The position numbers and the translations under genes are program-made. From contig JAKAMQ010000002.1 of the NCBI GenBank assembly GCA_021812805.1, forward strand, positions 1 to 52,675: DNA of 52,675 nt. Direction: 5' to 3'. Positions 1-52,675 of the stretch are shown piece by piece (the stretch's first letter is position 1; each line of letters begins with the position of its first letter). Source of the stretch: Acidobacteriota bacterium (GTDB lineage Bacteria; Acidobacteriota; Holophagae; Holophagales; Holophagaceae). The notes beneath the pieces were generated by a model. The model saw only the letters and a list, made by a program, of their open reading frames with translations. It had not been told where the DNA came from and did not search any database.

Positions 1-33
1 GACGAAATCCTGAAGCTGTTCGAGGGGGTCTGA
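1..33 (+). CDS. C-terminal end of an upstream CDS (partial, ...DEILKLFEGV*)
   Basis: Open frame from the window edge to TGA at 31-33, followed directly by repeat copy 1. Confidence 0.5.
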   Translation, partial: DEILKLFEGV

Positions 34-36
34 CCT

Positions 37-130
37 GAACGAGGGGGGACCGCCTGCTCCCCTTCGGCTCGCGATGTCCCCCCTCGTGCACCCCCACGTA
101 GTGTCCCGGCGAAGCCGGGACACTACGTCT
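37..130 (+). repeat. Double-hairpin intergenic repeat, copy 1
   Basis: CGAGGGGGGAC (40-50) pairs with GTCCCCCCTCG (76-86); second perfect 15-bp stem ACGTAGTGTCCCGGC (96-110)/GCCGGGACACTACGT (114-128), loop GAA. Related copies at 29164-29216 and 48374-48468. Confidence 0.9.
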
Positions 131-191
131 GATGCCCATTTTGCTTTCCGTCGTAGAGGAACGCGAATGGGCCTGAGGCGCCAGGGACTGG

Positions 192-1328
192 TCACATCCC
201 GCGTTTCAGCCGCACCTCGCGGCCCCGCCAGTGGTTCACGCCGCGCAGGCGGTCCGCGAAGGCCCAGGCGGCGCCCCAGGCCAGGGGCAGCGCGGTGAGG
301 GGCCAGAGGGCCCAGATCAGGTCCATGGGGCGGCCGGTGATGCGCTGCTGCACATCGCCCGCCAGGGCGGGCACCAGCAGCCAGAGCAGCAGGGCGAGGC
401 CGCCGTGGCCGGCGAAGGGCAGCCAGAGCGGAGCGAGCACCACCCCCATGGCGAGGGGCAGAGCCACCGGCAGGGTCCACCAGAACGGTAGGGCCGCCGT
501 GTTCTTCCGCATGGCGCGGACCACATCCCACAGGCCGTGGTACATGCGGAGGTGCAGTTCCGGGCCGCCCAGGGCGACACGGTTCACGAAGCCGGCCCGC
601 TTCACGCGGCGGGCCAGCATCATGTCGTCCACCGCTTCCAGCGGGGCGCCGGCATGGCCGCCCACGGCCTCGTAGGCCACGCGCCGCACCAGGGTGAAGC
701 CACCGACGCCGCAGAAGGCCGGATGGTGGGGATCCGGCACCCGGTGGGGCGGCACCAGGGTGAGGAAGGCCGAGGCTGCCAGGGGCAGGGCCAGCCGCTC
801 GCCGGGGCTCTCCACATCCACCGCGGGGATCAGGGCCAGGATGTCCGTCGGCTGGGCCAGGGCGAAGGCCATCGCCCGGCGGAGCAGGGAGGGCGAGGCC
901 TGCACGTCGCCATCCGCGAAGAGCAGCCAGTCGGCCCCCCGCGCCTCGGGCTGTTCTGAAGCCACGTGCAGGGCGTGGTTCTTGCCCAGCCAGCCGGGAG
1001 GGAGATGGTCGTTGCGGAGCACCCGCAGGCGATCCAGCCGGGCGGCCTCCCGCGCCCGCAGGATCTCTGTGCTGCCATCGGTGGAGCCATCATCCACGGC
1101 CACCATCCGAAGATCCGGGTAGTCCTGGCCCAGCCAGGAATCGAGGGCCGCCGGCAGTTCGCGGACTTCGTTCCGGATCGGGATGCAGAGGCACACGGAA
1201 GGGGGTTCCGCCGGCAGCGGAGGATCCTCCGCCAGGGTCGGCAGCTTTGACCAATGCCGGCGCAGCAGGGTCAAGCCGCCCCCCACCGCACCGGCGGCGC
1301 CCCAGGAGAGGGCATCGGTCCAGACCAT
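192..1328 (-). CDS. Glycosyltransferase family 2, membrane-associated
   Basis: PSVCLCIPIRNEVRELPAALDSWLGQDYPDLRMVAVDDGSTDGS (GT-A nucleotide-binding motif), DGDV, ALEAVDDMMLARRVKRAGF, C-terminal TM segments. Confidence 0.85.
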   Translation of the reverse strand: MVWTDALSWGAAGAVGGGLTLLRRHWSKLPTLAEDPPLPAEPPSVCLCIPIRNEVRELPAALDSWLGQDYPDLRMVAVDDGSTDGSTEILRAREAARLDRLRVLRNDHLPPGWLGKNHALHVASEQPEARGADWLLFADGDVQASPSLLRRAMAFALAQPTDILALIPAVDVESPGERLALPLAASAFLTLVPPHRVPDPHHPAFCGVGGFTLVRRVAYEAVGGHAGAPLEAVDDMMLARRVKRAGFVNRVALGGPELHLRMYHGLWDVVRAMRKNTAALPFWWTLPVALPLAMGVVLAPLWLPFAGHGGLALLLWLLVPALAGDVQQRITGRPMDLIWALWPLTALPLAWGAAWAFADRLRGVNHWRGREVRLKRGM

Positions 1329-1383
1329 GCTCCAGGCTAGCGGAGCCTGGCCGCCCAGGGCGGTGGGTTATCCTGGACAACCC

Positions 1384-2628
1384 ATGCCGCTTGCCCTGCT
1401 CGTTTCCGATCCCTTCGCGGGCACCCTCCTGCTCCTGGCGATGGCCTGGCTGGCGGCGAAGGTGGGAGGCGAGGTCGCGCTCCGGCTGAAGCTGCCCACC
1501 GTGGCCGGTGAGCTTTGCGCAGGTCTCGCCCTGGCCGGCCTGCATCAGGCCCTCCCCCGGTTCCCGGACCTGGCCGCCTCCGAACCCGTGGGCGTGCTCG
1601 CGAACCTGGGTGTCATCGTCCTCATGTTCGCGGTGGGGCTGGAATCCACCGTTCCCCAGATGATGCGGGTGGGGTGGCCGTCCCTGCGCGTGGCCACGGT
1701 GGGGGTGCTCCTGCCCATGCTCGCGGGCCTGCTGGGCGCCCACTGGCTCCTTCCCTCGGGTGTGCCCTGGGTGGTGGATCTCTTCATCGGCGCCTGCCTC
1801 TGCGCCACCTCCATCGGCATCAGCGCCCAGGTGCTGCGCGAGAAACGCGCCGCGGCCTCTCCCGAGGGGCGGGTCATCGTGGGCGCGGCGGTCCTTGACG
1901 ATGTGCTGGGCCTGCTGGTGCTGGTGACGGTGAGTGGACTGGCCGCCGCATCCGCCACCGCCGGAGGGATGCCCTGGGCTGGCTTCGCCCGGACCCTGGG
2001 TCTGGCGCTGGCCTTCCTGGCGCTCGCCCTCACCTTGGGGCGCCGCACGACGCCCCACCTGTTCCATCTCGCCAGCCGCTTCCGCAGTGAACAGCTGCTC
2101 CTGCCCCTGGGGCTCGCCTTTGCCCTCCTCCTGGCCTGGCTGGGGAACCTCGCCGGGCTGGCGCCCATCGTCGGTGCCTACGCTGCGGGCCTCATCCTCG
2201 AACCCACGCACATCCAGGTTCTGGAGGAACGCGAGTCCCACACCCTCGAGGCCCTGGTGCATCCCCTGGTCACCAGTCTGGCCCCGATCTTCTTCGTGGT
2301 CATGGGCGCCCGGGTGGATCCTCTGGCCCTGTTCGCCCCCCGGACCCTGCTCTTCGCAGGTGTGCTCGCAGGCCTTGGTGTGGCCGCCAAGTGGACGGCC
2401 GGCTACGCCGCGGGGCGGGGTTTCCGGGCCGCTGTCGTCGGCTGGGGCATGGTTCCCCGCGGCGAGGTGGGGTTCGTCTTCATCGCCACGGGCGCCCAGA
2501 TCCGCGTCGAGGGGCAGCCGCTGCTCAGTTCCGGGATCCAGGCCGGCCTCATCGGCGCCCTGCTCCTCACCACCCTGGCCGGCCCCCTGGGACTGGGATG
2601 GGTGCTGGGGCGGAAGTGGAACAGATGA
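1384..2628 (+). CDS. Cation:proton antiporter (Kef/CPA2-type membrane domain)
   Basis: Many TM segments; LGVIVLMFAVGLEST, GAAVLDDVLGLLVLVTV, MVPRGEVGFVF typical of Na+/H+ exchanger family. Start taken at ATG 1384 inside ORF 1183..2628. Confidence 0.85.
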   Translation: MPLALLVSDPFAGTLLLLAMAWLAAKVGGEVALRLKLPTVAGELCAGLALAGLHQALPRFPDLAASEPVGVLANLGVIVLMFAVGLESTVPQMMRVGWPSLRVATVGVLLPMLAGLLGAHWLLPSGVPWVVDLFIGACLCATSIGISAQVLREKRAAASPEGRVIVGAAVLDDVLGLLVLVTVSGLAAASATAGGMPWAGFARTLGLALAFLALALTLGRRTTPHLFHLASRFRSEQLLLPLGLAFALLLAWLGNLAGLAPIVGAYAAGLILEPTHIQVLEERESHTLEALVHPLVTSLAPIFFVVMGARVDPLALFAPRTLLFAGVLAGLGVAAKWTAGYAAGRGFRAAVVGWGMVPRGEVGFVFIATGAQIRVEGQPLLSSGIQAGLIGALLLTTLAGPLGLGWVLGRKWNR

Positions 2629-2656
2629 TGGGAAGGCCCCGGGATCGCACAAACAA

Positions 2657-2680
2657 AAGGACCCGGCACTCCGGGTCCTT
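2657..2680 (-). terminator. Distal copy of the rpsT-oriented hairpin terminator
   Basis: AAGGACCCGG-CACT-CCGGGTCCTT; on the minus strand followed by TTTTGTTTG. Confidence 0.7.
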
Positions 2681-2764
2681 CGTGAAGAATGGGTCAGCCG
2701 TTACGCCAGATGGTTCACCCTCTTGGTATCCCCTGCGGGGATACGCAAGACCGCGCAAACAATA

Positions 2765-2786
2765 AGGACCCGGCACTCCGGGTCCT
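2765..2786 (-). terminator. Proximal rpsT terminator hairpin
   Basis: AGGACCCGG-CACT-CCGGGTCCT, minus strand followed by TATTGTTTG; about 20 nt after the rpsT stop. Confidence 0.75.
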
Positions 2787-2807
2787 CGATGATGCCTTGA
2801 ACATTCG

Positions 2808-3071
2808 TTACGCCAGATGGTTCACTTTGGCGGCCAGGCGGGACTTGGTGCGGTCGGCGGCGTTCTTGTGCATGACGCCCTTCCGGCAGGCCTTGTCCAC
2901 GAGACCCTGGGTCTCGGGCAGGAGCTTCGCGGCCTCGGCCTTGTTCCCTTCGGCGATCACGGTCAGGAACTTCTTGACGGCGGTCTTCAGGGACGAGCGG
3001 TTGCTGCGGTTGCGGAGGCGGGCCTCGGCATCGCGGCGGGCTTTTTTGGCGGCGGACTTGTGATTGGCCAT
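2808..3071 (-). CDS. rpsT: 30S ribosomal protein S20
   Basis: MANHKSAAKKARRDAEARLRNRSNRSSLKTAVKKF...GVMHKNAADRTKSRLAAKVNHLA is characteristic of bS20. Confidence 0.97.
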   Translation of the reverse strand: MANHKSAAKKARRDAEARLRNRSNRSSLKTAVKKFLTVIAEGNKAEAAKLLPETQGLVDKACRKGVMHKNAADRTKSRLAAKVNHLA

Positions 3072-3239
3072 GAGGGCGTCTCCTGCTTCCCCAGACGGCA
3101 GGGCAAGCGCGAAGGATCATCCTATCGCGAAAGGGCCGTGGGTCAAGGGGAAAAGGCGGGGTCCGGGGGACATTCGGCCCCTTCCCGCCGGGGCCGCCCT
3201 GGGGGATCCTAGTCGGAGGCGCTGGGCCTCCGGGGAAGG

Positions 3240-4079
3240 ATGGGGGCGATGCCGCAACAACGATTGGAGACCGTGCTGGAGCTTGCGGCCAAGGCGAAAG
3301 CTCTGCGCCGGGATGTCCTGCTGCAGGTGTACTCGGCCCAGAGCGGTCATCCCGGCGGCAGCCTGAGCTGGCTGGATCTGGGGGTGGCGCTCTACTACCA
3401 CGAGATGACGGTGTTCCCGGAGGATCCCACGGATCCCGAGCGGGACCGGTTCGTGCTCTCCAAGGGCCACGCCTGCCCGGCCCAGTACGCCCTCCTCGCC
3501 GACCAGGGCTTCTTCCCGAAGGCCTGGCTGACCACCTTCCGCCAGTACCCGACCCGCCTCCAGGGCCATGCCGAGAACCACTACACGCCGGGCGTGGAGG
3601 TCACCACCGGCAGCCTGGGCCAGGGCCTGCCCCAGGCCGTGGGCATCGCGCTGGGCCTGAAGGTGCAGAAGAAGCCCCAGCGCGTGTACTGCGTGGTGGG
3701 CGATGGCGAAAGCCAGGAAGGCGTCATCTGGGAAGCGGCCATGGCGGCGCCCCATCACAAGCTGGACAATCTCTGCGTCATCCATGACCTGAACGGCCTG
3801 CAGATTGATGGCGAGGTGAAGAAGGTCATGAACATCCATCCCGTGGCGGACAAGTGGCGGGCCTTCGGCTGGGCCGTGAAGGAGATTGACGGCCACGACT
3901 TCGCGCAGATCCTCGAAGCCTTCGCCTGGGCCCGCACCGTGAAAGGCCAGCCCGCGATGATCTGCGCCCGCACGGTCAAGGGCAAGGGCGTGAGCTTCAT
4001 GGAGAACCAGGCCGGCTGGCACGGCGTGGCCCCCAAGACCGAGGAGTACGAAAAGGCCCTGGCCGAGTTGGCGGACTGA
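3240..4079 (+). CDS. Transketolase N-terminal (TPP-binding) subunit
   Basis: QSGHPGGSLSWLDLGVALYY, SKGHACPAQYALL, GSLGQGLPQAVGIALGLK, VVGDGESQEGVIWEAAMAA; 279 aa, N-terminal domain only. Confidence 0.92.
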   Translation: MGAMPQQRLETVLELAAKAKALRRDVLLQVYSAQSGHPGGSLSWLDLGVALYYHEMTVFPEDPTDPERDRFVLSKGHACPAQYALLADQGFFPKAWLTTFRQYPTRLQGHAENHYTPGVEVTTGSLGQGLPQAVGIALGLKVQKKPQRVYCVVGDGESQEGVIWEAAMAAPHHKLDNLCVIHDLNGLQIDGEVKKVMNIHPVADKWRAFGWAVKEIDGHDFAQILEAFAWARTVKGQPAMICARTVKGKGVSFMENQAGWHGVAPKTEEYEKALAELAD

Positions 4080-5890
4080 TGACCCACCGGATGGACGACT
4101 TCCGAGATGCTTTCCGGCAGCAGCTGGAGGGAGAGCTTCCAGGCCTGGAGATCGTCCTGGAGCGCCCCAAAGCGGGTGAGATGGGGGATCTCGCCTTCCC
4201 CTGCTTCCGGGCGGCCAAGCACCGGGGCATGAACCCGGTGCAGCTCTCGAAGGACCTGGCGGGGAAGGTGGCCGTGCCGGGCGCGGACCTGGTGGCCGCG
4301 GGCCCCTACCTGAACCTCAAGCTGTGGCCCGAGTCCCGGGCCCAGGCGGTGCTCTCCGCCATCCTCGAGGCCAAGGACCGCCCCTTCGGCGCGCGCCCTG
4401 CCAACGGCAGGAAGGTGATCGTCGAGTACAGCTCACCGAACATCGCCAAGCTCTTCACCATCGGCCACCTCCGCTCCACGATGATCGGCCACGCCCTGGC
4501 CCAGGTACACCAGTTCCTGGGTTACGAGGTGCATCGGCTCAATCACCTGGGGGACTGGGGCACGCAGTTCGGCACGCTGCTCGCGGCCTACACCCGCTGG
4601 GCCCAATCGGAGAATCCAGACCTCACGCGCGACTTCGACTGGGCCGAACCCGCCCCGGAGAAGCGCCGCACGCCCCTGTTCCGCCTCTTCCAGCTCTACG
4701 TGCGCTTCCACGCCGAGGAGGAGCAGGATCCCGCCATGCGCGAGGAGGCGCGCGCCTGGTTCAAGCGGCTGGAGGACAACGATCCGAAGGCGCGGGCGCT
4801 CTGGAAGCGCTTCCGCGACCTCTCCCTGACCGAGTTCCAGCGCATCTACGACCGCCTCGGCGTCAGCTTCGACACGCTGGCGCAGGGCGAGGCCTTCTAC
4901 GAAGACCGCCTGGCGCCCACCCTGAAGCGCCTGGAGGACGCAGGCCTGCTCACGGAAGGCGACCGCGGCGCGCGCATCGTCAACCTGGAAGACGTGGGTA
5001 TCGCCACGCCCTGCCTCGTGCAGAAGGCCGACGGCACGAGCATCTACGCCACCCGCGACCTGGCCGCGGCCCTCTACCGGGAAGAGGCGTATCCAGGTTT
5101 CGAGAAGTGTCTCTACGTGGTGGGCACGGACCAGGTGCTGCACTTCCAGCAGATCTTCGCCGTGCTGGACAAGCTGGACCCCTGGTTCAAGGGCCGCATG
5201 GTCCACACGCCCTTCGGCATGGTGAAGCTGCCCGAGGGCAAGATGAGTACCCGCAAGGGCAACGTCATCTTCCTGGAGGACGTGCTGGACGAGGCCCGCG
5301 AGCGCGTATCCGCCATCATCGCGGAGAAGAACCCCGAACTCGCCGGCAAAGAGGCCGTCGCCGAGATGCTCGGCATGGGCGCCGTGGTGTTCTTCGACGC
5401 CATGAACGACCGCGTGAAGCCCATCACCTTCACCTGGGACCGGGTCATCGCCCTGGATGGCGACACCGGCCCCTACGTGCAGTACGCCCACGCCCGCATC
5501 CTGAGCGTGCTGCGGAAGGCCGGCGGCGACTGGGCCGCCAAGGCCCAGGCCGGCTCGCCGGACGGTCCCTTCCTGCCCTTCGCCGGGGCGACGGTCCCCG
5601 TGGATCTGGCAGGGCTCGCCGCTCCCGAGGCCCAGGCCCTCCTGTTTGAGCTTGCCGGCCTGCCCGGCGCCGTGGCTGCGGTGGCGGATGGCTGCATGGC
5701 CACCCCGCTGGCTCGCCAGCTTGTGAGCGTGGCGCGGTCCTTCAGCGGTTTCTACACCAACTGTCCCATCCTGGCCCCGGAGAACACGCCCGAGGTGCGC
5801 GAGGCCCGCCTCGCCCTCTGCGTCGCCACCGCCCGCGTCCTCCGCCAGGGCCTCTTCCTCATGGGCATCCAGGCCCCGGAGGAGATGTGA
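4079..5890 (+). CDS. argS: Arginyl-tRNA synthetase
   Basis: VEYSSPNIAKLFTIGHLRSTMIGHALA (HIGH-type motif), GTDQVLHFQQIF, MSTRKGNVIFLEDVLDEA, anticodon-binding C-terminus. Confidence 0.96.
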   Translation: MTHRMDDFRDAFRQQLEGELPGLEIVLERPKAGEMGDLAFPCFRAAKHRGMNPVQLSKDLAGKVAVPGADLVAAGPYLNLKLWPESRAQAVLSAILEAKDRPFGARPANGRKVIVEYSSPNIAKLFTIGHLRSTMIGHALAQVHQFLGYEVHRLNHLGDWGTQFGTLLAAYTRWAQSENPDLTRDFDWAEPAPEKRRTPLFRLFQLYVRFHAEEEQDPAMREEARAWFKRLEDNDPKARALWKRFRDLSLTEFQRIYDRLGVSFDTLAQGEAFYEDRLAPTLKRLEDAGLLTEGDRGARIVNLEDVGIATPCLVQKADGTSIYATRDLAAALYREEAYPGFEKCLYVVGTDQVLHFQQIFAVLDKLDPWFKGRMVHTPFGMVKLPEGKMSTRKGNVIFLEDVLDEARERVSAIIAEKNPELAGKEAVAEMLGMGAVVFFDAMNDRVKPITFTWDRVIALDGDTGPYVQYAHARILSVLRKAGGDWAAKAQAGSPDGPFLPFAGATVPVDLAGLAAPEAQALLFELAGLPGAVAAVADGCMATPLARQLVSVARSFSGFYTNCPILAPENTPEVREARLALCVATARVLRQGLFLMGIQAPEEM

Positions 5891-6366
5891 GCGTCCTTCC
5901 CGAAAAAACGCACCGCCAAGACGCCAAGACGCCAAGAAAGGATTTGGATCCGGCCGAGGAGCGCCTGGCGAGTTCCATCGTGGATGCGGCCATCAAGGTG
6001 CATGCGGCGTTAGGTCCGGGCCTGCTGGAGAGTGTGTATGAAACATGCATGGCCCATGAGCTGGAGCAGCGTGGGCATCACGTAAAGAGACAGGTGGTGC
6101 TACCCATTCATTACGGCACGCTCAAACTGGATGCTGGTCTTCGTTTGGATTTGGTGGTGGATGACTTGGCTGTTCTTGAGCTGAAGTCCGTGGAACGCCT
6201 GCTTCCGGTGCATCACGCACAATTGCTGACGTATCTGAAACTGTCGGGGCTACGGTTGGGTTTCCTGCTGAACTTCAATGTCCCCCTCATGAGAGAGGGG
6301 GTTGTACGGAAGATTCTCCAGAAAGGTGCCCCTGGCCTCCCGGGACCTCTTGCAGGCTTGGTTTGA
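5887..6366 (+). CDS. GxxExxY family protein (PD-(D/E)XK nuclease-like)
   Basis: GPGLLESVYETC contains GxxExxY; LRLDLVVDDLAVLELKS fits the D...ELK nuclease core; GTG start overlapping argS stop by 4 nt; locally lower GC. Confidence 0.85.
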   Translation: MSVLPEKTHRQDAKTPRKDLDPAEERLASSIVDAAIKVHAALGPGLLESVYETCMAHELEQRGHHVKRQVVLPIHYGTLKLDAGLRLDLVVDDLAVLELKSVERLLPVHHAQLLTYLKLSGLRLGFLLNFNVPLMREGVVRKILQKGAPGLPGPLAGLV

Positions 6367-6396
6367 TTTTCTTCGCGTCTTGGCGTCTTGGCGGTG
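5911..6396. repeat. Inverted-repeat pair bracketing the GxxExxY gene
   Basis: caccgccaagacgccaagacgccaagaaa (5911-5939) versus reverse complement of 6368-6396, caccgccaagacgccaagacgcgaagaaa; one mismatch in 29. Confidence 0.9.
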
Positions 6397-6420
6397 ATCA
6401 GTTGTTGTTAGGAGTGGACG

Positions 6421-8016
6421 ATGACTAAGTACGTGTTCGTCACCGGCGGTGTGCTGAGCTCCCTGGGCAAGGGCATTGCGGCGGCCAGCCTGGGCGCGCT
6501 GCTGGAGGCGCGCGGGCTGAAGGTCACGCTCATGAAGATGGATCCCTACCTCAATGTGGATCCGGGCACGATGTCGCCCTTCCAGCACGGCGAGGTGTTC
6601 GTCACCGACGACGGCGCGGAGACGGACCTGGACCTGGGCCACTACGAGCGCTTCACCTCCGTGCCCACCACGCACAACCACACCATCACCACGGGAAAGA
6701 TCTACAACACGGTGATCCAGAAGGAGCGCCGTGGCGACTACCTGGGCAAGACGGTGCAGGTGATCCCCCACATCACCGACGAGATCAAGGGCGTGATCCG
6801 CAAGGTCGCCAAGGACATGGATGTGGTCATCGTCGAGATCGGCGGCACGGTGGGCGACATCGAGAGCCAGCCGTTCCTGGAGGCCATCCGCCAGTTCAAG
6901 CTGGAGGTGGGGCTCGGCAACGCCCTCAACATGCACCTCACGTATGTGCCCTACATCAAGGTGGCCGGGGAGCTGAAGTCCAAACCCACCCAGCACAGCG
7001 TCAAGGAGCTGCGGGCGCTGGGCATCCAGCCGGACGTGCTGCTCTGTCGTGCCGACGTGAACATCCCGCGCGAGTTGAAGGACAAGATCGCCCTCTTCTG
7101 CTCGGTCACGCCGGACGCGGTGTTCAGCGGCCGGGATGCCCACTCCATCTACGAGGTGCCCCTGAACCTCCACGACGAGGGGCTGGATGCCAAGGTGGCG
7201 GCCCTGCTTGGGCTGGGTGACCGCGCGCCGGATCTCAGCGCCTGGGAGAACCTCCTGCACCGCATCCGCAATCCCAAGGGCAGCGTCCGGATCGCGGTGG
7301 TGGGCAAGTACGTGGAGTTCAAGGAGAGCTACAAGAGCCTCATCGAGGCCCTGCACCACGCCGGCTACGGCCTGGAGACGCAGGTGGATCTCAAATGGAT
7401 CGAAGCGGAGGATCTGGAGAACCAGGATCCGGCGCCTTTCCTCCAGGATTGTGATGGGATCCTGGTGCCCGGTGGCTTCGGCGTGCGGGGCACCCGCGGC
7501 ATGATCAAGTCCATCCAGTACGCCCGGGAGCACCGGATCCCCTTCTTCGGCATCTGCCTGGGGATGCAGATGGCCTCCGTCGAGTTCGCCCGGAACGTGG
7601 CAGGTCTCGAAGGCGCCGATTCCACCGAGTTCGACGAGGCGCCGCGGCACAAGGTCATCTTCAAGCTCCGCGAGCTGGTGGATGTGGAGGAACTGGGCGG
7701 CACTATGCGGCTCGGCGCCTACCCCTGCCGCCTGACTCCGGGCAGCCAGGCCGAACGGGCCTACGGCACCGGTGAGATCCGCGAGCGGCACCGCCACCGG
7801 TACGAGTTCAACCACGAGTACCGGAAGCCCCTGGAGGACCGCGGCCTGCGCTTCACGGGCATGAGCCCGGACGGCGTGTTCGTGGAGATCGTGGAGCTGG
7901 AGGACCATCCGTACTTCCTGGCCTGTCAGTTCCACCCCGAATTCAAGAGCCGGCCCCTCAATCCCCACCCGCTGTTCACGGCCTTCGTGAAGGCCAGCGT
8001 GGGGGGGCGCGCCTGA
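6421..8016 (+). CDS. pyrG: CTP synthase
   Basis: [78 protein letters not shown]; GATase class [11 protein letters not shown]. Confidence 0.98.
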
Positions 8017-8035
8017 ACCTTTCCCGCTGAAGCAA

Positions 8036-8063
8036 AAGGGGCGGGCCAGGCGGCCCGCCCCTT
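8036..8063. terminator. Bidirectional terminator between pyrG and the citrate synthase gene
   Basis: AAGGGGCGGGCC-aggc-GGCCCGCCCCTT, 12-bp perfect stem between convergent genes. Confidence 0.8.
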
Positions 8064-8081
8064 CGTTGCGCGTGAACGGCC

Positions 8082-9392
8082 TTACTTCCGCCCGCCCTTG
8101 GCCGCCCACTCCTCGAGCATGTCGGTGGTGACGGACTTGGGGCGCTCCAGGGCATAGCCCAGGGCGCGGTCCCAGGTGATGTTGGCCAGCACGCCCAGGG
8201 CGCGGCCCACGCCGAAGAGCACGGTGTAGAAGTCGTACTCCTTCAGGCCGTAGTACCACTGGATCACGCCGCTCTGCGCGTCCACGTTGGGCCAGGGGTT
8301 CTTGGTCTTGCCCTGCTCGGTGAGCACGCCCGGAGCCACCTTGTAGATCATGTTGACCAGCTTGAAGAGCGGGTCGTTGGGCAGGTGCTTGAGGCAGAAC
8401 TCCATCTGTGCGGTGTAGCGCGGATCGGTCTTGCGCAGCACGGCGTGGCCGTAGCCGGGGATGACGTGTCCGGCATTCAGGGTGTCCCACAGGGCCTTCT
8501 TGACGTTCTCCTCGGTGGGCTCGGCGCCGTTGAGCTGCTTCTGGAAGCCCATGATCCAGTCCAGCACCTCCTGGTTGGCGAGGCCGTGGAGGGGGCCCGC
8601 CAGGCCGTCGAGGCCGGCGCTGAAGCTGTAGTAGGCGTCCGACAGGGCGGAGGCCACGAGGTGGGTGGTATGGGCGCTGACGTTGCCGCTCTCGTGGTCG
8701 CTGTGGAGGATGAAATACATCCGGGCCACATCGTCATAGGGCTTGGCGATGCCCATCATGTGGGCGAAGTTGGCGCCCATGTCGAGGCTGGCCTTCGGGG
8801 CGATGATGTCGCCGTTCTTGTACTTCCAGCGGTAGATGAAGGCGGCGATCTCGGGCAGGCGGGCCACGAGGTTGCTGGCGTCCTCGTACATGGCGTCCCA
8901 GTACTCGGTCTTCTTCATCTCGTGGTACTTCTTGGCGAAGACGCTCTCCTTCTGCATGGCCAGCACAGCCGTCGAGAACATGGCCATCGGATGGCTGTCC
9001 TTGGGCATGGCCTTCAGGATGTCGAAGACGTAGGCCGGCACCTTGGCCCGGGTCTGGAAGTCCGCAAGCACCTCATCGGCTTCGGCCTGGGTGGGGATCT
9101 CGCCGGTCAGCAGGAAGTACCAGAAGGCTTCCACCGTCGGGTACTCGCCGCCCTTCGCCTTCGGCAGCGCGGCGAAGGTCTCGGGGATGTTCTTCCCGCG
9201 GAACCGGATGCCTTCCTGGGGATCCAGGTACGAGATATCGGTGACCAGACAGCGGACATCGCGCGCGCCGCCGATGCACTGGTCAATGGTCACCTCATCA
9301 ATGACCACTTTCCCGTGATCCTTCACAAGGGCCGCGGTGCGGGGGCGGTGGTCCTGGATCTTTTCCAGAAGCCGGGTCTTCAGGCGGGTCAT
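8082..9392 (-). CDS. gltA: Citrate synthase, eukaryote-like type
   Basis: MTRLKTRLLEKIQDHRPRTAALVKDHGKVVIDEVTIDQCIGGARDVRCLVTDISYLDPQEGIRFRG, LHSDHESGNVSAHTTHLVASAL, PGYGHAVLRKTDPRY. Start at 9392 within ORF 8082..9590. Confidence 0.93.
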   Translation of the reverse strand: MTRLKTRLLEKIQDHRPRTAALVKDHGKVVIDEVTIDQCIGGARDVRCLVTDISYLDPQEGIRFRGKNIPETFAALPKAKGGEYPTVEAFWYFLLTGEIPTQAEADEVLADFQTRAKVPAYVFDILKAMPKDSHPMAMFSTAVLAMQKESVFAKKYHEMKKTEYWDAMYEDASNLVARLPEIAAFIYRWKYKNGDIIAPKASLDMGANFAHMMGIAKPYDDVARMYFILHSDHESGNVSAHTTHLVASALSDAYYSFSAGLDGLAGPLHGLANQEVLDWIMGFQKQLNGAEPTEENVKKALWDTLNAGHVIPGYGHAVLRKTDPRYTAQMEFCLKHLPNDPLFKLVNMIYKVAPGVLTEQGKTKNPWPNVDAQSGVIQWYYGLKEYDFYTVLFGVGRALGVLANITWDRALGYALERPKSVTTDMLEEWAAKGGRK

Positions 9393-9576
9393 GGCGGGTC
9401 TCCTTGGAAGGGTGGGAGTGGAGGGAAACGGGACGTGGGACAGCCGCGATGCTGCTCGATCAGTATGGGAGCATCGTCTATCGAGGGCGCCACATTCTTT
9501 AATGACCAAGGCGGAATCAATCTGGGTACAGTTCTTCCGCAAGGGCAGAGTAGTCCTATTCCTGGAGGCCTCAACC

Positions 9577-10605
9577 GTGACCTGCGTCAATCTATCCGGC
9601 TGTTTCCATCCGCGTGCGCGGGCTACCGCAGGTCAGCTTCTGCGTGGGTCGCTCCTGGTTCTGGCCGCCCTCTCCCTCCAGGCCCAGGAGACACCCCACC
9701 CCAATCGCCTTGCTTGGCTCTCGATCTTCCCGGAGCCCCTGCCCGAAGGCGTGAACGACCTGTCCATCGAGGGCACCAGTCAGTTCCTCCGGCCGGACCG
9801 GCGGGACAGCCCGGACGGCCGCTCCCACGCGGAACTCGAGGGCGAGGACTGGCAGTTGACCTCCGATCTCGCCGTGCCCCTGGGACCAGGCAGGCTCAAC
9901 CTGCGGACCCGCCTTACCTACCGCTCGGCGGGGATCATGGACCGCGCCATCATGAACTGGCACGACCTCCTCGGCGTGGACCAGGGCGGGCGGAACCAGG
10001 TTCCGGCTTTTCTCGATGTCTATCACCTGGAGCGGGATGGGGTCGTGGTGTTCGACCTCCAGCACCCCCGCCTGGAACTCCAGGGCCTTGATCTCGCCTA
10101 CCTCCTGCCCTGGGGCGACCGGGCCGATGGCGGGCGCATCGGCAGTTCCGTCCAGCTTCCGACGGGGGGCGTCGAGGAGCTTCAGAGCAGCGGCGGCGTG
10201 AACTTCCTGGCCGGGGTGGCCGTGTGGCACACCCACGGTAGCTGGCGCTTCTGGGCCCAGGGGGAGGATGTGTGGATCAGTCTGCCCCAGGCCAGCCCGC
10301 TCCGCGCGGTGGTGGACCGCGGCCAGTTCTGGCGCGCCTGGGCGGGTGCCCACGTGCAGGGGCCCGGCGGGGGATTCTGGCGGGGCTTCGGGCTGGATAT
10401 CTCCTGGGCCTACACCGAGACGCCCTACTTCACCAAGCTGGTGCGCATGGACAAGTACGGGCTCCAGCAGACCTGGATGTTCAACCATGAGCGGCTGCCC
10501 CGCTGGCGCTTCGGCTTCACGGAGAAGGGCGGCACCTTCACCAATCCCGAGATCACCTTCTTCGCGACCTACCGCTTCGCCGGCACGGGGGCTCCGCTAG
10601 ACTAG
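9577..10605 (+). CDS. Exported hypothetical protein
   Basis: GTG start after GGAGG (9563-9569); signal-like N-terminus LLRGSLLVLAALSLQAQE; C-terminus FFATYRF resembles an outer-membrane strand. Confidence 0.6.
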   Translation: MTCVNLSGCFHPRARATAGQLLRGSLLVLAALSLQAQETPHPNRLAWLSIFPEPLPEGVNDLSIEGTSQFLRPDRRDSPDGRSHAELEGEDWQLTSDLAVPLGPGRLNLRTRLTYRSAGIMDRAIMNWHDLLGVDQGGRNQVPAFLDVYHLERDGVVVFDLQHPRLELQGLDLAYLLPWGDRADGGRIGSSVQLPTGGVEELQSSGGVNFLAGVAVWHTHGSWRFWAQGEDVWISLPQASPLRAVVDRGQFWRAWAGAHVQGPGGGFWRGFGLDISWAYTETPYFTKLVRMDKYGLQQTWMFNHERLPRWRFGFTEKGGTFTNPEITFFATYRFAGTGAPLD

Positions 10606-10626
10606 AGGGCCCGCGCCGGAGTCCCC

Positions 10627-12138
10627 ATGCAGCCCAACCAGTACCGCGATGCGCGCCTCGAGAAGCTCGGGAAGCTGAAGGCCCTGGGCCTGGAGGTGTG
10701 GCCCCGGAAGGCGAGGCGTACCCAGGATCTCGCGAGCCTCGTGGCGCAGTACGCGGATGCGGCGGCCTGGCCCAACGAGAAGCTGGAGGGCCTGGGACTC
10801 ACGGTCTCCGTCATGGGCCGCATGCTCACCCTCCGCGAGATGGGGAAGAGCGTCTTCGCCCACCTCACGGAGAACGGCGAGAAGCTCCAGGCCTTCTTCC
10901 GCAAGGACGACGTGGCCGAGCCTGGCTGGAGTGTCCTGAAGCTCCTGGACCTCGGCGACTTCATCAGCGTCACCGGGCCCCTCATGCGCACGAAGACCGG
11001 CGAGCTGAGCGTGCGGGTGAAGGAGGTGCAGTTCCTCTCCAAGGCCCTGCTGCCGCTGCCCGAGAAGTGGCATGGCCTGCAGGACAAGGAGCAGCGCTAC
11101 CGCCAGCGGTATCTGGACCTCGTGTCCAATCCCGAGGTGCTGAAGACATTCCAGATCCGCTCCCGCATCGTGAGCGGCATCCGGCGGTTCATGGAAGGGG
11201 AGGGCTACCTCGAAGTCGAGACCCCCATGATGCAGCCCATCCCCGGCGGCGCCACGGCCCGGCCCTTCGTCACCCACCACAATGCCCTGGACATGGCGCT
11301 CTACCTGCGCATCGCGCCGGAGCTGTACCTCAAGCGGCTCATCGTCGGCGGCTTCGAGAAGGTCTTCGAGATCAACCGGAATTTCCGCAACGAGGGGCTC
11401 AGCGTCCGCCACAACCCCGAGTTCACCATGATGGAGTTCTACGCCGCGGGCCAGGATCTCCGCGACATGATGGCCCTCACGGAAACCCTCATCTCGGGTC
11501 TGGCCCGCGAGGTGATGGGCTCGGAGACGCTGCCCTGGGGCGAGCAGGCCATCTGCTACACCGCGCCTTTCCGCCGCCTCACCCTCAAGGATGCCATCGC
11601 CGAGTACGGCGGCCTCGAGCGCCGCCTGCTGGAGGATGACACCGCCATCCGCACGCTGGCCAGGGCCGTCCACATCGAGGAGGCGGACACGAAGACCCCC
11701 GGCGTGCTCCTGGGCGACCTCTTCGAGCACCACGCCGAGAAGCGGCTCATCCAGCCCACCTTCATCACCGACTACCCCATCGAGCTGTCACCCCTCACCA
11801 AGACCCTGGAAGGGGATGACCGCTTCGTGGACCGCTTCGAGCTGTTCGTCGGCGGCATGGAACTGGCCAACGCCTATTCCGAGCTGAACGATCCCGTGGA
11901 CCAGATGGGCCGCTTCCAGGCCCAGATGGCCGAGCGGGAGGCCGGCAACGACGAGGCCATGCTGCTGGATCTGGATTTCGTGAACGCCCTGGAGCACGGC
12001 CTCCCGCCCACGGGTGGCGAAGGCATCGGCATTGACCGCCTCGTCATGCTCCTCACCAACAGCGCCAGCATCCGCGACGTCATCCTCTTCCCCCTCATGC
12101 GCCCGACCAAGCCCAGCGAAATGGAAGAAAAGGATTAA
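10627..12138 (+). CDS. lysS: Lysyl-tRNA synthetase, class II
   Basis: QRYLDLVSNPEVLKTFQIRSRIVSGIRRFMEGEGYLEVETPMMQPIPGGATARPFVTHHNALDMALYLRIAPELYLKRL...FEINRNFRNEG, GIGIDRLVMLLT. Confidence 0.97.
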   Translation: MQPNQYRDARLEKLGKLKALGLEVWPRKARRTQDLASLVAQYADAAAWPNEKLEGLGLTVSVMGRMLTLREMGKSVFAHLTENGEKLQAFFRKDDVAEPGWSVLKLLDLGDFISVTGPLMRTKTGELSVRVKEVQFLSKALLPLPEKWHGLQDKEQRYRQRYLDLVSNPEVLKTFQIRSRIVSGIRRFMEGEGYLEVETPMMQPIPGGATARPFVTHHNALDMALYLRIAPELYLKRLIVGGFEKVFEINRNFRNEGLSVRHNPEFTMMEFYAAGQDLRDMMALTETLISGLAREVMGSETLPWGEQAICYTAPFRRLTLKDAIAEYGGLERRLLEDDTAIRTLARAVHIEEADTKTPGVLLGDLFEHHAEKRLIQPTFITDYPIELSPLTKTLEGDDRFVDRFELFVGGMELANAYSELNDPVDQMGRFQAQMAEREAGNDEAMLLDLDFVNALEHGLPPTGGEGIGIDRLVMLLTNSASIRDVILFPLMRPTKPSEMEEKD

Positions 12139-12142
12139 ACGA

Positions 12143-12213
12143 TCCACCCCGAAGGCTCGAAGACACAAAGGACCTGCCCTTTTCTTTCTTCGTGTCTTGG
12201 TGTCTTCGTGGTG
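12143..12213. repeat. ORF-less hairpin of the CACCNNGAAGAC repeat family
   Basis: Imperfect arms around 12145-12170 and 12186-12213 (ttcttcgtgtcttggtgtcttcgtggtg); same motif grammar as the arms at 5911/6396. Confidence 0.75.
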
Positions 12214-12304
12214 AATCAGTTGATCTCTAAAGGTGGGTCGTGCCGATGTGACGGAATCTCGCTTGACCCACTGCCATACTTGACAACCGCGAATGGAGGC
12301 CCCC

Positions 12305-13432
12305 ATGCCCGTCCCGATGCTTGAGCTCGCGCCGCAGAATGCCGCCGTGAAGGCGAAGATCCTGGAGGGGCTCTCCGGCCTGGTGGACCGCTCCGCCTTC
12401 ATCCTGGGCGAGAACGTGAAGGGGCTGGAGGCGGAGATCGCGGCCTACGCGGGCGCCGGGCATGCGGTGGCCATGTCCAGCGGCACGGACGCCCTACTGG
12501 TGGCCCTGATGGCGCTGGGCGTGGGCCACGGGGACGAAGTGATCGTCCCCAGCTTCACCTTCTTCGCCACGGCGGGCGTGGTCTCGCGGCTGGGCGCCAA
12601 GCCCGTCTTCATGGACCTCGATCCCGCCACCTTCAACGCCACCGGGGCCCTCGTCGAGGCGGCCATCACCCCGCGCACCAAGGCCATCATCCCCGTGCAC
12701 CTCTTCGGCCAGCTGGCGGACATGCCGGGCATCATGGCGGTGGCGGACAAGCATGGCATTCCCGTCATCGAGGACGCCTGCCAGAGCCTGGGCGCCAAGG
12801 GCTGGGGCAAGTCCGCCGGCCAGTTCGGCCAGATGACCGCCTACAGCTTCTACCCCACCAAGAACCTCGGCGCCTTCGGCGATGCGGGCATGACCGCCAT
12901 CCGGGATGACGCGGACATGGCCGCCCGGGTGCGCCGGATGCGGGTGCATGGCATGGAGCCGGTCTACGTCCATCACGAGGTGGGCATGAACGGGCGCATG
13001 GACGAGTTCCAGGCCCTGGTGCTGCGGGCCAAGCTCCCCATGCTGGACGGCTGGCACGAGGGCCGGCGGCGCCACGCCGCCTGGTACCACGAACGGATGA
13101 AAGGCCTGGCCGCCGACGAGGCCGTGCTGCCCCGCGAGGTGGTGCCGGATGGCCGCCACATCTACAACCAGTTCACCATCCGGGTGAAGGGCGGCAAGCG
13201 GGATGCGCTGCAGGCCCACCTGAAGGAGCGCGGCATCGGCAGCGCCATCTACTACCCGATCTGCCTCCACGAGCAGCCCTGCTTCGCGCCCCTGGGCTAC
13301 CGGACCGGCCAGCTGCCCGACTCCGAGCTGGCGGCGAAGGAAGTACTCAGCCTGCCGGTGTACCCGGAAATGACGGAGGCCATGCGCGAGGAGGTGGCCG
13401 CAGCCATCCTCGGGTTCTTCGGGCGGAAGTAG
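12305..13432 (+). CDS. DegT/DnrJ/EryC1/StrS family PLP-dependent aminotransferase
   Basis: VAMSSGTDALLVALMALGVGHGDEVIVPSFTFFATAGVV, PVIEDACQSLGA, YSFYPTKNLGAFGDAGM. Upstream ATG 12293 also possible; ggagg precedes 12305. Confidence 0.93.
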   Translation: MPVPMLELAPQNAAVKAKILEGLSGLVDRSAFILGENVKGLEAEIAAYAGAGHAVAMSSGTDALLVALMALGVGHGDEVIVPSFTFFATAGVVSRLGAKPVFMDLDPATFNATGALVEAAITPRTKAIIPVHLFGQLADMPGIMAVADKHGIPVIEDACQSLGAKGWGKSAGQFGQMTAYSFYPTKNLGAFGDAGMTAIRDDADMAARVRRMRVHGMEPVYVHHEVGMNGRMDEFQALVLRAKLPMLDGWHEGRRRHAAWYHERMKGLAADEAVLPREVVPDGRHIYNQFTIRVKGGKRDALQAHLKERGIGSAIYYPICLHEQPCFAPLGYRTGQLPDSELAAKEVLSLPVYPEMTEAMREEVAAAILGFFGRK

Positions 13433-13433
13433 C

Positions 13434-13814
13434 TCAGCCCTGCGAGGTGATCGCGGCTGCGTCCAGCCACGTCTCCAGGCGGGCCAGGGCATCGGGTTCC
13501 AGGTTCAGGAACTGGATGCCCACGCCCACGAACTCCATGGGGGGAGCGCCGGGCCGGTTGCCCAGCACATAGGCCACCGTCGCGATGAGGGGCTCCTTGG
13601 GCAGTTCCGGGTGGAGGAGCACCAGCTGCTCCAGGATGGCTCCCCGCTCGAAGAGCCGGGCATCGCGATGGGGGACCAGGGCGAAGCAGCCGCCGGTGCT
13701 CAGGTTGCTGATCCGGACTTCCGCGTAGGGGTGCCCGCGCAGCACGAACCGGATGGTATAGCCGGGGCCGACGATGATGCGGCGCAGGATCCGGCGGTCG
13801 GCAGGGCTGGACAT
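13434..13814 (-). CDS. PilZ-domain protein
   Basis: MSSPADRRILRRIIVGPGYTIRFVLRGHPYAEVRISNLSTGGCFALVP: RxxxR followed by (N/D)hSxxG, typical of PilZ c-di-GMP receptors. Confidence 0.75.
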   Translation of the reverse strand: MSSPADRRILRRIIVGPGYTIRFVLRGHPYAEVRISNLSTGGCFALVPHRDARLFERGAILEQLVLLHPELPKEPLIATVAYVLGNRPGAPPMEFVGVGIQFLNLEPDALARLETWLDAAAITSQG

Positions 13815-14022
13815 GGGGGCCTCGAACGGTAATTCACAGTTGGGTATCGGTTCGCTCCAGGCTACACTGGAGTTTCTGAACCAGCCTGAACCCAACGCGG
13901 GACAGGGCGGCCCGGCCGGGCAGGCCTTGGTGGCGCCAGACGCCACCTCACCAAGCGGGGACAACGCACCGGGTTGCCGGGCGCTGGCTGGAAACCCGAT
14001 CCAACCCTGTCATGGAGCCCCC

Positions 14023-14469
14023 ATGGAGATCCTGCTGATCGAGAACGTGGCCCACCTCGGCGCCCGCGGCGACGTGGTGAACGTGAAGGATGGCTACGCC
14101 CGCAACTACCTCATGCCCCGGAAGATGGCCCTGCCCGTCACCGCTGGCAACAAGCGCCAGATCGAGCTGGAGAAGCTCCGCGCCGAGAAGCTCCGCGCCA
14201 AGGAACTGGCCGATGCCAAGAGCCTGGCCGAGAAGCTCGAGGCCGTGCGTCTCACTGTGACCCGCAAGGCCGGCGAGCAGGGCCACCTGTTCGGTTCCGT
14301 CACCAATGGCGATGTGGCTGATCTCTTCAAGGCCAAGGGGTTCACCCTGGACCGCCGCGACATCACCGTCCCCCACATCAAGGACACGGGCACCTTCACC
14401 GTGGACATCCGCCTCTACAGCGGCGTCCATGCCAAGGTCAGCCTGGACGTCACCGCCTCCGCGGAATAG
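14023..14469 (+). CDS. rplI: 50S ribosomal protein L9
   Basis: MEILLIENVAHLGARGDVVNVKDGYARNYLMPRKMALPVT...GHLFGSVTNGDVADLF. Confidence 0.97.
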   Translation: MEILLIENVAHLGARGDVVNVKDGYARNYLMPRKMALPVTAGNKRQIELEKLRAEKLRAKELADAKSLAEKLEAVRLTVTRKAGEQGHLFGSVTNGDVADLFKAKGFTLDRRDITVPHIKDTGTFTVDIRLYSGVHAKVSLDVTASAE

Positions 14470-14574
14470 CCCTTCTCCGTTCACGTTTCCGGCCGGAACC
14501 CTGAGCTGGACCGGCCTCGTCCGGAGCGCGCCGCGACACCGGCGCCCCGCCCACCCCATCCCAAGGAGCCACCC

Positions 14575-14874
14575 ATGGCGAAGACCCCTGCCAAGCCTGA
14601 AACCCTCGGCATCGCCGAGCTCGCTGCCACCCTCGCGGAGGCCCACGACCTTTCCAAGGCTCGCGCCAAGGCCATCCTGGATGGCGTCCGCGATCACATC
14701 GTGGAATCCCTCCTGGCCGGCAACCGCGTGAACCTCTTCGGCCTCGGCACCTTCGAGGTGCGCGCCACCAAGGAGAAGATGGGCCGGAACCCCAAGACCG
14801 GCGAGAAGATCCAGATCCCCGCCGGCCGCAAGGTCGTCTTCAAGGGCGCGAAGGGCCTCAAGGATCAGCTGTAA
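14575..14874 (+). CDS. HU/IHF family DNA-binding protein
   Basis: LSKARAKAILDGVRDHIVESLLAGNRVNLFGLGTFEVRATKEKMGRNPKTGEKIQIPAGRKVVFKGAKGLKD. Confidence 0.95.
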   Translation: MAKTPAKPETLGIAELAATLAEAHDLSKARAKAILDGVRDHIVESLLAGNRVNLFGLGTFEVRATKEKMGRNPKTGEKIQIPAGRKVVFKGAKGLKDQL

Positions 14875-14892
14875 CGATCAGAAGCCCCACGA

Positions 14893-14926
14893 CTGAAGGC
14901 CGCCGCGAGGCGGCCTTCAGCGTTTT
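14893..14926 (+). terminator. Rho-independent terminator after the HU gene
   Basis: CTGAAGGCCGCC-gcga-GGCGGCCTTCAG then cgtttt. Confidence 0.85.
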
Positions 14927-15045
14927 CGGGATTCGGGAAATCTTACAGTCGAGTGGTAGGTTGCTGAAATTCAGGCGCTTGCCGGTCTGGACAGCTTTCC
15001 CGCGGGAGCCTACCTTGGGTCCACATTCCGAAACAAGGGGGCCCT

Positions 15046-16506
15046 ATGGCGCAGGCGCGGGTGGTGGTCCTGGGGGCGGGTGTGGCGGGTCACACCGCGG
15101 CCAGCTTTCTGAAGAAGTGGCTGGGAGCCAAGGCCGAGGTGACGGTCGTGTCCCCGCGGCCGGACTACAACTGGATCCCCTCCAACATCTGGGTCGGAGT
15201 GGGCCTGCTCCAGCCGCGACAGGTGCTGTTCCCGCTGGCGCCCGTGTATGCGCGGCATGGCATCACCTTCCGGCAGGCCCGGGCCCTGGTGCTCCATCCC
15301 GAAGGGGCGGGCGAGGATCCGCAGCCCTTCGTGGAGATCGAATCCACCCTGCCGGGCGAGGAGGGCCAACGCAGCCGCTTGCCCTATGACTTCCTGCTCA
15401 ATGCCACCGGGCCGAAACTCAACTTCGACGCCACGCCGGGCCTGGGGCCCGGAGGCCACAGCTATTCGGTATGCACGGCGCCCCACGCCAAGGTGGCCGC
15501 GGATGCCTTCCTGGAACTGGTGGAGCGCATGCGGCGCGGGGAACGGAAGCGGTTCGTGGTGGGCACGGGCCATGGCACCTGCACCTGCCAGGGCGCGGCC
15601 TTCGAGTACGTGGTGAACCTGGAGTTCGAACTGCGGGCGCGGGGCGTGCGGGACAAGGCGGAGATCGTCTACCTCACCAACGAGTACGAAGTGGGCGATT
15701 TCGGGATGGACGCGGTGCATATCCGGCGCGGCGGGTACGTCACGCCGAGCAAGGTCTTCACGGAGTCCCTCTTCGCCGAACGAGGCGTGGACTGGGTGAC
15801 CCGGGCGCACGTGCAGGGGTTGGAGCCGGGCCGGGCCACCTTCGAGACCCTGGATGGCGCCGAGCACGACATCGCCTTCGACATGGCCATGCTGCTGCCG
15901 CCCTTCAAGGGCGTGGGGCTCCAGGCGATGGACCGCCTCGGGGCCGACATCACGGCCCGCCTGTTCGCTCCCAGCGGGTTCATGAAGGTGGACGGGGACT
16001 ACACCCCCAAGGCCTACGAGGCCTTCCGTTCCGCGGATTGGCCCCGCACCTACCAGAACCCGGATTATCCGAACCTGTTCGCCGCGGGCATCGCCTTCGC
16101 GCCGCCCCATCCCATCTCCCGGCCCCGCCAGAGCCCGAAGGGGACGCCCATCACGCCGGCGCCGCCCCGCACCGGCATGCCTTCGGCCATGATCGCCAAG
16201 GCCGTGGCCCACAGCATCACGGACATGATCCAGGGCAGTCCGGGCCCCACCCGCACCGCCTCCATGGCGGAAATGGGCGCTGCCTGTGTGGCTTCGGCCG
16301 GCAACAACCCCTTCACGGGCACCGCCGCCTCCATGACGGTCTATCCCATCGTCCCGGACTACGAGCGCTATCCCGACTACGGCCGCGATCTGCGCCACAC
16401 CTTCGGCGAGATCGGCCTGGCGGGCCATTGGATCAAGATCCTCCTCCACCACATGTTCCTGCACAAGGCGCGGTTGCGTCCCTTCTGGTCCCTGATTCCG
16501 GAGTAG
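15046..16506 (+). CDS. FAD-dependent oxidoreductase, sulfide:quinone oxidoreductase-like
   Basis: ARVVVLGAGVAGHTAASFLKKWLG (Rossmann), SPRPDYNWIPSNIWVGVG, GTGHGTCTCQGAAFEYVVNLEFEL, FDMAMLLPPFKGVG. Confidence 0.8.
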   Translation: MAQARVVVLGAGVAGHTAASFLKKWLGAKAEVTVVSPRPDYNWIPSNIWVGVGLLQPRQVLFPLAPVYARHGITFRQARALVLHPEGAGEDPQPFVEIESTLPGEEGQRSRLPYDFLLNATGPKLNFDATPGLGPGGHSYSVCTAPHAKVAADAFLELVERMRRGERKRFVVGTGHGTCTCQGAAFEYVVNLEFELRARGVRDKAEIVYLTNEYEVGDFGMDAVHIRRGGYVTPSKVFTESLFAERGVDWVTRAHVQGLEPGRATFETLDGAEHDIAFDMAMLLPPFKGVGLQAMDRLGADITARLFAPSGFMKVDGDYTPKAYEAFRSADWPRTYQNPDYPNLFAAGIAFAPPHPISRPRQSPKGTPITPAPPRTGMPSAMIAKAVAHSITDMIQGSPGPTRTASMAEMGAACVASAGNNPFTGTAASMTVYPIVPDYERYPDYGRDLRHTFGEIGLAGHWIKILLHHMFLHKARLRPFWSLIPE

Positions 16507-16509
16507 GCC

Positions 16510-16710
16510 ATGGTCGAAGAGCGCCTGCACTACACCCCATCCTCCGTTCCCCAGGTCCGGACGGCCTTCTTCGCCACCCTGCCGACGGGACCGACCCGCT
16601 GGAGGCGTACCAGCCTGGTCTGGCAGATGGTCCGCTTCGCGATCATCAACCTGAAGATGATCCGGGTCATCTCGCTCAGCCACCACGCGGGCCGGAAGAT
16701 CCGGTCATGA
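16510..16710 (+). CDS. Small protein (66 aa) following the SQR-like gene
   Basis: ATG 3 nt after the upstream stop; MVEERLHYTPSSVPQVRTAFFATLPTGPTRWRRTSLVWQMVRFAIINLKMIRVISLSHHAGRKIRS, same strand. Confidence 0.6.
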   Translation: MVEERLHYTPSSVPQVRTAFFATLPTGPTRWRRTSLVWQMVRFAIINLKMIRVISLSHHAGRKIRS

Positions 16711-17610
16711 TCCGAACTCCTCGGGGTTCAGGGACTGGAGGTAGCGGCAGAGGCGCTGCAGCTTCTCCTGTCCGGCGCGCACCTTCTTGAGGTAGATGGC
16801 GAACCGGTCCTCCGCCGGGCGGATGGCCGGGAAGAGCACCAGCAGCTCGCGGCGGCGCAGCTCCTCCAGCACGGCATAGCGCGGGGCCAGGAGGACGCCC
16901 ATGCCGGCCACGGCGGCGTGGATCATCGCGCGGATGTGATCCACGGCGATGATGTGGTCCAGCTGGGGCTGCTCGCGCTCGGGCACGGCCACCAGGAATC
17001 GGTTCCACCAGGCTCCGGCCTTGTCCGGAGACAGGATGGGCGCAGTTCCCAGATCCTTCGGAACCCGCAGCCGGCAGGCCTTGCGGAGGGCGGGGGCGCA
17101 GGCCACCACGTAGGTTTCGCGGAAGAGGGGCACCTTCTTCAGGCCGGGCAGAGGGTGCTCGACGCAGTCAATGATCAGGTCCACCTCGTCCCGCAGCAGG
17201 GGCTCCAGCAGGTCCGGCCGGAGGGTGAAATCCACCTCCAGACCCGGGTGCTCCGCCAGGAACGGGGGCATGTGCTTCATCAGGATGCTGCTGCCGAACT
17301 CCACGGTGGCGCCGCACCGGATGCGGCCCCGGGCCTGGGACTGCCCCCGCCGCAGATCATCCTCGGCCGCTTCCAGGGTGGCGAAGACCTGCTCGCAGGC
17401 CTGGTAGAGGCGGCGGCCTTCTTCGGTGAGGGACAGGCCGCGGCCGCGCCGGTCGAGCAGTGCCACGCCCGCCAGATCCTCCAGCTTGGCCATGGCGTGG
17501 CTGATGGCGGATGGCGTGCGGTTCAGGCGCTGGGCGCAGGCGGTGAAGCTGCCGGTCTGGGCCAGGGTGAAAAAGGTGCGGAGCTGGGGAAGGTCCAGGG
17601 CGGGATTCAT
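16705..17610 (-). CDS. LysR family transcriptional regulator
   Basis: LPQLRTFFTLAQTGSFTACAQRLNRTPSAISHAMAKLEDLAGVALLDRRGRGLSLTEEGRRLY (HTH) plus substrate-binding domain. Confidence 0.93.
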   Translation of the reverse strand: MNPALDLPQLRTFFTLAQTGSFTACAQRLNRTPSAISHAMAKLEDLAGVALLDRRGRGLSLTEEGRRLYQACEQVFATLEAAEDDLRRGQSQARGRIRCGATVEFGSSILMKHMPPFLAEHPGLEVDFTLRPDLLEPLLRDEVDLIIDCVEHPLPGLKKVPLFRETYVVACAPALRKACRLRVPKDLGTAPILSPDKAGAWWNRFLVAVPEREQPQLDHIIAVDHIRAMIHAAVAGMGVLLAPRYAVLEELRRRELLVLFPAIRPAEDRFAIYLKKVRAGQEKLQRLCRYLQSLNPEEFGS

Positions 17611-17632
17611 GATCATGAATGATATTCATCCC
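17602..17632. promoter_or_regulatory. Nested palindrome in the LysR/kinase divergent intergenic region (candidate operator)
   Basis: GGGATTCATGATCATGAATGATATTCATCCC includes perfect 16-bp palindrome ATTCATGATCATGAAT (17605-17620) and ATGAAT-GAT-ATTCAT (17615-17629). Confidence 0.55.
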
Positions 17633-17751
17633 AGACCCGGACGGGATGAAACAGGAAACAAGGCCATGCCCTTGCCTGCTCCCCTGCGGGTTGGCATTGC
17701 AGTTCCCGTTCCAGCTCCTACACTGTGAACCTCACCACCGAGAACCATTCG

Positions 17752-19514
17752 TGCCACCCCTCAGCCCGCCCCGTCCGACCCTGGCCCCGGCGCCGTCCGG
17801 CGCCTCGCCCCTGGGCCGGACCGCCCGGATGCTGCTGGTGGCGGTCTGGGCCGCCGTGGCCCTGGTTCACCTGCTTCTGGCCTCCAGCCAGCGGGTGCGC
17901 TTCCTGCCCCTGGGCTACCTGCTGCTGGAGCTGCTGGCTTCGGCCAGTCTGGCGTTCCGGGCCTCGCACTCCCAGGGCGCGGCACGCCGGGCCTGGGGCC
18001 TGCTCGCCCTTTCGGCGGGGCTGGAGGTGCCCAACCTGGCCCTCGAACTCCCGGGTCCGCATGGCCTCCTGGGCACCTGGACCCAGCCGGCGATCAACCT
18101 GCTCACCCTGGCCTCGGGCGTGCTGATCCTGGCGGGGGTGGTGGGCTTCCCCCGCAGGGCTGATCCGGACGGGCGGCTGCGGCGGGTGCTGGATGGGCTC
18201 ATCTTCGCGGCCTCCATCCTGTTCCTGCTCTGGCTGCTGGGGCTCAGGACCGCCCTCCAGTCCCCCGGCCATGACATCGCCGTGCGGGTGCTCGTGGACT
18301 ACTTGAATGTCGCCCTCCTGGGCGGCAGCCTGGTCTTCCTGCTGTCGGATCAGATGGGCTTCCTGCGGGGGCCGATCGGCTGGCTGAGTGCATCGGCCCT
18401 CGCCTGGCTGCTGGGGTTGGCCTGGTTCACCGTGGCCGGGTTCGCCCCCACCCAGGGACAGGGCGGCTGGCTGGCCGTGGTGGGCGCCATCCCCCTGTTC
18501 CAGGGGCTTGCCGCCTGGTCGCCCTGGGAACCCCTGGCGGCCGAGACCCAGGCCCCGCTCAACCCGCGCCTGGCACGGCTGGTGCCCTACGCGCCCGCGG
18601 TGGCTGCGGTCGCAGCCCTGGCCTACCTGCTCCCCCGCGCGCCTCTCGAGCTCATGCGGGGGGCCATCGGCATCTTCCTCCTGCTGGTGGTGCTGCTCAT
18701 GGTGCGCCAGTTCCAGGCCATCCAGGATCTCCAGGTGGCCCGGCGCACCCTGGAGGCCCGGGTCCACGCGCGGACGCGGGCCCTGGAACAGGCTCAGGAC
18801 ACCCTGCTGCGGACCGAGCGCATGAACACGCTGGCCTTGATGGGCGCGGGGCTGGCCCACGACCTGAACAACCTGCTGGCGGTCATGAAAGCGGCTTCGG
18901 AGTTGGCGGTGCTGCAGGCCCAGGAAGGCCGCCCGCCGGATCTGGAATCCCTGGGCCGGATCGCCGATACCGCTGAGCGGGCCGCCACCCTGACCCGCCA
19001 CCTCATGGGATTCGTGCGCCGGGAGGAGGAAGCCCCGGCGCCACTGGATCTCCGGGCGGCCCTGGACGAAGTGGAGAAGACCCTCCGCATGCTGGTCCCC
19101 CGCAGCGTGGTCCTGCAGATCTCTCTGCCACCGGAGATGGCACTGGTCGTCCGGAGTTCCCGTGCCCGCCTGGAGCAGATGCTCGTGAACCTCGTGGTCA
19201 ACGCCGTGGATGCCATGCCCGCGGGGGGGCGCCTGGACATCCAGGTCGGTCCCAGCGCTTCGGAGTCCGCGCGGGTGGCGATCGAAGTGGCCGATACGGG
19301 CTGCGGCATGGCGCCGGACGTGCTTGAGCGGATCTTCGACCCCTTCTTCACCACCAAGCCCCCCGGAAAGGGCACCGGCCTGGGTCTGCCTTCCCTCAAA
19401 GCCCTCGTGGAGGAGGCGGGCGGCCGGATGGAGGTGGAGAGCCAGGTGGGCGAGGGCAGCCGGTTCCGCATCCTGCTGCCGGAGTATCGTGAATCTCATT
19501 CAAGTCAATCGTGA
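17752..19514 (+). CDS. Membrane sensor histidine kinase
   Basis: Several TM helices; LRTERMNTLALMGAGLAHDLNNLLAVMKA (H-box), ARLEQMLVNLVVNAVDAMP (N-box), [27 protein letters not shown]. Exact start uncertain; ORF opens at 17619. Confidence 0.85.
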
Positions 19515-19568
19515 ATCGAATGAATTAGGTTGGCATCCGGAAGGGGAGTACAACGGTCTCCAGGAGGC

Positions 19569-21089
19569 ATGACCATGCAGGAGACCTTGAAGGCTCTTTC
19601 GATTTCCGATGTGAATCCCGGCGGTTTCGCGGGCGAGTGGCTGGGCGGCGGCAAGGTGCAGGTGGTGACGAGCCCCGTGAACGGCGAGAAGCTGGCGTCC
19701 GTCGCCAACGTCACGGCCGCCGAGTTCGATGGCATCCTGGCCCGCTGCCACGCGGCGGCCGCGTCCTGGAAGCAGGTGCCGGCCCCCAAGCGCGGCGAGG
19801 TGGTGCGCGCCCTGGGCGACGAGCTGCGCAAGCACAAGGAGGCCCTGGGCATGCTCGTGAGCCTGGAGATGGGCAAGGCCCTGCGCGAGGGTCTGGGCGA
19901 GGTCCAGGAGATGATTGACATCTGCGACTTCGCCGTGGGCCTCTCCCGGCAGCTCTACGGCCTGACCATGACCAGCGAGCGCGGCCAGCACCGCATCCAG
20001 GAGCAGTGGCATCCGCTGGGTGTGGTGGGCGTCATCACCGCCTTCAACTTCCCCGTGGCTGTGTGGAGCTGGAACACCGCCATCGCGCTGGTCTGCGGCG
20101 ACACCGTGCTGTGGAAGCCCTCCAGCAAGACGCCGCTGACGGCCATCGCCTGCACCAGGATCGCCGAGACCGTGCTGCGCCGCTTCGGCTTCGATCCCGC
20201 CATCTGCAGCCTGACCATCGGCAAGGGCAGCGAGATCGGCGATCTCATCAACACCGATCCCCGCGTGGCCCTGGTGTCCTACACCGGTTCCGTCCCCGGC
20301 GGCCGCCATGTCGGCAAGCTGGTGCAGGAGCGCTTCGGCCGCCAGATCCTGGAACTGGGCGGCAACAACGCCGTCATCGTGAGCGAGAAGGGTGATCTGG
20401 ACATCGCGTTGCGCACCGTCTATTTCGGCGCCATCGGCACCTCCGGCCAGCGCTGCACCTCCACCCGGCGCGTGCTGGTCCACGAGACGATCTACGAGGC
20501 CTTCAAGGCCCGGCTGCTGGACACCTACCGCAAGACCGCCATCGGCGATCCCCGCGAGGCGAAGAACCTCATGGGCCCCCTGGTGGACACCGGCGCCGTG
20601 GACACCCTGCTGGCCGCCATCGAGACCGTGAAGGCCCAGGGCGGCAAGCTGCTCATCGGCGGCGAGAAGCTGGCCCTGCCCGGCGGCTGCTACGTGACGC
20701 CCGCCATCGCGGAAGTATCCGGCAACCTGGACATCGTGAAGGAGGAGACCTTCGCGCCCCTGCTCTACCTCATGAAGTACCGCACCTTTGACGAGGCCAT
20801 CGCCCTCCAGAACGGCGTGCCCCAGGGCCTCTCCAGCGCCATCATCACCAACGACCTGCTGGAGAGCGAGCGGTTCCTGTCCGTCACCGGCAGCGACTGT
20901 GGCATGGCCAACGTGAACGCGGGCACCAGCGGCGCCGAGATCGGCGGGGCCTTCGGCGGCGAGAAGGAGACCGGCGGCGGCCGCGAGAGCGGCTCCGATG
21001 CCTGGAAGGCCTACATGCGCCGCCAGACCACCGTCATCAACTTCAGCGGCAAGGTGGAGCTGGCCCAGGGCATCACGCTGGATATTTGA
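19569..21089 (+). CDS. Aldehyde dehydrogenase family protein (aminoadipate-semialdehyde dehydrogenase-like)
   Basis: GVVGVITAFNFPVAVWSWNTAIALVCGDTVLWKPSSKTPLTAIA, ILELGGNNAVIV, GTSGQRCTSTRRVLVHE; GGAGG before ATG 19569. Confidence 0.9.
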   Translation: MTMQETLKALSISDVNPGGFAGEWLGGGKVQVVTSPVNGEKLASVANVTAAEFDGILARCHAAAASWKQVPAPKRGEVVRALGDELRKHKEALGMLVSLEMGKALREGLGEVQEMIDICDFAVGLSRQLYGLTMTSERGQHRIQEQWHPLGVVGVITAFNFPVAVWSWNTAIALVCGDTVLWKPSSKTPLTAIACTRIAETVLRRFGFDPAICSLTIGKGSEIGDLINTDPRVALVSYTGSVPGGRHVGKLVQERFGRQILELGGNNAVIVSEKGDLDIALRTVYFGAIGTSGQRCTSTRRVLVHETIYEAFKARLLDTYRKTAIGDPREAKNLMGPLVDTGAVDTLLAAIETVKAQGGKLLIGGEKLALPGGCYVTPAIAEVSGNLDIVKEETFAPLLYLMKYRTFDEAIALQNGVPQGLSSAIITNDLLESERFLSVTGSDCGMANVNAGTSGAEIGGAFGGEKETGGGRESGSDAWKAYMRRQTTVINFSGKVELAQGITLDI

Positions 21090-21109
21090 GTGCTTCTGGA
21101 AAACGAATG

Positions 21110-21179
21110 ACCACGAAGACAAGAAGACCACGAAGGAGAATGAACAGGGCTTGTTCGTGGTCTTCGCGGTCTTCGTGGT
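21110..21179. repeat. ORF-less hairpin of the CCACGAAGAC repeat family
   Basis: accacgaagacaagaagaccacgaa (21110-21134) pairs with ttcgtggtcttcgcggtcttcgtggt (21154-21179). Confidence 0.85.
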
Positions 21180-21217
21180 TTTAGCTTTTTCATCCGTCCA
21201 ACCATCGAGGTGAATCC

Positions 21218-22843
<1,626 letters not shown>

Positions 22844-22861
22844 ACCCCGTGGTTCTCCAGG

Positions 22862-22892
22862 AAGGGCGGCTCTGCGGGGCCGCCCTTTTTCT
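22862..22892 (+). terminator. Terminator after pruA
   Basis: AAGGGCGGC...GCCGCCCTTTTT. Confidence 0.8.
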
Positions 22893-22918
22893 GGCAGGCT
22901 GGGTGTGCGGAGGCTCCC

Positions 22919-23305
22919 ATGGCGATCCGGGTGGTGCGGCTGGGCAGTCCGCGGGTGGTGGGCGAGGGCCTGCGGCTGGGGACGGTGCGGCGACCGCCGC
23001 GGGGCGTGCCCAAGGCGGAGTTCGCCTCGCGGGATTTCTATGATGTGTGGATGCCGGAACTGGCGCCCAGCGAGGCCCTGGTGAAGGAGGCGCAGGCCGC
23101 GGAAACTGAGGCCCAGTGGCGCAGGTTCCTGCGGAAGTACCGGGCGGAGATGGCTCAGATCGAGCGGGCGCGGCTGCTGGATTTTCTGGCGGCCCTCTCG
23201 AAGCAGACGGACTTTTCCGTGGGCTGCTACTGCGCCGACGAGGCGAGGTGCCACCGCTCGGTGCTTCGGGCCCTTCTGGCGGAGCGGGGGGCGGATCTCG
23301 CCTAG
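22919..23305 (+). CDS. DUF488 family protein
   Basis: FYDVWMPELAPSEALV...RFLRKYRAEM...LAALSKQTDFSVGCYCADEARCHRSVLRALLAERG. Confidence 0.8.
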   Translation: MAIRVVRLGSPRVVGEGLRLGTVRRPPRGVPKAEFASRDFYDVWMPELAPSEALVKEAQAAETEAQWRRFLRKYRAEMAQIERARLLDFLAALSKQTDFSVGCYCADEARCHRSVLRALLAERGADLA

Positions 23306-23308
23306 GGC

Positions 23309-25681
23309 CTAATTCTGGCCGGCTTGCAGGGCCTGCGCGAACGCGGCCCGTAGCTCTTCGAGGCGAAAGGGCTTGGGCAGGATGGCGACGCCAGGATGGG
23401 CCTGGGCGAGGTTGATGGCGCCCTGATCGGCCCGACCCGTGGACAGCAGGATCGGCACATCGGGCAGCGCGGCCCGCAGCTTCGGCAGGGTCTGTGTTCC
23501 GCCCCACCCGGGCATGTTCATGTCCAGCAGCACGATCGCGGGATGGTGCCCCTGGGCGATCAGATCCATGGCCTCCTCGCCGGAGGCGGCAATCAGGGCT
23601 TTGTGGCCGAGGACTTCGATCTGGGAGGCCACCGCCGCCTGGACCAGCTCATCGTCATCCACCAGGAGCACCTGATGGCCGATGGCGGTGCGGGGGCTGG
23701 CGGAGGCCTCCGGGGGCGGGGCGCTGAGGGATCCGGACACGGTCGGGAAGCGGATCCTCAGGGTGGTGCCTTCCCCGGGCCGGCTGAGGATCTCCAGGCT
23801 GCCCCGGTGGGCCTTCACCGTGCTGTAGGCCTGGGAGAGGCCGAGTCCCGTCCCCTTGCCGTGGGGTTTGGTGGTGAAGAACGGGTCCAGCGCGTGCTCC
23901 AGTACCTCCCGGGGCATGCCGGTTCCGGTGTCGGCCACGGTCAGGAGCGTTTCCTGCGGCGACAGGGCGCGGGTGGCCAGGGTCAGCCGGCCCCCCTCGG
24001 GCATGGCGTCCTTGGCGTTCACGCAGAGGTTCATGAGCATGAGGCCCAGGGCGTCCGGGTCGCCCTGGATCAAGCCGGCTCCGGGATCCAGTTCCAGGTG
24101 GACCTGGATGTTCGCGGGGAGCGTGCGTTCCAGCAGGCGCACCTCCTCCTGGATGAGCTCGCCCAGGCACAGGGCGCGCGGCCCGGCCATGTCCTTGCGG
24201 GCGAAATCGAGCAGTCCCTTCACCATGTTCCGGCCCCGCAGACAGGCGTGGGTGATGGTCTGGAAGGTGCGGTGGAGGGGCGTGCCCTCGGGCTGGAGGG
24301 TGAGCTGCAGGCTGGACAGGCCGAGGATGGCGCCCAGCACGTTGTTCATGTCATGGGCGACGCCGCTGGCCAGATGGCCCAGGCTCTCCATCTTGTGGGC
24401 CAGCCGCAGGGCTTCCTGGAGCTTCAGCTCCTCGGTGATGTCCCGGAAGACGCCCAGGCTGCCGATGATCTGCCCCTGGGCATCCCGCTGGGGGGTCACC
24501 GTGATCTGCAGCATGCGCGGGGCGCCATCCGCACGGCGGATCTCGAGCTGGTAGGTGTCGGATTCCCCCTGCCTGCGGCGATCCGTGTAGTTCCGCACGC
24601 TCTGCCAGGGGGCCTCGTCCAGGAATTCGCGGAGGTTCCGCCCGACGAGGCCGCCCGGCCCGACGCCGAAGATCCGCTCCGCTTCGGGATTCGCCACCTG
24701 GAAGGTCTCGTCCAGACCGGTCAGGGAGATGCCTTCGCCCAGGATCTCCACCAGCTCCCGGTGGCGGGCCTCGCTGGCCCGCAGGGCGTTCTCGGCGGCC
24801 ACCCGGTCCGTGAGATCCCGGATGAAGCCGAGGAGCAGTTCGCGACCGGGCACGTAGGTGGTGGACACTTCCACCGGATAGACGCTGCCGTCCTTCCGGC
24901 GGTGGCGGGCGGAGAAGCGGGAGGATCCTTCGCGGATGATCTGCCGGGTGCGCTCGGAGGTCTCGGGCGGGGTCTCGTCGGCGTCGAGTTCGGACATGTG
25001 CCTGCCCTGGATGTCTTCCAGGGTGTAGCCGGACATCCGCAGGTAGGCCGCGTTGGCCGAACGGATCCGGTCGTCCGGGCCCACGATGAGGATGCCGTCC
25101 AGGTTGGTCTGCCACAGGGCCTCGTATTCCTCCGCCTGGGCCTGCACCGTGGCTTCCTGGGCCTGGAACTGGAACGTGCTGCGCTGGATGAGGGCGAAGA
25201 CCGGGGACAGCAGGCCCAGCAGGCGCAGCACATCATCGCTGCGCTGGAGATCCAGGTGCTCCAGCGTCGCCAGGCTGCCGACCCGGTGCTCCCCGGCCCG
25301 GAGGGGCGTCAGGCTCAGGCTCTCCAGCCCCAACATCGCCAGCAGCTCCGCGTCCCCGGGATCGGCTTTCGTCCGGGTGAAGACCTGGGCCCCGGACTGG
25401 TCCGGGTGGCGGGCCACCAGGCGCAGGAGGGGGTCGAGCCGCAGGGTGCTCCTCGCCCGCTCGGGTTCCAGGGCCACGATCCGGGCGGTGCCATCCAGGG
25501 GGTCGGGGCCATGCTGGAGGAGCAGCACCGCCCGGGCGCCCATCAGCTCCCGGAGCTGCCGCACGACGAAGCGTCCCATCTCCCCGGGGTTTTCCGAGTA
25601 GGTGAGGATCTGGTCGAGGAAGTCGAGGACCATGAACTGGATGGCGGCGCCATCCAGCGGGTGGGGCTCATTCGGCGTCAT
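23309..25681 (-). CDS. PAS-domain hybrid histidine kinase with C-terminal receiver domain
   Basis: PAS/PAC repeats, [64 protein letters not shown], then REC ([14 protein letters not shown]...[12 protein letters not shown]). Start 25681 from start Met [10 protein letters not shown]. Confidence 0.9.
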
Positions 25682-26279
25682 GGGCCCTCGCAGCGTGGGC
25701 GGCCTGCTCGAGGCTGGCCAGGAGCGGATCCAGGGACACGGGCCGCACCTCCACCGGCAGGCCAAGGAAGGCGCTGGCTTCCGCCAGTTCCGCCTCGGGC
25801 ACGGGCAGGATCCCCGTGTCGAGGTAGACCAGCCGTGTGTGCATCTCGCGCATGAACTCCCGCGCACAGGGGCCCAGCAGGCCGAGCTGGTTCACGAAGA
25901 TCTGCTTCCAGCCGAGGGCCCATTCGGGCATGAGGAAGAAGGCGCCCTCCCGGCGGAGCGTCCGGTAGGTGTCAGAGCCCAGGATGATCTCGCAGCAGTT
26001 GATGCCTTCGGATCGGGCCAGGCCCGGGCCTTCCGCAAGTTCCTCCATGTGCCCGCAGCAGTCCCCGTAGGCGAACACGACTGTGGCCCCAGCCCCTTCC
26101 GGGCGGGCCTCGGCCAGGGCCGTCTGGAGGCGGGTCTCCAGGCGCTCCGGCACCATGTGGAGCATGGAAGGGAGGTAGTCCACCGGCAGGTCGAGCCGTC
26201 CAGCAGCGCGCAGCGCCTCGATCTCCTTCTTGAAGATCGAGCAGGCGATGCAGCGAATGGGGCGGGTGCTGGCGGTCAT
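25668..26279 (-). CDS. DUF1638 family protein
   Basis: IRCIACSIFKKEIEAL...LPSMLHMVPERLETRLQTAL...VVFAYGDCCGHMEEL...GINCCEIILGSDTYRTL; 4-nt overlap with upstream gene. Confidence 0.75.
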   Translation of the reverse strand: MTASTRPIRCIACSIFKKEIEALRAAGRLDLPVDYLPSMLHMVPERLETRLQTALAEARPEGAGATVVFAYGDCCGHMEELAEGPGLARSEGINCCEIILGSDTYRTLRREGAFFLMPEWALGWKQIFVNQLGLLGPCAREFMREMHTRLVYLDTGILPVPEAELAEASAFLGLPVEVRPVSLDPLLASLEQAAHAARAHDAE

Positions 26280-27301
26280 ATCGGTACGCGTCCCGCCCGG
26301 CAGACGGCCTCGGTGATGGCCTGGAGGCACTCCGGCGGCGTGTCCAGCGGGATGTCCGCGTCCGAGGTGGCCAGGATGAACTGGTGGTCGGCACCCCGCT
26401 GGGCCAGTACGTGGTCGCACCGCTCGCCCACCGCTTCGGGCGTGAGATCGCCCAGGCCGGGGCCATCCAGGTTGCCCAGCAACAGGGGGCCCGCGCCCAG
26501 GATCTCCCGCGCCTGAGCGGGATCCTCGCCGGGGGCGAGCACATAGCCGGCGGTGTTCGGCAGGGCGAGGAAGCCCGTCAGGTGCGGCAGCAGCGGGCAG
26601 CCGCCGTGGTGGAGGATCACGGGGCCCGGCAGGTCCGCCAGGGCCCGCTCCAGGCCGGGCCGGCCGAACTCCCGGGCGATGGCTTCCGGCACCATGAACG
26701 GGCTGGCGAGGTTGGCGGTGATGGCCAGGGCCGTGGCGCCGTCCGCCAGCAGGGCGCGGCCCAGGGCCACGAAGAACGGCGTGAGGCGGTCCAGGAGGGC
26801 CCGGGCCGCGTCCGGCTGGAAGAGCAGGGCATCCAGCCAGGCTTCCAGGCCGATGATGACGGGCGGCAGGTCCAGGGGGCTGGCCAGCAGGCCGATGATG
26901 GGCACCGTTCCCGCGTAGGTCCGCGCCAGGATGCGCACGCTCTCCCGCAGGTAGAGCAGCTGGGGATGGCTGTCCACATCCGGCAGGGGCAGGGCCAGGG
27001 CCGCCTCGGCGGAAGGGGCGGCGAAGGCGGCCACGTTGGGTGGGTTGCGCCGGGGCTCGCTCATCCGGCTCCCGAAGGCCGCGCCCACGCCCGCCAGCAT
27101 GAACGGGCTGATCAGCAGGTCGGGGCTGAAGGTCTCGCGGATGGCCATCTGGCCCTCCGCGAAGCGGCGGGGATCGCGGTAGTGCTCCGCCAGGGGGGCG
27201 CCTGTGAGGCGGGCCCCGTAGAGGCCCGCGTTGAGGAGGAAGGCCGGCCGGTCGGCAGGCTGGCCCTGGAGGGCGGCCAGCACCCGCTCAAGGCTGTTCA
27301 T
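26276..27301 (-). CDS. Uroporphyrinogen decarboxylase (URO-D) superfamily, methylcobamide methyltransferase-like
   Basis: MNSLERVLAALQGQPADRPAFLLNAGLYGARLTG, GPVILHHGGCPLLPHL, GNLDGPGLGDLTPEAVGERCDHVL; adjacent to a corrinoid protein gene. Confidence 0.8.
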   Translation of the reverse strand: MNSLERVLAALQGQPADRPAFLLNAGLYGARLTGAPLAEHYRDPRRFAEGQMAIRETFSPDLLISPFMLAGVGAAFGSRMSEPRRNPPNVAAFAAPSAEAALALPLPDVDSHPQLLYLRESVRILARTYAGTVPIIGLLASPLDLPPVIIGLEAWLDALLFQPDAARALLDRLTPFFVALGRALLADGATALAITANLASPFMVPEAIAREFGRPGLERALADLPGPVILHHGGCPLLPHLTGFLALPNTAGYVLAPGEDPAQAREILGAGPLLLGNLDGPGLGDLTPEAVGERCDHVLAQRGADHQFILATSDADIPLDTPPECLQAITEAVCRAGRVPI

Positions 27302-27987
27302 GGCGCGCCCTCCCCCCTCTGGGCCGTGGCGCACTGCCAGAGCCGCTCGAACAGGGCCGGGGCCTCGACGGCGCTGGGGGCGGTGCCATCGCCGCCGAAG
27401 GTCGCCACCAGCTCCGGCCGGAGCTTGAACACTGCGCCGCCCAGGGCCAGCTGGATCCGGCCCGCCTGGCCGCGCCGCTCCAGTTCCTCGCGGAGCTTCG
27501 CGGCGTTCTTCGCGGTGGTGTACATCATCGCCGAGGCCCCGATCACCCGGGCGCCCTGCGCCTCCGCTGCGTCCAGGAACTGGGCCGGGCTGACATCCAC
27601 CCCGAGGTCATGCACCTCCCAGCCATCCGCCCGCAGGAAGGCGCCCACCATCTTGCGCCCCAGGGGATGAAAATCATCCTCCACGTTCCCCAGCACCACC
27701 GGCCCCTTGAGGGTTGCCTGGGCCTCCCCGCGGGCGCCGGCCTCTTCGAGCAGCCGGGCCAGCACATCCTCGGCCACCTTGGCCGCCACGTAGCCCGTGG
27801 CCAGGGAGAAGCCGAGCTCCCGGTGCGCCCACAGCCGGCCGAAGGTCTCCAGCGTGGGCGAAAGCAGGTCCGACACCACCTGCTGGTACGAGTGGCCTGC
27901 GGCCCAGTCCTGGATGATGGCGTTGGCGCCTGCCCGATCCGCCTGCTGGATGGCGTCGAGGAGTTCCTGGCGATGGTCGCGGTTCAT
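27298..27987 (-). CDS. Corrinoid (B12-binding) methyltransferase subunit
   Basis: Helical cap plus GNVEDDFHPLGRKMVGAFLRADGWEVHDLGVDVSPAQFLDAA (DxHxxG), IGASAMMYTT, LALGGAVF, the B12-binding domain signature. Confidence 0.88.
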   Translation of the reverse strand: MNRDHRQELLDAIQQADRAGANAIIQDWAAGHSYQQVVSDLLSPTLETFGRLWAHRELGFSLATGYVAAKVAEDVLARLLEEAGARGEAQATLKGPVVLGNVEDDFHPLGRKMVGAFLRADGWEVHDLGVDVSPAQFLDAAEAQGARVIGASAMMYTTAKNAAKLREELERRGQAGRIQLALGGAVFKLRPELVATFGGDGTAPSAVEAPALFERLWQCATAQRGEGAP

Positions 27988-28251
27988 GGAACCTCGCGGG
28001 TGTGCAGGAGGCCCAGGCAAACATAAGCCAGACCTCCGGGCGGCGATGGGGCATGTCGTAAAAAATCCATCGGCAGCGCGGGGGCCTGACTTGATTTATC
28101 GCGCCTCAGGCGCCGGTGGAAGTGCTGCCGGTGCGGGCGAGGTTCGCCCAAGGGCGGGCCACGGCCAAGTGTCTGCACGCGCCTGCCGATGTGAACGCGG
28201 AGCCCCGCTTCGGGTTGATGGCCCGGGCGCCAGGTGGGCATGATCGTGTCC

Positions 28252-29163
28252 ATGAGCCTGATGTGTGACGCGACCGACGCCCTCCAGCCCCTCCTGAAGA
28301 CCGGGACCCATCGCTTCGATCACCTCCTCGCCTGGATGGACCGCACGGGCTGGGCGCGCCTGGAGCACCTGGCCATGGTGGCGGGCGCCTGCCTGGCCAT
28401 CCTGTGGAGCGTGAAGCTCCTGTCCCACGCGGTCCGCAAGGCGGTGGACGATGGCGACGACAGCACCACCTCGGACGCGGAGCGCCGGGCGGAGACGCTG
28501 GGTTCGGTACTCAACAACACCGCCCGCATCCTGGCGGTGGTGTTCTTCCTGCTGATGACGCTCCAGGAGTTCGGCGTGAACATCGGTCCCCTGGTGGCCG
28601 GGGCCGGCATCGCGGGCGTGGCCCTGGGCTTCGGCGCCCAGAGCCTCGTGAAGGATGTGATCAGCGGGTTCTTCCTGCTCATGGAGAACCAGTTCGGCGT
28701 GGGCGACATCATCAGCGTGGATGAGAAGCATACGGGCACGGTGGAGCGCATGACCCTGCGCGTGACCCAGATCCGCGATGCGGAAGGCAGGGCGCACTTC
28801 ATCCCCAATGGCTCCGTGGTGCGGGTGGTGGTGCTCTCCAAGGAGTTCGCCCGGGCCCAGGTGGATGTGGGCGTGGGCTATGACACGGATTTCGACGCGG
28901 CCATCGAGCTGCTGCAACGAATTGGACAAAAACTGTCCGAAGAATGGCCGGATCGCGTGCTGGAGCCCACCCAGGTGCTGGGCGTGGAGGCCCTGGGTGA
29001 CAGCGCCGTGACCCTGCGCACCCTCACCAAGACGGCGCCGGCGAAGCAGTGGGAAGTGGCGCGGGAACTGCGGAAGCGCATCCTGCTGTCCTTTCGGGAG
29101 GCGGGCATCGAGATTCCCTATCCGCAGCAGGTGGTGCGCCTCCGGCGGGATCCGGAGGGCTGA
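28252..29163 (+). CDS. Mechanosensitive ion channel, MscS family
   Basis: FGVNIGPLVAGAGIAGVALGFGAQSLVKDVISGFFLLMENQFGVGDIISV, HFIPNGSV. ORF also has an upstream start at 28234. Confidence 0.93.
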   Translation: MSLMCDATDALQPLLKTGTHRFDHLLAWMDRTGWARLEHLAMVAGACLAILWSVKLLSHAVRKAVDDGDDSTTSDAERRAETLGSVLNNTARILAVVFFLLMTLQEFGVNIGPLVAGAGIAGVALGFGAQSLVKDVISGFFLLMENQFGVGDIISVDEKHTGTVERMTLRVTQIRDAEGRAHFIPNGSVVRVVVLSKEFARAQVDVGVGYDTDFDAAIELLQRIGQKLSEEWPDRVLEPTQVLGVEALGDSAVTLRTLTKTAPAKQWEVARELRKRILLSFREAGIEIPYPQQVVRLRRDPEG

Positions 29164-29216
29164 TATGAACGAGGGGGGACCGCCTGCTCGCCTTCGGCTC
29201 GCGATGTCCCCCCTCG
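29164..29216 (+). repeat. Double-hairpin intergenic repeat, copy 2 (second hairpin diverged)
   Basis: CGAGGGGGGAC (29170-29180)/GTCCCCCCTCG (29206-29216), 25-nt loop differing from copy 1 at one base. Confidence 0.9.
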
Positions 29217-29270
29217 TGCACCTCCACATCTGACAGAGATGCGCGAGGTTCCTCTCTGCACCGCGTCTGT

Positions 29271-32777
<3,507 letters not shown>

Positions 32778-32847
32778 TGATCACCGATCGGCACGGATTC
32801 CGGGAACCTGAATCCGAAGGGTTCCGCCGGGACACCCCTCGTGGGGG

Positions 32848-33888
32848 TCACCCGAAATGGAAGGGCCGCACGTAGTGGCAGGTGTAGCCGCCGGGGTGCT
32901 TGACCAGGTAGTCCTGGTGGTAGGCCTCCGCTTTCCACCAGGGGCCCGCAGGTACGATCTCGGTGACGATGGGCCGTTTCCAGGCGCCGCTCGCCTCGAC
33001 CTCGGCTTTCACCTGCTCGGCGACGCGCCGCTGCTCCTCGCTGTGCGTGAAGATCGCGCTGCGGTAGGACGTGCCCACATCGTTGCCCTGGCGGTCCAGG
33101 GTGGTGGGGTCGTGGATGCGGAAGAAGAACTTCAGGAGGGCCTCGTAGCTGGTCTTCGATGGATCGAACCAGACCTCCACCGCCTCGGCGTGGCCCTCGT
33201 GGTGTTCGTAGGTGGCGTTCGGCACCGTGCCGCCGGTGTAGCCCACTTCCGTGCGGATCACCCCCGGCTGCTGGCGCAGCAGCTCCTGCATGCCCCAGAA
33301 ACAGCCGCCCGCCAGGGTGGCCAGTTCCTCCTTCGGTACCGGCCGGCCGAAGAGGGGCAGGAACCGGGCATAGCCCTCCTCGGCCAGCTGTTCCACCGGG
33401 ATGAAGCGGAGGCTGGCGCTGTTGATGCAGTACCGGAGGCCACCCTGCTCCTTCGGCCCGTCGTCGAAGACATGGCCGAGGTGGCTGTTGGCGCCCGCGC
33501 TGCGCACCTCGGTGCGGAGCATGCCGTGGCTGGTATCCCGGTCCTCCTTCACGTCTGAGGGGTCCAGGGGCTTCGTGAAGCTGGGCCACCCGCAGCCGGA
33601 ATCGAACTTGTCCTTCGAGGAGAACAGGGGGCGGCCGTCCACCACATCCACGTAGAGGCCCTCCCGGTGGTTGTTCCAGTAGGCGTTCTGGAAGGGGGGC
33701 TCGGTGCCCGCTTCCTGGGTGACGTGGTACTGCATCGGAGTCAGCCGCTGCTTCAGATCCGGGTCGCCGGGCTTCATGGGTTCCACAGGGCGTGCCTCCT
33801 CGGGGCGGGGGATGCGGGTGGTGCCGTACGCCAGCAGCAGGGAGCCCGCCAGGGCGCCCATGGCCAGGATCCACCGCCCGCTCCGCAT
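32848..33888 (-). CDS. Fused peptide-methionine sulfoxide reductase MsrB-MsrA, exported
   Basis: MsrB part: [13 protein letters not shown]...[13 protein letters not shown]; MsrA part: [30 protein letters not shown]...[21 protein letters not shown]. Hydrophobic N-terminus from 33888. Confidence 0.92.
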
Positions 33889-33985
33889 CGCCGCCCCCCG
33901 CGTGAAAGGTGAGGTGCCGGAACCCGGCGGCGCGTGACAGGGGCGGGCTCGTACCCCTTGGCAATCCGGCGAAGGCAACCCGGGA

Positions 33986-35866
33986 TCAGAAGCTGCCCCG
34001 GAGGCCGATCTGGACGCGGCGGCCAGCTTCCACGCCGGCGCCGAGGGGCGGCCGGGTGCGGTCCAGGAGATCGAAGGCCTCCACCACCGCGGCGATCCGC
34101 AGGCGCGATCCGCCCAGGGTGCGGGCCAGACGGAGGTCCAGCACCGGCGCGCCGCTGGGCGCGGTCGGATCCTCTCTGAAGGGTTCCGCTCCGGACTGGA
34201 GGCGCCCCACCAGGGCCAGGCTCCAGTCCCGGCTCCAGGGCGAGGCCCGGTCGCCCGTGTCCCAGGTGGCCCAGAGTCGCAGGCGGCGCAGGGTGCCCTC
34301 CGGGATGCCGCCGGGAAGGCCGGGGCGGGTGCGGGCCGCGGTCCAGCTCGTGGCGAAGGCCAGGGCCTCGCCCACCTGCCAGCGGGCGCCGAAGGTCGCC
34401 CCCTGGAGCCGGTCCCGGTCCCCGCCGCCGGGGGCCAGGCGGCCTTCGGCCAGGCGGGCCTCGGTGGTGAGGACCAGATCGGGGAGGGGCCGGAACGCGA
34501 GGCCCAGGCGGCTCTCCCGGCGGTCGGACCAGGCCGGGGGGGGCGGGCCGAGCACCACCAGCGGCGCCGGATCGAGGAAGCGGCCGTGGCTGCCCGTGAG
34601 GCTGAGGCGATCGCTGAGTCGCCAGCGGAAGGCCAGGCGCGGGGACGTCCCGCCCCGGGCGCCCCCCGCCGGATCCACTGCCCGGTCGTTGCGCAGGCCC
34701 AGGCGCAGGGTGAAGGAGGGGGTCACGCGCCAGCCGTCCTGGAGGAACAGCCCGGCCCGGCGCCCCGCGGCCCCCGGTTGCGCCTCCGAGCGGAGTTGCT
34801 GGAGATCCCCGCCGGCCTGCAGGTCGTGGGCGCCCAGGGCCAGGCCCAGGACTTCCCCCGCCTCCCAGACCCGCGCGGTGGGGAGGCCCGGGGCCTGGAC
34901 GCTGCGGAGCTGGAAGCGGGTTTCCTGCACGAAGCCAGGGCCGGGCGCCCAGCGGTGGCTCAGGGCCAGGGACTGGTCGCGGTCCGGCCCCTCAGCGTCA
35001 AGGAGGCGAAGGGTCGCCTGCTGGGTCTCGGTGGGCAGCCAGTCCACGCGCAGCGCCCCGCGGGTGGTCGTGGCGCCTGCGCCGGGAGCCTCGCGATCCC
35101 CGGCCAGGGCCACGAACAGCCGGTCGCGCCGCAGGGGGCCGGAGGCGGTGAGCCGGGTGGAGCGGCGGTCGCCGGCCCCGCCGGCCGCCGGTCCCCACAG
35201 CGCCTGGGCCTGGCCCTCGAAGGTGTTGCCGCCGCCCCGGGTGGTGGCCAGGAGGGCCTCCATCCCGGGTTGTTCCGCGTCCCCGCCGCCGGAGAGGATC
35301 CGCGCCTCCGCCAGGGCTTCGGGCCCGAGGGGCGATGACCCGGGCCCCGAGGCGCCGAGGTCCAGGCCATCCACCCACAGGGCGGAGGGCGGGGGGGCGG
35401 GCCAGGGGCCGAGATCGCCCAGCTCCGCCAGGCTCCGGGTCCGCAGGGGCAGGGCCCGGAGCAAGGCGGCCGGCAGCCGGGTGCTCCGCAGGCCGTCTCC
35501 GGCGCCCAGTTCCTTCGGGGCGTCCGTGTCAAGCACCAGGTCCGACTCCATGGGAATCAGCTCCACGGGCAGATCCGGCTCCGCTCCCGTCCGGATCTCC
35601 AGGCCCGCCAGGCGCTGACCCGCGAAGCCGGCGGCCGTCACCGTCAGGCGGCAGGGGCCCGGTTCCAGGCCCGTGAAGCGGAAGGTGCCATCGGGACCGG
35701 TGGTGCCCGGGTGATGGCGGCCCGTGCGAAGCTCCACCAGGTCGAGGCGCGCCCCGGCGAGGGGGGTTCCGTCGGCGGCGCGGACCACGCCCCGCAGGGC
35801 TCCGGAGGTGAGGCCCTGGGCCACCAGGGCGGGGGCCAGCAGCAGCGCGGCCAGGGCGCGGCGCAT
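33986..35866 (-). CDS. TonB-dependent receptor-like outer membrane protein with carboxypeptidase regulatory-like N-terminus
   Basis: [43 protein letters not shown]...[23 protein letters not shown]; beta-barrel-like alternating C-terminal region. Confidence 0.7.
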
Positions 35867-37227
35867 CAGTCCAGCAGGGCGAGCAGCGTCTCCCCCGCTT
35901 CCCGCAGCCGGTCCGGCGGTGTGCTGAGGGGCGGCAAGAGGTAGAGGCAGTCGCCCATGGGGCGCACCAGCAGCCCGTGCGCCAGCGCCCGGCGGTGGAG
36001 CGTCCAGCCGAAGCGCTCCTCGGCGGGATGGGCCTGGCCCGTGGCGGGATCCACGAGACGGCAGGCGCCCACGGTGCCCAGCACCCGGGGTTGGCGCACG
36101 GCGGGATGGGCGGCGAGGATGCGGAAGGTGTCCGCCATGGCCGCGGACAGTTCGGCCGCCTGGGCCAGCACCGGCTCGTCGTCGAAGAGGGCCAGGCTGG
36201 CGCAGGCCACGGCGCAGGCCAGGGGATTGGCGGTGTAGCTGTGGCCGTGGAGGAAGGCCCGGCCCGATTCCGGCTCGCCCCAGAAAAGGCCGTAGAGCGC
36301 CTCCGTGGCCCAGGTCATCGAGAGCGGCAGCGTGCCGCCGGTGAGGCCCTTGGAGAGGCAGAGCAGGTCCGGCGCCACCCCCGCCTGTTCGCAGGCGAGG
36401 AAGGTGCCCGTGCGGCCGAAGCCCGTCATGACCTCGTCGGCGATGAGATAGACGCCATGGGCATCGCACTGGGTCCGGAGTTCCTGGAGCAGCTCGGGCG
36501 GCCACATGCGCATGCCCCCCGCGGCCTGGAGGAGCGGTTCGGCGATGAAGGCGGCCAGGCGTTCGCCGTGCTCCGCGAAGAAGGCGCGAAGCGCTGCGCG
36601 GGCGGCCTCCAGCCGCTCCGGCCAGCCCGTGGCATCGCCCTCCAGCTCGCGGCGGGGATCCTCCGGCACCTCCACGCGCTCGCAAGCCAGCAGCAGGGGC
36701 CGGAAGAGACCCGTCAGGTAGTTCTCCAGCTCACCCACGCCCACGGCGCCCAGGGTGTCGCCGTGGTAGCCGTGGCGCAGGGCCCCGAAGCGCGTGCGGC
36801 CCGGCTCGCCCCGCTGGAGCTGGGCCTGGAAGGCCATCTTCAGGGCCACCTCCACGGCGGTGCTGCCGTTGTCGGAGAAGAAGGCCCGGGTGAGGTTTGC
36901 GGGCAGGCGGCGGCGCAGCCGGATCACCAGCTCGACCGCGGGTTCGTGGGTGAAGCCGGCGAACATGACGTGGTCCAGCTGCCCTGACTGGCGCTCCAGC
37001 GCGCCCATGAGGCGCGGGTGGCAGTGCCCGTGCAGGCAGGTCCACCAGCTGGAGATGCCATCCAGCACGCGGGTTCCGTCCGCCAGCAGCAGGTCGCAGC
37101 CTTCGCCGCCCACCACCGGCACGGGTGGATCGGCCTCGTGCACCTTCATCTGCGTGAAGGGGTGCCACACGTGGGCGCGGTCCAGCGCCAGGCGATCGGT
37201 CCAGTCGGGGGGCAGGGGCGTCGGCAT
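35866..37227 (-). CDS. bioA: Adenosylmethionine-8-amino-7-oxononanoate aminotransferase
   Basis: HVWHPFTQMKVHEADPPVPVVGGEGCDLLLADGTRVLDGISSWWTCLHGHCHPRL, RHGYHGDTLGAVGVG, LIADEVMTGFGRTGT, LSKGLTGGTLPLSMT. Confidence 0.96.
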   Translation of the reverse strand: MPTPLPPDWTDRLALDRAHVWHPFTQMKVHEADPPVPVVGGEGCDLLLADGTRVLDGISSWWTCLHGHCHPRLMGALERQSGQLDHVMFAGFTHEPAVELVIRLRRRLPANLTRAFFSDNGSTAVEVALKMAFQAQLQRGEPGRTRFGALRHGYHGDTLGAVGVGELENYLTGLFRPLLLACERVEVPEDPRRELEGDATGWPERLEAARAALRAFFAEHGERLAAFIAEPLLQAAGGMRMWPPELLQELRTQCDAHGVYLIADEVMTGFGRTGTFLACEQAGVAPDLLCLSKGLTGGTLPLSMTWATEALYGLFWGEPESGRAFLHGHSYTANPLACAVACASLALFDDEPVLAQAAELSAAMADTFRILAAHPAVRQPRVLGTVGACRLVDPATGQAHPAEERFGWTLHRRALAHGLLVRPMGDCLYLLPPLSTPPDRLREAGETLLALLD

Positions 37228-37241
37228 CGCTCAAGTGTAGG

Positions 37242-39161
37242 TCAGCTGGTCGCTTCTTTTCCGAGGTGGATCTCGGGGTAGAGGCGGCGGGCGCACTCCG
37301 GGCAGATGCCGTGGGTGAACGCGGCGTCCGTGTGGGCGGAGATGTAGGCCTCCAGCTGGTTCCAGGCGCCCTTGTCATCGCGGATCTTCTTGCACGAGGC
37401 GCAGATGGGGATGATGCCCTGGAGGGTCTTGATGGCATCCAGGGCGGCCTGGAGCTCGGCGGTGCGGGCGGTGACGCGCCTTTCCAGGCTGTCCTTGAGG
37501 GCGCCCAGCTCCCCGAAGGAGATATGCAGGACCTCCGTCATCTGTTCGAACCGCAGGTTCAGGCGGTGCATCTCCTCGATCCCGCTGGGCGGCAGGGCCA
37601 GTCGCTGCCCGGGCCCTTCGCGCAGCAGGGCGGGGAACGCGCGGGTGGCGGCTTCCAGGTGGGCGATGGCCTGGGTGAAACTCCGGCTGAGCGCATGGGC
37701 CAGGGCCATGGTGGCCAGGACGAGCACCAGCAGCGTGCCCAGGCCGCGGATGCTGATGCGGGTGAGGGTGGTGATCAGCGGCGCGAAGGGGAGTTCCACC
37801 ACCACCGTCCACGGAAGATCGGGACGGAGGGTGGCCGCGCGGACGACCTCCGACTGGCTCCAGCGTTGCATCCGGCTGCGGCCGGGGCGGTGGGGCGGAA
37901 TGTGGTGCTGGACCCCCCGACCCAGGGATTGGATCTCACCTGGAAGGGTGTGGAAGGGCGTCATGGGCCGGAGGCCAGGCCGGGTGCTGGCCACCACCTG
38001 GCCCTGGCGGTCCACCAGGGTCAGCTGGGCGCCGTCCCTGCCCGCAAGGGTCTGGAGCACATCCCGGATGGGCTCCGTGTCGGTGATGCCGATGCAGTAG
38101 CCGGCGTAGAGGCCCTCCCGCACCACGGGGGCCAGCAGCGGGAAAATGGGTTCCCGAGGGACCACCCGCCCCGGGACGAGGTCGGAGATGTAGGGCTTGA
38201 GGGTGGTCTTGAGGATGGGAAGGTAGGGGCGATCCGAGCAATCCCGCCCGATCACCGATTGGCCGACCGCGTCGAGGCGCGGGCTGCAGGCGGTCACGAT
38301 GGCCCTGGCGTTCAGGACGCCGACGTGCGTGAAGGCTGGCGATGCGTCGTCCACGATCTCGGTGGCCCGCTGGCGATCCGCGGCGCTCAAGTCCGTGCGC
38401 GCCACGAGCGCCGCCAGGGAGGCGATGGCCTGCTGCTGGTCCCCGATCCAGTTGCCGAGGGCGAGGCGGGTCACTTCATTCAGCTCAAGGCTCCGCCGCA
38501 CCAGCAGCTGTTCCTCATGCTGGATCTCCCGCCGCAGGAAGGCCGCCAGGAAGAGGAGGCCCGGGAAGGTCACGAGCGACACCAGGGTGGCGAAAACCAC
38601 GGGACGGAACGCCGGGCGGGGAGCGCCTTCCGGGTGCCACCGGGAACGCCAGAGCTTGTGGATGAGGCTGGCCAGGAGCGTGTTCACCAGCCCGTTGACG
38701 GTCTGCTTCAGGATGACCAGGAGCGTGGTGCTGGGTTCCGCGTGGAGGCCCTGCTGGTAGCAGGCCCAGATGAGCGGCGCGCCGAGCAGCAGCCAGTAGA
38801 GGAGATCCGCCAGCAGCACGTCCCAGGTGCGGCGCCGAACCAGCCAGCCGACCCAGAGGGCCTCGCCCGTCGCGATGGCCATGCCCCAGGGATGATTCCA
38901 GAGCAGGAGGGTGGCGCTGCTGGCGACCAGGGCCGCGCCCCCGCCGACCAGGGGACCGGCGAACAGGATGCCCAGGATCGCGAACACCGAACCGAAGATG
39001 AAATCCACGTTGAAGAAGATTTCAAATCGGAACAGGTTGACGGCGAATCCCGCGGCTCCGAGCAGGAGCGCGAGCAGGATTCGGTGGCGCAAGGGGCGGG
39101 TGGCCATGGGTCGCGTCTTTGCGAGCGATGAGGTGCGCTGGGTGGGGGTTTCATCCCTCAT
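37242..39161 (-). CDS. Membrane sensor protein with extracytoplasmic (Cache-like) domain and C-terminal CxxC...CxxC module
   Basis: TM-rich N-terminus, HVGVLNARAIVTACSPRLDAVGQSVIGRDCSDRPYLP, C-terminus GIIPICASCKKIRDDKGAWNQLEAYISAHTDAAFTHGICPECARRLYPE. Start 39161 or 39107. Confidence 0.75.
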   Translation of the reverse strand: MRDETPTQRTSSLAKTRPMATRPLRHRILLALLLGAAGFAVNLFRFEIFFNVDFIFGSVFAILGILFAGPLVGGGAALVASSATLLLWNHPWGMAIATGEALWVGWLVRRRTWDVLLADLLYWLLLGAPLIWACYQQGLHAEPSTTLLVILKQTVNGLVNTLLASLIHKLWRSRWHPEGAPRPAFRPVVFATLVSLVTFPGLLFLAAFLRREIQHEEQLLVRRSLELNEVTRLALGNWIGDQQQAIASLAALVARTDLSAADRQRATEIVDDASPAFTHVGVLNARAIVTACSPRLDAVGQSVIGRDCSDRPYLPILKTTLKPYISDLVPGRVVPREPIFPLLAPVVREGLYAGYCIGITDTEPIRDVLQTLAGRDGAQLTLVDRQGQVVASTRPGLRPMTPFHTLPGEIQSLGRGVQHHIPPHRPGRSRMQRWSQSEVVRAATLRPDLPWTVVVELPFAPLITTLTRISIRGLGTLLVLVLATMALAHALSRSFTQAIAHLEAATRAFPALLREGPGQRLALPPSGIEEMHRLNLRFEQMTEVLHISFGELGALKDSLERRVTARTAELQAALDAIKTLQGIIPICASCKKIRDDKGAWNQLEAYISAHTDAAFTHGICPECARRLYPEIHLGKEATS

Positions 39162-39186
39162 CAGGCGAGGGAGGGAGCCAGTCGAG

Positions 39187-39314
39187 ACGAAGATGGGTAC
39201 ACAAAGACGTTGTCGCAATGTAAGTTGGATCATCATGTCCTTTGAAAAAAAAGGCATTGATGAACCTTTTTTGATGGACGGATCCAAGAGGCTGATGGTT
39301 GACTCGCTCACCTC
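39187..39314. repeat. Duplicated AT-rich intergenic leader, copy A
   Basis: Shares GAAGATGGGTA, CAATGTAAG, TTTGAAAAAAAA, GGTTGACTCGCTCACCTC in the same order and spacing with 41996-42122. Confidence 0.85.
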
Positions 39315-39562
39315 ATCTTTTGAATCCAGGCCGAACCCATGGTGCGAATCCGGAAACAGACGAACCGGTGGCAGCACGACGCGCATCCCGTCGCCGGGTG
39401 GAGCCTCGCCCCGGAGCGGGCGGTCCAGCTGCTTCCGTTCCGGGCGGGGCGCGGATTCCTGAGGGGCCCTTGAACTTGGAGGGTCTGCCGCTGTCGCCTG
39501 GAGGGGAGGGTTGGCCCGGTCTCCCCATCGGGACGTTCCGACACGGGCCTGGAGTTTTCGAT

Positions 39563-41239
39563 ATGCGCACACGTGGTTTGATAACCCTCCTGCTGGCCCT
39601 GGGCAGCGCGACGCTGGCCCTGGGCGCGCCTCCCTTCGTCTGGGAAACCGTGGTGAACAACGGCGACACCGTGCCCGGCGATACCCGGACCTTCAACAGC
39701 TACAACCAGCCCTCCGTGAACGTGAACCGGCTGGTGGTGATCCGCGCCCGCAGCAAGGGCGGGACGACCGGAGAGCCCGCCCACGGCGTGTTCCTGCGCG
39801 ACATGGCGGCGGGCACGCCCCTGGTCACCCTCTTCGACCGCACCACCCAGGTGCCCACTCCGAACAACCTGCAATCCACCTTCGTGGAACCGCCCTCCAT
39901 CCCGCGGATTGACATGTTCGCGAAGACCGTGGCCTCCCGGGCGAACCACCAGCCGGCCTGGAAATACCTCCTGCCTGACGGCACGGAGACCCGGGCCGGC
40001 ACGGCAGGCATCTACACCAATCCCTTCGGGAACCTCATCGCGGGAGCCAGCAACCTCGGCATCGTGCCCGACTTCAGCTTCTACGCGGTACCCGGCCATC
40101 CGGGCGTGAAGTTCGATGTCTTCCCCGGCGCGCCCGCGGTGGCCAACGGATCCACGCTCGTGTTCAAGGGCAACTTCAGCTTGCCCGATCCCGTCACGCC
40201 CGGGGCCGTCGTCAGCAAGACCGGCGTGTACTTCCGGAACTTGAAGGACGCGCCCCTCCCCCTGGCCGACGGCACCACCATCGGCCCCTCCGGCGGCACG
40301 AAGGCCGTGACCCTCATCGCGGACACGGACTGCACCATCCCTGGGACCACCGTGAAGTTCGGGTCCACAGCCCCGCCGAGCGCCGCGGGCTACCTGGCGG
40401 TCTTCGCCGGCTTCGACAACGAGGACAACCCGACGAAGGGCGGCATCTACCTCGCGCCCATGCTCTGGGCGAAACCCCCCCTGCTCCCGCTCGTGAAGAT
40501 CGGCGGCCAGGTGCCGGGCGAGGCGAAGGGCGTGGGGTTCAACAAGCTGGGCGAGGGGCTCTCCTTTGACGGCCGCTTCGTGGCCTTCTGGGGCGCCTGG
40601 GGAGCCGAGACCAAGGCCCTCACGCTCCAGTGCCCCACGGATGGGAACAAGGACGTGCTCGCCTTCTGCCAGGCGCAGTACCCCAACGGCTATGCGGCCA
40701 CCGTGCCGGTGCACCAGGGCATCTTCGTCCATGACATCCTCACGGGAAGCACGAGGGTGGTGGCCAAGACGCCGACGGACTTCGACGACTTCGTCTACTG
40801 GAACTTCTCCGGTCTCGTCCCCGGCACCGGGAGTTCCGATGAATCCGGCGAACCGGCCCGCTGGCGTTCGGCCTCCTTCGTGGCCCTGTCCGGACTGGTG
40901 GATGGCAGCCTCTTCGACTCGAACGCCCACGTGGCCTTCAAGGCCCGCAAAGGCCTGGCCGTGGACGGGGCCTACCTGGATGTCGTGGATGGTCTCTACC
41001 TGCGCAGGGTGGGCCCGACCAGCTCGGCCTTCGCGCCCATCGTCACGAGCGGCATGGCAGGCACCCTGATTGATTCCAAGGCCGTGGATCCGCTCACCGG
41101 CGAGCACCTCCCGGTGACGGCCATGGGCCTGGAGCGGGATGGCTTCCGCGGCAAGGCGCTCGTCGTCACCGTGACCATGGGGACCGAAGCCGCCGGCTGG
41201 GCCGGCGTCTACCTCACCACGGCCCCGAACGATCTGTAG
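39563..41239 (+). CDS. Exported hypothetical protein
   Basis: MRTRGLITLLLALGSATLALGA signal peptide, ggag upstream of ATG 39563; recurring FNxxxxPSxN / VGFNKLGEGLSFDGRFVAF-type motifs. Confidence 0.8.
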   Translation: MRTRGLITLLLALGSATLALGAPPFVWETVVNNGDTVPGDTRTFNSYNQPSVNVNRLVVIRARSKGGTTGEPAHGVFLRDMAAGTPLVTLFDRTTQVPTPNNLQSTFVEPPSIPRIDMFAKTVASRANHQPAWKYLLPDGTETRAGTAGIYTNPFGNLIAGASNLGIVPDFSFYAVPGHPGVKFDVFPGAPAVANGSTLVFKGNFSLPDPVTPGAVVSKTGVYFRNLKDAPLPLADGTTIGPSGGTKAVTLIADTDCTIPGTTVKFGSTAPPSAAGYLAVFAGFDNEDNPTKGGIYLAPMLWAKPPLLPLVKIGGQVPGEAKGVGFNKLGEGLSFDGRFVAFWGAWGAETKALTLQCPTDGNKDVLAFCQAQYPNGYAATVPVHQGIFVHDILTGSTRVVAKTPTDFDDFVYWNFSGLVPGTGSSDESGEPARWRSASFVALSGLVDGSLFDSNAHVAFKARKGLAVDGAYLDVVDGLYLRRVGPTSSAFAPIVTSGMAGTLIDSKAVDPLTGEHLPVTAMGLERDGFRGKALVVTVTMGTEAAGWAGVYLTTAPNDL

Positions 41240-41257
41240 CCGGGTTGCGTGCGACCG

Positions 41258-41286
41258 GACGGGCCGGCGTTCCGCGCCGGCCCGTC
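41258..41286. terminator. Terminator between convergent genes
   Basis: GACGGGCCGGCG-ttccg-CGCCGGCCCGTC. Confidence 0.75.
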
Positions 41287-41300
41287 TGTGTCGGGGGAGG

Positions 41301-41978
41301 TCAGTCCAGCACCTCCACCGGCATGGGCAGGAACGCCCGCAGCAGCATGGCGTTCTCCTCGGCGGTGGCGGCGTCGGTATGATCCGCGCCGGGATTCAGG
41401 ATCACGGCCTCGATGCGCCAGCCCCGCATCATCAGGGCCTCGGCGGAGAGCAGGGTGTGGTTGAGGGTGCCGAGGCCGGCCAGGGCCACCAGCACGCAGG
41501 GGATGCGGCCCTGGTCCACGGGGCGCCGGCAGACGCCGGAGGCGCTCCCCGGCAGGGCAGGCGCGGCCTCGGCGTTCCAGGCGGAGGCCCAGGCCAGGAA
41601 GTGGACTCGCGGCGCCAGGGGCACCATCAGACCGCCCACGCCCTCCAGCAGGATCCGCCCCTCGGCGGGGCGGCGGCACCAGGCGGCGGTGGCATCCAGA
41701 TCCAGGCTCTGTCCTTCCCGTTGCGCAGCGGCCCAGGGCGAGAGGGGGGCGCGGAGGAGGACATGGCTTTCGGCGTGGATGCCCGGACCCGCGACGGCGG
41801 TGGCATCGGCCTCCGGGTGATCGGCCCGGTCCACGCCGGTCTGGAAAGGCTTGCGGTAGATCACCGGTGCCCAGGCGGACCAGGCCCGCGCGATGCGCCC
41901 CGCCACATGCGTCTTGCCGACGCCGGTGCCGGTGCCGAGCACCCACAGGGGACTGGGGAGGGCCGCGAGATTCAGCAT
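41301..41978 (-). CDS. bioD: Dethiobiotin synthetase
   Basis: LWVLGTGTGVGKTHVAGRIARAW, IYRKPFQTGVD, ILLEGVGGLMVPL. Confidence 0.92.
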   Translation of the reverse strand: MLNLAALPSPLWVLGTGTGVGKTHVAGRIARAWSAWAPVIYRKPFQTGVDRADHPEADATAVAGPGIHAESHVLLRAPLSPWAAAQREGQSLDLDATAAWCRRPAEGRILLEGVGGLMVPLAPRVHFLAWASAWNAEAAPALPGSASGVCRRPVDQGRIPCVLVALAGLGTLNHTLLSAEALMMRGWRIEAVILNPGADHTDAATAEENAMLLRAFLPMPVEVLD

Positions 41979-41995
41979 GGAATCAGCATCTCAGG

Positions 41996-42122
41996 ATGAA
42001 GATGGGTATGCCTGTATGGTGTCTCAATGTAAGAATGACATTCATGTCATTTGAAAAAAAACGCATTATCTCCGATTTTTATTGGACAGATCCAATGGGT
42101 CGGTGGTTGACTCGCTCACCTC
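41996..42122. repeat. Duplicated AT-rich intergenic leader, copy B
   Basis: Near-gapless alignment with 39187-39314. Confidence 0.85.
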
Positions 42123-42296
42123 TCCACGGAAGCGGTGACCCATGGCCGAAACCCAGGCGAACGCGCAGCGACGATGCATGCGGAGTGTTCTTCCCGCAGC
42201 GTCGGTTGGCTGTGTCCGCCGGGTGCTGGGGTGTGGCCGCGAGGAGAGCACCGGACAGGGCCATCCGATCGCGGGACACACCCCAAGGAGGTACCC

Positions 42297-45200
42297 ATGC
42301 GAGCGCTGATCAAACGCCACACTTTCTCCCTGCGCCTCACCCTCGGGGCGTGGCTCCTGGCCGGAGCCTCCCTCCTCACGGCCGGCACCCTCACCGGAAA
42401 GGTCACCCTCGCGGGCGGCCGGACGGCCATCCCCGGAGCCCTCGTCGCGGCTACGGGAGCGGCGGGAGACACCTACAGCGCCCTGTCCGGGTCCTCCGGG
42501 ACCTACACGCTGGCGCTGCCCACCGCCACCTACACCGTGTCCTGCACGGCGACGGGCTACCTGCCCTCAACCAAGACCGTCAGTGTCAATTCGAGGGGCC
42601 AGACGAGGCTGGATTTCTCCCTCTCCAGGGAGATCGTCACCCAGGGCGCCCTGGTGGGGACCATCACCCACAGCACCAGCGGCGCGCCGCTGGAAGGCGC
42701 CTCGGTGAACCTCTCGCCCGGTACCAGCCAGGCGTTCACGGATGGGGCGGGACACTACGTCTTCGCCAGCCTCACGGTGGGTTCCTACACCGCGACCGTG
42801 GCCAAGGCCGGCTTCGTGACGGCCACCCGGCCCGTGACGATCCTCGCCGGACTGTCGGCCACGCTGGATGTCGCCTTGGTGCCGGACGTGCCGAAGATCA
42901 ACGCGCTGTCGGCCACACCCGCGACTTTCGCCGAGGGCTCGGTGGCCTCGGTGGCTCTGGCCGCCGACGTGGCCAGTGGCATCGCCTCCTGGCAGTGGAC
43001 CCAGGTGAAGGGCCCCAAGGTGCCCCTGAGTGCCTCGGGTGCCGCTGCGGCGACCGCGGATGTCCAGGCGCTCGAGGTGGCGGTGGATACCGAGCTGGTC
43101 TTCCGCCTGACCGTCACCGGGGAGGACCAGATCGCCTCCTCGCGGGAGGTGAGCGTCTTCGTGCAGCCGGTGGACATGAAGCCGGTGCTGGGCGCCAACG
43201 TCCAGATCGGGGGCTCCACCACGGCCGTCCAGAAGTTCCTGAATGGGGACGTGGAGTGGACGGTGTTCAACATCGGCAGCCGGCTCTGCCTCACGCCCAT
43301 CGGGATGCTGAAGGGCGCCCTCTATTCCATCTATGTGCCCGGGTTCATCCATGACATTGACCTCGTCATTTCCAACGGCCAGCGGATCGCCCTGCTTGCC
43401 ACCGGCACCGAGGGGATCGTGGGAGTGGATGTCACCGATCCCACCGCGCCCCGGCAGCTCTTCCAGGTGAAGCTCAACTACTACCAGGACGGCATCACCT
43501 TCACGGAAGGCGGCGGCGACATCCTGGCCGGGAACGTCATCTCCAGCGTCCAGGCACCCGTGACTGCCCTCGAGACGGACGGGACCACGCTCTACGTCGC
43601 CGATCTGGAGTACGGCATCCACAAGACGGCCCTGACGAACCTGCTGGGCGCCGGCGGGCCTGTCCTCGAAGCCGACGGAACGCTCAAGGTGGATCAGGAG
43701 GCGTTCATCCTGCAGTACGCGGGTGAGAACCCCTGGGGCGGGCCGGTGGACCTCAAGCTCTACGGCGGGCGCCTCTTCGTCTGCATGCAGGAGCTGGGCC
43801 TCGGGATCTTCGACCCGGCCACGCTCGAGCAGGTGGGCCGCTACAACCTCTACACGGACCCCACCATGAAGGAGGACTGGTTCATTGACATGGACGTCCG
43901 CCAGGTCGTGCAGAAGGATCCGGTGACGGGCGAACCCTTCGTGGATGCCTTCACGGGCATGCCCGACTACCGCCAGACGAACTTCGAGCTGGCGCAGGTG
44001 ATGCGGAACGAGGTGGTCGCCCCCACCCCGTGGGCCGACTTCGACCGCTACGGCAAGTTCTACTACAAGGCCCAGGGCGTGGACATCGCCGAATTCAACG
44101 GACGGACCATCGCCTATATCGCCTACTCGCTGGGCGGTCTCGTGGCCGTGGACATCACGGGCCATGACGGGGCGACCGCGGGCTCCTTCCTCAACGCCCG
44201 CTACCTGGGCTACGTGCCCGCGGTGCCCGCCAACGGCCCCGACAAGATCACGGGCACCCAGTCCCAGAGCATCCTCCCCTACTACGGTGCGGGGATGCTG
44301 AAGGATTCCGGCGTCGTTGACGTCAAGATCCGCGGCGACCTGGCCTTCCTGACCGACCACTTCGCCGGTCTGGTGATCGTGGAGCATGCTGACCATCCCG
44401 AAACGGGCTGGCGGGGCCCCGCGGGAACCTACAACAACGACACGGACGGCATCCTGGGGAACCACTTCCCGGATACCGAATTCGTCACCTCGTACGACAT
44501 GGCGCCCTGGGATCCCCTGGACAACGAATCCATGCCCACCTGGATGTACCAGTCACCCTGCCTGCTGGTGACGACCGAGATCAACGGCCACGGTAACCGC
44601 CTCCTGCTGATGGACGCCATGAACCTCGGCGCCGCCGGGAACGTGGATCTCCTGGCCTGTTCGGCGGCCGGCGGCTTCAACTTCGTGGACATCGTCAACC
44701 TCGCGGCCCCCACCATGGCGGAGCGCTACACCGTACCGGTCTACTTCCCGACCACGGAAGAGATCGGCGCCAAGGTGGACGGCACGGCAGGACAGGCCAT
44801 CTCCATCGGCCATTCCGTAGGCCTTGCCACCTCGGGCAGCTACGTCTATCACGCCGATGGGCCCCACGGGATCTCCGCCTGGAAGATCGTGGATGACGGC
44901 GGCTATCCGACGGATGCGTTCCATCTGGTGGCCAACACCCTGCAGGACGAGTACCCCGAGACCGTGGGCGGCGTGACGATCTATCCCGCCTCCCATGCGG
45001 CCAACGTCGTCTTTGATCCCGTCCACCAGATTGCGTGGTCGAACAGCTCCAGCCTCGGCCTCCGGCGGGTGGACGTGTCGAAGGTGGAAGCCGGGCTCGG
45101 CGCGGTGGGAGCACCCCTCCTGCTCCCGCTGAAACTCACCGACCTCTTCGAGCACAACGGCCTCTCCGGAACGGTGAAGGGGATCCAGTACCAGGACCAC

Positions 45201-45974
45201 TCCTACGACGTGGAGATCAAGGGCGACCTCGCCTTCACGGCGGATGGCAGCAACGGCCTCACCATCTACGACATGACCAAGGATCCGACGGTCATGGGCA
45301 GCGGATTCGTCGTGGCGAACATCGGCGGCGGCAAGAACAAGCCGTCCCTCGGGACCGCCTCGGGCCTCGCCCTTTGGACCGATCCCGCCACCGGTTCCTC
45401 CTATGCCTTCGTGGCCGCCGGGCCCCGGGGCGTGGGGGTGGTGGATGTCACCAACCTCCAGAGCCTGAGGCTCGTGAAGGTCTTCGAGCCCATCAAGCTC
45501 GAGGAGGACAAGGTCGGCGCCGCGGATGGGCAGTCCGTGGACGTCAAGGTCGTGGGCGACCACGCCTACTTCAGCTACGACAGCTTCGGGGTGGTCTGCT
45601 ACAGCCTGGCTGACCTCATCGCCCCGCTCCCCGCGGGCGTGGACCCCACGAGCGTCTGGAGCAAGAACACGGACGGAACCCTGGTCTATGATTACCGGCC
45701 CGTGGCCGTCAGCCGCTTCAAGCTCCAGCTGGTTCCCGGCTACGAGGCCTGGGCCGGCGGCGCGGTGAAGATGGATTACACCCTCCTCAACGGGCGGCTC
45801 ACGTTCTACGTGGCCTTCGCGGAGGCCGGCCTCCTGAAGATCGACTGGACCGATCCGCTTACGCCGGTCCTGGCGGGGATCGCGCCCACCGTGGGCGAGT
45901 GCACCGCCGTCACCATTGCCAACGGCCGGCTGTTCGTGGCCGATGGCAGCGCGGGTCTGCTCAGCTTCAAGTAG
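42297..45974 (+). CDS. Large exported protein with carboxypeptidase regulatory-like/Ig-like N-terminal domains and LVIVD-type repeats
   Basis: Signal peptide; GTLTGKVTLAGGRTAIPGALVAATG and GALVGTITHSTSGAPLEGASVNL; repeated DVKIRGDLAFLTDHFAGLVIVEHAD / DVEIKGDLAFTADGSNGLTIYDMTK / DVKVVGDHAYFSYDSFGVVCYSLAD. AAGGAGG before ATG 42297. Confidence 0.85.
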   Translation: MRALIKRHTFSLRLTLGAWLLAGASLLTAGTLTGKVTLAGGRTAIPGALVAATGAAGDTYSALSGSSGTYTLALPTATYTVSCTATGYLPSTKTVSVNSRGQTRLDFSLSREIVTQGALVGTITHSTSGAPLEGASVNLSPGTSQAFTDGAGHYVFASLTVGSYTATVAKAGFVTATRPVTILAGLSATLDVALVPDVPKINALSATPATFAEGSVASVALAADVASGIASWQWTQVKGPKVPLSASGAAAATADVQALEVAVDTELVFRLTVTGEDQIASSREVSVFVQPVDMKPVLGANVQIGGSTTAVQKFLNGDVEWTVFNIGSRLCLTPIGMLKGALYSIYVPGFIHDIDLVISNGQRIALLATGTEGIVGVDVTDPTAPRQLFQVKLNYYQDGITFTEGGGDILAGNVISSVQAPVTALETDGTTLYVADLEYGIHKTALTNLLGAGGPVLEADGTLKVDQEAFILQYAGENPWGGPVDLKLYGGRLFVCMQELGLGIFDPATLEQVGRYNLYTDPTMKEDWFIDMDVRQVVQKDPVTGEPFVDAFTGMPDYRQTNFELAQVMRNEVVAPTPWADFDRYGKFYYKAQGVDIAEFNGRTIAYIAYSLGGLVAVDITGHDGATAGSFLNARYLGYVPAVPANGPDKITGTQSQSILPYYGAGMLKDSGVVDVKIRGDLAFLTDHFAGLVIVEHADHPETGWRGPAGTYNNDTDGILGNHFPDTEFVTSYDMAPWDPLDNESMPTWMYQSPCLLVTTEINGHGNRLLLMDAMNLGAAGNVDLLACSAAGGFNFVDIVNLAAPTMAERYTVPVYFPTTEEIGAKVDGTAGQAISIGHSVGLATSGSYVYHADGPHGISAWKIVDDGGYPTDAFHLVANTLQDEYPETVGGVTIYPASHAANVVFDPVHQIAWSNSSSLGLRRVDVSKVEAGLGAVGAPLLLPLKLTDLFEHNGLSGTVKGIQYQDHSYDVEIKGDLAFTADGSNGLTIYDMTKDPTVMGSGFVVANIGGGKNKPSLGTASGLALWTDPATGSSYAFVAAGPRGVGVVDVTNLQSLRLVKVFEPIKLEEDKVGAADGQSVDVKVVGDHAYFSYDSFGVVCYSLADLIAPLPAGVDPTSVWSKNTDGTLVYDYRPVAVSRFKLQLVPGYEAWAGGAVKMDYTLLNGRLTFYVAFAEAGLLKIDWTDPLTPVLAGIAPTVGECTAVTIANGRLFVADGSAGLLSFK

Positions 45975-46104
45975 GGGCGACGTCAGGAGGAAGGGGCGGG
46001 GCCTCCGGGCTCCGCCCTTCCTCTGTCCGGGGGGAGGGGAAGCCCCCCGGGTTTTTTCGGGTGGACAGTCTGCCGGGGGGCCTCCGGGAGTAGGATCGTC
46101 GGCG

Positions 46105-47307
46105 ATGTCCCCAACGGCTTCGGACCCACCTTCCCAGGCGCCCCTTCGGATTGCCCTCGGCGTGGTGGCCGCCGGGACCATCGGCAGCCTCGCCCAGATG
46201 CTCATCCAGGCGGGCGTGACCGCGGCCCTGCCCTTCGGTTCCCTCGCCATCCTGGCGCCGGCCTCCCTGCTGCTGAGCGCACTCTCGCCCCATCCTGTGG
46301 AGCCGCAGATCCTGTCCATCGAACCGGAGCGCCGCTGGAACCGTCGCTGGGAGACCCTGCCGTACTTCCCCTTCGGCCTCGCCTCGATCACGCTGGTCTG
46401 GGTGGCGTCCCGCCATGCCGGCGCCCTCCTGGGCACCCTGGTCGCCTACATCGGCCTCACGACCCTCCTGGTGCTGCGCCAGATCCTGCTCCTCTCCGAG
46501 CTGAAGGCGGCCAACCGGAACCTGGATGAGCGGGTCCGCCAGCGCACCGTGCAGCTGGAGAACCTCCAGGAGACGGTGCTGCGGACCGAACGCATGAACG
46601 CCATGGCCGTGCTGGGGGCCGGGTTGGTGCATGACCTCAACAACGCCCTGGCCGTGGTCCACGGGGTCCTGGACCTCACGGCGCCCTCCCCGGGTGGGGA
46701 GGGGGATCTGAACCGGAGGGCCCTCGGCCACGTCCAGGAGACCCTGGACCGGGTGTCGGCCCTCGGGGCGCGCCTCATGGCCTTCGCGCGGCAGAAGGAG
46801 GAACCCCTGGAACCCCTGGATCTGGGGGGCGCGGTTCGGGACCTGCAGGGGTTGCTGCGGATGGCCCTCCCGGCGCAGGTGGCCCTGGAGGTGCTCCTCC
46901 CGAAGGCCCCCCTGTGGATCCTCGGGGCGCCGGGGCACCTGGAGCAGATCCTGATGAACCTCGTCATCAATGCCCGGGATGCCCTTCCCCGCGGGGGAAC
47001 GGTGCGGGTGCGCGTGGCGGGGGAGGGCGCTCCCGGCGCCGAGGAGGCCTGCATCTCGGTCGAGGACACGGGCACGGGCATGTCCCAGGAGGTGCTCGAC
47101 CACCTCTTCACGCCCTTCTTCACCACCAAGGGGCCGGGGAAGGGCACGGGGCTGGGCTTGGCCTCGGTGAAGACGCTGGTGGAGCGGAACTGGGGGACGA
47201 TCCGCGTCCAGAGCGCCGCGGGAGCCGGCACCACCTTCCGGCTCTGCTTCCCCGTGGCCTCCACCCTGGCGGGTGTCCACGCGGGTGAGGCGCCCCGCTC
47301 CTGGTAA
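46105..47307 (+). CDS. Membrane sensor histidine kinase
   Basis: TM segments then [79 protein letters not shown]. Confidence 0.88.
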   Translation: MSPTASDPPSQAPLRIALGVVAAGTIGSLAQMLIQAGVTAALPFGSLAILAPASLLLSALSPHPVEPQILSIEPERRWNRRWETLPYFPFGLASITLVWVASRHAGALLGTLVAYIGLTTLLVLRQILLLSELKAANRNLDERVRQRTVQLENLQETVLRTERMNAMAVLGAGLVHDLNNALAVVHGVLDLTAPSPGGEGDLNRRALGHVQETLDRVSALGARLMAFARQKEEPLEPLDLGGAVRDLQGLLRMALPAQVALEVLLPKAPLWILGAPGHLEQILMNLVINARDALPRGGTVRVRVAGEGAPGAEEACISVEDTGTGMSQEVLDHLFTPFFTTKGPGKGTGLGLASVKTLVERNWGTIRVQSAAGAGTTFRLCFPVASTLAGVHAGEAPRSW

Positions 47308-47328
47308 TCACCCGGTAGGCTTTGCCTC

Positions 47329-47706
47329 TTGCATGAAGATGCTGAGATTGCATCTTGGAATCTGGAGGCTGGTGTGGCCCTCAGCCTGGATCCCCACACG
47401 ATGCTGCCGCTTTATCCGGTGCAGCCGGACCGGCAGCCGACCTATCCCAAGGCGCTTGGGCCGGTCTTCGTCGGCAATCCGCTCCGGCTGGTTCCTTTCG
47501 CTCAGGCCACTCCTTCGCAGGCCACGCCTGCTGCGGTGGGCCGGTTCCGGCCGCAGGGGATGGCGGCGCGCCCGGCCCAGGCCTCCGCCGGACCGTCCTA
47601 CCTCCAGCCGGCCCCGACGAAGACCTCGACCTCCAGCACCACGACGCTCGGCACCACGACCCTCGGCACCACGACCCTCGGCACACGGCTCGACGTGCTG
47701 GCCTGA
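47329..47706 (+). CDS. Hypothetical protein with C-terminal TTTLG repeats
   Basis: ORF in an otherwise unassigned gap; start uncertain (TTG 47329, or GTG near 47374). Ends in (TTTLG)x3. Confidence 0.4.
   Translation: MHEDAEIASWNLEAGVALSLDPHTMLPLYPVQPDRQPTYPKALGPVFVGNPLRLVPFAQATPSQATPAAVGRFRPQGMAARPAQASAGPSYLQPAPTKTSTSSTTTLGTTTLGTTTLGTRLDVLA
47638..47682 (+). repeat. 15-bp tandem microrepeat, 3 units
   Basis: accacgacgctcggc / accacgaccctcggc / accacgaccctcggc. Confidence 0.85.
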
Positions 47707-47707
47707 G

Positions 47708-48304
47708 CTACTGGGCGGCGGGTGCCTTGAGTTCGGCCAGCAGCTTGCGGGCCTGGGTGGCCTGCTGGCTGGTGGGGGCCAGGGCGATGAGCTTGTTCCA
47801 GGCCGCTTCCGCCTCGGCGGGCTTGTTCAGGTCGCTGGCGTACACGATGCCCATGTTGAACAGGCTGGGCAGGTGCTGGGGGTTGAGCTTCTGGGCCTTC
47901 TCGAAGTTGGCCAGGGCCTTGGCGGGCTGGTGGAGTTCCCGGAACATCACCCCCTGGTCGGTCAGGACATCGGGATCATCGCCCTTGAGCGCCAGGGCCT
48001 TGGCGTAGGCCTCCACGGACTTCTGGGGCTGCTGGGCGTCGAAGTAGGCGTTGCCGAGGCCCACCCAGGCCTCGCGGTTCTTGGGGTCCTGGAGGGTGGT
48101 GCGTTCCAGGTTCGCGATGGCCTGCTGCTGGACCACGCTGGGCGGTGCTCCGAGAAGGGCGCCCGTGGGCGGCTGGGTCGGGGGCACGCCCGCGGCGATC
48201 ACCATGGAGGCTGTATCCGGCGTGGTGCTGACGCCGACGAAATAGCCGACTGCGGCGCCGACCACGAATCCTCCGGCCAAGGCGAGGGCGATGTTCCGGT
48301 CCAT
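47708..48304 (-). CDS. Tetratricopeptide repeat protein with N-terminal TM anchor
   Basis: MDRNIALALAGGFVVGAAVGYFVG; TPR units such as EAWVGLGNAYFDAQQPQKSVEAYAKALAL and LTDQGVMFRELHQPAKALANFEKAQKLNP. Confidence 0.88.
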   Translation of the reverse strand: MDRNIALALAGGFVVGAAVGYFVGVSTTPDTASMVIAAGVPPTQPPTGALLGAPPSVVQQQAIANLERTTLQDPKNREAWVGLGNAYFDAQQPQKSVEAYAKALALKGDDPDVLTDQGVMFRELHQPAKALANFEKAQKLNPQHLPSLFNMGIVYASDLNKPAEAEAAWNKLIALAPTSQQATQARKLLAELKAPAAQ

Positions 48305-48373
48305 GGGGACTCCTTCCAGAGGTCGGGTGATTCTCACACGGGTGCGGGTGTGGGATGTCACACGTCTGTTCAG

Positions 48374-48468
48374 ACCTGGTGTCCCGGCTCGGCCGGGACA
48401 CCAGGTGGGGGTGCACGAGGGGGGACGTCGCGAGCCGAAGGTGAGCCGGCGGTCCCCCCTCGGCCCTG
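48374..48468 (-). repeat. Double-hairpin intergenic repeat, copy 3
   Basis: CGAGGGGGGAC (48416-48426)/GTCCCCCCTCG (48452-48462); second perfect 15-bp stem acctggtgtcccggc (48374-48388)/gccgggacaccaggt (48392-48406). Confidence 0.9.
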
Positions 48469-49626
48469 TCAGGGCCGCAGGAGGGTCGCCCGCAGGGCGG
48501 CGGCCAGCGCCTCCACCTCCGCCGGGTCCAGGTGCGCCCCGGTGGTGATCCGCAAGCGGGCCGAACCCTCTGGCACCGTGGGGGGCCGCACGGCGCGCAC
48601 ATCGAAGCCGAGCGCCTGGAGGCGCCCCGCGACCCGCATGGCCTCGGCATCGGGGCCAATGGGCACGGGGATGATGGCGGAGGGCGCATCCGGGTGCCCG
48701 AGGGCGGCCCGGAGGTGGCGGGCGTGGGACAGGGCCCGTTCCCGGCGCCAGGGTTCGGTCTGGGCGAGGTGGACCCCGGCCAGGGCCGCGCCCACGACCG
48801 GCGGGGGCAGGGCCGTGGAGAAGATGAAGCCCCGGGCGGTGTTCACCAGATGTTCCCGGAGGCTGGCCGGGGCGCAGACGAAGGCGCCGAAGCTGCCCAG
48901 GGCTTTGCCCAGGGTGCCCATCACGAGGGGAATCCGTCCATGGACGCCCTGGTGCTCCGCCAGGCCCGCGCCGGTGGCGCCCAGGAGGCCGGTGGCGTGG
49001 GCCTCGTCCACGAGGAGCAGGGCCCGGTGGCGCTCACAGAGCTCCAGCAGCCCCGGCAGATCCGCGGCATCCCCATCCATGCTGAACACGGAATCGGTGG
49101 CCGCCAGGGCCAGGGCCTCCGGCGGAGCCGTGGGGTGCCAGGCCGCGAGGCGGTGGTCCAGGTCCGCCAGATCCAGGTGGCGGTAGATGTGGACCGAGGC
49201 GCCGCGGGCCTTGGCCATGCGGCAGCCGTCCACCAGGGAGGCGTGGTTCAGGGCATCCGAGAAGACCGCGTCACCCGGTTCCAGGAGGGCGGGAATCAGG
49301 GTGGAGTTGGCCTGGAAGCCCGTGTTGAAAAGCAGGCAGGCCTCCGCCCCCTTCCAGGCTGCCAGGGCGGCTTCCAGGCCATCGTGGAGGGGCGTGGTGC
49401 CCCGCAGCAGCCGGGCCGCGCCCGTGCCGGTGCCGAAGCTCCGGGCGGCCTCGGCGGCCGCCTCGGCCAGGCGTGGATCCCGGCGGAGGCCCAGGTAGTC
49501 GTTGGAGCAGACGTCCAGGCCCGCGGGGGGAGCGATGACCCGGTCCCGTCCCTGCTTCTGCCGGAGCACCGCGGCCGCCTGCAGGCGGTCGAGCCAGGGG
49601 AGGGGAATCGGGGCATCGGAGGCCAT
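48469..49626 (-). CDS. bioF: 8-amino-7-oxononanoate synthase (AONS-type PLP enzyme)
   Basis: VCSNDYLGLRRDPRL, FGTGTGAARLLRGTTPLHDGLE, FSDALNHASLVDGCRM, LLVDEAHATGLLGATGAGLAEH, GTLGKALGSFGAFV. Confidence 0.93.
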   Translation of the reverse strand: MASDAPIPLPWLDRLQAAAVLRQKQGRDRVIAPPAGLDVCSNDYLGLRRDPRLAEAAAEAARSFGTGTGAARLLRGTTPLHDGLEAALAAWKGAEACLLFNTGFQANSTLIPALLEPGDAVFSDALNHASLVDGCRMAKARGASVHIYRHLDLADLDHRLAAWHPTAPPEALALAATDSVFSMDGDAADLPGLLELCERHRALLLVDEAHATGLLGATGAGLAEHQGVHGRIPLVMGTLGKALGSFGAFVCAPASLREHLVNTARGFIFSTALPPPVVGAALAGVHLAQTEPWRRERALSHARHLRAALGHPDAPSAIIPVPIGPDAEAMRVAGRLQALGFDVRAVRPPTVPEGSARLRITTGAHLDPAEVEALAAALRATLLRP

Positions 49627-49732
49627 GGGATCTCGGGGGGGGCGGAACTTCGGGGCCGCTGGAGACAGGGTACGGGAAGGGGCAATGTTAGGATCTAGCA
49701 GGGATCCCGGTTGGACCCTCCAGGAGCGTGGC

Positions 49733-50416
49733 ATGGAGTATCAGCAACAGTGGCAGGGCGTTTCGGCCGGCGCGCGGGACCGCGCCGGGTTCATCCGCAG
49801 TGTCTACCTTTGGCTCATGGGCGGTTTCGCCATTGCCGCCCTCGGGGCCCTCAGCGCCCCGGCGGTGGCCCGGGTTCTGGTGCCCGTGGTCGGCAGTTTC
49901 TTCGGCTGGGCCCTGTTCGGTGCCCAGTTCGGCACCCTGCTCTTCGCTTCGAGGGTCCGCCGCCGCCAGCCCCTCAACCGGGTGGCCTTCGCGCTCTTCA
50001 CCTATGTCTCCGGGATCATCGCCGGCATCGTGGCGCTGGTGGTGGCCCAGGGCGCCGGGTTCCGGCCCGTGCTCACGGCCTTCGGCCTGACAGGCGTGGT
50101 GTTCCTCACCCTCACCGGCACGGCGGTGGTGAGCAAGAAGGATTTCAGCTTCCTCCGGAACTTCGTCATCGTCGGCATCGCCGTCATGTTCTTCGGCGGC
50201 CTGGCCGCGGCCATCTTCCACCTCGACACCTTCGGCCTCGTGATCTCCGGCGTGGCGGTGATCGCCTGCTCTGCGAAGCTGCTGTGGGATACCTCCGCCA
50301 TGCTCCGCACCCAGGATTTCAGTGATCCGGCCGGGTTCGCCCTGGCGCTCTTCGTGAGCCTCTACAACATCCTCCTCGCCCTCATGAACCTGCTCGGTGG
50401 CGGGCGCCGCCGCTAG
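49733..50416 (+). CDS. Bax inhibitor-1/YccA family membrane protein
   Basis: MEYQQQWQGVSAGARDRAGFIRSVYLWLMGGFAIAALGALSAP; seven-TM-like pattern; C-terminal ALALFVSLYNILLALMNLLGGGRRR. Confidence 0.85.
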   Translation: MEYQQQWQGVSAGARDRAGFIRSVYLWLMGGFAIAALGALSAPAVARVLVPVVGSFFGWALFGAQFGTLLFASRVRRRQPLNRVAFALFTYVSGIIAGIVALVVAQGAGFRPVLTAFGLTGVVFLTLTGTAVVSKKDFSFLRNFVIVGIAVMFFGGLAAAIFHLDTFGLVISGVAVIACSAKLLWDTSAMLRTQDFSDPAGFALALFVSLYNILLALMNLLGGGRRR

Positions 50417-50452
50417 TTCCCCACGCTGAACCCGACCTTCGGAAGGATCCCC

Positions 50453-51493
50453 ATGCGCCTGTCTCCCCTTGTTGTGATCGCGGGCTTGGCCCTGCTCACC
50501 GCATGCAAGCCCACTCCCCCAGTCGTCACTCCGGCGCCGCCACCTGCCCCGGCCAAGCCTGCCGCTCCTGCTCCGCCCGCGCCCAAGCCCGCGCCGAAGC
50601 CGGAGGACAAGGTGCTCGCCCGGGTGGGGGGCGAACCCATCACCGAGGCGGATTTCGCCGCGGCCTTCAGCATGATGCCCCAGCAGGAACGGATGCAGAT
50701 CCTCATGCTCAAGGGCGGCAAGGAGGAGTTCGTCAAGCGCATGGCCGAGAGCAAGCTCCTGGCCGTGAAGGCGAAAGCCATGGGCCTGGACAAGACCCCG
50801 GAGTACCAGCGGGCCCTGGCGCGCAGCGAGGACGACCTGCTGGCCCGAGCCTACCTGACCAAGGAAGGCGATGCCCTCAAGAGCCAGCTCAAGCTCTCGG
50901 ACGCCGATGTGAAGGCCTACTACGACACCCACCAGTCCGAATTCAAGCAGCCGAACCTGGTCAGCGTGCGGCACATCCTGGTGGCCGTGAAGCGCGATCC
51001 CAAGGAGAAGACCGGGCTGACGGACGCCGAAGCCAGGAAGCGCATCGCCATGCTCCAGGCCGACCTCAGGAAGGGCGCCAAGTTCGACGAACTCGCCAAG
51101 AAGTACAGCGACGATCCCGGCAGCAAGGACAATGGCGGCCTCTACGCGGATGTGGATCCCTCCAACTGGGATCCCGCCTTCGCGAAGGCCGCGGAGACGC
51201 AGCCCATCGGCAAGGTGGGGGCCCCGGTGAAGAGCCAGTACGGCTACCACCTCATCAAGGTCGAGGGCCGGAAGCCCGCCCGGATCATCCCCTTCGAGGA
51301 GGCCAAGGCCCAGGCCCAGCAGATGGCCACGCGGGAGAAGCAGGAACAGGTGTGGGATCACCTCATGGCCACCCTGAAGAAGGAGATCCCCTTCGAACTC
51401 ACCACGCCTGCGCCCTCCGATGAAGCCAAGGCCCATCCGGCCCCGGCCAAGCCGGCCGCTCCCAAGGCGCCGGCCAAGGGGGGTGCCCATTGA
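50453..51493 (+). CDS. PpiC-type peptidyl-prolyl isomerase, predicted lipoprotein with Ala/Pro/Lys-rich linkers
   Basis: Lipobox LLTAC; ARVGGEPITEADFAAAF; parvulin core VRHILVAVKRDP...YSDDPGSKDNGGLYADVD...VKSQYGYHLIKVEGRKPA. Confidence 0.9.
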   Translation: MRLSPLVVIAGLALLTACKPTPPVVTPAPPPAPAKPAAPAPPAPKPAPKPEDKVLARVGGEPITEADFAAAFSMMPQQERMQILMLKGGKEEFVKRMAESKLLAVKAKAMGLDKTPEYQRALARSEDDLLARAYLTKEGDALKSQLKLSDADVKAYYDTHQSEFKQPNLVSVRHILVAVKRDPKEKTGLTDAEARKRIAMLQADLRKGAKFDELAKKYSDDPGSKDNGGLYADVDPSNWDPAFAKAAETQPIGKVGAPVKSQYGYHLIKVEGRKPARIIPFEEAKAQAQQMATREKQEQVWDHLMATLKKEIPFELTTPAPSDEAKAHPAPAKPAAPKAPAKGGAH

Positions 51494-52470
51494 GGCGGAT
51501 GGCCCTCCTGTTCTGCCTGCCGGCCCTGCTGGCGGCGGCCCCGCCCCAGGTGATGGACGAGATCCTCGTGGTCGTCAACAACCACATCATCACCAAGCAC
51601 ACCTTCGACCAGGCGGTGGAACAGCAGAATGCGGCCCTCTACCGGGAGTTCTCCGGCAAGGAGCTGGATGCCAAGCTCAAGGACGCCCGCGAGAAGACGC
51701 TCCAGGGGATGATTGACGCCGACCTGCTGGACGACAAGGCCCAGGAGCTGGGCTCCCCGATCACCGATGCCTATGTCCGGGCCAATATCGAGGCCATCAA
51801 GAAGGAGAACAAGTTCGCCTCCGATGCGGACCTGGAGCGCGCCCTGCGCGCCAGTCTGGGCATCGGGCTGGACGAGTTCGCCCGCCGGCAGAAGGAACAG
51901 GCCACCCAGCAGTTCGTGCTGCAGCGGGAGGTCTACTCCAAGGTGGCCGTGGAGGACAACGAGCTGCGCGCCTATTACGAGGACCACAAGGATGAGTACC
52001 GCCTGCCCACCCGCTTCCGCATCCGGGAGCTGGTGCTGGCCAAGGGCGCCACGGACGCGGATCTCGCCGCGGCCCGGGCGAAGCTGGCTGACATCCAGGC
52101 CGCCCTCAAAGCCGGGAAGCCCTTCGAGGCCGAAGTGAAGGCCTACTCCACCAGCCCGAGCCGGGACACCGGCGGCGACCTGGGCTGGCTCAACAAGGGC
52201 CTGCTCCGCCCCAGCATCGAGGACGCGGCGCTGAAGCTGAAGCCGGGCCAGGTGTCCGCGCCGATCGAGACCGACAAGGACATCTACCTGATCCAGCTCA
52301 TCGCGCTGGAGGATGCACCGGTCAAGGATTTCGCCGAGGTGAAGGGCCAGATCCTGAAGAAGCTCCAGGAACCCAAGGCGCAGAATGCCATCGAGCAGTA
52401 CCTGGCCGACCTCCGGAAGCGCGCCAACATCCGCTACATGGTGCCTCGGGCCACGATTCTGAAAGGGTGA
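51490..52470 (+). CDS. SurA/PpiC-type peptidyl-prolyl isomerase, exported
   Basis: Signal-like N-terminus; VMDEILVVVNNHIITKHTFDQAV; parvulin core RFRIRELVLAKGATDADLAAARAKL...YSTSPSRDTGGDLGWLNKGLL. Alternative ATG at 51499. Confidence 0.88.
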   Translation: MRRMALLFCLPALLAAAPPQVMDEILVVVNNHIITKHTFDQAVEQQNAALYREFSGKELDAKLKDAREKTLQGMIDADLLDDKAQELGSPITDAYVRANIEAIKKENKFASDADLERALRASLGIGLDEFARRQKEQATQQFVLQREVYSKVAVEDNELRAYYEDHKDEYRLPTRFRIRELVLAKGATDADLAAARAKLADIQAALKAGKPFEAEVKAYSTSPSRDTGGDLGWLNKGLLRPSIEDAALKLKPGQVSAPIETDKDIYLIQLIALEDAPVKDFAEVKGQILKKLQEPKAQNAIEQYLADLRKRANIRYMVPRATILKG

Positions 52471-52675
52471 CCGTGCGCCTGGACGCCTACCTCAAGAAGA
52501 GCCTGCTCATCAAGCGCCGGGAGCTGGCCAACCAGCTCTGCGACGAGGGCATGGTGCGCGTGAACGGGACGCCCCGCCGGGCGGGCCACGAGGTGAAGGT
52601 CCAGGATGAACTCGAATTCCCCCTCTACAATCGGGTCCTGAAGGTCCGGGTGCTGGGATTGCCGGAAGGCAACGT
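52467..52675 (+). CDS. S4 RNA-binding domain protein (partial at window end)
   Basis: VRLDAYLKKSLLIKRRELANQLCDEGMVRVNGTPRRAGHEVKVQDELEFPLYNRVLKVRVLGLPEGN; GTGA overlap with upstream gene. Confidence 0.8.
   Translation, partial: MTVRLDAYLKKSLLIKRRELANQLCDEGMVRVNGTPRRAGHEVKVQDELEFPLYNRVLKVRVLGLPEGN

Follow-up and report, generated by a model that had tools for sequence, protein, structure and literature searches.

Why should a hairpin begin at exactly the same short distance behind the stop codons of genes that have nothing in common? The question is raised by the window, a 52,675-nt stretch of a 2.9 Mb Geothrix metagenome-assembled genome (G000; 242 contigs, 88% complete), in which an earlier note had reported three copies of a double-hairpin repeat. 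The genus, of the phylum Acidobacteriota, is indicated by named records that share the hairpin. All three are present, each consisting of a TGA stop codon, exactly 6 nt and the first stem, and all three carry the constant 25-nt loop with CTTCGGCTCGCGA that had been claimed. The stem-loop pattern is matched three times in the window against 0.01 expected, and a chance origin of the three copies is excluded. The genes upstream are mutually unrelated: the first, its body on contig C170, is without a match in Pfam, the second encodes an mscS-like channel and the third a bioF-like aminotransferase.

Copy 1, on the plus strand, follows the TGA stop of the first gene (31–33), and the same TGA occurs with no element in the ortholog of G019, a 99% complete Geothrix genome. 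Its spacer CCTGAA (34–39), of a YATNAAC type common to unrelated loci, is the 5′ end of the element. It is followed by hairpin 1 (40–86; 11-bp stem with arms at 40–50 and 76–86, and the 25-nt loop), by hairpin 2 (96–128; a covarying 15-bp stem with arms at 96–110 and 114–128) and by the right end CTGA (129–132). Apart from one mismatch, window bases 1–135 coincide with the end of contig C170, so that the assembly breaks inside copy 1. Copy 2, also on the plus strand, begins behind the TGA of the mscS-like gene (29161–29163), with hairpin 1 at 29170–29216 and a degenerate hairpin 2 after it. The hairpin had been correctly placed at this position, but its bare 53-nt extent did not hold, as pairwise alignment with the empty G019 site gives 107 bp of inserted DNA from 29164 to approximately 29270. 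Copy 3 lies on the minus strand behind the TGA of the bioF-like gene (48469–48471), with hairpin 1 at 48416–48462, hairpin 2 at 48374–48406, which shows compensated pair differences relative to copy 1, and the right end CTGA at 48370–48373.

The window copies are part of a family of mobile double hairpins that is large, confined to one lineage and anchored to stop codons. Exact matches to CTTCGGCTCGCGA number 38 in G000 against 0 for the reversed control, and a 22-nt extension of the loop motif, with up to three mismatches allowed, is found 110 times, the reversed control giving none; by pattern matches G000 has 110, G019 58 and the other Geothrix congeners 0–4. The covariance model and genome search proposed in the earlier note revealed a large dispersed family, present in 42 of 47 Geothrix genomes, with copy numbers per genome (all lower bounds, as no more than 84 or 42 candidates were scored) of at least 84 in G000, at least 76 in G019 and 0–29 in the remaining Geothrix. 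Several other G000 contig ends also fall at elements, as does the one in copy 1, and copy numbers in this genome are therefore underestimated. Counts jump between sister species, from 0–7 in congeners to at least 36 in G078, and from 0–5 to at least 34 in G092 (again lower bounds); these jumps are lineage-specific bursts. Across the class, the repeat occurs in 7 of 18 genera, all from the bacterial family of Geothrix, and the covariance model found it in none of the 16 genomes from other families of the class. Viral contigs, phages and plasmids gave no match to the repeat, and no paper describing it was found in the open-access literature. Two loop-pattern matches in Rokubacteria (L118, L131) were set aside as chance, their sequences being without the G-rich stem.

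Derived from 40 copies, the unit reads TGA-CATGAAC-GAGGGGGGAC-25 nt-GTCCCCCCTC-GTGCACCCCCAC-GTGGTGTCCCGGC-CAA-GCCGGGACACCAC-GTCTGA, a double hairpin of roughly 100 bases that is often found in tandem. Hairpin 1 is almost invariant within G000, while hairpin 2 is variable yet still paired, with changes on both sides in 7 of its 15 pairs. Over the whole structure, we counted 27 two-sided cells against 5.6 in shuffles. When further members of the family are compared, covariation extends to the outer pairs of hairpin 1, where 57 of 66 are paired, compared with 27 after shuffling. This covariation fits RNA hairpins and single-stranded DNA hairpins equally. No Rfam family was found for the unit, either at gathering score or with E up to 5. 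G000 holds 186 elements at 142 sites, with 2–4 units at 33 of them, and the tandem period is exactly 99 nt in 41 of 44 spacings. Units adjoining within one array carry the same spacer variant, which indicates duplication in place. In G000 and genus-wide, hairpin 1 also occurs with another type of loop, CGCCCGG-CGCTTCGCG-TCCTCTGCG, and then has a strong inner stem (L003, L032:6686, L171, L294).

Copies 1, 2 and 3 are all absent from the orthologous positions of G019, and the family is therefore mobile. For example, where the G019 mscS ortholog (96% protein identity) reads GGGCTGATCAGGG, the window reads GGGCTGA-107 bp-TCAGGG, a clean insertion between TGA and TCA with neither target duplication nor deletion seen at this site; a hairpin stands at the mscS stop in 1 of 30 Geothrix genomes. 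At this empty site (L340) the mscS stop runs straight into TCA (TGATCA), which seems to be the stop of a gene converging from the opposite strand. Besides the three window copies, 24 further copies of G000 are missing from G019. When G000 sites were compared with about 1.5 Mb of G019, 27 were empty and 23 filled, one reverse-strand artefact being left out. The spacer is missing from empty sites and thus arrives with the element. A fixed 3-bp target duplication was rejected, as several single-copy sites have unlike triplets on their two sides; a 2–3 bp duplication is possible at sites with TGA on both sides. The empty orthologous sites and the dispersed copies bear out the mobile, REP-like hairpin family that had been suggested.

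How regular is the position behind stops? In G000, the distance from stop to GAGG is exactly 7 nt at 67 of the 105 scored sites with a sense upstream gene, the others being scattered, so that the enrichment at +6 on which the earlier note had staked its proposal is found genome-wide. A smaller peak at 2 nt from the stop is due to the TGA that the element itself contains in CATGAAC. Over all sites, the stop-anchored share is 75 of 138, or 56 of 133 with a stricter, cruder gene caller; sites exactly at a sense stop amount to 42–64% depending on gene calling, gene ends having been called by a codon-score script and not by a published gene finder. Copies near stops are almost always in sense orientation. 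The stops at the exact distance are TGA in 70 cases, TAA in 5 and TAG in 0 (326, 29 and 124, respectively, for long ORFs), and C precedes the TGA at 55 of 70 anchored sites against 322 of 717 background TGA stops (p = 6e-8); the left flank has the consensus YTGA-CATGAAC. Sense stops account for 51 of 88 TGA-flanked insertions and for 117 of 596 available TGAs, a stop-codon share about three times that expected. A minority of sites have CGA, GGA or TGC in place of TGA at the left. Of the 73 hairpins scored in other Geothrix genomes and in relatives, 47 lie 6–8 nt behind a stop, TAA and TAG included, and the related hairpins of other Geothrix follow TAA in 12 of 49 cases and TAG in 2 of 49.

Age makes little difference to this position: stop-anchored sites are 15 of the 27 young ones, filled since G000 and G019 diverged, and 15–16 of the 23 old ones (p = 0.57, the old sites entered as 16 of 24). 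As anchoring to stops is no rarer among young sites, long-term selection is not needed to explain the position. The empty ortholog carries TGA at 12 of 15 young stop-anchored sites, and in two or three cases the TGA of the filled site corresponds to TAG or TAA in the empty ortholog; here either the stop has drifted or the element brings its own GA. The anchoring points to insertion 3′ of YTGA rather than to selection alone, and a YTGA insertion preference is its most likely cause. The 6-nt spacing is constant because the spacer is the element's own 5′ end and insertion prefers (C/T)TGA, and many copies probably lie at sense stops because genes here end in TGA more often than in any other stop and an insertion after it spares the reading frame. 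A TGA preference alone is insufficient for the three-fold excess at stops; purifying selection against 5′-UTR insertions, or a wider target, must be added. Of the explanations offered earlier, targeted integration is supported as a preference for (C/T)TGA, mostly that of a stop codon.

We consider it probable that the element is a mobile palindromic repeat of a non-autonomous, REP/MIRU-like kind, which is proper to the bacterial family of Geothrix and inserts 3′ of YTGA. We postulate that a unit of the form [YTGA target]-CATGAAC-hairpin 1-linker-hairpin 2-GTCTGA would insert in one orientation immediately 3′ of (C/T)TGA, without visible target duplication, the fixed 6-nt spacer at sense stops belonging to the element; units would then amplify in place to give the 99-nt tandem arrays. 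The mobile form may be a single-stranded hairpin, processed at CTGA by a putative HUH-like or other enzyme. The cleavage site of IS200/IS605 and RAYT systems is chosen by a short tag that lies 5′ of a hairpin (PMC8266576), and the likeness of the repeat to these systems is meant as a working analogy and not as a claim of membership. More tentatively, the elements might form a class of their own, mobile hairpins that seek out stop codons; their mover would be a non-Y1/RAYT enzyme for which CTGA serves as both cleavage site and target, and hosts would tolerate them since the target is a stop codon.

A different account, which we think possible though rather unlikely, takes the element as a selected 3′-UTR RNA module: a hairpin 6 nt after the stop would stall or help terminating ribosomes, or protect the mRNA 3′ end, copies having spread by chance and been retained only where the spacing works. 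The near-constant sense orientation and the fixed spacing fit such a module, and certain sites persist in many Geothrix species, whether the stop is TGA, TAA or TAG. Stem covariation in both hairpins also fits, although a DNA-level mobilisation step or palindrome correction can maintain pairing as well. Against this, insertions are stop-anchored already when young, copies per congener range from 0 to over 80, and the flanking genes are unrelated. The module finds a parallel in E. coli, where translation is reportedly down-regulated by REPs located no more than 15 nt from a stop, a position held by only about 11% of the REPs in that species (PMC12306157). The repeat shares with them a hairpin near enough to meet the terminating ribosome, but roughly half or more of its sites are that close, and at one fixed distance. 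By analogy, a hairpin so close to the stop may possibly affect translation termination or mRNA decay as a by-product of insertion behind YTGA, which remains the reading we prefer.

It is doubtful that the elements are transcription terminators or terminator-linked. They do place strong GC-rich hairpins directly behind genes, and U-tract terminators seem rare here (25 of 910 stops in a simple scan). However, a U-tract follows the hairpin in 0 of 74 elements, in agreement with the earlier statement that this is not a standard U-tract terminator. A co-directional gene comes next in 39 of the 74 stop-adjacent elements, close to background, with no enrichment at operon ends seen, and at one site a canonical terminator is kept downstream in filled and empty genomes alike.

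Slimmer still is the chance of a GTAG-type REP or BIME mobilised by RAYT, an explanation already disfavoured. GTAG REPs, REPINs and BIMEs are high-copy extragenic palindromes found mostly downstream of genes (PMC3733652, PMC8266576). The repeat resembles them as a small, strongly folded palindrome in many extragenic copies, with a conserved tetranucleotide beside the hairpin and a tendency to cluster. It differs in that its tag is YTGA, 6 nt from the stem, no GTAG or close variant being found next to the palindrome; in that each unit joins two unlike hairpins, head-to-tail; and in its precise stop-codon anchoring. Nor was a RAYT found: Y1_Tnp (PF01797) is absent from both G000 (88% complete) and G019 (99% complete), and RAYT (NF047646) is below cut-off or absent in nine high-copy genomes, the E. 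coli control being positive. The genome-wide searches thus extend what had been noted for the window, that no transposase accompanies the repeat. We therefore retain the earlier comparison with REPs and BIMEs for the mobile, REP-like hairpins, but not for the defining features of GTAG REPs that were examined, as no GTAG tag and, in nine high-copy genomes, no RAYT above cut-off was found.

RAYT/Y1 was also rejected as the mover on wider grounds, being absent from both expanded Geothrix genomes, while 15 Y1 loci from other Geothrix genomes are not flanked by units (14 have no stem motif in their flank, and a related motif flanks one). The single exception, L085, carries the G-run/ACCGCC stem motif on the minus strand. 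Three genomes (G020, G067 and G093) have several identical copies of a Y1 (IS200-like) transposase and few or no copies of the repeat, so that Y1 and the repeat do not track each other.

Other known elements agree less well. CGTC-tagged REPs resemble the repeat in being palindromic and without a dedicated transposase, but they have 8–9 bp stems with 4–5 nt loops (PMC3733652), whereas the repeat has stems of 11 and 15 bp and a first loop of 25 nt, with no unpaired CGTC tag, the CGT of its right end sitting within the stem. A MITE, with its terminal inverted repeats and target-site duplication, does not fit either, as the ends are different hairpins and the mscS site shows no duplication. An integron attC was rejected because, despite the resemblance of YATNAAC to the RYYYAAC core, the repeat has no matching GTTRRRY and its copies are dispersed, and SECIS/UGA recoding because hairpin-less orthologs end at the same codon and TAA and TAG also occur.

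Judged from sequence features, the behaviour of the repeat appears closest to that of MIRUs and REPs, the features tested not establishing membership in either. MIRUs have a DTGA target, and the repeat is likewise a tandem-repeat unit scattered over the genome, which inserts at TGA and is oriented as the gene. Shared as well are the tandem arrays of roughly 100-bp units and a flanking reading frame that survives. MIRUs have been described as short, dispersed and apparently mobile repeats that lie at codon boundaries, oriented as the gene (PMC12548453). Each MIRU contains a small ORF that is coupled to the gene after it; the conserved features recognised in the repeat are two GC-rich hairpins, with no ORF among them, and its anchor is the stop upstream rather than the downstream start. 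The family offers a natural case, complete with empty sites, of a mobile repeat landing precisely at stop codons. With it, two questions become testable: by what means REP-like repeats spread when no transposase can be recognised, and whether fixed-distance hairpins behind stops are neutral passengers or modifiers of translation termination and mRNA decay. It also cautions against taking every hairpin next to a stop in a gene-dense genome for a regulatory element.

Two further kinds of repeat were noticed. Behind the stop of an hlyD/cusB-like gene in other Geothrix species (L316, L318, L319, L324, L329, L337 and L338) lie unrelated hairpin repeats beginning CAGCTGTCAGC and CTTCAGGCTTCAG, which indicates that several repeat families use that spot. 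Within the window, positions 47636–47684 hold a tandem array of a 15-bp unit, GCACCACGACCCTCG, in 3.3 copies with a 97% match, unrelated to the double-hairpin repeat.
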